This document shows, in pieces, positions 1 through 37,560 of a stretch of 37,560 nucleotides of DNA (its first letter is position 1; each line of letters opens with the position of its first letter). The stretch is taken from positions 1 to 37,560 of IMG/VR virus record IMGVR_UViG_3300049811_000189; one strand, 5' to 3'. A model generated the notes under the pieces. It worked only from the letters and a program-made list of their open reading frames with translations. It did no database searches and had not been told where the DNA came from. A program made the position numbers and the translations under genes. The DNA comes from a virus.

Positions 1-40
1 CTTGCGGGCCGCCTGTGACGCGATGTGACGCGCCGCGCCC

Positions 41-140
41 CGCACGCGCACACGCTCAGGCGCACGCGCACACGCTCAGGCGCACGCGCACACGCTCAGG
101 CGCACGCGCACACGCTCAGGCGCACGCGCACACGCTCAGG
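41..140. repeat. Perfect tandem repeat, five copies of a 20-bp unit
   Basis: The unit CGCACGCGCACACGCTCAGG occurs five times without a mismatch (41-60, 61-80, 81-100, 101-120, 121-140), followed by a partial copy from 141. The array resembles in position the short repeats (SRL/SRR) that flank the T7 terminal repeat. A packaging or end-processing role is inference from position only. Confidence 0.95.
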
Positions 141-286
141 CGCACGCCCGGGCACACCTGGGCACGCACGCCCACGCGTGACGCGCCCGCACGACACGCG
201 CGCGCGAGGCCGGGGCACGGGGGGTAGGCCGAAAGTCGGCCCCGGGGGGATGTGCCTCAGATTTTCGCGCAAAACATTCGGGGATA

Positions 287-304
287 GGTGCAGTCAGCTT
301 CACC
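287..304 (+). repeat. 18-bp palindrome family, copy 1
   Basis: GGTGCAGTCAGCTTCACC, an exact consensus copy in the non-coding terminal region. It is followed directly by the short palindrome GGTGCACC (305-312). If early transcription starts in this region, the copy is placed to act as an operator. Confidence 0.85.
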
Positions 305-310
305 GGTGCA

Positions 311-342
311 CCTTCAGGGTCCCCTTCAGGGTCCCCTTCAGG
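311..342. repeat. 12-bp direct repeat, about 2.7 copies
   Basis: The unit CCTTCAGGGTCC is present at 311-322 and 323-334, with a partial third copy at 335-342. It is part of a pyrimidine-rich stretch in the terminal region, with no function recognised. Confidence 0.8.
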
Positions 343-370
343 CTTCTCTAAGGGGTAGGTAGGGTGTCTA

Positions 371-400
371 TACCCCTTCCCTACCCCTTCCCTACCCCTT
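371..400. repeat. 11-bp direct repeat, about 2.7 copies
   Basis: The unit TACCCCTTCCC occurs at 371-381 and 382-392 and partly at 393-400. AAGGGGTA at 350-357 can pair with TACCCCTT copies here, so the stretch could fold into alternative hairpins. Confidence 0.75.
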
Positions 401-503
401 CAGGGACCCCTCTCAGGGTTCTATGGAGGGGTAGGTCTGGGGTCTAGCACCCTTCCAACGACTCTGCGCATAACCCTTAAGTATATCTTTCCGGAGTCCC
501 TGG

Positions 504-520
504 GTAGGTGGCCCCTAAAT
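504..520 (-). promoter_or_regulatory. Phage RNA polymerase promoter candidate P1
   Basis: The minus strand reads ATTTAGGGGCCACCTAC followed by CCAGGG. It is one of four near-identical copies and resembles the SP6 promoter ATTTAGGTGACACTATAGAA. It lies downstream of the large terminase gene and points into the terminal region, a position like that of phiOR in T7. The family assignment is by motif similarity and placement only. Confidence 0.65.
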
Positions 521-537
521 GGGGGGTTGGTTAGACC

Positions 538-2214
538 TCAAACCTTCACCCAGCGGGGTCCGCCGGGTTTCCGGCCGGTGACACCCTCCATGAACGCCTC
601 CAGCTCCTTCTTCAGGGCCTCTTCACGGGCCTCCTGGACGGCCGTCTCCTGGTCCTTGGCCAGCTTGTCGGCGAAGTAGCCTACGGCCCCCGCCAGGGCG
701 TCCAGGCGCCCGTCCTGGGCCAAGCTTCCCCGGTCCCGGGTGATGCGCGTGAGCTGGTGGAAGAGGCGGTAGTGGTGCCTCTTCTCGGCCGGGTAGCGGG
801 AGACGCTGTCGTAGTCCTCCCGGATCACCCGGGGGTCCACCACGAGGCGGTGCTGGGCAAGGACAGGCTCCAGCGTGTCGATAACCCGCAGCTCCTTCTG
901 TCGGGAGTGCCGTATCTCCTCGATGCCGCACTCAGGGGCGATCCGGCGGAGGTAGGGCTTGAGCAGCTCGGTGAACATGCCGTCCCCGAAGTTGCTTTCC
1001 ACGAGGACCAAGCGGGTCCGCGTCTCTGCGGCCACCTTGGCGAACCCCTCCAGGCTTTCCGGGGAGTAGCCGTGGGAGAAGCCCCCGACGCGGCGGAGGA
1101 AGAGGTGCGAGTGCAGGGCGGACAGGACGGCGTAGCTGGCTTCGTCGGCGCCGCGGCCGGCGGGGTCGATGAACATGACCGTGGTGCGGTAGGGGGACCA
1201 CTCCTTCTCGTCCCTGCTGACGAGCATGGGGGCGAACCATCGGTCCCCCGTCAGGCCCACGTTCGGAAGGTCGCGGAGGTGCTGGTCCTCCCCAGAGGCC
1301 CACACGATACGGGCGGGGGCGATCTCCGGGTGGCAGGCCAGGACGATGAAGTCGGCGAGCTTCAGCGGGTATCGGTCCACATCGGCCAGGGTCGGGTCCA
1401 GCATGAACTGGAGCTGGAACCCGGCCTTCCCGTAGGACACCTCGCGCTCGATTAGGTCGTCGTCAGAGAACCGGGAGGGCTCGGTCGTGGCCCCTTCCCG
1501 GCGCTCCTCCATCATCCGGGCGACCAGGGGCGCGAGGCGGTCACCGTAGGCCCCTGCCTGCTTCCGTGAGGGGACCCGGGCAGGCCAGATGCGGGTTTCG
1601 TAGCCGCGGCCCTCCAGGGTGGCATAGAGGGTCATCTCGGTCTGGGGCGTCCCCAGGTAGATGACCCGGCCGTTCGGCTTCAGGACCGCGTCGAACTCCT
1701 TGACGCGCTCGGCGAGCTTCTCCCGCTGGCCCGGCGTCTCGGCGGTGTTGGGCGTCTCCACGTCATCGGCGATGATGGTGTCCGCTCGGGACCCCGTGAG
1801 CTGGCCGAAGATGCCCACCGACTTGACGGACGGGGACTTGTCGGCCTGGGCCGGACCCACGTCGAACTCGATCATGCTGTCCCGCTGGCCGGACTTGGCC
1901 CGGAGGTGTTGCAGCTCGGGCATCTCGGCGATGAGCCGCTTCACGAAGGCGGAGAAGCTGTCCGCGTGCTGCTTCGAGGCGGACACGACCATGATCTTGT
2001 GGTCGGGGTCGCGGCGGAGGAGCCACGTCACGTAGGCCACGAGGACGAAGCTCTTGCCCACCCCTCGGAAGGCCATGATGATCTGGCGTCGGGGGCCGTT
2101 CTGGGCGCGGCGGGCGATGTCATACTGGAGCGGCGTCGGGTCTGGCAGGTTGAGGTGCTGCCACACGCGCCAGAGCCAGTTTCGGAAGTCTGCGTAGGGG
2201 TCTTTCTGGGTCAT
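538..2214 (-). CDS. Terminase large subunit (T7 gp19-like)
   Basis: This is the ATPase and nuclease of the packaging motor; it pumps DNA through the portal and cuts concatemers. The 558-residue product is close to the T7 gp19 length of 586. MAFRGVGKS near residue 49 is the Walker A loop and ADTIIADDVETPN near residue 146 is the Walker B region, followed by a coupling-type VIYLGTPQTE segment. The nuclease half has acidic clusters in FIDPAGRGADEASYAV and VESNFGDGMF and ends with DGRLDALAGAVGYF. It is the last gene in the direction of transcription and lies 124 bp after the small terminase gene. The Shine-Dalgarno sequence before its ATG is weak. Confidence 0.95.
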   Translation of the reverse strand: MTQKDPYADFRNWLWRVWQHLNLPDPTPLQYDIARRAQNGPRRQIIMAFRGVGKSFVLVAYVTWLLRRDPDHKIMVVSASKQHADSFSAFVKRLIAEMPELQHLRAKSGQRDSMIEFDVGPAQADKSPSVKSVGIFGQLTGSRADTIIADDVETPNTAETPGQREKLAERVKEFDAVLKPNGRVIYLGTPQTEMTLYATLEGRGYETRIWPARVPSRKQAGAYGDRLAPLVARMMEERREGATTEPSRFSDDDLIEREVSYGKAGFQLQFMLDPTLADVDRYPLKLADFIVLACHPEIAPARIVWASGEDQHLRDLPNVGLTGDRWFAPMLVSRDEKEWSPYRTTVMFIDPAGRGADEASYAVLSALHSHLFLRRVGGFSHGYSPESLEGFAKVAAETRTRLVLVESNFGDGMFTELLKPYLRRIAPECGIEEIRHSRQKELRVIDTLEPVLAQHRLVVDPRVIREDYDSVSRYPAEKRHHYRLFHQLTRITRDRGSLAQDGRLDALAGAVGYFADKLAKDQETAVQEAREEALKKELEAFMEGVTGRKPGGPRWVKV

Positions 2215-2338
2215 CTCGAAAGGTGCCCGGCAGCCGGGGAAAGCCGGCCGCCTGGGCGGGTCTGGAGGGGTGGCCGCTAGGGTAGTAGCGGGGAGGGGCT
2301 AAGGGGCCTCAGCGGGCTTCCTAGGCGCTTCTAGGGGC

Positions 2339-2575
2339 CTATGGACGAATGTCGTGGTCGTCTAGGTCGTCAGCGCCGTTGAAGGGAACCCGCTTGGCCA
2401 GCTCCCCCAGGTCGTTCGTGTCCTTGGGGATGCCGTCGATCCCGTTGTCCTTGAGGAACTGCCGGGCCACGTTCAGGACCGCGGCGTTGACCCCCTCGGT
2501 CTTGACGGCGTTCAGGAGGGTCTTTGCCAGGACTTCGTGAAGCTCATTGAGCTGGCGCTCGGCTTCGCGGCTCAT
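2339..2575 (-). CDS. Terminase small subunit (T7 gp18-like)
   Basis: The 78-residue product would recognise phage DNA and load the large terminase. The match to gp18-type proteins rests on a short helical N-terminus (MSREAERQLNELHEVLAKTL), a NVARQFLKDNGIDGIP segment, an acidic C-terminus, and its place directly before the large subunit. The ATG has a strong GGAGGTGACC ribosome site, which settles the start. The T7 spanin gene found between these two genes is missing here. Confidence 0.85.
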   Translation of the reverse strand: MSREAERQLNELHEVLAKTLLNAVKTEGVNAAVLNVARQFLKDNGIDGIPKDTNDLGELAKRVPFNGADDLDDHDIRP

Positions 2576-2579
2576 GGGG

Positions 2580-3131
2580 TCACCTCCAGGGCAGCCGGCA
2601 GAGGGACGCCATGGCGTCCGTGCCGAGGGCGGCGGGGATGAAGGAGACGGTGTAAATCGAGGACCCGAAGGTTTCCGTGAGGAGGAGGCGGGAGAACGGC
2701 CCCAGGTAGTTGGGCGCCCCCGACCGCGTCAGGCCCAGGTTGTTAGCCATGCGGAGGGTCGTCCCGTCGAACGACATGGCCATCTTGTGGTGGAACCCGG
2801 GAGCCGTGTTGTAGGAGCCACCGAAGGCCCCGCCGGGGGTTGCAGGGACTCCCGCGGCGATGGACACGAGGCGGGCGGCTCCATCGCTGCCCCGCAGCTC
2901 GATGCCGAAGACGTTGTTCGCGGTCCCGTCATCAATCTGAAACGCGCGGCCGTTGCCCAAAGGGAATCCGCCAGTAACCCGGACGGCCCCGAAGAAGAAC
3001 GTCCCGATGCCCGTGGTCGGAACCCCAACCGTGGAGAAGTTGACTGCACCCTGTCCCGTCCCGTTCGGGAACGCGCGGTTCGAGTGGATGCGCCTCCCCG
3101 GGGGCCGGGAGGGCCTCAGAAGGGGCAACAC
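2580..3131 (-). CDS. Beta-rich protein of unknown function, after the tail fibre cluster
   Basis: The 183-residue product is not recognised. It begins with GTG three bases after the stop of the preceding gene and is rich in glycine, threonine and hydrophobic beta-strand patterns (TGIGTFFFGAVRVTGGF; LRMANNLGL; SSIYTVSFIPAAL), a composition seen in lectin-like or virion surface domains. Its position in the tail-fibre to terminase interval suggests a virion component or host-attachment accessory. A degenerate copy of the 18-bp palindrome at 3033-3050 codes for GAVNFS. Confidence 0.7.
   Translation of the reverse strand: MLPLLRPSRPPGRRIHSNRAFPNGTGQGAVNFSTVGVPTTGIGTFFFGAVRVTGGFPLGNGRAFQIDDGTANNVFGIELRGSDGAARLVSIAAGVPATPGGAFGGSYNTAPGFHHKMAMSFDGTTLRMANNLGLTRSGAPNYLGPFSRLLLTETFGSSIYTVSFIPAALGTDAMASLCRLPWR
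3033..3050 (-). repeat. 18-bp palindrome family, copy 2 (degenerate)
   Basis: The minus strand reads GGTGCAGTCAACTTCTCC, with the GGTGCAGTC half intact and one changed base in the outer part of the other half. It lies inside the 2580-3131 gene. Confidence 0.65.
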
Positions 3132-3132
3132 G

Positions 3133-3480
3133 TCAGGCGAACTCGCGGTTGAACGCCACGATGACGCGCTGGGCGGTCTGGTTGACGGGGGAGGCCGCGG
3201 TGCCGCTGCGGACCCGGATGAAGGGGAACCCGAACGGAAGCCGGACCTCGGGCAGGATCAGGCGGTTCGCGGCCACGGTGAACACGATCTCCGTCCCGAA
3301 CGAGTCGAACACGTCGAAGAAGTTGGCGCCGTCGAGGGACCCCTGAAGGGTCAGCACGGCCGGGTCCCAGGCGGGGGGGAGGAGGTAGCCGAGGAGGCCG
3401 CGATTGCCAGAGGAGACGGCGTCGGACAGGGCCTGTCCGGCGGGGATCGTGAGGATAACCTGGGTGGCGGGGAAATACAT
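3133..3480 (-). CDS. Conserved-looking structural-type protein, function unknown
   Basis: The 115-residue product is not recognised. The ATG at 3480 is preferred over the longer reading because it follows GGAGACTCCC. The protein alternates hydrophobic and polar residues (TQVILTIPAGQALSDAV; FFDVFDSFGTEIVFTV; FGFPFIRVRSG), consistent with a small beta-sandwich domain of a virion or tail-associated protein. It is separated from the next gene downstream by one base and lies after an intergenic hairpin containing palindrome copy 3. Confidence 0.75.
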   Translation of the reverse strand: MYFPATQVILTIPAGQALSDAVSSGNRGLLGYLLPPAWDPAVLTLQGSLDGANFFDVFDSFGTEIVFTVAANRLILPEVRLPFGFPFIRVRSGTAASPVNQTAQRVIVAFNREFA

Positions 3481-3498
3481 GGGAGTCTCCGGAAGGTG

Positions 3499-3532
3499 CC
3501 CCACAGGTGCAGTCAGCTACACCTGTGGGGCG
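3499..3532. repeat. 18-bp palindrome copy 3 inside a long hairpin
   Basis: GGTGCAGTCAGCTACACC (3506-3523) is extended on both sides by GCCCCACA and TGTGGGGC, giving a perfect 12-bp outer stem around the less symmetric centre. It lies between the stop of the 3538-4191 gene and the ribosome site of the next gene. As RNA it would be a strong stem-loop and could also attenuate or terminate transcription. Confidence 0.85.
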
Positions 3533-3537
3533 TTGTC

Positions 3538-4191
3538 TCAGTTGCGGACGGGCTTGCCGCCGATGGCGGTCGGCAGCGCCCAGCGGGCACCCGTCAGGAC
3601 GGGCGCGGACTGCGCCGGGGCGATCACCCCGTTCTGGGCCTGACCCACCGTGCGGATGAGGACGGTCGGGTTCTGCGCGTTGTCGGCGAAGGTGGGCGTT
3701 CCGAGGGTGTTCAGGTCATCCGGGATGGCCGCGGCGGTCCACCGGAAGGCGCGCGGCTGGGTATTGGCGGCGGAGGCGGCCGGCAGGGTGTCCAGCGGCG
3801 TCCTCGCCCGCGCGTCGGCGGCCCGGAGGGTCGGGGCGGTCGTGCCCGCGATGAGGCGCACGAAGCCCCAATAGACGGCCGCCCGGAGGGCCGTGTTCGG
3901 GACGGCCACGAGGCGGTTGCCGACCGTGTTGAGCTGGCCCGCCGGGAGGATGACGCGGCCCACGATGGGTCCGAAGGCGGAACCCGGACCGTCCTCGGCC
4001 AGGACCACCTCCACGGCCGCGTCGGCGGACCCCGCGGTCGTCACGGCCACGCCGATGGCGTCGATGTTGATGGATACGGGGAGCTGGAACGGGATGGCGG
4101 TCACCTGACCGGCCACGATCAGAAGCGTTCCGGTGCCCGGAGCGAAGGCGATGCGGCCCGGGGCAAGGTCAGCGTTAAGGGGGATGGTCAT
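3538..4191 (-). CDS. Beta-rich virion-associated protein, function unknown
   Basis: The 217-residue product starts MTIPLNADLAPGRIAFAPG and continues with many alternating beta-type segments (TGTLLIVAGQVTAIPFQLPV; RLVAVPNTALRAAVYWGFV). No catalytic motif is visible. It follows the holin candidate by 7 bp and is the first of three such proteins before the terminase genes. A capsid decoration, tail accessory or receptor-related role is possible, but none is shown by the sequence. Confidence 0.75.
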   Translation of the reverse strand: MTIPLNADLAPGRIAFAPGTGTLLIVAGQVTAIPFQLPVSINIDAIGVAVTTAGSADAAVEVVLAEDGPGSAFGPIVGRVILPAGQLNTVGNRLVAVPNTALRAAVYWGFVRLIAGTTAPTLRAADARARTPLDTLPAASAANTQPRAFRWTAAAIPDDLNTLGTPTFADNAQNPTVLIRTVGQAQNGVIAPAQSAPVLTGARWALPTAIGGKPVRN

Positions 4192-4198
4192 GCGGGGG

Positions 4199-4390
4199 TC
4201 ACCTGTTGAAGAAGGTGGAGATGAGGTGGTCGGCCGCGGCGCCCCCGGCGAACGAGGAGGCCACGATCAGGCCGTAGGCACGATGCTTGAACGCCTCCAG
4301 GGCTTGGAGACGGGCCTCGTGGTCGGCGCTATGCGTGAGTAGAAGGTCGAGCTTGCCGTCCAACCTCCCGATCAGGAGGTGAAGGTCCAT
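4199..4390 (-). CDS. Small protein at the holin position (T7 gp17.5 place)
   Basis: The 63-residue product has an N-terminal helix (LIGRLDGKLDLLLTHSADHE) that could form a coiled coil and one weak hydrophobic stretch near the C-terminus (AYGLIVASSFAGGAAADHLI). In T7 the holin gene 17.5 directly follows the tail fibre gene, as this gene does. A holin role is therefore plausible but rests mainly on position, and the single membrane segment is marginal. The ATG at 4390 follows AGAGGACACC and is preferred over a GTG at 4408. Confidence 0.6.
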   Translation of the reverse strand: MDLHLLIGRLDGKLDLLLTHSADHEARLQALEAFKHRAYGLIVASSFAGGAAADHLISTFFNR

Positions 4391-4440
4391 GGTGTCCTCT
4401 TTGGACACGGTGTAAATCCTTTACAGGCCGCTGAAGGGGC

Positions 4441-5694
4441 CTAGATGTCGGAGCTGAGGAGCACGGTGTATCGAGCCCAGTCTCCCACGACCGGCGTCGT
4501 GGCGTTCCACCAGAGGGACGCGCCCTTGGTTCCGATGAAGGACGAGGGGGTCGGCTCCGTGACGTTCCCGCCCGTCTGGATGAAGGTGGCGGTGGGGGTC
4601 GCGCGCATGGTGACCGGGAAGGGGAAGGACACGACCCCGCCGCCGAACGAGCCGCCCGCGACGGGGCGGTAGAGGATGATGTTCTCGTGGCGCTGGAAAT
4701 AGCGCGAGCAGGCGATCTCATCCACGCCTGGGGGGCGGCGCTCCCACGCGATGCTCTCGGAGCCTCGGACAAGGCGAGCGTTCCCCACGGACCCCCCGAA
4801 GAACCTCACGGTGACGTTCGCGCCGGTCGTGAGGCTGAAGGAGGCCCCCTGGAGCACAACCACGCCGTTCACGGTGGCGGTAGCCGAGCCTCCCCACCAC
4901 AGGCTGTAAGTCCCGCCCGTGACGTTCGCCCCCTCGATCACCTGTTCGACACCCCCCGCGGGGGCGGTGAGGAGACGGCCGTTGATGGTCTCGGCCCAGG
5001 TGACGGACTGACCCGCGACCACGATCTTCCACCGGTCCAGACAGAAGGAGAGGTTCGAGGGCGCGGGGGTGTTCGACACATACTCACGCTGGTTGACGAG
5101 GAACCCGGAGTTGTCGAGGAGGTTGGGGAAGGCGTAGGCCGTGAGGTTGTTCAGCCGCGCCGCGACGAAGTTGATACGGTTGTTCGTCTCCGTGGCAATG
5201 GCGGCGTTCCGGTTCACGACCTCCGCCGCAAGGTCCGCGTCGGTGGCCGGCTCAGAGGACCACCCCACGGACCCCGGCGCGTTCGCCCGGAGGAAGCGGC
5301 CCACGTCCGCCAGGGCCGGGGACGGGACGTTGCCGCTGGCGATCTCCAGGCCCTGGGCGAAGGCTACCGCATCGGCCGCTGCGTCGAGGGCCTCCTGCGA
5401 GATGTAAAGGGACTGGATCGCGCTCAGGTCCAGGTCGCTCTCACCGAGGACGGAGGCGTCTTGGAAGTCCACGAGGCGGGTCGTCCGCGGGGTCGTCCGG
5501 CGGATTTCGATCACAGCCCCCGAGGCAGGTGGCGTTGCGAAGCGGGCGGTCGTCCCGTTATCCCAGGTGAACGGCGTGACGGTGCCATTCACCTTGGCCG
5601 AGACGTGGGCACGGGCGATGTAAGGGAACGGCACCGTGAAGGTGGCCGACGACCCCGTCCCGGAGTAGGTGATGTAGCTCAGGGGGTTCGACAT
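4441..5694 (-). CDS. Tail fibre protein with T7 gp17-type N-terminus
   Basis: The 417-residue product binds the host receptor. Its first ~120 residues carry the T7 tail-fibre N-terminal signature: a VPFPYIARAHVSAKVNG stretch, IEIRRTTP and VDFQDASVLGESDLD, followed by LYISQEALDAA. This domain anchors the fibre to the tail. The middle is helical (AEVVNRNAAIATETNN) and the C-terminal part is glycine- and beta-rich (GGSFGGGVVSFPFPVT), where host specificity is expected. It is shorter than T7 gp17 (553), so the shaft is short. It starts 7 bp after the internal virion protein gene. Confidence 0.9.
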   Translation of the reverse strand: MSNPLSYITYSGTGSSATFTVPFPYIARAHVSAKVNGTVTPFTWDNGTTARFATPPASGAVIEIRRTTPRTTRLVDFQDASVLGESDLDLSAIQSLYISQEALDAAADAVAFAQGLEIASGNVPSPALADVGRFLRANAPGSVGWSSEPATDADLAAEVVNRNAAIATETNNRINFVAARLNNLTAYAFPNLLDNSGFLVNQREYVSNTPAPSNLSFCLDRWKIVVAGQSVTWAETINGRLLTAPAGGVEQVIEGANVTGGTYSLWWGGSATATVNGVVVLQGASFSLTTGANVTVRFFGGSVGNARLVRGSESIAWERRPPGVDEIACSRYFQRHENIILYRPVAGGSFGGGVVSFPFPVTMRATPTATFIQTGGNVTEPTPSSFIGTKGASLWWNATTPVVGDWARYTVLLSSDI

Positions 5695-5700
5695 TGGTCC

Positions 5701-8700
5701 TTAAGGTGCAGTTGACTGCACTTTCGTCAGGTTGCGGATTTCGATGTCTCGGCGAAGGGCCTCGCCCACCTCGGGCAGCTCCTTTCCCAGCTCCCGGAGC
5801 GCCCTCTCGCGGAAGGCCCCGAGGACTTGCCGGATCATGTCCACGCGGGAGCCGTCATGGTCGAAGGTCCCATCCGTGGCCCGGTTCCGGTAGGTGTCGG
5901 ACTGGATCAGGTCGCTGAGGCGCTCGCGCACGGTCATTCCGCCCACCTCAACCTCGCCAACAAGGGCCTGGAAGCGGTCGTATGCGGTGCGCTCGGTGTC
6001 CCCCACCCGGAACTCGCGCAAGTCCACGTTCCCGATCTTCGGGGCCGGGGGACGGATGGCGCTGTTGTGGATGGTGAGCTGGCGAGCGATCTCCCCGTGG
6101 ACATCGTTCTGCACCGTCCAGCGCCACTCGCGGGTGACCGGAGGGGCTCCCTGACCGGCCCAGGAGGACGTTGCGATGGGAGAGATGGAGTCCGGACCCC
6201 AGCCCGCCGGGATGGCGATGGGTTCCCCGAGGATGTTCCGGACGGGGTCCAAGCCCTCACTCCCGGGCATCCGGGCTCGGAAGCTGTCGATGATGCCCCG
6301 GACCTCCCGCATGTATGGGTCATCGCGGAGGGTCTGGTTGACGGCCGCCGGGATGAAGCTGCCCGTCAGGCCATAGAGCCACCGCTCGCCGTTCTGGGCA
6401 GGGTTCGCCAGGGCGCCGATAGCCCGCGTGAGGCCGCTCAGGTAGGTCTTGTTCTGGAGCTGCCGGGCCAGGGCGATCATCATGTCCAGCGCGAGCTGGT
6501 CACGCTCCCGCTCGCCCAGGAAGCCGGCCACCTCGGCGAAATCAGCAGCCACCCCCAGGAAGGAGGCGAACGGGTCCAGGCGGTCGAAGGCCCGGAACTC
6601 GACGCTGCCGTCCGGGTTGGTCACGCGGATGGAGTAGGGGCGCCACCCGGACTCCATGAGCTGCCGGCGGATGAACGGGTCGGACGGCCCGCCTCCGGTG
6701 ATGGTCCCGTCGAAGGCCAGGGACAGGGCGCCGCCCCACATCAGTCCGCCGGTGGCCATCATGGCTCGCGCGCGTCCGGCCGCCTCAGGACCGTTCTGTC
6801 CGAAGAAGTCCTTGGCATACTGGGCGCGGAGGAGGTTCAGCCCCGGCGTCCGGTTCCACACGAACCGCGCGATGTTGGTCGGGGTCCGCACGAACGGCAG
6901 CACGATCTGGAGGAGCGGATGGTTGCCGGTGGCGGACATCAGCGTCTCGCCGAGCGTCCGGCCCCCGGACCACGTCTGGGCGCCCAGGTCGTCCGTGAAG
7001 GTGACGTTCCTTGCCCCGTCCAGGTGGCGCTGGTCGGTGGCGATCCCGGTCACCCGGTCCACGGCCTCGTCCAGGCGCCTCGCAACCTCCTCGCCGAACT
7101 CCTTGGAGCCGGGGAGATGGCCCGCGTCCAGCGCCGCCCGCCACGCCTCGGCCCGGACGCGGCCCCGGTAGGTGAGCTGCTTGAAGAACTCGTCCTGGGT
7201 CGTCAGAAGGCGGGAGGGAAGGCGGATCGTGGCCCCGAGGCCATTCACCACATGGGCGGCCACTTGGTTGTTCACGTCGAACCGCTCGGCGGTGACGTAG
7301 GCGCGGCGCTCGACGGGGCTGCGGCCGGGGTCCAGGATGCCATCACCCTGGCGTAGGGCCTTGCCAGCCAGCGCCAGGGACTCCCGGATGGACATGACGA
7401 GGCCCGCATACTGGAACGCGCCTTCCTGGAACTCCGCGCGGTTCAGGCGCAGCGCCCCGGCGATCATCCGCTCGGCGGGCTGGAACGCCGCCGTGGCCAC
7501 ATTCGACACCATGTTGACGACATGGGTCTTGGGGCCGCTGAGGAGGGCGTTGATCCAGTATTCGTTGATGGTGCCCAGCACGCGGGACGCGAAGGAGCCC
7601 CGGGCGTGGGCGAGCGTGGCCTTCAGGTTGCCCTGCGTCAGGCTCCCGCGGATGGCCTGCATCTGGATACGCTCGACGTAGCGGGCCAAGTCGTCATCCG
7701 ACCGGGCCGCGATCCGCATGGCGTTCAGGCCACGGGCGTAGCTCGACTGGATGCCTTTGTAGAGGCCCTGAAGGTGGAGGAGGAGCGTGGTCGTCCTCTC
7801 ATACGCCTCGGCCAGCTTCACCCGGTCGGGGAACCCGGCAAGGTCGTTGCCGCGCGGGTCGGCCAGGGCGGTCTGGAACCGCTGGTGCTTGTCGAAGGTG
7901 GCCCGGATGAAGTTGCGGTAGGTCAGGAGACGCGCGTGCGCCCCGGCCACGTCGCTCGTCTCCGCGATCATGCGCTGGACGAGAAGCTCGGGCCTCCCAC
8001 CCAGCTCCTCCCCCATCTCGCGGGCGAGGTTCAGGGTGTCCTGGAACGTGACCGTCTCGGGACCCTTCATCGCCCTCAGCTCGTCCCGCATGATGACTTC
8101 ATGGGCCGAGAAGTTGGCGGCGAGGGCCGGGTCGTCGGTGATGTTCTCCACCCGGATGCCGCTCAGGTTCCGCCCCTGCCCGAAGCCCAGCTCGGTGATG
8201 GACTGCCGGGCGATGGCGCGGTGCTGCTCGGGCGTCAGCTCGATGATGGAGTCCGCGGCCCGCACCTGGACGGGACGGAGCGTGGGCGGCGCGTCCTCGG
8301 TGTCCCCGGCCGCCCGGAGCGCCCGGTCCTCGGCCACGGCGAACCGTTCCCGCATCCGGCCCACACGGGACACGGCGGCAAGGTTCGGGTCATCCGGAAC
8401 GGCCTCGGGCGCGGCCCCTTCAGGTGCAGTCGGCTTCACCTGTGGGTCGCCCTCTGCGTCCGCCGCTGCCCGCTTCGCCGCCTCTTCGGGGGTGAACGGG
8501 TCGGGCGTCGGGTCCGCGTTGTCGCCCACCGCGGCGGCCCCGTCACGGTCCCCTCGGCGCACCGCACGGACACCGCGCAGGGCGAGGATCAGGCTCTCGA
8601 CGGCACCTCCGACCAGGAGGCCCTCGACGGCGGCCTTCAGGCGGCCCTCCGCCTCACTGTCGTTGGGGTCCGCGGCCAGGAACTCGGTGACCGGGTTCGA

Positions 8701-9159
8701 GAGCGCGGGGTAGCTCTCCACGAGGTTCGAGAGACGCTCCTCGTGGCCGTCGAAGAATCCCGCGTCGGCGACGGCGCCCTGCACCATGCCCCGGGCCACG
8801 TTCCCGCCGGCCGTGACGCCCCGCGCCCAGCCGAGGGCACGAAGCGCCCGGCCCGCCGCGATGAAGCCGGTGGCGAACTGGGTCACATCGTTGACGATGC
8901 CGCCCGTGACCGAGACCGGCTCGGGGAGGTAGGCCGCGAGGCTGCCGTTGTAGGCCCACCCGGCGGCAGCATCCACGCCCTCCGCGGCCCCGCGGGCGAT
9001 CTGGGCGGGTGCTTCCATGACGCCCGTCGCCACGTCTCGGGCCACGCGGCGGATGATCCCGGGCTGCTCCTGCGGAGCCTGGGCGGGGGCCTCCGTGGGT
9101 TCGGCGGCGGGAAGCTCAATGCCACGCTCCTGAAGGAGACTGTCGAAGGGGTTGCTCAC
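5701..9159 (-). CDS. Large internal virion protein (T7 gp16 position)
   Basis: The 1152-residue product is the largest protein of the genome and occupies the place of T7 gp16, the internal core protein ejected into the cell envelope. It begins MSNPFDSLLQERGIELP, followed by a low-complexity Ala/Pro/Glu segment. The central part has long helical stretches. I see no lytic transglycosylase motif at the N-terminus, where T7 gp16 carries one. Its start overlaps the stop of the gp15-like gene by 4 bp. Two palindrome copies lie in it, at 8423-8440 (VKPTAP) and overlapping the last codons at 5705-5722 (KVQSTAP-stop). Confidence 0.85.
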   Translation of the reverse strand: MSNPFDSLLQERGIELPAAEPTEAPAQAPQEQPGIIRRVARDVATGVMEAPAQIARGAAEGVDAAAGWAYNGSLAAYLPEPVSVTGGIVNDVTQFATGFIAAGRALRALGWARGVTAGGNVARGMVQGAVADAGFFDGHEERLSNLVESYPALSNPVTEFLAADPNDSEAEGRLKAAVEGLLVGGAVESLILALRGVRAVRRGDRDGAAAVGDNADPTPDPFTPEEAAKRAAADAEGDPQVKPTAPEGAAPEAVPDDPNLAAVSRVGRMRERFAVAEDRALRAAGDTEDAPPTLRPVQVRAADSIIELTPEQHRAIARQSITELGFGQGRNLSGIRVENITDDPALAANFSAHEVIMRDELRAMKGPETVTFQDTLNLAREMGEELGGRPELLVQRMIAETSDVAGAHARLLTYRNFIRATFDKHQRFQTALADPRGNDLAGFPDRVKLAEAYERTTTLLLHLQGLYKGIQSSYARGLNAMRIAARSDDDLARYVERIQMQAIRGSLTQGNLKATLAHARGSFASRVLGTINEYWINALLSGPKTHVVNMVSNVATAAFQPAERMIAGALRLNRAEFQEGAFQYAGLVMSIRESLALAGKALRQGDGILDPGRSPVERRAYVTAERFDVNNQVAAHVVNGLGATIRLPSRLLTTQDEFFKQLTYRGRVRAEAWRAALDAGHLPGSKEFGEEVARRLDEAVDRVTGIATDQRHLDGARNVTFTDDLGAQTWSGGRTLGETLMSATGNHPLLQIVLPFVRTPTNIARFVWNRTPGLNLLRAQYAKDFFGQNGPEAAGRARAMMATGGLMWGGALSLAFDGTITGGGPSDPFIRRQLMESGWRPYSIRVTNPDGSVEFRAFDRLDPFASFLGVAADFAEVAGFLGERERDQLALDMMIALARQLQNKTYLSGLTRAIGALANPAQNGERWLYGLTGSFIPAAVNQTLRDDPYMREVRGIIDSFRARMPGSEGLDPVRNILGEPIAIPAGWGPDSISPIATSSWAGQGAPPVTREWRWTVQNDVHGEIARQLTIHNSAIRPPAPKIGNVDLREFRVGDTERTAYDRFQALVGEVEVGGMTVRERLSDLIQSDTYRNRATDGTFDHDGSRVDMIRQVLGAFRERALRELGKELPEVGEALRRDIEIRNLTKVQSTAP
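5705..5722 (-). repeat. 18-bp palindrome family, copy 4
   Basis: The minus strand reads AGTGCAGTCAACTGCACC, the symmetric variant with GTGCAGT in both half-sites. It forms the last codons of the gp16-like gene just before its TAA stop. Confidence 0.85.
8423..8440 (+). repeat. 18-bp palindrome family, copy 5
   Basis: GGTGCAGTCGGCTTCACC, flanked by CA and TG so that CAGGTG and CACCTG form the outer arms. It codes for VKPTAP in a low-complexity linker of the gp16-like protein. Confidence 0.85.
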
Positions 9160-11051
9160 CGGGGCTGGTTACTCCTCTGGTTTACCTCGCGGTTGTGGCG
9201 AGAGATGAAGTGATGGGCGGCGTTCGCGCCGAACTGCCTGTCGAACGCCTCGATCAGCGCAAGGTCGTTCGGGTTCGTTCGGAGGCCCGTGACGAGCGCC
9301 TGGAGCTGGCCTTGCGTGGGCTGCATCCGGCCCGGACGATAGGGCATTGGGACCGGATCGGCCCCACCGGTGCCCGGTCGGAGCTGGATAGCCGCCTCGG
9401 GGAACTGGATCGGGACCGCGTTCGCGGCGGCCTGCTCGGCGGCGGACCGGGTGCTGTCGATGGTCCGCTGAAGCTCGCGGAGGCGGGCGCCAGGGACATA
9501 GCTCGGGATGCGGCGGTTCGCCTCCTCCTGGAGCCACACGACCACCTCCCCGTGCGTCTTGCCGGGGTTGGCGGCGCGGTATTCCACCAGGGCGCGGCGA
9601 AGGTCCGTCTCGATCTGGGTCGCCGCCAGCGGGTTGCGGAACACGCCGCTCATCCCCTCGGGGTCCCCGGCGAACCGGGAGGCCGACTGGATGATGGACT
9701 GCACCGCCCCGTCATTCAGGATGGTGCTGTTCTGGGCCTCGAAGTTGGTCCGGGCCAGTCGGCGGAACGCTTCCGGGCCGATCTGCCCCTGGGCGTGCAG
9801 GCCGAGAAGGTCCATCTCCTGGAGAGTCCCGCGGGCCGCCTCCAGCTCCAGGGTTGCGGAGAGCATCGGGTTCTCCCGGCGGGAGTTATCCCAGTCCTGG
9901 ATGTTCTTGCCCATGTTGATGACCCACCCCGCAAGGTCGCGGTCAATGGACGCGAGGCGGGCGATGGTCTGGCTGGAAACCTCCGGACGGCGGCCCTCAT
10001 CGGCGGCCGTGAGAAGCTCCCGGACGGCGGCGGTGGATGCCTCCTGGCCCTCGCGGAGGAGGCGCCGGCGCTCCTGAGTGTATGCGAGGTTGCTCGCCTG
10101 GACCGCGGCTGACTGGATACGGGACCGGGCGTTCTCCAGGAGGCCCCGGCCCTGCGCCGTGGTGGCGAAGCCAGGGGTCCCGTCAGGGCGAGCGCGGCTC
10201 CCCAGCTCCGCAAGGTCGCTCCGCCCGTGGCGGACCATGGCCTCCCCGAGCTGCGAGGACATCACGCGGTTGATCGTGGCCCCGTCCACGCCCTGGGCGA
10301 GGGCCTCGGCCTGGAGCTGGGTCAGTCGGGTGTGTATCTGGTCGTTCGACCACCGACGCTGGGCCGCCTCATCGAACACGGCGCCCACCGCGCTGTCGAA
10401 GCTGCTCTCGTTCCGGGCCACGAGGTTGCGGGTGGCGTTCTGCTGGTGCGCCCGGAGAAGCTGGGTTGACTGGCTGCGAAGCTCCTCCGCCGCGGCAGCC
10501 AGGGCCGAGGGGTTCCCGTTCAGGCCCTCCAGGACATCCCGGAACTGCTCGCGCATCCACTCGTTCACGGCGTTCGGGTCGGTGCTGGACGCGGCGGGCG
10601 ATGCCCAGTAGCGGCCGAACACCTCATTGCCCCGGCGCTGGATTGCGGTTCGGGCGAGGCGCTCCTCATAGACCCGGCGGTAGAACGGGGACCGGTCGGC
10701 CAGCTCCGGGTTCGCCTTGACGGCATCCGCCCAGGTCCGGACCTCGGACTGCATGGCGGCCTGCGTCGCGTCGGCGTCCGCCTCGGCGCCCTCCGCCTCC
10801 CGGCGGCCCCGCATGAAACCCTCGAACGCGGTGTTCAGGGACGGGACGATGCCTGAGAGGGCGCCGGCAAGCTCGGCGAGGCCGCCGGAGGGGTTGAAGG
10901 AGGGGCGGGCCGGAAGGTCGGCCTGCTGTGGCGCCAGCCGGTCGCTGCGCCGGACGGGTTCCGGAAGGACGGCGGGACGCACCGGGACCGCAGTCACCGG
11001 ACGTGGGGCCGCCTGGGGACGGAACTGGCCCCGGTTGAAGCTCTCGCTCAC
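9156..11051 (-). CDS. Internal virion protein (T7 gp15-like)
   Basis: The 631-residue product takes the place of T7 gp15 (747 residues), an internal core and ejection protein. The first ~60 residues are Pro/Arg-rich. The rest is mainly helical with a repeated Ala/Gln/Glu pattern, for example GGLAELAGALSGIVPSLNTA, then AALEGFM-type helices, and a C-terminus FDRQFGANAAHHFISRHNRE. Assignment comes from gene order, size and composition rather than a catalytic motif. It starts 3 bp after the gp14-like gene and overlaps the gp16-like gene. Confidence 0.85.
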   Translation of the reverse strand: MSESFNRGQFRPQAAPRPVTAVPVRPAVLPEPVRRSDRLAPQQADLPARPSFNPSGGLAELAGALSGIVPSLNTAFEGFMRGRREAEGAEADADATQAAMQSEVRTWADAVKANPELADRSPFYRRVYEERLARTAIQRRGNEVFGRYWASPAASSTDPNAVNEWMREQFRDVLEGLNGNPSALAAAAEELRSQSTQLLRAHQQNATRNLVARNESSFDSAVGAVFDEAAQRRWSNDQIHTRLTQLQAEALAQGVDGATINRVMSSQLGEAMVRHGRSDLAELGSRARPDGTPGFATTAQGRGLLENARSRIQSAAVQASNLAYTQERRRLLREGQEASTAAVRELLTAADEGRRPEVSSQTIARLASIDRDLAGWVINMGKNIQDWDNSRRENPMLSATLELEAARGTLQEMDLLGLHAQGQIGPEAFRRLARTNFEAQNSTILNDGAVQSIIQSASRFAGDPEGMSGVFRNPLAATQIETDLRRALVEYRAANPGKTHGEVVVWLQEEANRRIPSYVPGARLRELQRTIDSTRSAAEQAAANAVPIQFPEAAIQLRPGTGGADPVPMPYRPGRMQPTQGQLQALVTGLRTNPNDLALIEAFDRQFGANAAHHFISRHNREVNQRSNQPR

Positions 11052-11054
11052 TCG

Positions 11055-11861
11055 TTACTCCCCGAAGGAGAACTGCCGGCGAACCCACCCGGAGAGGGCC
11101 GAGAGGGTTTCGTTGGGCTTGCTGCCGGACAGGTTGTTGTAGGTGTTGAAGGCGTCCACGCCCGCGCGCGCGAGGCCCACGCCCAGGCCGCTACCGGTCG
11201 GAACCGGCGTCGGCGCGTTCGGGGCCAGCGGGTTGATCGGCTGGGGCAGCCGCACGGGGGCCTGCGGGGAGAGTGTCCGCACGCTACCGGCGATCTGCGC
11301 GAGCTGCTGGTCCGCGTTCGCGTCGAGCGAGCGGGCCTCCCGCTCAAGCTGCCGCATCCCCGCGCTTCGGTTCAGCTCGGCGATGACGTTCGCCTCGCCC
11401 TCCTGACGGGAAACCTCCCCGAGGACTTGGTCCACGGTGTTCCCCTCCACGCCCCTCTCGGTGGCCGAGATGCGGGCACGGGCGGCGCGGCCGGTGGCAG
11501 CGGTCTGCTGCCCGCCGAGCTGCACCGCGATGTTCTCCTCGATACCGCGGAGCATCAGGGTGAACGCCTCGGCGTCCCGGTTCGCGGTCACCGCGGCCTG
11601 GGCCTTCTCTACCCATTCGGCCTGCCGGTCGAACTCCCGCCGGGAATAGCCGAGTTGCTCGAACGCAAAGTCCAAGTCCTGCTTCCAGGTGTCGTTCTGG
11701 AACCGGAGAACCTCGACGCGGTGCTGCTGCTGGGCGATGGCCGTCTGCTGGTTGTAGGTGTTCTGGGCCTTGATGTTGGCCCGGTTCTGGTTGTGCGACG
11801 CGATCATGCCCCCCACCTGGAGGGCGAAGCTCGCCGCCGAGAAGGCCATTGCGGGACCCAT
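11055..11861 (-). CDS. Internal virion protein (T7 gp14-like)
   Basis: The 268-residue product begins MGPAMAFSAASFALQVGGM, a short hydrophobic N-terminus, followed by Gln/Asn-rich helices (AQNTYNQQTAIAQQQHRVEV) typical of gp14-type ejection proteins that insert into the outer membrane. The middle contains GIEENIAVQLGGQQTAATGR. Its start shares a base with the stop of the tail tubular protein B gene. It is longer than T7 gp14 (196), with a Pro-rich C-terminal part. Confidence 0.85.
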   Translation of the reverse strand: MGPAMAFSAASFALQVGGMIASHNQNRANIKAQNTYNQQTAIAQQQHRVEVLRFQNDTWKQDLDFAFEQLGYSRREFDRQAEWVEKAQAAVTANRDAEAFTLMLRGIEENIAVQLGGQQTAATGRAARARISATERGVEGNTVDQVLGEVSRQEGEANVIAELNRSAGMRQLEREARSLDANADQQLAQIAGSVRTLSPQAPVRLPQPINPLAPNAPTPVPTGSGLGVGLARAGVDAFNTYNNLSGSKPNETLSALSGWVRRQFSFGE

Positions 11862-14239
11862 TAGTCAACCCTCCGGCTGCGGGGCGTATAGACACCCTCC
11901 CACTCGGCGTTCAGGAAGCGGGACGGCATCGGGCTGTCGTTGATGATGACGACCTCCGTATTCAGGTTGGACGTTCGGATGGGGAAGCTGAACGTCCCCG
12001 TGTTCAGCGAAGGGGCGCCCAGAAGGTTTCGCGCCGACCCCACGATGCGGCCCGTGAAGGGATACCGGTAAGTGCGGCGGCGGAACGGCGTGACCTCCAC
12101 CCGGAAGTAGCCGCTCTCGGAATAGTTGACCCGCATGGTGCCGAGCTGGAGCCGGCCATCGGTGGTGGCCACAGCGCCTCCGCCCGGGGCCTCAACGCGC
12201 ACCATCAAGGGCGAGAAGGTGTGGCGCAGCTCGTAGCGGCGGCCGAACACGATGCTCTGCCGCGCCGCGGTGCTGGTCCAGTTGCCGGGGACGGCGATCT
12301 GGGTTTCGCTGGGGCGGAGGGGGTCCAGGAACCGCCGGCCATAGGTGAAGCCGGCTGCGCTCGTGATGACGAAGCCCTCCATCGGCCCCGCCTCGCTGTA
12401 AGGCAGGGTGAAGGTGGTCCGGTCGTTCGCCGCGTCGTAGGTGACCGTCGCCGCCCGGTCGCCCAGGATCAGGCGGTCCAGCTTCGGGACCCACGAGAGG
12501 GCGCCGAGGGATCGGCCCGGGTCCGTGTCCACGCGCTCCAGGTAGAGGCCATCGGCGCGGGCGATCACAAGCCACAGGGAGCTGTTGATGAACTCCGCGG
12601 CCAGGAGGGTATCCCCGGCCGGGAACTCCCACCGGAACCACGCGGCCTGCACCTTCTCACTGTTGGAGAACTGGAACTTGTAGAGGAACAGGGAGCGCCG
12701 GTCGTTGGCGGCGATGGCGGCTAGGCAGTCCTCGGTGCTGCTGACGGCCATGTCCACGACCTCGCCCTTGATGTAATTCGGGACGTGGGCCGTGATGTCG
12801 TTGGCGTTCGCGGCGCGGGAGGCCCCGTCCAGGAAGTATTCGCGCACGGACGTAAAGCCACCGCGCGGCGCCCCGAAGTAGATGAAGGGACCCACGCCCT
12901 TGGGCCGCGAGCGCACCGAGGCGTCGAACTCCGTCACCTGACGGAAGTCCACCGTCGCGGGCGTCAGGACGGAGCCGCTGTTGTCGATGAACTGGGTCTG
13001 CTCAGAGAAGAGGAGGAGCGTCTCATTGAACGGGACCGCCCAGTGAAGGTCGCTGACCTTGACGTGCGACACCGACACGTCGATAGGATCGGTGTCGAGG
13101 AGCTGCATCGCAGTCTCCCTCCAGGTGTCGAAGAAGCGCCCCGAGCGGGACATGAGGATGGCCTCGCCGCCGATCATGCCCAGGCGGTTTCGGTAGAAAA
13201 ACACGTCCGACACGCGCTTGCCGATCAGGGCAGGCTCGGGGTTCGTGTTCTCGTCGCCGCAGCGGCAGTCGGCCCACTGGGCGCGACGGAAGGTGAAGGA
13301 GCCGTTCGCCTCCCGGACCAGGATGTGCGGCATCGTGGCCGCGTTCAGGCGGATGCGGCGGCCGGGCTTCGGGATTTCGACCCACGTCCCCTGGCTGCCA
13401 GCCGTGGCGGAGTCGCTGTATGCAACGTAGTGGTTGTCGAACCGGTTACCCGAGGACCCCTCCACCTCCACCTGAAAGCCCCCGAAGGCGCGGGCCGGCA
13501 GAAGTGCAGTTGACTGCACCTTTCCCTTGACCGCGATGAGGCCCTGGTCGCCGAAGCTGTCGGCGCTGAGGATGGTGAAGTCGCCCCCGCCCGTTCGGCG
13601 GATGAGGAGCGTCGAGCCTACCCGGTCCACGAGCCAACCGTTGTTCCACCCGAGGATGGTCGTCCGGAGTTGCTCCGCGATGTTGTCCGTGCGGATGGTG
13701 GCGGCGTCGGTGTTGCTGGTCGTGAAGGAGGCCGTCTGGGCGCTCCCGCCTTGGGGCGTCAGGGTGACGTTGTAGGTCGTGGAATAGTTGCCCACGCGCA
13801 CCGCCAGGAGCGCCTCCGGGTTCCGGGAGGGGGCCAGGACGGCGGGGTCCATGGCCACAGCGATGGATCGGTTGGCGACGAAGGTGAAGTCCGCCACGGT
13901 GACCGCGGTGAAGTCCGCGCCCGTGAGGTAGCCCTTGCCGTCGGGGAAGGCGACCGAAACCTCGGTGCCGTCGAACCGATAGACCTTCAGGTCCCCCGAG
14001 GCCACCACGACCACATACCGCTCCACAAGGTCGCGGTTGATGATGTGCAGGAAGGCGTTGAGCGGGGCGGCCGTCGAGAGGCGGGCGGCGTGTTCGGTCG
14101 GGGGCCGCTTGTCCAAGCCCGTGGCCACGCTCGGCCACCCGTTGATCTGCTCCTCCGCCTGACTGGCGAGACGCAGGGCGGGGGCCTGCTGAGAGACGCC
14201 CGCGATGAAGCTGGGGACGCCGCCGGTGACGAGGCTCAT
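11861..14239 (-). CDS. Tail tubular protein B, nozzle (T7 gp12-like)
   Basis: The 792-residue product matches the T7 gp12 length (794) and forms the tail nozzle. The N-terminus has the family-type start VPSFIAGVSQQAPALR and QINGWPSVATGLDKRPP. The body is beta-rich, with YFGAPRGGFTSVREYF and FVNRNRLG-type segments (FFYRNRLGMIGGEAILMSRS). It overlaps the tail tubular protein A gene by 4 bp. Palindrome copy 6 (13503-13520) codes for KVQSTA in a loop. Confidence 0.93.
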   Translation of the reverse strand: MSLVTGGVPSFIAGVSQQAPALRLASQAEEQINGWPSVATGLDKRPPTEHAARLSTAAPLNAFLHIINRDLVERYVVVVASGDLKVYRFDGTEVSVAFPDGKGYLTGADFTAVTVADFTFVANRSIAVAMDPAVLAPSRNPEALLAVRVGNYSTTYNVTLTPQGGSAQTASFTTSNTDAATIRTDNIAEQLRTTILGWNNGWLVDRVGSTLLIRRTGGGDFTILSADSFGDQGLIAVKGKVQSTALLPARAFGGFQVEVEGSSGNRFDNHYVAYSDSATAGSQGTWVEIPKPGRRIRLNAATMPHILVREANGSFTFRRAQWADCRCGDENTNPEPALIGKRVSDVFFYRNRLGMIGGEAILMSRSGRFFDTWRETAMQLLDTDPIDVSVSHVKVSDLHWAVPFNETLLLFSEQTQFIDNSGSVLTPATVDFRQVTEFDASVRSRPKGVGPFIYFGAPRGGFTSVREYFLDGASRAANANDITAHVPNYIKGEVVDMAVSSTEDCLAAIAANDRRSLFLYKFQFSNSEKVQAAWFRWEFPAGDTLLAAEFINSSLWLVIARADGLYLERVDTDPGRSLGALSWVPKLDRLILGDRAATVTYDAANDRTTFTLPYSEAGPMEGFVITSAAGFTYGRRFLDPLRPSETQIAVPGNWTSTAARQSIVFGRRYELRHTFSPLMVRVEAPGGGAVATTDGRLQLGTMRVNYSESGYFRVEVTPFRRRTYRYPFTGRIVGSARNLLGAPSLNTGTFSFPIRTSNLNTEVVIINDSPMPSRFLNAEWEGVYTPRSRRVD
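13503..13520 (-). repeat. 18-bp palindrome family, copy 6
   Basis: The minus strand reads GGTGCAGTCAACTGCACT, a symmetric variant inside the tail tubular protein B gene. The distance to copy 5 (about 5.1 kb) is the largest gap between copies. Confidence 0.85.
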
Positions 14240-14844
14240 CGGATGCCCCCAAAGCCCCCGAGCGGCGCCCAGGGGTTCAGCGCCCGCTGCACCGACCAGT
14301 GATCGGCCATGCTCATATCGGCGCTCTCGGCTTGGTCATTCTCCAGGGTCACCAGGGCACGCATCTCGTCCTTCTCGGTGAGGCCGTTCCGGGCCTCCGA
14401 ACCGAGGCGCCGGTCCTGGAACTTGCGGGCCGCGCGGATGGCGATGTATTGCCGGGCGGCCTCCGGGATGTCCTCGAACGGGAGGAAGCGGGTGATGTCG
14501 CAGCGAACCGACTCGGTCCACTGAAAGGTCAGGTCACGGTTGTTCCACAGGCGGCCCTGCCGGACGGAGGCGGCCACGGTGCGGTCGCTCGGGTCGCAGC
14601 GGAGGGTGTCCGGGGGGACCAGGATGTCACCCGGGAGGGGCGCCGTGGGGACAAGCTCGAACCCCTTGTCCGTGTTCCAATACCACCGGCGGGTCTGAAC
14701 CTCGCGGGAGGTGCGGCGGAGAAGGTCGAGAGCCATGGCGGCGTCCACGAGGCCGACATCCTCGATGGTGCTGACCGGGGCCTCCCCGATCACGTCGAGC
14801 ATGGTGTTGACCGCGTCAAGCTCGGTCGAGGCTGGCGTCGTCAT
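14236..14844 (-). CDS. Tail tubular protein A, adaptor (T7 gp11-like)
   Basis: The 202-residue product matches the T7 gp11 length (196) and would form the ring between portal and nozzle. Family-type features are the start ELDAVNTMLDVIGEAPVSTI, the RWYWNTDKGFEL segment, and the helical C-terminal half with YIAIRAARKFQDRRLGS. It is the first gene after the strong terminator at 14860-14890, so its transcription probably depends on read-through. The ribosome site is weak. Confidence 0.93.
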   Translation of the reverse strand: MTTPASTELDAVNTMLDVIGEAPVSTIEDVGLVDAAMALDLLRRTSREVQTRRWYWNTDKGFELVPTAPLPGDILVPPDTLRCDPSDRTVAASVRQGRLWNNRDLTFQWTESVRCDITRFLPFEDIPEAARQYIAIRAARKFQDRRLGSEARNGLTEKDEMRALVTLENDQAESADMSMADHWSVQRALNPWAPLGGFGGIR

Positions 14845-14859
14845 GTGCGCGGCTCGCAG

Positions 14860-14890
14860 AAAAAAACCCCCGCAGCAATGCCACGGGGGT
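14860..14890 (-). terminator. Rho-independent terminator after the capsid gene
   Basis: On the minus strand ACCCCCG pairs with CGGGGGT. The stem extends through two G-U pairs to about 10 bp with a 3-base loop and is followed by a run of seven T. Its position after the capsid gene and before tail tubular protein A is that of T-phi in T7. Confidence 0.92.
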
Positions 14891-14927
14891 AAGGTTGAAG
14901 GGAGGAGGATGAGAGGGTGCGGGGACA

Positions 14928-14945
14928 GGTGCAGTTGACTGCACC
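14928..14945 (-). repeat. 18-bp palindrome family, copy 7
   Basis: The minus strand reads GGTGCAGTCAACTGCACC, the fully symmetric form. It is intergenic, between the capsid stop and the terminator, with extra matching GGGGA/TCCCC flanks. Confidence 0.88.
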
Positions 14946-14959
14946 CATCCCCAACACGA

Positions 14960-15898
14960 TCAGACGAGGTTCGTCAGCTCGATGGCGGCCTCGGGCCGCA
15001 GGATGCCGTGGCCCACCGCATACTTCGCCACGATCAGGGTGCCCTGCGTCTCGATGTTGTAGGCGCCCTCGACGGACAGGTCCATGAGCTTCACGGTGCC
15101 CACGGCGGCCGGGTGGAACACGGTGCCGAAGGTGTTGGTGAAGTTGCCCTGATACTTGGTGTTGCCGGTCGTGATGTTGGTCGAGGGCAGGTTGTTCGAC
15201 TTCACGATCTCGATGCCGGCGACCTCCCACACCTTACCGGTGCGGGCATCGGCGCCCGGGACGCCCGAGAAGTCGCGGTTCGGGACGATGGCGTCCAGCA
15301 CGAGGCGGTAGTATTGCGCCGGGCGGAGCACCGCCGAGCGGCTGTCCTCCGGGATGTTCTTCTCGTCCAGCACCTGGGCCGCGGAGAATAGGGTGTCGCG
15401 GAGACGGCCGTTCGCGTTGGTCACCAAGTCGGGGCCACCATTCAGCACGGAGCCGCCGAAGCCGCCCGAGACGGTGGCCGTGGCACGGGCCGCCAGGACG
15501 AGCTGCTGGAGGACGTTGCGGTCCATACGCCGCGAGAGGGCGCGGCCCACCTCGTTCGTGTAGATGGAGCGAACATCGTAGTGGTTCATCGCCTCGTCAA
15601 TGTTGGCGATGAACACGTCGCTGACCAGGAGGCCGTCGATGGTGATGACGCGCTGCGCGTGGTTGATCGCGCGGCCCGCCAGACGGCTGCCCGGGACGTG
15701 GTCGTAGGCGTCCGCGAGGCCCGTCGCCGGGAACTGCGCGGAGCGGCCCTCGGTGATGGTCCGGACCATGTGCCGGGTCATAATCACGTTCGCCACGTCG
15801 AAGGCGGTCAGCACCTCACCCGAGAACAGGTTGAGGAAAAGCGCGTCGGTCGGGCCAGCACCGTTCACCTGACCGAGGCGAGAGGGGATCATCGTCAT
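14960..15898 (-). CDS. Major capsid protein (T7 gp10-like)
   Basis: The 312-residue product is somewhat shorter than T7 gp10A (345) and builds the head shell with the HK97 fold. Recognisable parts are LFLNLFSGEVLTAFDVANV, HYDVRSIYTNEVGRALSRRM and the C-terminal KLMDLSVEGAYNIETQG. No slippery site or extended frameshift product like T7 gp10B is evident. The gene is bracketed by hairpin terminators at 16094-16122 upstream and 14860-14890 downstream. AAGAG lies ahead of the ATG. Confidence 0.95.
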   Translation of the reverse strand: MTMIPSRLGQVNGAGPTDALFLNLFSGEVLTAFDVANVIMTRHMVRTITEGRSAQFPATGLADAYDHVPGSRLAGRAINHAQRVITIDGLLVSDVFIANIDEAMNHYDVRSIYTNEVGRALSRRMDRNVLQQLVLAARATATVSGGFGGSVLNGGPDLVTNANGRLRDTLFSAAQVLDEKNIPEDSRSAVLRPAQYYRLVLDAIVPNRDFSGVPGADARTGKVWEVAGIEIVKSNNLPSTNITTGNTKYQGNFTNTFGTVFHPAAVGTVKLMDLSVEGAYNIETQGTLIVAKYAVGHGILRPEAAIELTNLV

Positions 15899-16138
15899 GT
15901 AGTGTGTCTCTTGGTAGGGGGTTCGGATGAACCGTCAGTCCTTCCGGGCCTCCATCCACTCCACGCCGCAAGGTTGTCGCCCTCGGGCGGCCAGGGGTTG
16001 CGTGTGGGGGAGACTACCGGCAGCTAACTGCCGTCGCCCTCCAGCGCCCTCTCAGGGGCGCCGTTAAGCGGCTGACGCTGCTACGCAAGAGAACCCCGAG
16101 GGACCTTTCGGAACCCTCGGGGGTGATGAGCCGCCGAC
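15899..16138 (-). other. Structured leader of the capsid gene
   Basis: These 240 bases have no convincing gene. Besides the terminator-like hairpin (16094-16122), the minus strand can form CGGCAG-TTAG-CTGCCG and GGCGCCCC-type stem-loops before the capsid ribosome site. No copy of the SP6-like promoter core is visible. RNA processing or stabilising structures are possible. Confidence 0.45.
16094..16122 (-). terminator. Hairpin terminator upstream of the capsid gene
   Basis: CCCCGAGGG (16094-16102) and CCCTCGGGG (16114-16122) form a perfect 9-bp stem with an 11-base loop, followed on the minus strand by TTCTCTT. The tail is only moderately T-rich, so it may be a partial terminator or an RNase processing hairpin. 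Confidence 0.65.
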
Positions 16139-16351
16139 TTACAGGTCGGACGGCCTACGGGTGAACTCCCCGGGAAGCTCCTTGGCCTTCCGGGAGTAGA
16201 TGCCCGCGACGACCTCGATCCAGCCATAGAAGCGGCCGAGCCATTCGTCATCGTGGGGCGTGTGCGTGCTGTTGACGATCAGCGTGGCGACCGCCTTCAG
16301 GCCGAGGAGGGCCAGGAGGAGGGCCTCGAACCAGTCCAGGATGTTCTCCAT
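16139..16351 (-). CDS. Small membrane protein between scaffold and capsid genes
   Basis: The 70-residue product has one clear hydrophobic segment near residues 8-26 (FEALLLALLGLKAVATLIV), then a polar stretch with HTPHDDEWLGRFY, a second amphipathic stretch (GWIEVVAGIYS), and a basic end. It starts 2 bp after the scaffold stop. T7 has no gene at this place. A holin-like or membrane-anchoring role could be considered, but the function is unknown. Confidence 0.75.
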   Translation of the reverse strand: MENILDWFEALLLALLGLKAVATLIVNSTHTPHDDEWLGRFYGWIEVVAGIYSRKAKELPGEFTRRPSDL

Positions 16352-16353
16352 GG

Positions 16354-17142
16354 TCAGCCCACCACCCGCGCGGCGAACACATTGGAGGCGCCGACCCGGC
16401 GGACGACCTCCTCGCGGTAGCTCGGGTCGTTCCGGTAGCGCGGATCACGCATCGCGGCGGTGACCTCGGCCTGACTGCGGTAGCCGTCCGGGGAGGCGGC
16501 GCCGTCCGAGGTGACGAGCTGGGGCTGCTTGCCCACGGCGGCGCGGTAGCGGGCGTGGATGCCCGACACGGCGAGCTTCGCCATGTCCATGGAGCCGCGG
16601 TCCACCGCTTCGTTGAAGGCCCGAAGCTCCTGCTTGCCGAGGTTCGCGCGCGCCCACTCGGCGACGCGGCCCCACTCCTCCTTGCCCCCGACCGTGGACA
16701 TCAGCTCGTCGGCCTGCTGGTTGACCAGGGCGACGCGGCCGGCGACGATGCCGTCCACGAACGCCTTGTCCAGGCCGGCCTTCTGCGCGGCGGCGTAGGT
16801 CTTGTCGGAGAGCTTCCCGTTGTCGAGGAACTCGGCCTCCAGGGCGTCCAGGCTGAGGCCCGCCTGGGCCACCTGAAGCTCCTGCTCGGTGGTCGGCGCG
16901 GGCGGGGCGTCCGCGGCCGGCGTCGGTGCAGTCGGCTTCACCTGTTCGGTCTGCCGACTGCCCAGCACCTTCTCCAGCTCACGATAGGCGGTGGCGAGCT
17001 GCTCCGCGCTGGAGAACTTGTCGGGGAGCCAGGAGGGGCGCTCGGTTGCCGGGGCGGTTGCCGGGGCGGTTGCCGGGGCGGTTGCCGGGGCGGTTGCCGG
17101 GGCGGTTGCCGGGGCGTCGGCGGTCGGGGCCTGCTCCGACAT
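16354..17142 (-). CDS. Scaffolding protein (T7 gp9-like)
   Basis: The 262-residue product would guide procapsid assembly and leave the head on maturation. It lies between portal and capsid, as T7 gp9 does, is acidic in its first half and helix-rich (FSSAEQLATAYRELEKVLGS; YAAAQKAGLDKAFVDGIV). The end (YRNDPSYREEVVRRVGASN) is the capsid-binding-type basic C-terminus. The N-terminus contains a PAT-A repeat from six 12-bp DNA repeats at 17044-17115. Palindrome copy 8 (16925-16942) codes for VKPTAP in the linker. The start shares one base with the end of the preceding gene. Confidence 0.9.
   Translation of the reverse strand: MSEQAPTADAPATAPATAPATAPATAPATAPATERPSWLPDKFSSAEQLATAYRELEKVLGSRQTEQVKPTAPTPAADAPPAPTTEQELQVAQAGLSLDALEAEFLDNGKLSDKTYAAAQKAGLDKAFVDGIVAGRVALVNQQADELMSTVGGKEEWGRVAEWARANLGKQELRAFNEAVDRGSMDMAKLAVSGIHARYRAAVGKQPQLVTSDGAASPDGYRSQAEVTAAMRDPRYRNDPSYREEVVRRVGASNVFAARVVG
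16925..16942 (+). repeat. 18-bp palindrome family, copy 8
   Basis: GGTGCAGTCGGCTTCACC inside the scaffold gene, read as VKPTAP. Confidence 0.85.
17044..17115. repeat. Six tandem copies of a 12-bp unit in the scaffold gene
   Basis: GGTTGCCGGGGC is repeated six times without error and encodes an in-frame Ala-Pro-Ala-Thr tetrapeptide repeat near the N-terminus of the scaffold protein. Such arrays change copy number easily without breaking the frame. Confidence 0.95.
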
Positions 17143-17369
17143 CAGAAGTCCACCCGGCGGATGCCATCGAAGGCCACCGGAACCTCACGGCCGGGTGCCT
17201 CGGACGGGCGCGGCTCGGGCACCGCGAGCGGGACCGCGGCCTCCGCCGCTGCCTGCACCGCCGCTGCCTCCGCGGACTGCTGTTCGTGGCTCAGGCCGTC
17301 CAGGGGGACGAAGTCGGCGACCTTGTCACCGGCGGCCTCGGCGGCCTTACTGGGGGACTTGCTGGGCAT
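17142..17369 (-). CDS. Small Ala/Glu-rich protein between portal and scaffold
   Basis: The 75-residue product is rich in Ala, Glu and Pro (HEQQSAEAAAVQAAAEAAVP) and ends VAFDGIRRVDF. No domain is recognised. The ATG follows AGGAAG and the gene overlaps the portal end by 23 bp and the scaffold start by one base. That packing supports its being real. A role in head assembly is inferred only from position. Confidence 0.65.
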   Translation of the reverse strand: MPSKSPSKAAEAAGDKVADFVPLDGLSHEQQSAEAAAVQAAAEAAVPLAVPEPRPSEAPGREVPVAFDGIRRVDF

Positions 17370-18924
17370 TGGTGGCTTCCTGGTTGGGGTTGGACATGGA
17401 GGCCCGGGCGCGGATCACCTCGGGGCCGAGCTTCTCGCTCAGGGCTTGCTGACGCTCCGCCGCGACCTCCTTCGCCACCTCTTCCTCCGTCCGCACGTAT
17501 TCAGCGGGGGCGAGACCGACGCTCAGGGCGACGGTGGAAAGGGCCGCGGGGACCTTCAGGTAGCGGGCCGCGGCGCCCGGGCCGAGTAGCTCATTCGTGG
17601 CACGGGCGAACATCATCAGCCGGTTCAGCTCGTGGTTCCGGCCGAGTGCAGAGAGGCCGGTGATGATGACCGGCTTCACGTTCTTGGGCAGCGCCGGGAT
17701 ACGCTTGGCGCGGGTGAGGTAGGCCATCACAGCCTGGACGTAGGGGAACTGAAGCTCCTGCGAGAGGAGCGCATAGACCCCGCCCAGGGCATCCTCTAGC
17801 TCCCCGGCGAGGAGCCGGATTTCCTCCGCGGTCACGCGCTCGGCGTTCCGCTGGATGGAGCTGGTCATCAAGTAGGAGCGCGAGAGGCGGCGCTCGATGT
17901 TCTGGATCGTGCTGAGGGCGACCGCGAAGTCGGAAGCCTTGTCGGTCTTGATCGTGGACACGTCCGCGCCCCTGCCGGACCGGATGGCGAGGTTAGGGGC
18001 GTTGGCGATAGTGTCCATGGTCGTCATACCCATCGGGTCCACGAGGAACAGGAGCTTCGCGGCTGCGGAGCTGCCTTCCACGATGGCGGCCGAGAGGCCC
18101 TCCAGGGAGCGGAGGTCCCCGAAATTGTCGTCGGAGTGGCTGCGGCCGTAGTCCTCCCCGTCCATCTTCGTCCACCGGAGGAAGAGGAAGGGGCAGGAGG
18201 TGACGGGGTAGCTCCCCTCCGACCCGGGGACCGGCTTGCCGGCGACCTCCTGGTGGATGAGGAACATGTCCCCGTCGCGGCGCAGCCACGTATAGATGTC
18301 CACGAAGGACTGGGCGTTGGCGCGGCGGTATTCGTCGCGGCGCTTCAGGGCTGCCAGGAAGTCCTTGGGAAGGGCGGCGGTGGCGGCCCGCTCATGGATG
18401 ATGGCCTCCACGACCTCGCCGGTAGGGTCCCGCTTGACCACGTAGCGGTCCAGGCGGGTGACCTTCAGCTTCCCCGTGGGGAGAACTTGCAGGCAGGCGT
18501 TGCCGGTGACGATGAGGTGGCGGATCAGCTCGCCGAGGGACACCCGGACGGCCGAAGTCTCCACCTCCTTCTGGACCTCGCTCTCGACGCGGGCGAGGCC
18601 CTCCTCAAGCTGCTGCTTGATCTGCGCCCCAGCCCCCGCGCCCAGCTCGGAAAGGACCGAGTCCGGGACCACGAGGCGGAAGAAGCTCTGGTTCGGCGGG
18701 AACAGGGCGAGGAGGAGCTTGCCGGCGAGGTTGTTCACCCCGTCCGCGCCCATGCTCTGGTAGGGCTTGTGTAGCTCGGTGGACCCGCCGGTGCCCTGCG
18801 GGGGCAGTAGGGCGGGGATGGTCAGCTTGGCGCTGTCCCGGCCCCGTTCAAGGTAGGGGCTGCGGGAGGTGGACAGCTCACTGTAGCGCCCGGCGGCGGT
18901 GTTCGCCCCCTTCTGCGCGATCAT
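17347..18924 (-). CDS. Portal (head-tail connector) protein, T7 gp8-like
   Basis: The 525-residue product is close to T7 gp8 (536) and forms the dodecameric ring through which DNA enters and leaves. Family-type segments are YLERGRDSAKLTIPALLPPQ near the N-terminus, NNLAGKLLLALFPPNQSFFRL, TGNACLQVLP, and SRSYLMTSSIQRNAERVTAEE followed by GGVYALLSQELQFP. It starts 4 bp after the gp7.3-like gene and overlaps the next gene by 23 bp. Confidence 0.95.
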   Translation of the reverse strand: MIAQKGANTAAGRYSELSTSRSPYLERGRDSAKLTIPALLPPQGTGGSTELHKPYQSMGADGVNNLAGKLLLALFPPNQSFFRLVVPDSVLSELGAGAGAQIKQQLEEGLARVESEVQKEVETSAVRVSLGELIRHLIVTGNACLQVLPTGKLKVTRLDRYVVKRDPTGEVVEAIIHERAATAALPKDFLAALKRRDEYRRANAQSFVDIYTWLRRDGDMFLIHQEVAGKPVPGSEGSYPVTSCPFLFLRWTKMDGEDYGRSHSDDNFGDLRSLEGLSAAIVEGSSAAAKLLFLVDPMGMTTMDTIANAPNLAIRSGRGADVSTIKTDKASDFAVALSTIQNIERRLSRSYLMTSSIQRNAERVTAEEIRLLAGELEDALGGVYALLSQELQFPYVQAVMAYLTRAKRIPALPKNVKPVIITGLSALGRNHELNRLMMFARATNELLGPGAAARYLKVPAALSTVALSVGLAPAEYVRTEEEVAKEVAAERQQALSEKLGPEVIRARASMSNPNQEATNAQQVPQ

Positions 18925-18928
18925 CCGG

Positions 18929-19327
18929 TCACCCGCGCGGGATGTTCAGACCGCCCGTGGTGGGCGCCGCCGTCTGAAGGTCGATGCGAAGGCGGCTGCG
19001 GCCCCGGCGCTGTGAGTCCAGGTTCGCGTCCTGCTCGGCGTCGGCGCCGGCCGAGGACACCTTCGGGGGACCCTCCACGATGCCCTGCGGGACCGCGCTC
19101 GGCCGGGCTTGCATGTCCGCCGTGAGCTGGGCCATGCTCGCCATGTAAGCCTCCTGGCTCCTGGCGAACTCGGCACGCTGGGCGTCCAGGGCGGCCTGCT
19201 GTCGGGACAGCTCCTCGCGGGCCTGGGCGATGTCCGCCGGGGGCGGGGTGTTGATGACGGCCACGGCAGGCGTCTTTGCCTGGAGGCCAAGGGCGCGGCC
19301 GATGCCGCGGAAGAGTCGGTTGAACAC
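18929..19327 (-). CDS. gp7.3-like tail or assembly protein
   Basis: The 132-residue product begins with a basic amphipathic segment (MFNRLFRGIGRALGLQAK), then has a predicted coiled coil (AREELSRQQAALDAQRAEFA). It ends with RGRSRLRIDLQTAAP and GGLNI, comparable to the basic and GGGINI end of T7 gp7.3, which also lies directly before the portal gene. The assignment is therefore gp7.3-like by position and C-terminal signature; gp7.3 is needed for tail assembly and adsorption. Confidence 0.65.
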   Translation of the reverse strand: MFNRLFRGIGRALGLQAKTPAVAVINTPPPADIAQAREELSRQQAALDAQRAEFARSQEAYMASMAQLTADMQARPSAVPQGIVEGPPKVSSAGADAEQDANLDSQRRGRSRLRIDLQTAAPTTGGLNIPRG

Positions 19328-19516
19328 TCAGGCTTGGCCTTTCAGGATGTCTTTCTGCTGGCGCTCGAACTCCGCCCGCAACCAGTCCACGACCGCTCGC
19401 CGCCCCGAGTCGAACCAGATGGCTCGCTCCGGGGTGCTAATGTCGGGGCATCGGTGCGGGATGCGGGTTTCGAGGGCCTCCAGAAGCTCCACTGGAATTG
19501 GTGGGAACTTGGTCAT
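19328..19516 (-). CDS. Small protein, first gene after the late promoter
   Basis: The 62-residue product (start MTKFPPIPVELLEALETRIP) is not recognised. The segment PERAIWFDSGRRAVVDWLRA looks like a compact helical domain. The ATG follows CAGGAGCC. It is the first gene after promoter P2 (19530-19546), and its stop abuts the start of the gp7.3-like gene. Confidence 0.75.
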   Translation of the reverse strand: MTKFPPIPVELLEALETRIPHRCPDISTPERAIWFDSGRRAVVDWLRAEFERQQKDILKGQA

Positions 19517-19529
19517 GTTTGGCTCCTGG

Positions 19530-19546
19530 GTAGGTGGCCCTTATTT
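19530..19546 (-). promoter_or_regulatory. Phage RNA polymerase promoter candidate P2 (structural genes)
   Basis: The minus strand reads AAATAAGGGCCACCTAC followed by CCAGGAG. It shares GGGCCACCTAC with the other three copies and leads directly into the head and tail genes. The first bases differ from the other copies and its start overlaps the end of the DUF3310 gene. Confidence 0.65.
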
Positions 19547-19863
19547 CACAGGGTCTGGACCAGGAACTCGCGGTCGGCCTCGCCCTTCTCGACGGCATGA
19601 CGACGCTTGACGAACTCGATTTCCAGCTCCAGGTATCGGATCGCCTTGCGAAGGTCTTGCTCCCAGTCGTCCTTGTGCCCGGCCCTGGCGATGTATTTCA
19701 CCGCGCTACCGAGGTTGAAGTTGAGGCCCCAGGCGTTGACGATGGTGATGGGCTCGGGCCACCGGTGGGTGTAATGGCTCGGCCGGAACACCTTGCAGGA
19801 CTCCTTCGGTGCAGTCGGCTTCACCACAGGGAAGTCCCCGCCCTCGGGGTGGATGTGGGCCAT
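19546..19863 (-). CDS. DUF3310-type protein
   Basis: The 105-residue product shows the DUF3310 pattern: SHYTHRWPEPITIVNAWGL, then LGSAVKYIARAGHKDDWEQD and LRKAIRYLELEIEF. Members are common in phage nucleotide or DNA metabolism regions and have been linked to nucleotide kinase-like proteins, but the biochemical role is not established. Palindrome copy 9 codes for VKPTAP in the variable N-terminal segment just before the conserved domain. It follows the P-loop protein gene directly. Confidence 0.85.
   Translation of the reverse strand: MAHIHPEGGDFPVVKPTAPKESCKVFRPSHYTHRWPEPITIVNAWGLNFNLGSAVKYIARAGHKDDWEQDLRKAIRYLELEIEFVKRRHAVEKGEADREFLVQTL
19808..19825 (+). repeat. 18-bp palindrome family, copy 9
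   Basis: GGTGCAGTCGGCTTCACC, read as VKPTAP in the non-conserved N-terminal part of the DUF3310 protein. Confidence 0.85.
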
Positions 19864-19864
19864 A

Positions 19865-20404
19865 TCAGGCGTCCTTCCGTTCGGGGAGGAGAGGGAGGAT
19901 GTGTCGGAGGGCCTTCGGGACGGCCATGGCGTCGCTCGCCATCTCCACGGGGACTACCCCCGATCCGGAGAGGAGACGGTCGAGATTCTCCCCGAGGGCG
20001 TCCGACTGCTTCTCGGTGTGTTTCCGGCCGACCTTCTCAAAACCCCTCCAGGGCGGTCGGCGCACCCGGAGGTTGACGCTCGGGTGCCTTCGGTGCGCCC
20101 ACAGGACCAAGTCGTGGAAGGCCGGGTGGACGAGGGGGGGCGCGAAGAGGCTGCACAAGAGGACGGGACTGTCGGTGACGACCACGTCCACCTTCCCAGC
20201 CAGCCGCTCGACTCGCCAGGACTGCTCGCCGAACAGGAGGGGCTGCCACCCAAGCGGCGAGCCGGCATCCGCCCAGACCCAGTCCTTGGCCGCCTCGGTC
20301 ACAAGCTCGGCCTTGACGCTGCGGTGCTTCAGGGCACCGAAGATGAGGGCCGCGGTGGTGGACTTGCCATCGCCCGGGGCGCCGAAGATGTTGACGACGA
20401 TCAT
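19865..20404 (-). CDS. P-loop NTPase, nucleotide kinase-like
   Basis: The 179-residue product has a Walker A loop close to its N-terminus (IFGAPGDGKST) and a Walker B or DxSP element, VDVVVTDSPVLL, near residue 75, as in small-molecule kinases of the AAA_33 or adenylate kinase type. Later residues RKHTEKQSDALGENLDRLL could form a lid. A role in nucleotide supply during replication fits its place beside exonuclease and polymerase genes, but substrate and reaction are not shown. It overlaps the exonuclease stop by an ATGA. Confidence 0.75.
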   Translation of the reverse strand: MIVVNIFGAPGDGKSTTAALIFGALKHRSVKAELVTEAAKDWVWADAGSPLGWQPLLFGEQSWRVERLAGKVDVVVTDSPVLLCSLFAPPLVHPAFHDLVLWAHRRHPSVNLRVRRPPWRGFEKVGRKHTEKQSDALGENLDRLLSGSGVVPVEMASDAMAVPKALRHILPLLPERKDA

Positions 20405-21234
20405 CGTGGGGGGCTCCAGAGGCGGACACGCTTGTTGGCGAAATCGTAGTCGGTGTGGCGAAGGATGCGGGCGACGCGGGCCTGGATGAGGGCGTCCGCT
20501 TCCGTCAGCTCGGCGGCCTCGTAGCGGGACACGACCACCTCCCACACGCTCTCCGCCGGCTCCTCCCGGAAGCGCGTCTCTTCCTCCCCCTTCCGGGGGC
20601 CACGGGAGAGGACGTGCTGGTAGGGGATCAGGCGGGTCATGTCGTCCAGCGCCTTCTCGGCAGCGACCGGACCCACGCCAGGACATCCGGGGTAGCCGTC
20701 CGTGGCATCGCCCGTGAGCGTCTGGAGCATATGGTAGCGGTCGGCGGCCTCGGGGGTCACCTCCACAACCTCTTGCGAGGACCCAGCGCCGCGGAAGAAG
20801 TGTCCGGGGACCGTGAAAAAGTCCTTGTCCACCGACACGAGAACCTTCGGCCCGGGGATCAGGGACGGGTGCGTGGCGAGGATGCCGAGGACATCGTCCC
20901 CCTCCAGGCGGGGGCGGAGGTAGCACCGGTGGTTCTCCAAGAGGTGCTTCCGCATGGCGCCCAGGCATAGGGGCCGGCGGGTTCCCTTGCGGTTGGCCTT
21001 GTAGTCGGACCAGACGGAGAGCCTCCAGTTGGCCTCCTGGTCCGTGAGGGCGACAACGTGGTCCTTGCCCCCGAGCTTCTTGCGGATGTCCAGGAGGTGG
21101 TCCTCCAGGAGGGCGATGCCCTCGTCCGCGTCGGAGTGAAGCGTCCAGAGGCCGTCGCCCCAGTCCGTGGGCCGCTCGATGGACGCCGCGATCTTGTAGG
21201 CGACCACGTCCCCGTCGATAAGGAGGGTCGTCAT
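20401..21234 (-). CDS. 5'-3' exonuclease (T7 gp6-like, FEN family)
   Basis: The 277-residue product would degrade host DNA and remove RNA primers. The metal-binding N-terminus is LLIDGDVVAYKIA. YKANRKGTRRP resembles the phage FEN arch region, LEGDDVLGILA and VLVSVDKDFF carry further acidic metal ligands, and TDGYPGCPGVGPVAAEKAL is the helix-3-turn-helix DNA-binding motif. The T7 gp6 length is 300. The start ATG overlaps the stop of the Cys-rich gene as ATGA. Confidence 0.93.
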   Translation of the reverse strand: MTTLLIDGDVVAYKIAASIERPTDWGDGLWTLHSDADEGIALLEDHLLDIRKKLGGKDHVVALTDQEANWRLSVWSDYKANRKGTRRPLCLGAMRKHLLENHRCYLRPRLEGDDVLGILATHPSLIPGPKVLVSVDKDFFTVPGHFFRGAGSSQEVVEVTPEAADRYHMLQTLTGDATDGYPGCPGVGPVAAEKALDDMTRLIPYQHVLSRGPRKGEEETRFREEPAESVWEVVVSRYEAAELTEADALIQARVARILRHTDYDFANKRVRLWSPPR

Positions 21235-21422
21235 CGGCGGAGGACCGCCCGGAGGATGCGCTGCCACCGCGAGGGCTCCTCACACGGGCCGGAACACCCG
21301 TAGTAGGCGCAGTAGCACGGCTGCCACCACTCCTGACCGACGCATTGCGCGCACTTGTAGAACGGCCACGCCTTTTCGTAGAGCCACCGGTAGAGGCGCT
21401 CGGGGAGGAAGCGCCGGATCAC
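21231..21422 (-). CDS. Small cysteine-rich protein
   Basis: The 63-residue product has a basic, aromatic N-terminus (VIRRFLPERLYRWLYEKAWP) and then a Cys-rich core (CAQC, CYC, C, C within about 25 residues), a likely zinc-binding site. The family is not recognised. The GTG start at 21422 overlaps the previous stop as GTGA, the same arrangement as in several neighbours, and is preferred to a longer reading. Confidence 0.65.
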   Translation of the reverse strand: MIRRFLPERLYRWLYEKAWPFYKCAQCVGQEWWQPCYCAYYGCSGPCEEPSRWQRILRAVLRR

Positions 21423-21631
21423 AGGAGAGGCTCCTGAACGGGGACCAGGGTCAGCTCGACCGCGCGGATACGGGCGCCCGGCATCGCGTGCTGAATCGCG
21501 CATTCGCTCTCTTTCTTCCACACGGTAGCCCGCTGAAGGTCCTTCTGCCGGCTGGGCGTGTCACTCCCGAACCGCGTCTTGTGGCGGCGGCCGACGAACG
21601 TCCCGTCCGGGTTCTGGATGACGAACGGCAT
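21419..21631 (-). CDS. Small basic protein of unknown function
   Basis: The 70-residue product starts MPFVIQNPDGTFVGRRHKTR, a pattern of short beta strands, and ends RIRAVELTLVPVQEPLL. No domain is recognised. The start overlaps the stop of the preceding gene (TGATG) and the stop overlaps the next start, indicating translational coupling in the replication operon. Confidence 0.7.
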   Translation of the reverse strand: MPFVIQNPDGTFVGRRHKTRFGSDTPSRQKDLQRATVWKKESECAIQHAMPGARIRAVELTLVPVQEPLL

Positions 21632-21825
21632 CAGTGTTCGACCGGCAGCTTGGAGAGGTTCTTGGCGATGAACAGGGCCATCTCCATCCCCGCGATGAGG
21701 CGCTCCCTGACGCGCTCGTCACGCGCCGCGTCGGTGGCCTCGGCCAGGGTCGGGAGAAGGGCCAGCGCCTCCACGGCGGGGTTCCGGGGGTAGTCCGAGT
21801 ATTCCTCGAACTCGTCGTCAGGCAT
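21631..21825 (-). CDS. Small acidic helical protein of unknown function
   Basis: The 64-residue product has an acidic start (MPDDEFEEYSDYPRNP) and a helical remainder (ALLPTLAEATDAARDERVRE; MALFIAKNLSKLP). It overlaps both neighbours by a few bases. Function is unknown. Confidence 0.7.
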   Translation of the reverse strand: MPDDEFEEYSDYPRNPAVEALALLPTLAEATDAARDERVRERLIAGMEMALFIAKNLSKLPVEH

Positions 21826-22129
21826 CTTCTGGGGTGTCCTTGTGGTTGCGGATGGTTTCTCGACGGCGGAGGCCGCGGAGAAGGGAGAGGGCCTCTCGGG
21901 GCCAGATGCGGAACCACTCACCGCGGGTCCGCCGGTCCCCCAGGAGGTGGTGGGCGGCCCGCTCGGCGGTGTGGGCATCGGTGAAGCTGACTGCACCGAT
22001 CAGCCGGAAGAGGCCGGTGGGGGACCATGTGTTGGCCGCGGCGAGGCGCTTCGCGGGGTCCACCGTCCGGCCCACCTTGGAGTGCGCGGGGTAACCCGGG
22101 TGGGCGATGACATAGAGGAACCCGCTAGT
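21818..22129 (-). CDS. GIY-YIG-like (T5orf172-type) nuclease ORF without a clear start
   Basis: The reading frame gives FLYVIAHPGYPAHSKVGRT followed by DPAKRLAAANTWSPTGLF, matching the T5orf172/MUG113 branch of GIY-YIG nucleases, with the Y and K-V-G-R-T elements in place and a later GEWFRI. Palindrome copy 10 codes for GAVSFT. The domain begins right after the DNA polymerase stop, yet no ATG, GTG or TTG is found in frame near the expected N-terminus. The nearest in-frame ATG lies far inside the polymerase gene. The 5' end given is the likely limit of the domain, not a confirmed start. It may be expressed by frameshift from the polymerase, use an unusual start, or be broken. Confidence 0.6.
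   Translation of the reverse strand, partial: TSGFLYVIAHPGYPAHSKVGRTVDPAKRLAAANTWSPTGLFRLIGAVSFTDAHTAERAAHHLLGDRRTRGEWFRIWPREALSLLRGLRRRETIRNHKDTPEDA
21980..21997 (-). repeat. 18-bp palindrome family, copy 10
   Basis: The minus strand reads GGTGCAGTCAGCTTCACC, read as GAVSFT in the GIY-YIG-like ORF. Confidence 0.85.
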
Positions 22130-24023
22130 GCGTGTCGGCCCAGCTTCGCCCGAGCTTGAACTGGCCCGCGAGGGGGCACCGGAAGCCGAACTCGACCCCC
22201 GCTTGCTCAATGCTCCACGCGGCCACCTTCCCGACCTCCTCCGCGCACTCGGGGAGGGCTTCGATTTGCCACTCATCGTGGACATTGGCGACGAACTCAT
22301 AGTGAAAGCCGGGCTTCGCCCCGGATGCGATCAGCTCCGCGTCCAGGAGGACGAGGGCCTTCTTCATCACGAGGGCACCGGCGCTTTGGAGGAGGGTGTT
22401 CAGCGCGGAGTGCGCCGAACGGACGAAGAGAAGGCGCCCGTCGAGGCCCTTCAGGTGCTTGCGGACGGTGGCCGCCTCCTTGACCGCCTCGGTCAGCTTG
22501 CCGAGGGCGGGGAGGTTGGTCAGGAACCGGGCGCGGGACCGCTTGCCGGCCTTCATGGCGGCGGGGCCGCGGGGGTGGCCCAGGATCAGGCCGAGCTTCT
22601 CGTCCCCGGCCCCATAGATGAAGGCATAGAACCACGTCTTGGCCACGTCGCGGCCCTTCAGGGTCCCGAAGGCGATGGCCTGCGGCTCCAGGCCGAGGGC
22701 GCGGGCGTTGACCGAGTGAATGTCGGTCCCGTCCTCCTTCTTTCCCTCCAGCACCACGCGGACATAGGCGCCGTCATCGTAGCGGGCCATGAAGTGCGCG
22801 AGGCAGCGAAGCTCCAGCGCATCGGCGTCACAGCCGACGAGCGTCATCCCGCTGGCGGCGACGAACACGGAACGGCATTGCTCCCCCCACGGGGAGTGAG
22901 AGGCCGGCACCTGGGCGAGGTTCGGTCGGGCGTGCGTCATGCGTCCCGTCACGGCCCCGTTCGAGTTGACCGAACCACGGATGCGGCCGTCTCGGGCGAC
23001 GTGCTTCATCCACGACTCGTCCCCGGTCGCAATCTGGCCGATGCGCTTGTCCACCAGGAGGTATTCCAGGAGGGGCTTCGCCTCGGGATAGGGAAGGTCG
23101 GAGAGGGTCGTCTCGTCCACCTGGGGCTTACCGCCCGCGGTGAACTCGGTCGGGGTCCACCCGAGCATCTGGAGCCGCTTGGCGATCTGGTCGCGGGAGG
23201 ACGGGTTGAAGTCCTCGATCCGCACCTTCACGGCCGGGACGCCCTTCACGTAGCCCAGCTTGCTGTTGTTGACCTTCGGGATGATGGTCGTCCTCACCTC
23301 CAGCGGGGGAAAGACGGCCGTCAGCTCGGCCTCCAGTTGCGCCTTGCGGTCCACAAGGTCGGCATAGAGACGGCGGGCCGCTTCCATGTCGAAGGTGAAC
23401 CCGCGGCGCTCCTGCCGGGAGATGATCCGGGCCACCCGATGTTCCAGGTCGGTGCTCTGCTCGGGCCACCGCTGGGCCTGCACCTTGGCCCACAGGCGGG
23501 CCGTGACCTCCACGTCCTGCTCGCAATACTCCTGCATCTCTGGGGTCCAGGTTTCCCAGGGACCCTTGAAGTCGCCCTTGTATTCGCCGAGCCGGTAGCC
23601 GAACGCCTCCAGGGAGTGATTGCCGATCAGCTTCCCCGGGAAGGTTCCCCGGTTGAAGCCGCGATAGTCCATCTCCTTCAGGCGGTCGCGCGGCCAGATG
23701 ACGCGGGCCATGACCAGGGTGTCCCGAACGTCCCCCGAGAGGGTGAAGTCGGGATAGACTTTCTGGATGGCCGGGATGTCGAACCCGATGATGTTGTGGC
23801 CGATGACCCGCGAGGCGGCGGACAGGATGTGGAGGCCCTGCCGGATGCCCAGGCGGTGGGTCAGGACCGATCCATCCTCCCCGATGAAGTCGCCCTCGGT
23901 CCAGTTGTCGGTGCACGACCAGACCTCGCCGGTGTCCATGTCCCGGATCACCAGACAGTGAACCCGGGTCAGCACGTCCAGAAACCCATCCGTCTCCACG
24001 TCGAAGGCGACGGTGCGGGTCAC
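22125..24023 (-). CDS. DNA polymerase I family replicative polymerase (T7 gp5-like)
   Basis: The 632-residue product replicates the phage genome. The exonuclease domain opens with AFDVETDGF and continues with HNIIGFDIPA. Polymerase motif A is LVGCDADALELRCLAHF, motif B contains RDVAKTWFYAFIYGAGDEKL, and motif C is VHDEWQIE. The C-terminus FKLGRSWADTH matches the conserved end of T7 polymerase. It is shorter than T7 gp5 (704), so the thioredoxin-binding insertion may be reduced. The start chosen is a GTG at 24023 that overlaps the preceding stop as GTGA and begins immediately at the exonuclease domain. Longer readings add unrelated Arg/Pro-rich sequence. Confidence 0.95.
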   Translation of the reverse strand: MTRTVAFDVETDGFLDVLTRVHCLVIRDMDTGEVWSCTDNWTEGDFIGEDGSVLTHRLGIRQGLHILSAASRVIGHNIIGFDIPAIQKVYPDFTLSGDVRDTLVMARVIWPRDRLKEMDYRGFNRGTFPGKLIGNHSLEAFGYRLGEYKGDFKGPWETWTPEMQEYCEQDVEVTARLWAKVQAQRWPEQSTDLEHRVARIISRQERRGFTFDMEAARRLYADLVDRKAQLEAELTAVFPPLEVRTTIIPKVNNSKLGYVKGVPAVKVRIEDFNPSSRDQIAKRLQMLGWTPTEFTAGGKPQVDETTLSDLPYPEAKPLLEYLLVDKRIGQIATGDESWMKHVARDGRIRGSVNSNGAVTGRMTHARPNLAQVPASHSPWGEQCRSVFVAASGMTLVGCDADALELRCLAHFMARYDDGAYVRVVLEGKKEDGTDIHSVNARALGLEPQAIAFGTLKGRDVAKTWFYAFIYGAGDEKLGLILGHPRGPAAMKAGKRSRARFLTNLPALGKLTEAVKEAATVRKHLKGLDGRLLFVRSAHSALNTLLQSAGALVMKKALVLLDAELIASGAKPGFHYEFVANVHDEWQIEALPECAEEVGKVAAWSIEQAGVEFGFRCPLAGQFKLGRSWADTH

Positions 24024-24214
24024 GGGGCGCTCCAGACGAGGCGGGGCTTGGGCAGGAGGTTGAGAAGCGCCCGACGCTGGTTCTGGAGGTTCTGGAGCGC
24101 GAGAGCGGCGGCGGGGGTTTTCTCCTTCAGCACCGCCGCCTTGGCGCGGAAGATGGCATCGGAGAGGGCGCGGAGCCTCGCCATCTTCTCCTCCAGGGTG
24201 GGTTCGTTGGTCAT
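24020..24214 (-). CDS. Small helical protein between primase-helicase and polymerase
   Basis: The 64-residue product is almost entirely helical and charged (TLEEKMARLRALSDAIFRAK; ALALQNLQNQRRALLNLLPK), probably a coiled coil. It overlaps the stop of the primase-helicase gene and the start of the polymerase gene, so it is translationally coupled within the replisome operon. The function is unknown. Confidence 0.75.
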   Translation of the reverse strand: MTNEPTLEEKMARLRALSDAIFRAKAAVLKEKTPAAALALQNLQNQRRALLNLLPKPRLVWSAP

Positions 24215-25899
24215 CAGAACTCCTCGCCCGCGCCGCTGGCGTCGAAGGCCGCCTTGCGGGCACGGTCGGCGAGGGCCTCCAGGTCCACCTCCTCCAGCCT
24301 ACCGCGTTCGCTGTCGTAGTGGAGGTGCGTGGCGATGCCCGTCTCGCCGGTGAAGCGCATCTTTAGGACGCGCAGGGTTGTCATGTTCCGGGCCTCGGCG
24401 GAGTCCGCTTGCTGGTCCCGCTCCAGGCCGATGACGGCGTCGGAGAGCTGTGCGATGGAGTGCGACCCGCGGAGCTGCGAGAGGGAGACGGCGGCGCCCT
24501 CCTCGTGCCCCTTGTCCCCTGCGGGGCGCTTCAGGTGTGACACGAGGAGCATCCCGCATCCCGTCTCCTGGACCAGGGTCCGGAGCTTGGTCATAAGCAC
24601 GTCGATGGTGCGGCGCTCGTCCCCATCTTCCATCCCGGACACGACGATGCTCAGGTGGTCCAGGATGATCCAGCCGCAGCCCATGGAGGTGACCATGAAG
24701 CGGATGCGGTTCAGGAGGTTGTCGCTCTCGGTGGACCCGAAGTGGTCATAGAGGTGAAGCCGACTGCACCCACCGAGGCGCTCGAACGCGGCCCGGCGAG
24801 ACGCCTGCTCGGCCTCGCTCAGCTCATCCCAGGGGGTGGTGTCGAGGTGCAACGGGCGGCCGGACTCGATCCCGATGAGGCCCTTCAGGGTGCGGCCGAC
24901 GCTCTCCTCCAGCATGAGCATACCGACCGTCTCCCCCTCGCGGAGGAGGTGGTGGGCCAGCTCGCGGACCACGGCGGACTTGCCCACCCCGCTACCGGCG
25001 GTGAAGGTCCACAGCTCGCCGCGGCGGAGGCCGAACGTCTTGGCCTGAAGCCCCCGCCAGGGAAGCTCCACGCTGACGGCGGAGTCGTTGCACTCGGCCC
25101 GGAACCGCTCCCACAGCTCGTCCCCGCCGAGGATACCGTCCGGGCGCCACGTCCGGGCACCCCAGATGGCATCCACCATCTCCCGCTGCTTACCGGCGGC
25201 GAGGGCTTCGTTCGCGTCCTTGAAGCCGGGGACCCGGGCGACCTTGCAGCGGCCCGGCGGGAACAGAGGAGCGCACTCCTCGATGGCCGCGCGGCCCGGA
25301 TCGTCGTCATCGAACCAGAGGACGATGGTGTCGAAGCCGAGGAGCCAGTCCAGGGACTTGGCCAGGGACTTCTTCGCGCCCTGGGCGCCGTTCGGGACCG
25401 ACACGACCGGCCATGCGTTCTTCTGGACTTGGCTCACGGATAGGGCGTCAATCTCCCCCTCGGTGACCACGACCATCTTCCCCTTCTCGCGCCACAGGTG
25501 TTGGCCGAAGAGGCCCGCCGCCTTCAGGTCCCCGAGGACCGTGAAGTCCTTGTTCGGGAACCGTATCTTCTGGGCGACAAGCTCCCCGGACGGGGCGTGG
25601 TAGGGGGCGATCTGGACGGGGGACCCCTTGAAGTCGTCATGGAGCTGGTAGCCGAACTTGGCCGCCGTCTCCTCGGTGATGCCGCGCTTGCGTAGGGCGC
25701 CGATGTGGCCACCCGTGATTAGGTCTTTGCTCATTCGCCTTCCGGCCTTGGGGGTGTCGTCCTCCCCCTGTCCCGGAGCGTAGTGGCCGCAGGCGAAGCA
25801 GTAGCCGTGGCCATCCGAGTAGACAGCATAGGCATCGCTGCTCTTCCCGCAGGGACAGGGGGAGTGATGGAGGAACTCAGCCTCGGATGCCGGCGGCAC
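24214..25899 (-). CDS. Primase-helicase (T7 gp4-like)
   Basis: The 561-residue product unwinds DNA and makes primers; T7 gp4A has 566 residues. An N-terminal zinc site has Cys at about 15, 17, 34 and 37 (PCPCGKSS; GYCFACGHY), with one residue fewer in the first pair than the T7 CxxC. The TOPRIM primase part has VVTEGEIDALSV and LWFDDDDPGRAA. The DnaB-type helicase has Walker A GSGVGKSAVV and Walker B GWIILDHLSIVV. The GTG start overlaps the winged-helix gene by 23 bp. A second possible start, Met56 (MSKDLITGGH) with GGAAGG just before it, would give a zinc-less helicase form like T7 gp4B. Palindrome copy 11 codes for CSRLH. Confidence 0.95.
   Translation of the reverse strand: MPPASEAEFLHHSPCPCGKSSDAYAVYSDGHGYCFACGHYAPGQGEDDTPKAGRRMSKDLITGGHIGALRKRGITEETAAKFGYQLHDDFKGSPVQIAPYHAPSGELVAQKIRFPNKDFTVLGDLKAAGLFGQHLWREKGKMVVVTEGEIDALSVSQVQKNAWPVVSVPNGAQGAKKSLAKSLDWLLGFDTIVLWFDDDDPGRAAIEECAPLFPPGRCKVARVPGFKDANEALAAGKQREMVDAIWGARTWRPDGILGGDELWERFRAECNDSAVSVELPWRGLQAKTFGLRRGELWTFTAGSGVGKSAVVRELAHHLLREGETVGMLMLEESVGRTLKGLIGIESGRPLHLDTTPWDELSEAEQASRRAAFERLGGCSRLHLYDHFGSTESDNLLNRIRFMVTSMGCGWIILDHLSIVVSGMEDGDERRTIDVLMTKLRTLVQETGCGMLLVSHLKRPAGDKGHEEGAAVSLSQLRGSHSIAQLSDAVIGLERDQQADSAEARNMTTLRVLKMRFTGETGIATHLHYDSERGRLEEVDLEALADRARKAAFDASGAGEEF
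24753..24770 (-). repeat. 18-bp palindrome family, copy 11
   Basis: The minus strand reads GGTGCAGTCGGCTTCACC inside the helicase domain. It is the only coding copy read in the third frame (CSRLH). Confidence 0.85.
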
Positions 25900-26170
25900 G
25901 GCCGATCTTGTCCACCCCGCCGGGCTTCAGCACGTAGCGGGTGTATCGCTGCTTGGTCGTCGGGTTGACCCGGCGGACCCGCTCGATGATGTGGCCGACC
26001 GCCTCCAGGTCGCAGACGCGGCGGGCGAGGGTGGCGCTGGTCATCTGAAGGTCGTGCATGGCCTCACGCGCGGAGATGCTGCCCACGTTGCTGAGGCGGT
26101 GGAACAGTCGGATGGCCTGCGGGCGGAGGACGAGGGCCTGGAGGTTGGACAGGCGGGGCTTGGCTTCCAT
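25877..26170 (-). CDS. Winged-helix DNA-binding protein
   Basis: The 97-residue product has a clear winged-helix pattern: helices AIRLFHRLSNVGSISAREA, DLQMTSATLARRVCDLEAVG with the recognition helix, and a basic wing HIIERVRRVNPTTKQRYTRY. It follows AGGAGC and lies between amidase and primase-helicase genes. It could bind phage DNA at a replication site, regulate transcription, or bind the dispersed 18-bp palindromes; none of these is shown. It is the only intact helix-turn-helix protein I see in the window. Confidence 0.8.
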   Translation of the reverse strand: MEAKPRLSNLQALVLRPQAIRLFHRLSNVGSISAREAMHDLQMTSATLARRVCDLEAVGHIIERVRRVNPTTKQRYTRYVLKPGGVDKIGRAAGIRG

Positions 26171-26205
26171 GGGATGCTCCTGGGTTCGGAAGGGAGGGGA
26201 GAGGG

Positions 26206-26637
26206 CTACGTCCGGGCCGCCTCCTGCGCCCACCACGCGGCGGCGTCGAAGCAGGGGCAGTCCTTCGCCACGCCGGGGAAGTCCCGGTGGCCGCGGACGC
26301 GGGCGGTGGGGTAACGCGTGAGAAGGTCCCGGATCAGGCGGGAAAGTGCAGTGAACTGCACCGGTGCGAAGGTCCCTGAAGGGACACCCGTTCGGGGCGC
26401 GAGGCCGCCCACGAGGCAGATGCCGATGGTGTCCCGGTTGTGGCCCGCGACGTGTGCGCCGGGTTCCGCCTCGGGGCGTCCCGTCTCGACGCGACCATCG
26501 GACCCGATGACGTAGTGGTAGCCGATCTTCCGGAAGCCGCGCTGGCGGTGCCATCGGTCGATGTCGGCCGCTCGGGTCCGGGCGCCGTGCGTCTCGGCCG
26601 AGCAATGTATGACGATGCTGGTTATGGGGCGGCTCAC
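26206..26637 (-). CDS. N-acetylmuramoyl-L-alanine amidase (T7 lysozyme-like, gp3.5)
   Basis: The 143-residue product (T7 gp3.5: 151) cleaves the amide bond between muramic acid and peptide and in T7 also inhibits the phage RNA polymerase. Zinc ligands are placed as in the family: His11 in IVIHCSAE, His117 in GHRDFPG, and a Cys in KDCPCFD, with the catalytic Lys just before it. GYHYVIGSDGRVE and NRDTIGICLVGG are conserved family segments. The GTG start overlaps the endonuclease stop as GTGA. Palindrome copy 12 codes for PVQFTA. It is the only endolysin candidate in the window. Confidence 0.93.
   Translation of the reverse strand: MSRPITSIVIHCSAETHGARTRAADIDRWHRQRGFRKIGYHYVIGSDGRVETGRPEAEPGAHVAGHNRDTIGICLVGGLAPRTGVPSGTFAPVQFTALSRLIRDLLTRYPTARVRGHRDFPGVAKDCPCFDAAAWWAQEAART
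26345..26362. repeat. 18-bp palindrome family, copy 12
   Basis: AGTGCAGTGAACTGCACC, a symmetric variant with a different centre, read as PVQFTA on the minus strand inside the amidase gene. Confidence 0.8.
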
Positions 26638-27125
26638 TTGGCGGCCTTCTTGCGGGTCAGTCGTTCGATGGCCTGGACCCTTGCGGCCTGCGGCGGCTCG
26701 CTTATCCAGGCGGGAGGGATGCTCTTCTCGGCCCAGAGGAAGCCATGCTTCTCGGCCCACGAGCTGTATGTCGTGCGGGACCCCTTGCGGAGGGGCGCTC
26801 GGGCACGCTGGAACACGAATCGGATGTCCAGGTCCGGGTGCTGCTCCTTGATGAGGAGGTGCTTGGACCGGTCCTCGGGCAGGAAGTAGCCCTTGCTCTC
26901 GATCAGGATGCCGTTCTGGAGAAGGTGGAAGTCGGGGCGGTAGGTGGCCTCCCGTCGCACATACGGGACGACCACCTCCTCGAACGCGAATGGAACGGAG
27001 GCGAGCCGTAGCTCGGCCGCCAGCCGCTCCTCCATACCGCTGCGGAAGCCGAGGCGCTGGGCTGTGTCCTCGGCGTCGTTCGTGCCTGCCGACCCCCGCT
27101 TAGAAGTCGGGCGTCTGCTCGGCAT
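26634..27125 (-). CDS. Endonuclease I, Holliday junction resolvase (T7 gp3-like)
   Basis: The 163-residue product (T7 gp3: 149) cuts branched DNA and helps degrade host DNA. The catalytic residues are visible as Glu in GMEERLAAELR, Asp in YRPDFHL, and Glu/Lys in IESKGYF, in the order and spacing of the family. SKHLLIKEQHPDLDIRFVFQ continues the conserved core. The start overlaps the end of the ssDNA-binding protein gene by 26 bp, and the Lys-rich C-terminus overlaps the amidase start. Confidence 0.92.
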   Translation of the reverse strand: MPSRRPTSKRGSAGTNDAEDTAQRLGFRSGMEERLAAELRLASVPFAFEEVVVPYVRREATYRPDFHLLQNGILIESKGYFLPEDRSKHLLIKEQHPDLDIRFVFQRARAPLRKGSRTTYSSWAEKHGFLWAEKSIPPAWISEPPQAARVQAIERLTRKKAAK

Positions 27126-27786
27126 CAGGATCGTCGTTCTCGCCCTCGGCGTCGGCGTCGAACTCCTCGGCCTCGAACCCGTAGCCGGCCGCGTCCTTCT
27201 CGCCGCCGCTGCGCAGCTCGATGATCTGCACGGCCTCCAGCTCCAGCTTCAGGCCCACCGCGCCCGTCCCCGGGATGAAGTAGCCGGGCACCGGGAAGTC
27301 CTTGGAGGTGGCGAGGCGGAAGCTGATGGCCGCGACGGTGCCGCCCCAGATTTCGGGCGGGTTCTCGATGCGCTGGCCGAAGCGGTCGAAGATGGGGACC
27401 TTGGCCTTCCAGCGGGTGCCGTCCTTGCGCTCGCCGCTGGCCTTGCGGGCGAACTTGAACTCGATCTCGCCGGTCGGCTCCTCGGTGGTCTTGTCGAGCA
27501 GCTCGGTGAAGAGCTGGTTGACGGTCACGTCCTTCAGCTTGCGCCGCGTCTCGGGCTTCAGCTTGGCGAACTCCGCCTTGCCGGCGCGAACCGCGGCGTC
27601 GTGGTGCGGCTGGAGCTTCTTCAAAAACGCCTGGACCTTCGGGTCGTCCGCGCGCATGACGGCCTTCGTGACGAACTCGCCATCGGGCTTCGGGTAGTCC
27701 TTCGTGCCGAAGTCCGGCTGGACGAGCTTCGGGAAGGCGAGGCGGCACCGCGGGGTGGTGATGCTGGTGCCGGATGGTGTGGGCAT
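27100..27786 (-). CDS. Single-stranded DNA-binding protein (T7 gp2.5-like)
   Basis: The 228-residue product (T7 gp2.5: 232) coats single-stranded DNA and contacts polymerase and helicase. It has an OB-fold-type body with KAKVPIFDRFGQRIE and WGGTVAAISFRL, and a strongly acidic tail ending in an aromatic residue (EGENDDPDAEQTPDF), the hallmark of gp2.5. The ATG at 27786 is chosen because longer readings add a Pro/Arg-rich out-of-family segment. Confidence 0.9.
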   Translation of the reverse strand: MPTPSGTSITTPRCRLAFPKLVQPDFGTKDYPKPDGEFVTKAVMRADDPKVQAFLKKLQPHHDAAVRAGKAEFAKLKPETRRKLKDVTVNQLFTELLDKTTEEPTGEIEFKFARKASGERKDGTRWKAKVPIFDRFGQRIENPPEIWGGTVAAISFRLATSKDFPVPGYFIPGTGAVGLKLELEAVQIIELRSGGEKDAAGYGFEAEEFDADAEGENDDPDAEQTPDF

Positions 27787-27811
27787 GGGATGTTCCCTGT
27801 TGTGGGTTGGA

Positions 27812-27985
27812 TCAGCCGCGGCGATGGCGGGCGGCCGTGGCGGAGAGGCGCAGGAGGGCCTCGGGGCCTTCGTCCTCCGCGACCTCACAGAGGAGGCCGA
27901 GGGGGACGGGGCGGCCCGCGAGGACGAGGCCGAGCGCGCGCGTCATCGGTGAAGCTGACTGCACCGACTTCTCGGCGGGGATCAC
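27812..27985 (-). CDS. Possible small gene of unknown function
   Basis: The reading frame gives about 57 residues with TRALGLVLAGRPVPLGLLCE and ends TAARHRRG. The GTG at 27985 overlaps the stop of the membrane protein gene as GTGA, as seen repeatedly here. An ATG at 27946 has no ribosome site. Palindrome copy 13 codes for VQSASP. Third-position GC supports coding, but the family is unknown and the start uncertain. Confidence 0.45.
   Translation of the reverse strand: MIPAEKSVQSASPMTRALGLVLAGRPVPLGLLCEVAEDEGPEALLRLSATAARHRRG
27948..27965 (-). repeat. 18-bp palindrome family, copy 13
   Basis: The minus strand reads GGTGCAGTCAGCTTCACC. It lies at the start of the small 27812-27985 gene, or just upstream of it if the inner ATG at 27946 is used. 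Confidence 0.85.
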
Positions 27986-28176
27986 CGCTTGGTCAGCTTC
28001 AGCCACGCGAAGACGGCGAACCACGCCCCGCCGACGAAGAGGAAGGAGATGGCGACGGCGGCGAGGGGGATGCCGGGCCAGACGGCCGCGACGACCCAGT
28101 AGGACACGGCGATCTCCCCCAGGAGGATCAGGATGAGGATGACGGCCGCGACCAGGAACGAGAGAACACCAAGCAT
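27982..28176 (-). CDS. Small protein with two membrane segments
   Basis: The 64-residue product has two clear hydrophobic helices (FLVAAVILILILLGEIAV and IPLAAVAISFLFVGGAWFAV) separated by a short YWVVAAVWPG stretch, and a basic C-terminal LKLTKR. The ATG follows AAAGGAGCC. Its topology with two helices and a charged end would suit a holin, but it lies among class II-like genes and not next to the amidase. It is the strongest membrane protein in the window. Confidence 0.8.
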   Translation of the reverse strand: MLGVLSFLVAAVILILILLGEIAVSYWVVAAVWPGIPLAAVAISFLFVGGAWFAVFAWLKLTKR

Positions 28177-28205
28177 GGAAGGCTCCTTTCAGGGGGCCGA
28201 GAGGG

Positions 28206-28427
28206 TCAGGTGAAGTCGCCGTTCAGGGCGGAGATGAACCGGTCGGCCGCGGCGGCGGCGTCGGTGAGGTGGCCGGCGAGGCGGCGGGCCTCGTCCGCGG
28301 TCATGGTGAACCGGTAGAGGGCCGGGTCGTTGAGCCCGATGGACAGGACCACGCCCGAGTCCCCGTCCACATACGGCAGGGCGCCGCGGGTGACCGCTCG
28401 GCGAGGAGCCGGGACGCGCTCGCTCAT
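28206..28427 (-). CDS. Small protein of unknown function
   Basis: The 73-residue product begins MSERVPAPRRAVTRGALPYV and has YRFTMTADEARRLAGHLTDA followed by a helical end. The second half resembles small helical domains but no family is recognised. It overlaps the preceding gene by ATGA, indicating coupling. Confidence 0.7.
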   Translation of the reverse strand: MSERVPAPRRAVTRGALPYVDGDSGVVLSIGLNDPALYRFTMTADEARRLAGHLTDAAAAADRFISALNGDFT

Positions 28428-28699
28428 GTGACCTCGTTCGTCAGGTAGTCCCTCACCGCCTGAAAGTCCTTCCGGGTGTCCCCCTCGGAGCGGGCGATCA
28501 GGTTCCTCGTGGCGGTGAACACGTCCTGCGGCTCAATGCGGAACCGCTCGCAGAAGAGGAGGAAGGCCGCCGCGATGCCGATGGCCTGGGCGCCCCGCTC
28601 GTCCTCGATGAAGTCCTGAAGGGCGTTGATGACGGCCATGGCGGCGGTGCCGGCACGGCGCGAGCGGGCGTTCACGAGCTGGTCATAGATGGGGGACAT
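28424..28699 (-). CDS. Small helical protein of unknown function
   Basis: The 91-residue product is mostly helical (AAMAVINALQDFIEDERGA; IGIAAAFLLFCERFRIEPQD; ARSEGDTRKDFQAVRDYL). No catalytic motif is visible. The start overlaps the previous stop (TGATG) and its stop overlaps the next start, so the three genes 28206-29238 form one coupled unit. Confidence 0.75.
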   Translation of the reverse strand: MSPIYDQLVNARSRRAGTAAMAVINALQDFIEDERGAQAIGIAAAFLLFCERFRIEPQDVFTATRNLIARSEGDTRKDFQAVRDYLTNEVT

Positions 28700-29238
28700 C
28701 AGAAGGTCTCCAACGTGAGGACGCGACGGACGACCGACTCGACGCGGCACGTCAGCACCGGCGCACCGGTGGTCTCCAGGGAGAGCCGCTCGGCCTCCCG
28801 AACGGCGTGTTGAAGGTCGCCGAAGATGGCGGTGGGTGGGCGCTCGCGCGAGGCGAAGTTGACGTAGCCGCCGCGGAGGAACTCCAGGCGGAGGCCCTCG
28901 ATGGGCTGCGCCGCAGCGGTCAGGCGCGAGGCGCCGGTTCGGCGGATCGGGCCGTTCCACTCGACCTGATCCTCGGCCACCACGAAGATGTCCGCGGGGA
29001 ACGTCCCCTCATGCTCCCGGATGTTGACGAATCCGGGCCACCCCTCCCTGTTCTGGTGGTTCGGGAAGATGGCCTCCATGATGTAGAACCCGCCCTGCTG
29101 GACCGCCCCGCCGTAGGAGGCGATGGCCAGGAGACGGGTGCCCCGCGGGGCGTCGGGGGAGAGGCGCGGAGGGGTGTTGGGGCTGACGGTCGGCCGGGCG
29201 GGTGCGGAGCTGGTCACGATGGTCCTGCTCAAGGTCAT
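28699..29238 (-). CDS. Protein of unknown function in the class II-like region
   Basis: The 179-residue product has a Pro/Ser/Thr-rich N-terminus (residues 1-35), then a mixed alpha/beta body with LLAIASYGGAVQQGGFYIME and GWPGFVNIREHEGTFPADIF. It is not recognised. The ATG follows AAGGGAAAG, and the gene begins one base after the stop of the preceding gene. Confidence 0.75.
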   Translation of the reverse strand: MTLSRTIVTSSAPARPTVSPNTPPRLSPDAPRGTRLLAIASYGGAVQQGGFYIMEAIFPNHQNREGWPGFVNIREHEGTFPADIFVVAEDQVEWNGPIRRTGASRLTAAAQPIEGLRLEFLRGGYVNFASRERPPTAIFGDLQHAVREAERLSLETTGAPVLTCRVESVVRRVLTLETF

Positions 29239-29239
29239 G

Positions 29240-29446
29240 TCACTTTCCCTTCGTTCGGTGGTGTTGTTGGCGGCGTCGGCGGCGGGGTGCAGCCGGCTTC
29301 TCCTGCGGGATGTCCATGGCGTCGGAGACGCTCTCGGCCACGGCCCGGAGCTGGGTCCGCGAGGCGGCGGCCAGATTGACCGTCCCCTCGGGGGCGGCGA
29401 GGTGGAAGCCCGCCGCACCCATTCGGATGGTGATGCCAAGTCTCAT
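29240..29446 (-). CDS. Small protein with basic tail, first gene after promoter P3
   Basis: The 68-residue product begins MRLGITIRMGAAGFHLAAPE, has a short helical stretch (RTQLRAVAESVSDAMDI), and ends in a strongly basic, possibly nucleic-acid-binding tail (PRRRRRQQHHRTKGK). The ribosome site is weak. It is the first gene read from promoter P3. Function is unknown. Confidence 0.65.
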   Translation of the reverse strand: MRLGITIRMGAAGFHLAAPEGTVNLAAASRTQLRAVAESVSDAMDIPQEKPAAPRRRRRQQHHRTKGK

Positions 29447-29476
29447 GGTGTTCTGGCCTCGCGGTTTGAGGGGTTC

Positions 29477-29493
29477 GTAGGTGGCCCTTAAAT
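29477..29493 (-). promoter_or_regulatory. Phage RNA polymerase promoter candidate P3
   Basis: The minus strand reads ATTTAAGGGCCACCTACGAA. It is directly downstream of the RNA polymerase gene and 31 bp before the 29240-29446 gene, leading into the DNA metabolism genes. The GAA after the core matches the SP6 initiation sequence. Confidence 0.75.
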
Positions 29494-29515
29494 ACCCGCC
29501 CGGTATCGGGTGCGA

Positions 29516-32086
29516 TTAGGCGAAGAAATAATCGCTCTCCCGGACCCCGGAGACATCCAGGCTGCCCTTCGCCGGGGGCTTGGGGAGCTTGTCCACGAGC
29601 TTCTCGGAGAGCTGGTCCTGCATGTCGAAGTAGAACATCAGCACGGGGTCGTGGTCCTGGTAGAGGCCGATGAACGACTCCTTGAGACACCCGACCATCA
29701 AGTCCACCTTCGCGGCCGGGGCGCCGTAGCTGTCGTGGACGAGGGCGAAGTCCTCCAGCCCGTTGTCCACCGCCATGTTGACGAACATCCGCAGGGCGCA
29801 GGCGTCCATGGAGTGGACCCAGTTGGGGGCCACGCCCTGCTGCTGCGCTCGGCGGTCCACCTTGTTGGTGTATGTGGCGAGCGTCAGGCGGATGACGCTG
29901 CCGTCCACGATGGTCTTGATCCGGGCTTGGTCAGTGTCCCGGTAAGCCTGCTGCACGAGGAACCCGTCCGGGGTCGTCCAGGTAATCGGAAGGTCCAGGG
30001 CGGCGACCAGACGGGCGCACTCCTGGAGCCACGCCATGCCGTCTCGGGCGGCCCGGACAGTCTCCCCGATGGCCTGCCAGACGAGAGGCTGGAGCCAGAG
30101 GGAGGCGTTGAAGAAGGCCCGCCTCCGCTCCACCATGTCCACCGCATCGGTGAAGCTGACTGCACCGGACTTGGCCGCACGCTCCCCGATGGCGTCCTCC
30201 AGGAAGCCCCGGGAGGAGAAGTTGGTAGAGCCGTAGGGTAGGGTCATCACCGACCGCTTGGTGATCTTGCGGTCGATGCCGAACTCCAGCCACCGCTCGG
30301 CCATCTCCCGGGGGTTGATGCCGCGCTCCGCCCAGAAGGCGAGGTGCTTGTTCAGGTCGTGAACGATCCCGGTATCGGGACCGTCCGGGCGCACGAACTC
30401 CCGGACCAGGGTGAGGGTCCGCTCCGCCACCTTCGCATAGATGTCGCTCGGCTTGTCGCCGGGGACGAGGTTGACGGCAGCGCCACCCTCGGGGTCCCGG
30501 AGGGCGGCGGAGTAGTGCTGAAGCCCGTTGCATGTCCCGTCCAGGGCCACGGGAAGGGACGACACGAAACCGAAGCCGTGCCGCTTGAACGCTGCATACT
30601 CGAAACACCACGCGAGGAACTGAAAGGGGGCGTCCGCCTCCGACCAGAAGGAGAAGGCCGGCCCCCAGGGGTCCGCGTCCACGGCCAGGACCGCCTCCTC
30701 ATTCCGCTGGACCCACTCGATGCGGTCTTGGAGGCTGACCTTGTCCACCCCGTAGTGGTTCGCCCCGGATATCATCAGCCACCCGGCGGCCCGCTCGTCG
30801 GCGATGGGGTAGCCGCGGGCGAACGTCAGGAGGCCCTTCACGTAGTCCGGCCCCTGCGGGTTGAGCAGGATCGGCATGGGGTAGATGCGCCCCCGGAAGT
30901 CCATCTGGTGGGGGAAGTAGATGGCCGGGTATTCGGAGAAGCGGCGAGCCAGCCGCGTTGCCTGCACCGTCTGCACCCGCTTGGCGAGGTTCTTCCGGTT
31001 CTCCTCATAGGCCCGACCGGCGGCCCGGCGCCAATGCAGTTTCAATTCCGGGTCATGGTCTGCCCCCGGAGGGAACGGGGGGACATCCACCTCCCGCCCG
31101 GGGAGGCCGGCGACGCTGCGCTCGGTATTCAGGCACTCCTCCAGCACCTCCAGCACCCGCACGTTGATCCGCCAGGGGGTGGCCTGGACGGCGTTCACGG
31201 CGGACAGGACGGCCTCGGCCCCGGTCGCGTCCATCTCCTCCAGGGTCCCCTCGGCCCACGTCTTGACCAGCCACAGGCGGCGGAACAGGCCCGAGTGATA
31301 GCCCCCCGTCCGGGTGGACGACCAGGGCTTTGGAGGGACGATGGTCGGCATGAACAGGGGCGACATGTGGGAGGCCGCCTCCCTGACCTCGGTCATCCTC
31401 TCGCGGGCTTCCTCCCGGACGACGAGGCGAAGGGCCTCCCTCCGGGTGCCCCGGTCGGTGGTGGCGAAGTCGAACAGGCCGGTCACCGCCCGCACCGTCT
31501 CCAGAAGCTTCATGCCGACCAGGAACCGGGTGCGCTCGCCCCACTCGCCGGCGACCTCCGCCTTGCGGGACATCCGCCGGGCGATGGACCGCCGCTGCGT
31601 CGTGCCCCGGTGCTTGGACAGCTCGGCCATGGTCACGGCGAACAGATCGGGCCGCGCCTTCTTGAAGGCCCGCATCCACAGCTCCGTCTCCACGGACGCG
31701 CCGATGCTCACGGCGACGGCCTGCACCCGCGGGTAGTCCTCCTCCCGGTTGGCCAGGAAGTCCCCGAGGCACGCGCGGAGGGCGAGGTAGGCGGCCTCCT
31801 CCGCCCCGCACTCCTCGATATAGGGCGCGGCGGTGTGTCGGCGCCCCGGGCCTCCCGTCGCGGCCTCCTTCAGGAACGCGGCCACGGCGGCGGTCACGGG
31901 GTCCACCATGCGGCGGAGGAAGTAGCGGCCCCCGGTGTTCAGCTCCCCCCGCTTGTCCGCCTTCTCCTCCTGGCGCTGGAACCGGGAGAGGCCCCCATCC
32001 AACATTTCCATCTCCAGCTTGAACTGCTTGACCATCATCTCCCCACTGTTCGGGGGGAAGTCGTAGGTCGTGGAACCGTCCGGCAT
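29516..32086 (-). CDS. Single-subunit DNA-dependent RNA polymerase (T7 gp1-like)
   Basis: The 856-residue product (T7: 883) transcribes the middle and late phage genes. Palm motif A is VALDGTCNGLQHYSAALRD, finger motif B is KRSVMTLPYGSTNFSSRGF, and motif C is FALVHDSYGAPA, preceded by NWVHSMDACALRMFV. The C-terminal FFA matches the conserved FA end of the family. GRIYPMPILLNPQGPDYVKG is another conserved part. The ATG follows AAGGAGGACGAGCG. It has a copy of its own candidate promoter (P4) upstream, suggesting autogenous activation. Palindrome copy 14 codes for GAVSFT in a region variable among relatives. Confidence 0.97.
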   Translation of the reverse strand: MPDGSTTYDFPPNSGEMMVKQFKLEMEMLDGGLSRFQRQEEKADKRGELNTGGRYFLRRMVDPVTAAVAAFLKEAATGGPGRRHTAAPYIEECGAEEAAYLALRACLGDFLANREEDYPRVQAVAVSIGASVETELWMRAFKKARPDLFAVTMAELSKHRGTTQRRSIARRMSRKAEVAGEWGERTRFLVGMKLLETVRAVTGLFDFATTDRGTRREALRLVVREEARERMTEVREAASHMSPLFMPTIVPPKPWSSTRTGGYHSGLFRRLWLVKTWAEGTLEEMDATGAEAVLSAVNAVQATPWRINVRVLEVLEECLNTERSVAGLPGREVDVPPFPPGADHDPELKLHWRRAAGRAYEENRKNLAKRVQTVQATRLARRFSEYPAIYFPHQMDFRGRIYPMPILLNPQGPDYVKGLLTFARGYPIADERAAGWLMISGANHYGVDKVSLQDRIEWVQRNEEAVLAVDADPWGPAFSFWSEADAPFQFLAWCFEYAAFKRHGFGFVSSLPVALDGTCNGLQHYSAALRDPEGGAAVNLVPGDKPSDIYAKVAERTLTLVREFVRPDGPDTGIVHDLNKHLAFWAERGINPREMAERWLEFGIDRKITKRSVMTLPYGSTNFSSRGFLEDAIGERAAKSGAVSFTDAVDMVERRRAFFNASLWLQPLVWQAIGETVRAARDGMAWLQECARLVAALDLPITWTTPDGFLVQQAYRDTDQARIKTIVDGSVIRLTLATYTNKVDRRAQQQGVAPNWVHSMDACALRMFVNMAVDNGLEDFALVHDSYGAPAAKVDLMVGCLKESFIGLYQDHDPVLMFYFDMQDQLSEKLVDKLPKPPAKGSLDVSGVRESDYFFA
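30149..30166 (-). repeat. 18-bp palindrome family, copy 14
   Basis: The minus strand reads GGTGCAGTCAGCTTCACC within the RNA polymerase gene, read as GAVSFT. Confidence 0.85.
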
Positions 32087-32350
32087 CGCTCGTCCTCCTT
32101 AAGGGAACTATCAAACCCCGTTCGTAGGTGGCCCCTAAATAGGCCCTTGACCCCGTCACATGGGGCGCTCGTGTGTCGTGACGCGGGCGGGTCCGTCACA
32201 AGCCGCCCTCTCCGCGCGTCACATCGGCCCGCTTCCGGGGACCCTCTCGGCCCCCTCTCGTCGCCCCGGGAGCGGCCTGCCGCCTGGGGTTATTGCCTTG
32301 TGCCCGTCTCCGGGCCTGATTACTTGGGCTTTTAAGTCGCTTACTGTGGT
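32087..32350. other. Non-coding region between RNA polymerase and tRNA-Leu
   Basis: These 264 bases hold promoter P4 (32124-32140) and no gene. Three direct copies of CGTCACA lie at 32154-32160, 32194-32200 and 32217-32223, with a reverse-oriented relative (TCGTGACG) near 32176-32183. Such repeats next to a tRNA and an integrase gene could be integrase arm-binding sites. The 11-mer at 32214-32224 is repeated in inverse orientation at 23-33. Confidence 0.5.
32124..32140 (-). promoter_or_regulatory. Phage RNA polymerase promoter candidate P4 (upstream of its own gene)
   Basis: The minus strand reads ATTTAGGGGCCACCTACGAA, the closest copy to the SP6 promoter ATTTAGGTGACACTATAGAA. It lies about 38 bp upstream of the RNA polymerase ATG. 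Confidence 0.78.
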
Positions 32351-32434
32351 TGTCCGGGACGGGACTTGAACCCGTATGCCCTTGTTGGGCCTCGACTTTT
32401 AAGGTCGGCGCGTCTGCCTTTCCGCCACCCGGAC
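32351..32434 (-). tRNA. tRNA-Leu(UAA), possible attP core
   Basis: The 84-base minus-strand sequence folds as a complete type II tRNA: acceptor stem GTCCGGG/CCCGGAC with discriminator A, a Leu-type D arm, anticodon loop CTTAAAA giving anticodon UAA, long variable arm GCCC-AACAA-GGGC, and T arm ACGGG-TTCAAGT-CCCGT. The next bases read ACCA, so a CCA end is not encoded in exact register. It lies downstream of the integrase gene. TTA codons are rare in this GC-rich genome, so an attachment-site role is at least as plausible as decoding. Confidence 0.93.
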
Positions 32435-32487
32435 GGGGCGCTCGGGGCCTATGTGGCGCAGCCCCGGCGTGGGAGGGATGCAAGGGA

Positions 32488-32814
32488 TTATACGTCCCTT
32501 TGCGGTGCAGTCAGCTTCACCTTGGCGAGCAGCCGAAGGGCCGCCGAGCGGGCTATGAGGGGGTAGTCGTCCTCCCGCAGGGCATAGAGGGAGGACGTGG
32601 ACTGCCCCGTAAGGTCCTTCAAGAGGCCCTTATGGGGGTGAGAGATGACATCCCAGTCCTCCCGGACCACCGTCGCCAGCTCGTCATAGCACCCATCGGA
32701 CAGGATCGTCTCGTCCCTGTGGTAGTAGAGGAAGGCGGACATCAGGACCCAGGACACGGCCCGATCCCCTCCGCCCTCCTCCAGACCGGCCCTCGCCATG
32801 TGGTCGAGGGTCAC
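32488..32814 (-). CDS. Small protein with a ligase Ia-like motif
   Basis: The 108-residue product contains SAFLYYHRDETILSDGCYDE, which resembles the Y-Y...D...ISD..YD element of domain Ia of NAD-dependent DNA ligases. No adenylation domain follows, so it is not a ligase; similar short proteins occur in many phages without known role. The GTG start overlaps the previous stop as GTGA. Palindrome copy 15 forms its C-terminus (VKLTAPQRDV). Confidence 0.7.
   Translation of the reverse strand: MTLDHMARAGLEEGGGDRAVSWVLMSAFLYYHRDETILSDGCYDELATVVREDWDVISHPHKGLLKDLTGQSTSSLYALREDDYPLIARSAALRLLAKVKLTAPQRDV
32504..32521 (+). repeat. 18-bp palindrome family, copy 15
   Basis: GGTGCAGTCAGCTTCACC close to the end of the 32488-32814 gene and about 70 bp from the tRNA-Leu, read as VKLTAP. 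Confidence 0.85.
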
Positions 32815-33059
32815 TCAACGCCCCGCACAGCGATGGTCATGAGCCGCTGCTCGGCCGTCTCCAGCGCCTCGGTCAGCTCGTTCCGGAGGACGCGAAGGCG
32901 TCTCGCGCCGTCCAGGCAGGCGGCCTTTCGGGACGCGAACAGAAGCCCCTCGAACTCCAGGACGTGCTTCGGGGGGTGAGTGCGGCGGTTCCAACGGACA
33001 ACCGAGGCATACACCTCGGACTCTCGGTTGATGCCGCAGTTTAGGACCCACTCGGCCAT
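32811..33059 (-). CDS. Small protein of unknown function
   Basis: The 82-residue product begins MAEWVLNCGINRESEVYASV and has a basic and acidic helical second half (LDGARRLRVLRNELTEALET). The ATG at 33059 follows GAGGAGAG and is preferred over a longer reading. It lies between the integrase-linked small gene and the ligase Ia-like gene. No family is recognised. Confidence 0.7.
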   Translation of the reverse strand: MAEWVLNCGINRESEVYASVVRWNRRTHPPKHVLEFEGLLFASRKAACLDGARRLRVLRNELTEALETAEQRLMTIAVRGVE

Positions 33060-33075
33060 GTTGTCTCTCCTCTGC

Positions 33076-33219
33076 TCAGCCAGGGGTATTCCAGGGGGCG
33101 CCATCGACGCGGCCAGCGGGGACGGTGGGCAGAGCGTCCGTGGTGGTCCTCCGGGCGGCCTTCATCAGGTCGTCCATACACGCCATTTCGGCGTCCAGGA
33201 TGACCTGGTCCTTCATCAT
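33076..33219 (-). CDS. Short protein overlapping the integrase 3' end
   Basis: The 47-residue product begins MMKDQVILDAEMACMDDLMK and ends in a Pro/Gly-rich tail. The ribosome site AGAGGAGC lies within the last codons of the integrase gene and the start overlaps the integrase stop. The short size and acidic helix are compatible with a small regulator or excisionase partner, but nothing specific can be seen. Confidence 0.55.
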   Translation of the reverse strand: MMKDQVILDAEMACMDDLMKAARRTTTDALPTVPAGRVDGAPWNTPG

Positions 33220-34316
33220 GCTGCTCCTCTGTTCATCGCCGCGCACGCATCCCGAAGGTTCTCGGGGGCCACGTTCGCATAGCGCATGGTTACCTGGATG
33301 TTCTTGTGCCCCATCCACTTCTGGATCACCGGGATGGGGACGTTCCGCTGCACCATGCGGCTTGCGCATGTGTGCCGGCAGATATAGGGAACGAAGTTGG
33401 GATCCTTCGACATGCCCATGAGGAACCGCGCCCGCTCCCACGGACTGCGGAGCCAGAAGTTGTCGTAGGGGAACAGCCGACCATTCGGTGCAGTCAGCTT
33501 CACCCGTGCGGCGATGATCCCGGCGACCCGGTCGGTCATGTAAATCGTTCGCTCCTCCCCGTTCTTCGTCCGCTTCACGGCCTGCTTCAGGTGCGCGTGG
33601 ACCCCCTGCCACACCCGGATCATCCCCAGGGCGTCCTGGCCGGGGAGGACCACGTCCTTGGGGGTCAGCGCCCATAGCTCGGAGGGGCGGAGGCCGGTGT
33701 CTATCAGCACCTCCACCACCTCCCGAACATCCTCTCGGCCCCACTGACGGAACAGGGAGAGAAGCATCTCCTCCTCCTCAGGCGCGAGCCATCGGAGGCG
33801 GAGGTTGTGCACCGACACTCGCTCGATGCGGGGCATCTTGGCAAGCCCGCCGCGGTCGTAGGCGTAGCGCAGGGACTTGGACAGGACGGAGAGGTGCCCG
33901 TTGATGGTGGACCCCGCCTTTCCATGCGCCTTCATAGACTCGATCAGGGTGTCCACGGCGTCGGTGTCCATGCGGGACAGCGGGAAGTCGCGGCCGAAGT
34001 GTGCCAGGACCCGGCCCATCATCTGCCAGTTTTTCGAGGCCCATACGGTGCCCCGGTAGTAGCGGTTGAAGGCCCTCTCGACGGCGTCCCCGAGGGTGCG
34101 GGGCGTCCCCTTGGTCCCGTCCCCGGGCGTGTCCGCGGAAGGCTCAGGAGCGGCTCCTCGGCGCCTCCGGTCGGGCGTGCGGGAAGCCTTCATCTCCTCC
34201 CGCGTCTCCGCCTCCCACGCCTCCGCGGCCTCCCTGGTGGGGAAGTCGCGGCGCTTGCGTCGGCCGCCGACGATCACGTCCGCTTGCCATGCGCTGCCGC
34301 GCTCTCTCACTGGCAT
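33216..34316 (-). CDS. int: Tyrosine site-specific integrase
   Basis: The 366-residue product would catalyse integration into and excision from the host chromosome. The N-terminus (SAWQADVIVGGRRKRRDFPT; REAAEAWEAE) is the arm-binding AP2-like domain, followed by a SAM-like core-binding domain. The catalytic domain has box I DTGLRPSELWALT with the first Arg, box II YICRHTCASRMVQRN with His-x-x-Arg, GHKNIQVTMRYA with the nucleophilic Tyr, and a conserved WMGH. Palindrome copy 16 codes for VKLTAP in a loop before LFPYDNFW. It follows the frameshifted regulator gene by 1 bp. Integrases are uncommon in T7-like phages but known, for example in cyanophage P-SSP7. Confidence 0.95.
   Translation of the reverse strand: MPVRERGSAWQADVIVGGRRKRRDFPTREAAEAWEAETREEMKASRTPDRRRRGAAPEPSADTPGDGTKGTPRTLGDAVERAFNRYYRGTVWASKNWQMMGRVLAHFGRDFPLSRMDTDAVDTLIESMKAHGKAGSTINGHLSVLSKSLRYAYDRGGLAKMPRIERVSVHNLRLRWLAPEEEEMLLSLFRQWGREDVREVVEVLIDTGLRPSELWALTPKDVVLPGQDALGMIRVWQGVHAHLKQAVKRTKNGEERTIYMTDRVAGIIAARVKLTAPNGRLFPYDNFWLRSPWERARFLMGMSKDPNFVPYICRHTCASRMVQRNVPIPVIQKWMGHKNIQVTMRYANVAPENLRDACAAMNRGAA
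33487..33504 (+). repeat. 18-bp palindrome family, copy 16
   Basis: GGTGCAGTCAGCTTCACC inside the integrase gene, read as VKLTAP. Confidence 0.85.
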
Positions 34317-34317
34317 C

Positions 34318-34553
34318 TCAGCCTCCGATGATGTTGTCCAGGGAAGTCAGCACGCGCCGCCCCCGGGGGGTTATCCACGCCTCGCTCTCGCGCCGGTCCA
34401 GGCGTCCCTCGCGCACCTCGACAAGGCCCAGGCCGGGCTTCCCGTTAAGGCCCCGGTCAGAGAGCTTGTCGAACGTCCGCTGGGCCGCCGACTTGGGGCC
34501 TGATCTAGCTGCGCCACAATGCTCGCAGCCCCCTTTGCATACACGCTCTGCAT
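34318..34553 (-). pseudogene. MarR-like winged-helix regulator with an apparent frameshift
   Basis: A gene starts at the ATG at 34553 with a perfect AGGAGG site and reads MQSVYAKGAASIVAQLDQAP. The frame then turns into unlikely Ser/Arg sequence. A -1 shift near 34494-34500 continues as KSAAQRTFDKLSDRGL, GKPGLGLVEVREGRLDRRES and EAWITPRGRRVLTSL, ending with a stop one base before the integrase start. The joined 78-residue protein has a winged-helix pattern with a MarR-type D-R-R wing and T-x-x-G-R end, strong third-position GC, and tight packing against int. The shifted frame has no start codon of its own. This may be a mutation, an assembly error, or recoding; no canonical slippery site is visible. 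Confidence 0.7.
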
Positions 34554-34599
34554 GTTCTGCTCCTCCTGCGCAGCACGACGCCGCGCACGGGAGACATGT

Positions 34600-34634
34600 T
34601 TCATTTGATGCTCACAGCGTCAAGATCAAATGAA
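34600..34634. promoter_or_regulatory. AT-rich inverted repeat, operator-like
   Basis: TTCATTTGAT (34600-34609) and ATCAAATGAA (34625-34634) form a perfect 10-bp inverted repeat with a 15-bp spacer. The spacer contains a second, imperfect pair (TTGATGC and GCGTCAA). On the minus strand TTGACG (34618-34623) could be a -35 element, though no good -10 follows. It lies about 50 bp upstream of the winged-helix gene start and is unusually AT-rich for this genome, as expected of a regulated host-type promoter. Confidence 0.6.
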
Positions 34635-34649
34635 CATCTGCAACACGAA

Positions 34650-34683
34650 AAAGGGCCAGGGGCATCTCCACCCCTGGCCCTTT
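34650..34683 (-). terminator. Strong Rho-independent terminator closing the early block
   Basis: AAAGGGCCAGGGG and CCCCTGGCCCTTT form a perfect 13-bp stem with an 8-base loop, and on the minus strand the stem runs into TTTTTCG. It separates the early small genes from the regulator-integrase-polymerase part, so the latter needs its own promoter or read-through. Confidence 0.95.
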
Positions 34684-34707
34684 GGCCCTCGATCCTTCCC
34701 GCCGGGT

Positions 34708-34944
34708 TCAGTAATCGCCCGGCCGCAGGACCGTGATGTGGCCGTTGTCGGCCTTGACCCAGACCTCGCCTGCCTCTTCGGTCTCATACGAGCCGAGGGC
34801 GTTGTCGGGATCGGCATCGTTCAACGCCGCATCGTCGGCGTCCACAGCCTCGCCCCAATCGCCCCGGCGGAACCGGGCGACAACCTCCTCGATGATACGC
34901 GGGGCAACCTCGTCCCTGATGGTGGCCGTGATGGTGATGTCCAT
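34708..34944 (-). CDS. Acidic early protein of unknown function
   Basis: The 78-residue product begins MDITITATIRDEVAPRIIEE and has an acidic middle (AVDADDAALNDADPDNALG) and a short beta-type end (EVWVKADNGHITVLRPGDY). Small acidic early proteins of T7-like phages often bind host enzymes, but no specific match is seen. The ATG follows GGAGA. It is the last gene before the early terminator. Confidence 0.75.
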   Translation of the reverse strand: MDITITATIRDEVAPRIIEEVVARFRRGDWGEAVDADDAALNDADPDNALGSYETEEAGEVWVKADNGHITVLRPGDY

Positions 34945-35023
34945 GTCCTAGTCTCCATGTGGCGATGCACATAGGCATCTCAGGTGTGTTGGCTCGGCTG
35001 CCTCGGCAACCAGAGGGTGTGAA

Positions 35024-35239
35024 TTACATGACGGCGGGGTCGCCCCGCAAGAGGGACTGGAGAACGGCGGCGCGAGTTGTCGCCTCCTTCTTCAACCCTA
35101 GATTGTAGGCGATGCGGACAGCCCGTAGGACGGCCTCCCCGTCCGCCTCGGTGCTGCTCAGGAGAACCTTCATGCGGCCGGCGGGACCCTCTCGGGTCAC
35201 GATTTCCCAGCCGCCAGCGGTCTGGCGGAAGTCGAACAT
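35024..35239 (-). CDS. Small early protein of unknown function
   Basis: The 71-residue product begins MFDFRQTAGGWEIVTREGPA and ends with a helical stretch (GEAVLRAVRIAYNLGLKKEA). The start at 35239 is chosen for its GGAGAG ribosome site; the longer reading runs through palindrome copy 17. That palindrome sits directly upstream of the ribosome site. Confidence 0.75.
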   Translation of the reverse strand: MFDFRQTAGGWEIVTREGPAGRMKVLLSSTEADGEAVLRAVRIAYNLGLKKEATTRAAVLQSLLRGDPAVM

Positions 35240-35256
35240 GCGTTTCTCTCCGGTGT

Positions 35257-35284
35257 GGAAAGGTGCAGTCGGCTGCACCTTTCC
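35257..35284. repeat. 18-bp palindrome copy 17 in an extended perfect palindrome
   Basis: GGTGCAGTCGGCTGCACC (35262-35279) is flanked by GGAAA and TTTCC-type arms, giving GGAAAGGTGCAG and CTGCACCTTTCC as perfect 12-bp arms around a 4-base centre. It is intergenic and lies about 20 bp upstream of the start of the 35024-35239 gene. Confidence 0.9.
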
Positions 35285-35293
35285 AGGTTTCGT

Positions 35294-35380
35294 TCAGGCC
35301 AGCCCGAGGTAGGCCAGGACCAGCCACGCGAAGGCGCCCCAGAAGGCGATGCCTACCAGGGCGTCCTCGACGGACCTCAC
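35294..35380 (-). CDS. Very short membrane peptide, GTG start
   Basis: The 28-residue product starts at a GTG overlapping the previous stop as GTGA and reads RSVEDALVGIAFWGAFAW followed by LVLAYLGLA. The second part is one hydrophobic helix long enough to span a membrane. It is too short for a standard ORF cut-off. Support is the coupling overlap and the clear membrane segment. Confidence 0.5.
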   Translation of the reverse strand: MRSVEDALVGIAFWGAFAWLVLAYLGLA

Positions 35381-35664
35381 TCCACGGTCACCGTGATGGT
35401 TCCCCGCTCGGGGTTCCAGGTGAAGGGCGTCTTGATGGTCAGGGTCATGATGAACCGCCGGCCCCCGCCCCAGATCGGCTCGTCCTTCAGGCGCATCTCC
35501 ATGACGGTGTCGCTGCCCCCGGTGAACACCTCGGCCTCGAACACCCCGTCCTTCATCTTGAAGGGGATATCCCAGCCGGTGTTCGGCTCCAGCCCCACGA
35601 GCAGGCGGTCGCCATACTCGTCTCGGGCAATCTCCACGGTGTCGCGGAGGTTCGGCTTCTTCAT
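35377..35664 (-). CDS. Early protein of unknown function, beta-rich
   Basis: The 95-residue product alternates short strands (TVEIARDEYGDRLLVGLEP; GVFEAEVFTGGSDTVMEMRL; RRFIMTLTIKTPFTW) and ends ERGTITVTVE, suggesting an all-beta domain. The family is not recognised. GAGGAG precedes the ATG. Confidence 0.75.
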   Translation of the reverse strand: MKKPNLRDTVEIARDEYGDRLLVGLEPNTGWDIPFKMKDGVFEAEVFTGGSDTVMEMRLKDEPIWGGGRRFIMTLTIKTPFTWNPERGTITVTVE

Positions 35665-35667
35665 CTC

Positions 35668-35898
35668 TCAGTCTCCTCGGAAAGCGGAGCGGCAGGGCAG
35701 GGAGCAGAAGAGGTAGATGTCCTCAGCGTAGGCGCCCGAGTCGCTCTCGGTGATGTAGCGGAACAGGCGGCCCCCTCTCCGAGTCCCTCCGCACCACGAA
35801 CAGGTCCCGCCCGGGGGAGGCCGAACGCGCGCCCGGGTCAGGGTCGTCCGGGCGAACGGGTCGCGCCGGATCGTCACAGTCGAGCCTGTCTCGCTCAT
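35668..35898 (-). CDS. Small zinc-ribbon-like early protein
   Basis: The 76-residue product has two Cys pairs, CSWC near residues 33-36 and CSLPC near residues 65-69, separated by a mostly beta segment, as in zinc-ribbon or MYM-type small domains. The N-terminal 30 residues are basic. It overlaps the preceding gene by ATGA. Function is unknown; a nucleic acid or protein contact is likely for such domains. Confidence 0.7.
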   Translation of the reverse strand: MSETGSTVTIRRDPFARTTLTRARVRPPPGGTCSWCGGTRRGGRLFRYITESDSGAYAEDIYLFCSLPCRSAFRGD

Positions 35899-36068
35899 CG
35901 GACCACCCTCAGCACCACATCGAGTTCCTCCAGGGGACCCCCGAGGGCGTTGTCCAGCCCGAGGCGCTTCACGGCTCGGACCACAGCCTCGCAGGCCACG
36001 GCACGGGCGCCGGGGTCCGCGATGTTCCTGACCTCCAGGGCCAGGGCGCGGTAGTGCTTCCGGGTCAT
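35895..36068 (-). CDS. Small helical early protein
   Basis: The 57-residue product begins MTRKHYRALALEVRNIADPG and is helical (ARAVACEAVVRAVKRLGLD). Its ATG overlaps the previous stop as ATGA and its stop overlaps the next start the same way, so a longer reading starting at 36110 is not preferred. The function is unknown. Confidence 0.7.
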   Translation of the reverse strand: MTRKHYRALALEVRNIADPGARAVACEAVVRAVKRLGLDNALGGPLEELDVVLRVVR

Positions 36069-36391
36069 GACCGGTCCTCCTTCTCGCGCTGCCGGCGCTG
36101 GCGCTCGCACAGGACGCGGCTGGCATACACGAGGACCACCGCCACGCGGGCGTGCGGGTTCCCCCGCCGGGCCGACGCGATGGCGTTATCCAGGGCGTGC
36201 GCGTCGCTGCTCAGGGCGGGCGGCTCGAAGCCGACCTCTTCGACCCAGTCCTCCGGACAGTCCAGGCGCTGCACCTCTATGGTCCCGCTCCCGGTCCCGT
36301 AGAACAGGGACCACCCCTCGGCGATGGCCTGGGCACGGGCGGGGCTGTCCAGCCACCGGCCGTATGCGGCAATGAGCTTTTCGGACAACAT
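36065..36391 (-). CDS. Early protein of unknown function
   Basis: The 108-residue product has an N-terminal helix (LSEKLIAAYGRWLDSPARAQ), a short beta middle (GSGTIEVQRLDCPEDWVEE) and a basic C-terminus (ERQRRQREKEDRS). No family is recognised. GGAGGA precedes the ATG. Its leader contains a CGAGGG/CCCTCG stem-loop and palindrome copy 18, an arrangement repeated upstream of the first gene at 37351-37500. Confidence 0.75.
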   Translation of the reverse strand: MLSEKLIAAYGRWLDSPARAQAIAEGWSLFYGTGSGTIEVQRLDCPEDWVEEVGFEPPALSSDAHALDNAIASARRGNPHARVAVVLVYASRVLCERQRRQREKEDRS

Positions 36392-36407
36392 CTCTCATCC
36401 TCCGATG

Positions 36408-36424
36408 CGAGGGCAAATCCCTCG
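36408..36424 (-). promoter_or_regulatory. Leader stem-loop next to palindrome copy 18
   Basis: CGAGGG (36408-36413) and CCCTCG (36419-36424) form a 6-bp stem with a 5-base loop. It lies between palindrome copy 18 and the GGAGGA ribosome site of the 36065-36391 gene. A near-identical arrangement is at 37518-37534. Confidence 0.6.
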
Positions 36425-36431
36425 GGGCACC

Positions 36432-36449
36432 GGTGCAGTCAGCTTCACC
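36432..36449 (+). repeat. 18-bp palindrome family, copy 18
   Basis: GGTGCAGTCAGCTTCACC in an intergenic leader. ACC and GGT next to it extend the arms to ACCGGTG and CACCGGT. Confidence 0.88.
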
Positions 36450-36465
36450 GGTGTCCGGAAGGGGC

Positions 36466-36483
36466 GGCGGGATTGCTCCCGCC
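36466..36483 (-). terminator. Hairpin after the 36492-36701 gene
   Basis: GGCGGGA and TCCCGCC form a perfect 7-bp stem with a 4-base loop directly after the stop codon. No T run follows on the minus strand, so it may be an attenuator or RNA-stabilising hairpin rather than a terminator. Confidence 0.4.
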
Positions 36484-36491
36484 ACCGGGCC

Positions 36492-36701
36492 TCACGCCGC
36501 GACAAGGGTCAGGTAGGCGACCCCGACCGCGGCCTCTCGGGTGCGGTAGGACGCGGCGCTCCAGGGCAGGACCGCCCCATCGGGGAACTCCAGCGCCCAG
36601 CGCCAGCCCGCCGCCCGGGCGCACCACCCCACCCGGATGGCAGATGCCGCCTCACGCCCCAGGCGCTTGCGGAACTCGGCAGTCACGTATGGCTCACACA
36701 T
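36492..36701 (-). CDS. Small early protein of unknown function
   Basis: The 69-residue product begins MCEPYVTAEFRKRLGREAAS and has a basic, Trp-containing middle (VGWCARAAGWRWALEFPDG). It overlaps the end of the preceding gene by 8 bp. No family is recognised. Confidence 0.7.
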   Translation of the reverse strand: MCEPYVTAEFRKRLGREAASAIRVGWCARAAGWRWALEFPDGAVLPWSAASYRTREAAVGVAYLTLVAA

Positions 36702-37083
36702 CGCTCTCGCTCCTGTCTGGGTAGTGGCCGGGCCACAGGCCGACGGCCCGATGGTTCTCAGTCGGAAGGCAGGCAGGAGGGACCCGCGCGGCCTTCCACA
36801 GCGCCCGCTCTCGCTTGGCGTCCGAGTTGCACGCGGCCTCGATCACTCGGGGTATCGCCAGTCCCCGCCACAGGGGCAGGGCCTTGCCTTGCGCGACCAG
36901 GGACACGGCGCGATGGCGACCCCGCTCGTAGGCCATGATGATGAACCGGCAGGACTGCCGATCCATCCAGCCGTAGTCCATCGGAAGGCCCTTCCGGACC
37001 TCGTTCCACGCCTTGCGACGCGCCTCCAGCATGGGGGCAGGCGACTTGGCGACGGGCCTCCCGCCCCGGGATGTCCCGTTCAT
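36694..37083 (-). CDS. Early protein of unknown function
   Basis: The 129-residue product has a basic N-terminus (MNGTSRGGRPVAKSPAPMLE) and a central helical segment (SCRFIIMAYERGRHRAVSLV). AGGAGGAGCC precedes the ATG, a strong site. No known T7 early protein is matched. Confidence 0.75.
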   Translation of the reverse strand: MNGTSRGGRPVAKSPAPMLEARRKAWNEVRKGLPMDYGWMDRQSCRFIIMAYERGRHRAVSLVAQGKALPLWRGLAIPRVIEAACNSDAKRERALWKAARVPPACLPTENHRAVGLWPGHYPDRSESDV

Positions 37084-37092
37084 CGGCTCCTC

Positions 37093-37347
37093 CTAGCGGC
37101 CTGCGCGGCCTGCCCGCCGCCGCCGCTTCTCGGCTGCGTCCAGGCCCGGGTAGGTGTGCCACGTAACGGCACCGCTCTCGGAAATCTCGACGGTCAGGGA
37201 GGGCGGCGCCCCCGCTGCCTCGATGACTTGCCAGTAGGTTCGCCGATAGACCGCGAAGGGGGTGGCATGGGCTCGTGCCAGGAGGGCGGCGTCTTCCATG
37301 GCCCGCTCCAGGGTGCGATAGGCGCACCCGGGGGTGATGTAGCGCAT
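37093..37347 (-). CDS. Small early protein of unknown function
   Basis: The 84-residue product begins MRYITPGCAYRTLERAMEDA, has an alpha/beta middle (TPFAVYRRTYWQVIEAAG; SLTVEISESGAVTWHTY) and a basic tail. GGAGGG precedes the ATG, placed within the end of the preceding gene region. Unknown function. Confidence 0.75.
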   Translation of the reverse strand: MRYITPGCAYRTLERAMEDAALLARAHATPFAVYRRTYWQVIEAAGAPPSLTVEISESGAVTWHTYPGLDAAEKRRRRAGRAGR

Positions 37348-37350
37348 GGC

Positions 37351-37500
37351 TCAGCCCTCCACCGTCACGCGCACCGCGCCGACGATGTGACCGAACTCGC
37401 GGGCGAGGCGGCGGGCCTCTCCCCAGGTGCGGCCGGCCACCAGGGTTACGCGCGTGGCGCCATCCTTCAGGGTGGCGGTTACCTTGTAATGCTCAGGCAT
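37351..37500 (-). CDS. First early gene, small protein of unknown function
   Basis: The 49-residue product reads MPEHYKVTATLKDGATRVTL, then VAGRTWGEARRLAREFGHIV, and ends AVRVTVEG, a compact beta-alpha-beta pattern. GGAGGA precedes the ATG. It is the first gene visible in the direction of transcription. Its leader carries a stem-loop and palindrome copy 19. Confidence 0.7.
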   Translation of the reverse strand: MPEHYKVTATLKDGATRVTLVAGRTWGEARRLAREFGHIVGAVRVTVEG

Positions 37501-37517
37501 GTCTCAGTCCTCCAATG

Positions 37518-37534
37518 CGAGGGAACACCCCTCG
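37518..37534 (-). promoter_or_regulatory. Leader stem-loop next to palindrome copy 19
   Basis: CGAGGG (37518-37523) and CCCTCG (37529-37534) form a 6-bp stem with a 5-base loop between palindrome copy 19 and the ribosome site of the 37351-37500 gene, matching 36408-36424. Confidence 0.6.
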
Positions 37535-37541
37535 GGCGACG

Positions 37542-37559
37542 GGTGAAGCTGACTGCACC
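37542..37559 (-). repeat. 18-bp palindrome family, copy 19 (window edge)
   Basis: The minus strand reads GGTGCAGTCAGCTTCACC, one base from the window end, upstream of the first early gene. The early promoter itself is therefore outside this end, probably across the circular junction in 1-537. Confidence 0.88.
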
Positions 37560-37560
37560 C

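Follow-up and report, generated by a model that had tools for sequence, protein, structure and literature searches.

Layout of the locus and gene content of the phage

The sequence analysed here is a 37,560-base virus record from a metagenome assembly, which we refer to as the window. It contains genes for a T7-type RNA polymerase, primase/helicase, DNA polymerase, exonuclease, head-tail adaptor, major head protein, tail protein, internal virion protein, tail fibre, large terminase and amidase, and judged by its sequence the window is a temperate-type Autographiviridae-like phage. A tandem array with a unit near GCACACGCTCAGGCGCACGC (~5 copies, window ~50-150) sits near the terminase end of the record. 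Of the early genes tested, none had a match among known regulator families.

The coordinates of the features are collected in Table 1; all features of the regulator remnant locus lie on the minus strand. Two reading frames are open across 34553-34371. The first (frame 1) starts at an ATG and reads MQSVYAKGAASIVAQLDQAP..., leaving the regulator's frame beyond 34502. The second, which reads KSAAQRTFDKLSDRGL...ITPRGRRVLTSLDNIIGG up to a TGA at 34320-34318 and encodes the winged-helix part, is one frame off; it is open upstream to 34611, and no ATG, GTG or TTG start giving a listed ORF was found in it. The integrase ATG at 34316 lies one base beyond this TGA. This split-frame layout next to the integrase, with an AGGAGG site before the first ORF and a startless winged-helix part one frame away, had been described in the original prediction and was found again here, as was the GGGG at 34495-34498 (CCCC on the coding strand). 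The prediction had also held that the length of 236 bp fits one missing or extra base; since 236 is 3 x 78 + 2, one missing base (or two extra ones) fits, and one extra base does not.

Codon-position GC was calculated for both frames. The C-terminal remnant, 58 codons without a stop, gave 0.71/0.52/0.88 compared with 0.65/0.49/0.86 for the integrase, which is the pattern of real genes, and frame 1 past 34496 gave 0.50/0.88/0.71 and was non-coding in look.

Table 1. Features of the regulator locus and its surroundings (window coordinates)
Feature	Position	Strand	Evidence or remark
C-terminal regulator remnant: recognition helix alpha-4, wing, alpha-5	34318..34494	-	profile, phrog_9665, BLASTP, GC3 0.88; startless
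Frame-change interval	34495..34502	-	holds CCCC run 34498-34495; frame-1 homology ends 34503, other-frame homology starts 34494
alpha-3 remnant GAASIVAQLD	34503..34532	-	other frame, inside ORF from ATG 34553; ungapped homologue match
Frame-1 ORF	34371..34553	-	ATG 34553-34551, stop ending 34371; translates to 60 aa
Shine-Dalgarno AGGAGG	34562..34567	-	8 nt before ATG 34553; near-ideal ribosome-binding site
Operator-like perfect 10-bp inverted repeat TTCATTTGAT-N15-ATCAAATGAA	34600..34634	.	A+T-rich leader, 43% GC
Intrinsic-terminator-like hairpin	34650..34683	-	divides remnant/integrase unit from upstream early genes
Tyrosine integrase, 366 aa, uninterrupted	33216..34316	-	PF00589 E 6.5e-17; phrog_1 E 5e-55; 58% identical to that of G001
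tRNA-Leu(UAA)	32351..32434	-	between integrase and RNA polymerase; probable attachment region
T7-type single-subunit RNA polymerase	29516..32086	-	phrog_414 E 1.4e-237; proposed MarR target in relatives
Palindromes (18 bp each)	287, 3033, 3506, 5705, 8423, 13503, 14928, 16925, 19808, 21980, 24753, 26345, 27948, 29286, 30149, 32504, 33487, 35262, 36432, 37542		dispersed over the window

The inverted repeat of the leader is unique within the window, and the genome around it is G+C-rich. When its two arms were searched for with spacers of 10-20, they were found in 10 IMG/VR stretches, none of which belonged to a related phage.

Between the integrase and the polymerase, the whole tRNA-Leu(UAA) is followed by GACTTAAAA (window 32330-32434), and the end of the record of the relative G001 (L060:1-260) adjoins tRNA-Leu sequence with the same motif. 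This stretch is the probable attachment region, and integration would therefore separate the integrase from the polymerase gene; the records of several relatives are cut between these two genes, as prophages would be. The window passes without a break from the integrase over tRNA-Leu to the RNA polymerase and hence does not have the arrangement of an integrated phage.

Homology of the C-terminal segment to MarR-type regulators

We built a family profile of 112 positions from 19 homologous regulators. The winged-helix segment at 34494-34321 alone scored 50.3 bits against it (E ~5e-15, profile positions 54-110), and a profile of the C-terminal half gave 58.3 bits (E 2.7e-17) at the same place, and no second strong hit turned up in any of the window's six frames. 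The remnant also matched phrog_9665, annotated as 'transcriptional regulator' in PHROGs, at positions 61-116 of 118 (E 2.2e-7), and BLASTP found 51% identity over 59 positions to the regulator of G001 (E 4e-18). These results bear out the MarR-type identity that had been proposed for the regulator, and at the level of sequence the winged-helix segment is truly related to the MarR-like regulators that temperate T7-like phages carry beside their integrase. Pfam searches of the read-through product and of the remnant returned no family, a nucleotide search of the region against phage records gave no match, and an exact 20-mer of the remnant had no match in IMG/VR, where a near-identical copy for comparison was not found.

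Set against the phrog_9665 family, the C-terminal part matches the profile, and the position agrees as well, directly upstream of the integrase with the T7-type RNA polymerase downstream. The complete fold (alpha-1/alpha-2, HTH, wing and C-terminal helix) and the single ORF of that family are missing, with alpha-3 lying in a different frame from alpha-4 to alpha-5.

About 30 homologues were examined, and all were single-frame and nearly all full-length. In related loci, 14 single-frame matches spanned most of the profile; the match in L007 had an internal gap. A MarR-like or HTH regulator, or a homologue of it, was found directly before the integrase in LUZ100, Pasto, pelagiphages, and Synechococcus and Mesorhizobium phages, and likewise in several unannotated viral contigs and bacterial contigs. 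The comparison with related phages, named in the original prediction as a check, thus came out in its favour, with intact, single-frame regulators at the same place. A profile of the intact homologues matched solved MarR chains (best E 3.1e-7), the G001 protein scored above the cut-off for PF12802 MarR_2, and its structure model matched MarR 3bpx best (prob 1.00) and also resembled MexR, SlyA and MepR. This resemblance to the MarR superfamily in sequence and fold holds for the intact relatives, not for the remnant itself.

The closest relative found was G001 (IMGVR_UViG_3300017655_000010), whose integrase is 58% and RNA polymerase 59% identical to those of the window, in a shared gene order. 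Its regulator (L060:1689-1348) is an intact protein of 113 aa, whereas that of the window is a split remnant, and its record is cut between integrase and polymerase in a prophage-like manner, whereas the window is continuous there. The MarR-like gp10 of LUZ100 (OP329100.1) likewise belongs to phrog_9665 and lies directly upstream of a tyrosine integrase, followed by a T7-type RNA polymerase, with a tRNA-Leu nearby; it is a complete 109-aa single-frame protein, whereas in the window alpha-1/alpha-2 are gone and the rest lies in two frames. From the report on LUZ100, gp10 is co-transcribed with the integrase and has been proposed as a repressor of the phage RNA polymerase (PMC10134795). Pelagiphages HTVC019P/022P/105P/109P (MarR family) and Rhizobium phage Pasto (HTH protein) share the regulator-integrase pair with the window, and their regulators are all intact and in a single frame, in contrast to the split one of the window. 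In another phage, G018, two different regulators of the family stand in tandem before the integrase (L008:2887-3201 and 3553-3885).

A frame break and the missing N-terminal helices

An AlphaFold2 model of the intact 113-aa G001 regulator (pLDDT 86) placed alpha-1 at residues 7-19, alpha-2 at 27-38, alpha-3 at 44-51 and alpha-4 at 55-65, and also showed a two-stranded wing and a C-terminal helix. From the places of alpha-3 and alpha-4 in this model, the part lost in the window is alpha-1/alpha-2, some 35-40 residues and the front third of the gene. A profile of the N-terminal half gave no match better than E 5.7 when all six frames of the window were searched. In leave-one-out tests the same profile recognised every family member at 13-69 bits, the weakest with only 13 bits, and the claim that alpha-1/alpha-2 are absent depends on this sensitivity. 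Frame 1 is closed by a stop shortly upstream of 34604, where the A+T-rich leader with its inverted repeat and the terminator are found.

To place alpha-3, the frame-1 peptide was compared only with the residues preceding the recognition helix in 30 homologues. GAASIVAQLD aligned without gaps and in the correct place with GSASIVKELD, the alpha-3 of L008:2887-3201 (score 34); the match is short, and its score was equalled by 2 of 2000 random genomic peptides and 4 of 2000 shuffled ones (about p 0.001). When the frames were joined, the BLASTP alignment continued through the junction (7e-11). Joined as 78 aa, the 20-residue N-terminal part did not raise the profile score above shuffles (359/1000), and a join one residue shorter gave 56.6 bits, equalled by 43 of 1000 shuffles and 2 of 1000 genomic peptides, which is weak evidence alone because two joins were tried. 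The assignment of alpha-3 relies on the position-restricted test, not on these joined-profile tests, and by that test helix alpha-3 very probably sits in frame 1. With alpha-3 there, the frame break falls within about 34502-34495, adjoining the CCCC run; homology ends at 34503 in one frame and resumes at 34494 in the other, which upholds a break at or beside the GGGG at 34495-34498.

Because alpha-1/alpha-2 are absent from all frames too, a single mis-called base is insufficient. A lesion of just one missing or extra base, as suggested earlier, is therefore not supported as the full explanation, and a sequencing error in GGGG would not make the gene intact either: corrected, it would still be without alpha-1/alpha-2 and of no intact known type.

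Probable decay of the regulator gene and its alternatives

With the front third of the gene missing and the remainder divided between two frames, it is probable that the phage lost its lysogeny regulator. The locus is likely to be a decayed, 5'-truncated and frameshifted remnant of a MarR-type lysogeny regulator directly before an intact integrase, and we prefer a decayed gene because it accounts for truncation and frameshift alike. Counting against decay, the coding character, the good ribosome-binding site and the leader with its operator-like inverted repeat are all kept; together they mean that the gene was damaged recently or that a product is still formed, and the intact coding composition of the remnant suggests recent damage. 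Ribosomes starting at ATG 34553 would make a 60-residue peptide without the MarR fold, so no MarR dimer would form and repression of the phage RNA polymerase would be lost. Maintenance of lysogeny via the regulator should then fail, and integration may still occur; translation of the integrase should stay unaffected because a GGAGG of its own lies where the regulator remnant ends. The window phage would thus probably be unable to maintain lysogeny by the MarR route, and it is possibly a naturally virulent derivative, a plausible consequence that the original prediction had raised too.

The C run might have been missequenced or misassembled, the true gene being a short single-frame regulator of ~77-78 residues from ATG 34553; this would agree with a break that falls at CCCC, with the near-ideal ribosome-binding site, with the joined BLASTP alignment and with the coding-like remnant. 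We consider it unlikely, since even the continuous protein would miss alpha-1/alpha-2, which the homologues examined carry, and no other gene compared with G001 in 37.5 kb is split between frames, which argues that indel errors are not frequent in the record. The record may also combine a true truncation with an error at the C run. The remnant might instead be part of a functional shortened variant, in which a new leader, promoter and start took the place of the 5' part and an unrecognised route leads to a truncated wing-helix protein, which might act as a dominant-negative or as a co-factor. The A+T-rich leader with its perfect 10-bp inverted repeat, the preceding terminator, the good Shine-Dalgarno and ATG and the uneroded remnant speak for such a variant, but no start codon lies in the remnant's frame, and as far as the fold allows us to predict, a recognition helix without alpha-1/alpha-2 would have no MarR-type dimer interface, which makes this explanation very unlikely.

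That the gene is recoded, with programmed -1 frameshifting joining the frames and setting the amount of regulator, had been raised in the original prediction and found little in its favour here. Both frames are open over 34553-34371 and an X_XXY_YYZ heptamer, A_AAG_GGG, occurs at 34536-34530, but it precedes the alpha-3 match in frame 1, which slipping there would discard. No slippery heptamer was found within 34502-34495, downstream RNA folding was no better than in shuffles (z +0.26), no homologue is split, and the joined product would still miss alpha-1/alpha-2; a heptamer at the frame change with a stimulatory structure, conserved in relatives, is therefore absent, and we regard recoding as highly improbable. 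The least credible explanation is that there was never a regulator and that a winged-helix-like peptide arose by chance in high-GC DNA. The empty Pfam result on the read-through product would suit it, but it is refuted by the homology of the C-terminal part (E ~5e-15), its 51% identity to the same-locus regulator of a relative and the shared gene order.

The decayed regulator offers a sequence-level case in which a temperate T7-like phage keeps its integrase gene but loses the proposed lysogeny regulator. Strictly lytic T7 relatives have been proposed to originate by steps of this kind (PMC10134795). A functional parallel to the window phage, as a candidate virulent one, is an unrelated phage of temperate lineage that has lost its lysogeny functions; that phage is described as a deletion derivative, whereas the window combines truncation and frameshift. 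The broken regulator gene itself is ordinary decay, and the palindromes dispersed over the genome are more unusual.

Dispersed palindromes in the window and its relatives

The palindrome GGTGMAGY-NN-RCTKCACC occurs in the window 14 times exactly and 20 times with at most one mismatch, and not once in Markov-shuffled sequences. The sites lie mostly inside genes, at about one per 1.9 kb. G001 carries ~25 palindromes, and eight of its sites in aligned coding sequence are no more than 4 bases from the homologous window site, despite widely diverged proteins. Overall, 9 of 21 sites lay within 40 bases of the homologous window site, where 0.9 were expected; one of the eight closest pairs involves a weak site. 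The regulator-carrying phage G018 has ~30 palindromes with the half-site GTGCAGT and a 1-base centre, and 11 were counted over 13 kb of the Chelatococcus prophage locus L069; the sites in both share the half-site and differ from those of the window in the spacer. No such palindrome family was found in G013, L070, L074 and L075. A pairing of regulators having a 'KSS.xR' recognition helix with GTGCAGT sites was considered and dropped, since L070, which has a helix of this type, lacks the sites.

The palindromes possibly form a genome-wide operator network. We put forward, as a doubtful proposal, that this clade of temperate T7-like phages may hold lysogeny via a stoperator-like network of ~20-30 palindromes with the half-site GTGMAG(Y), and that the window phage would be a natural virulent escape that lost the MarR regulator and kept the sites. 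The palindromes could make the regulator-operator control of these phages testable. One of them (32504-32521) overlaps the -35 of a TATAAT promoter, CTGACT-N16-TATAAT (32487-32521, minus strand), which faces the tRNA-Leu and the RNA polymerase gene and was the only sigma-70-like promoter found in 31900-37560.
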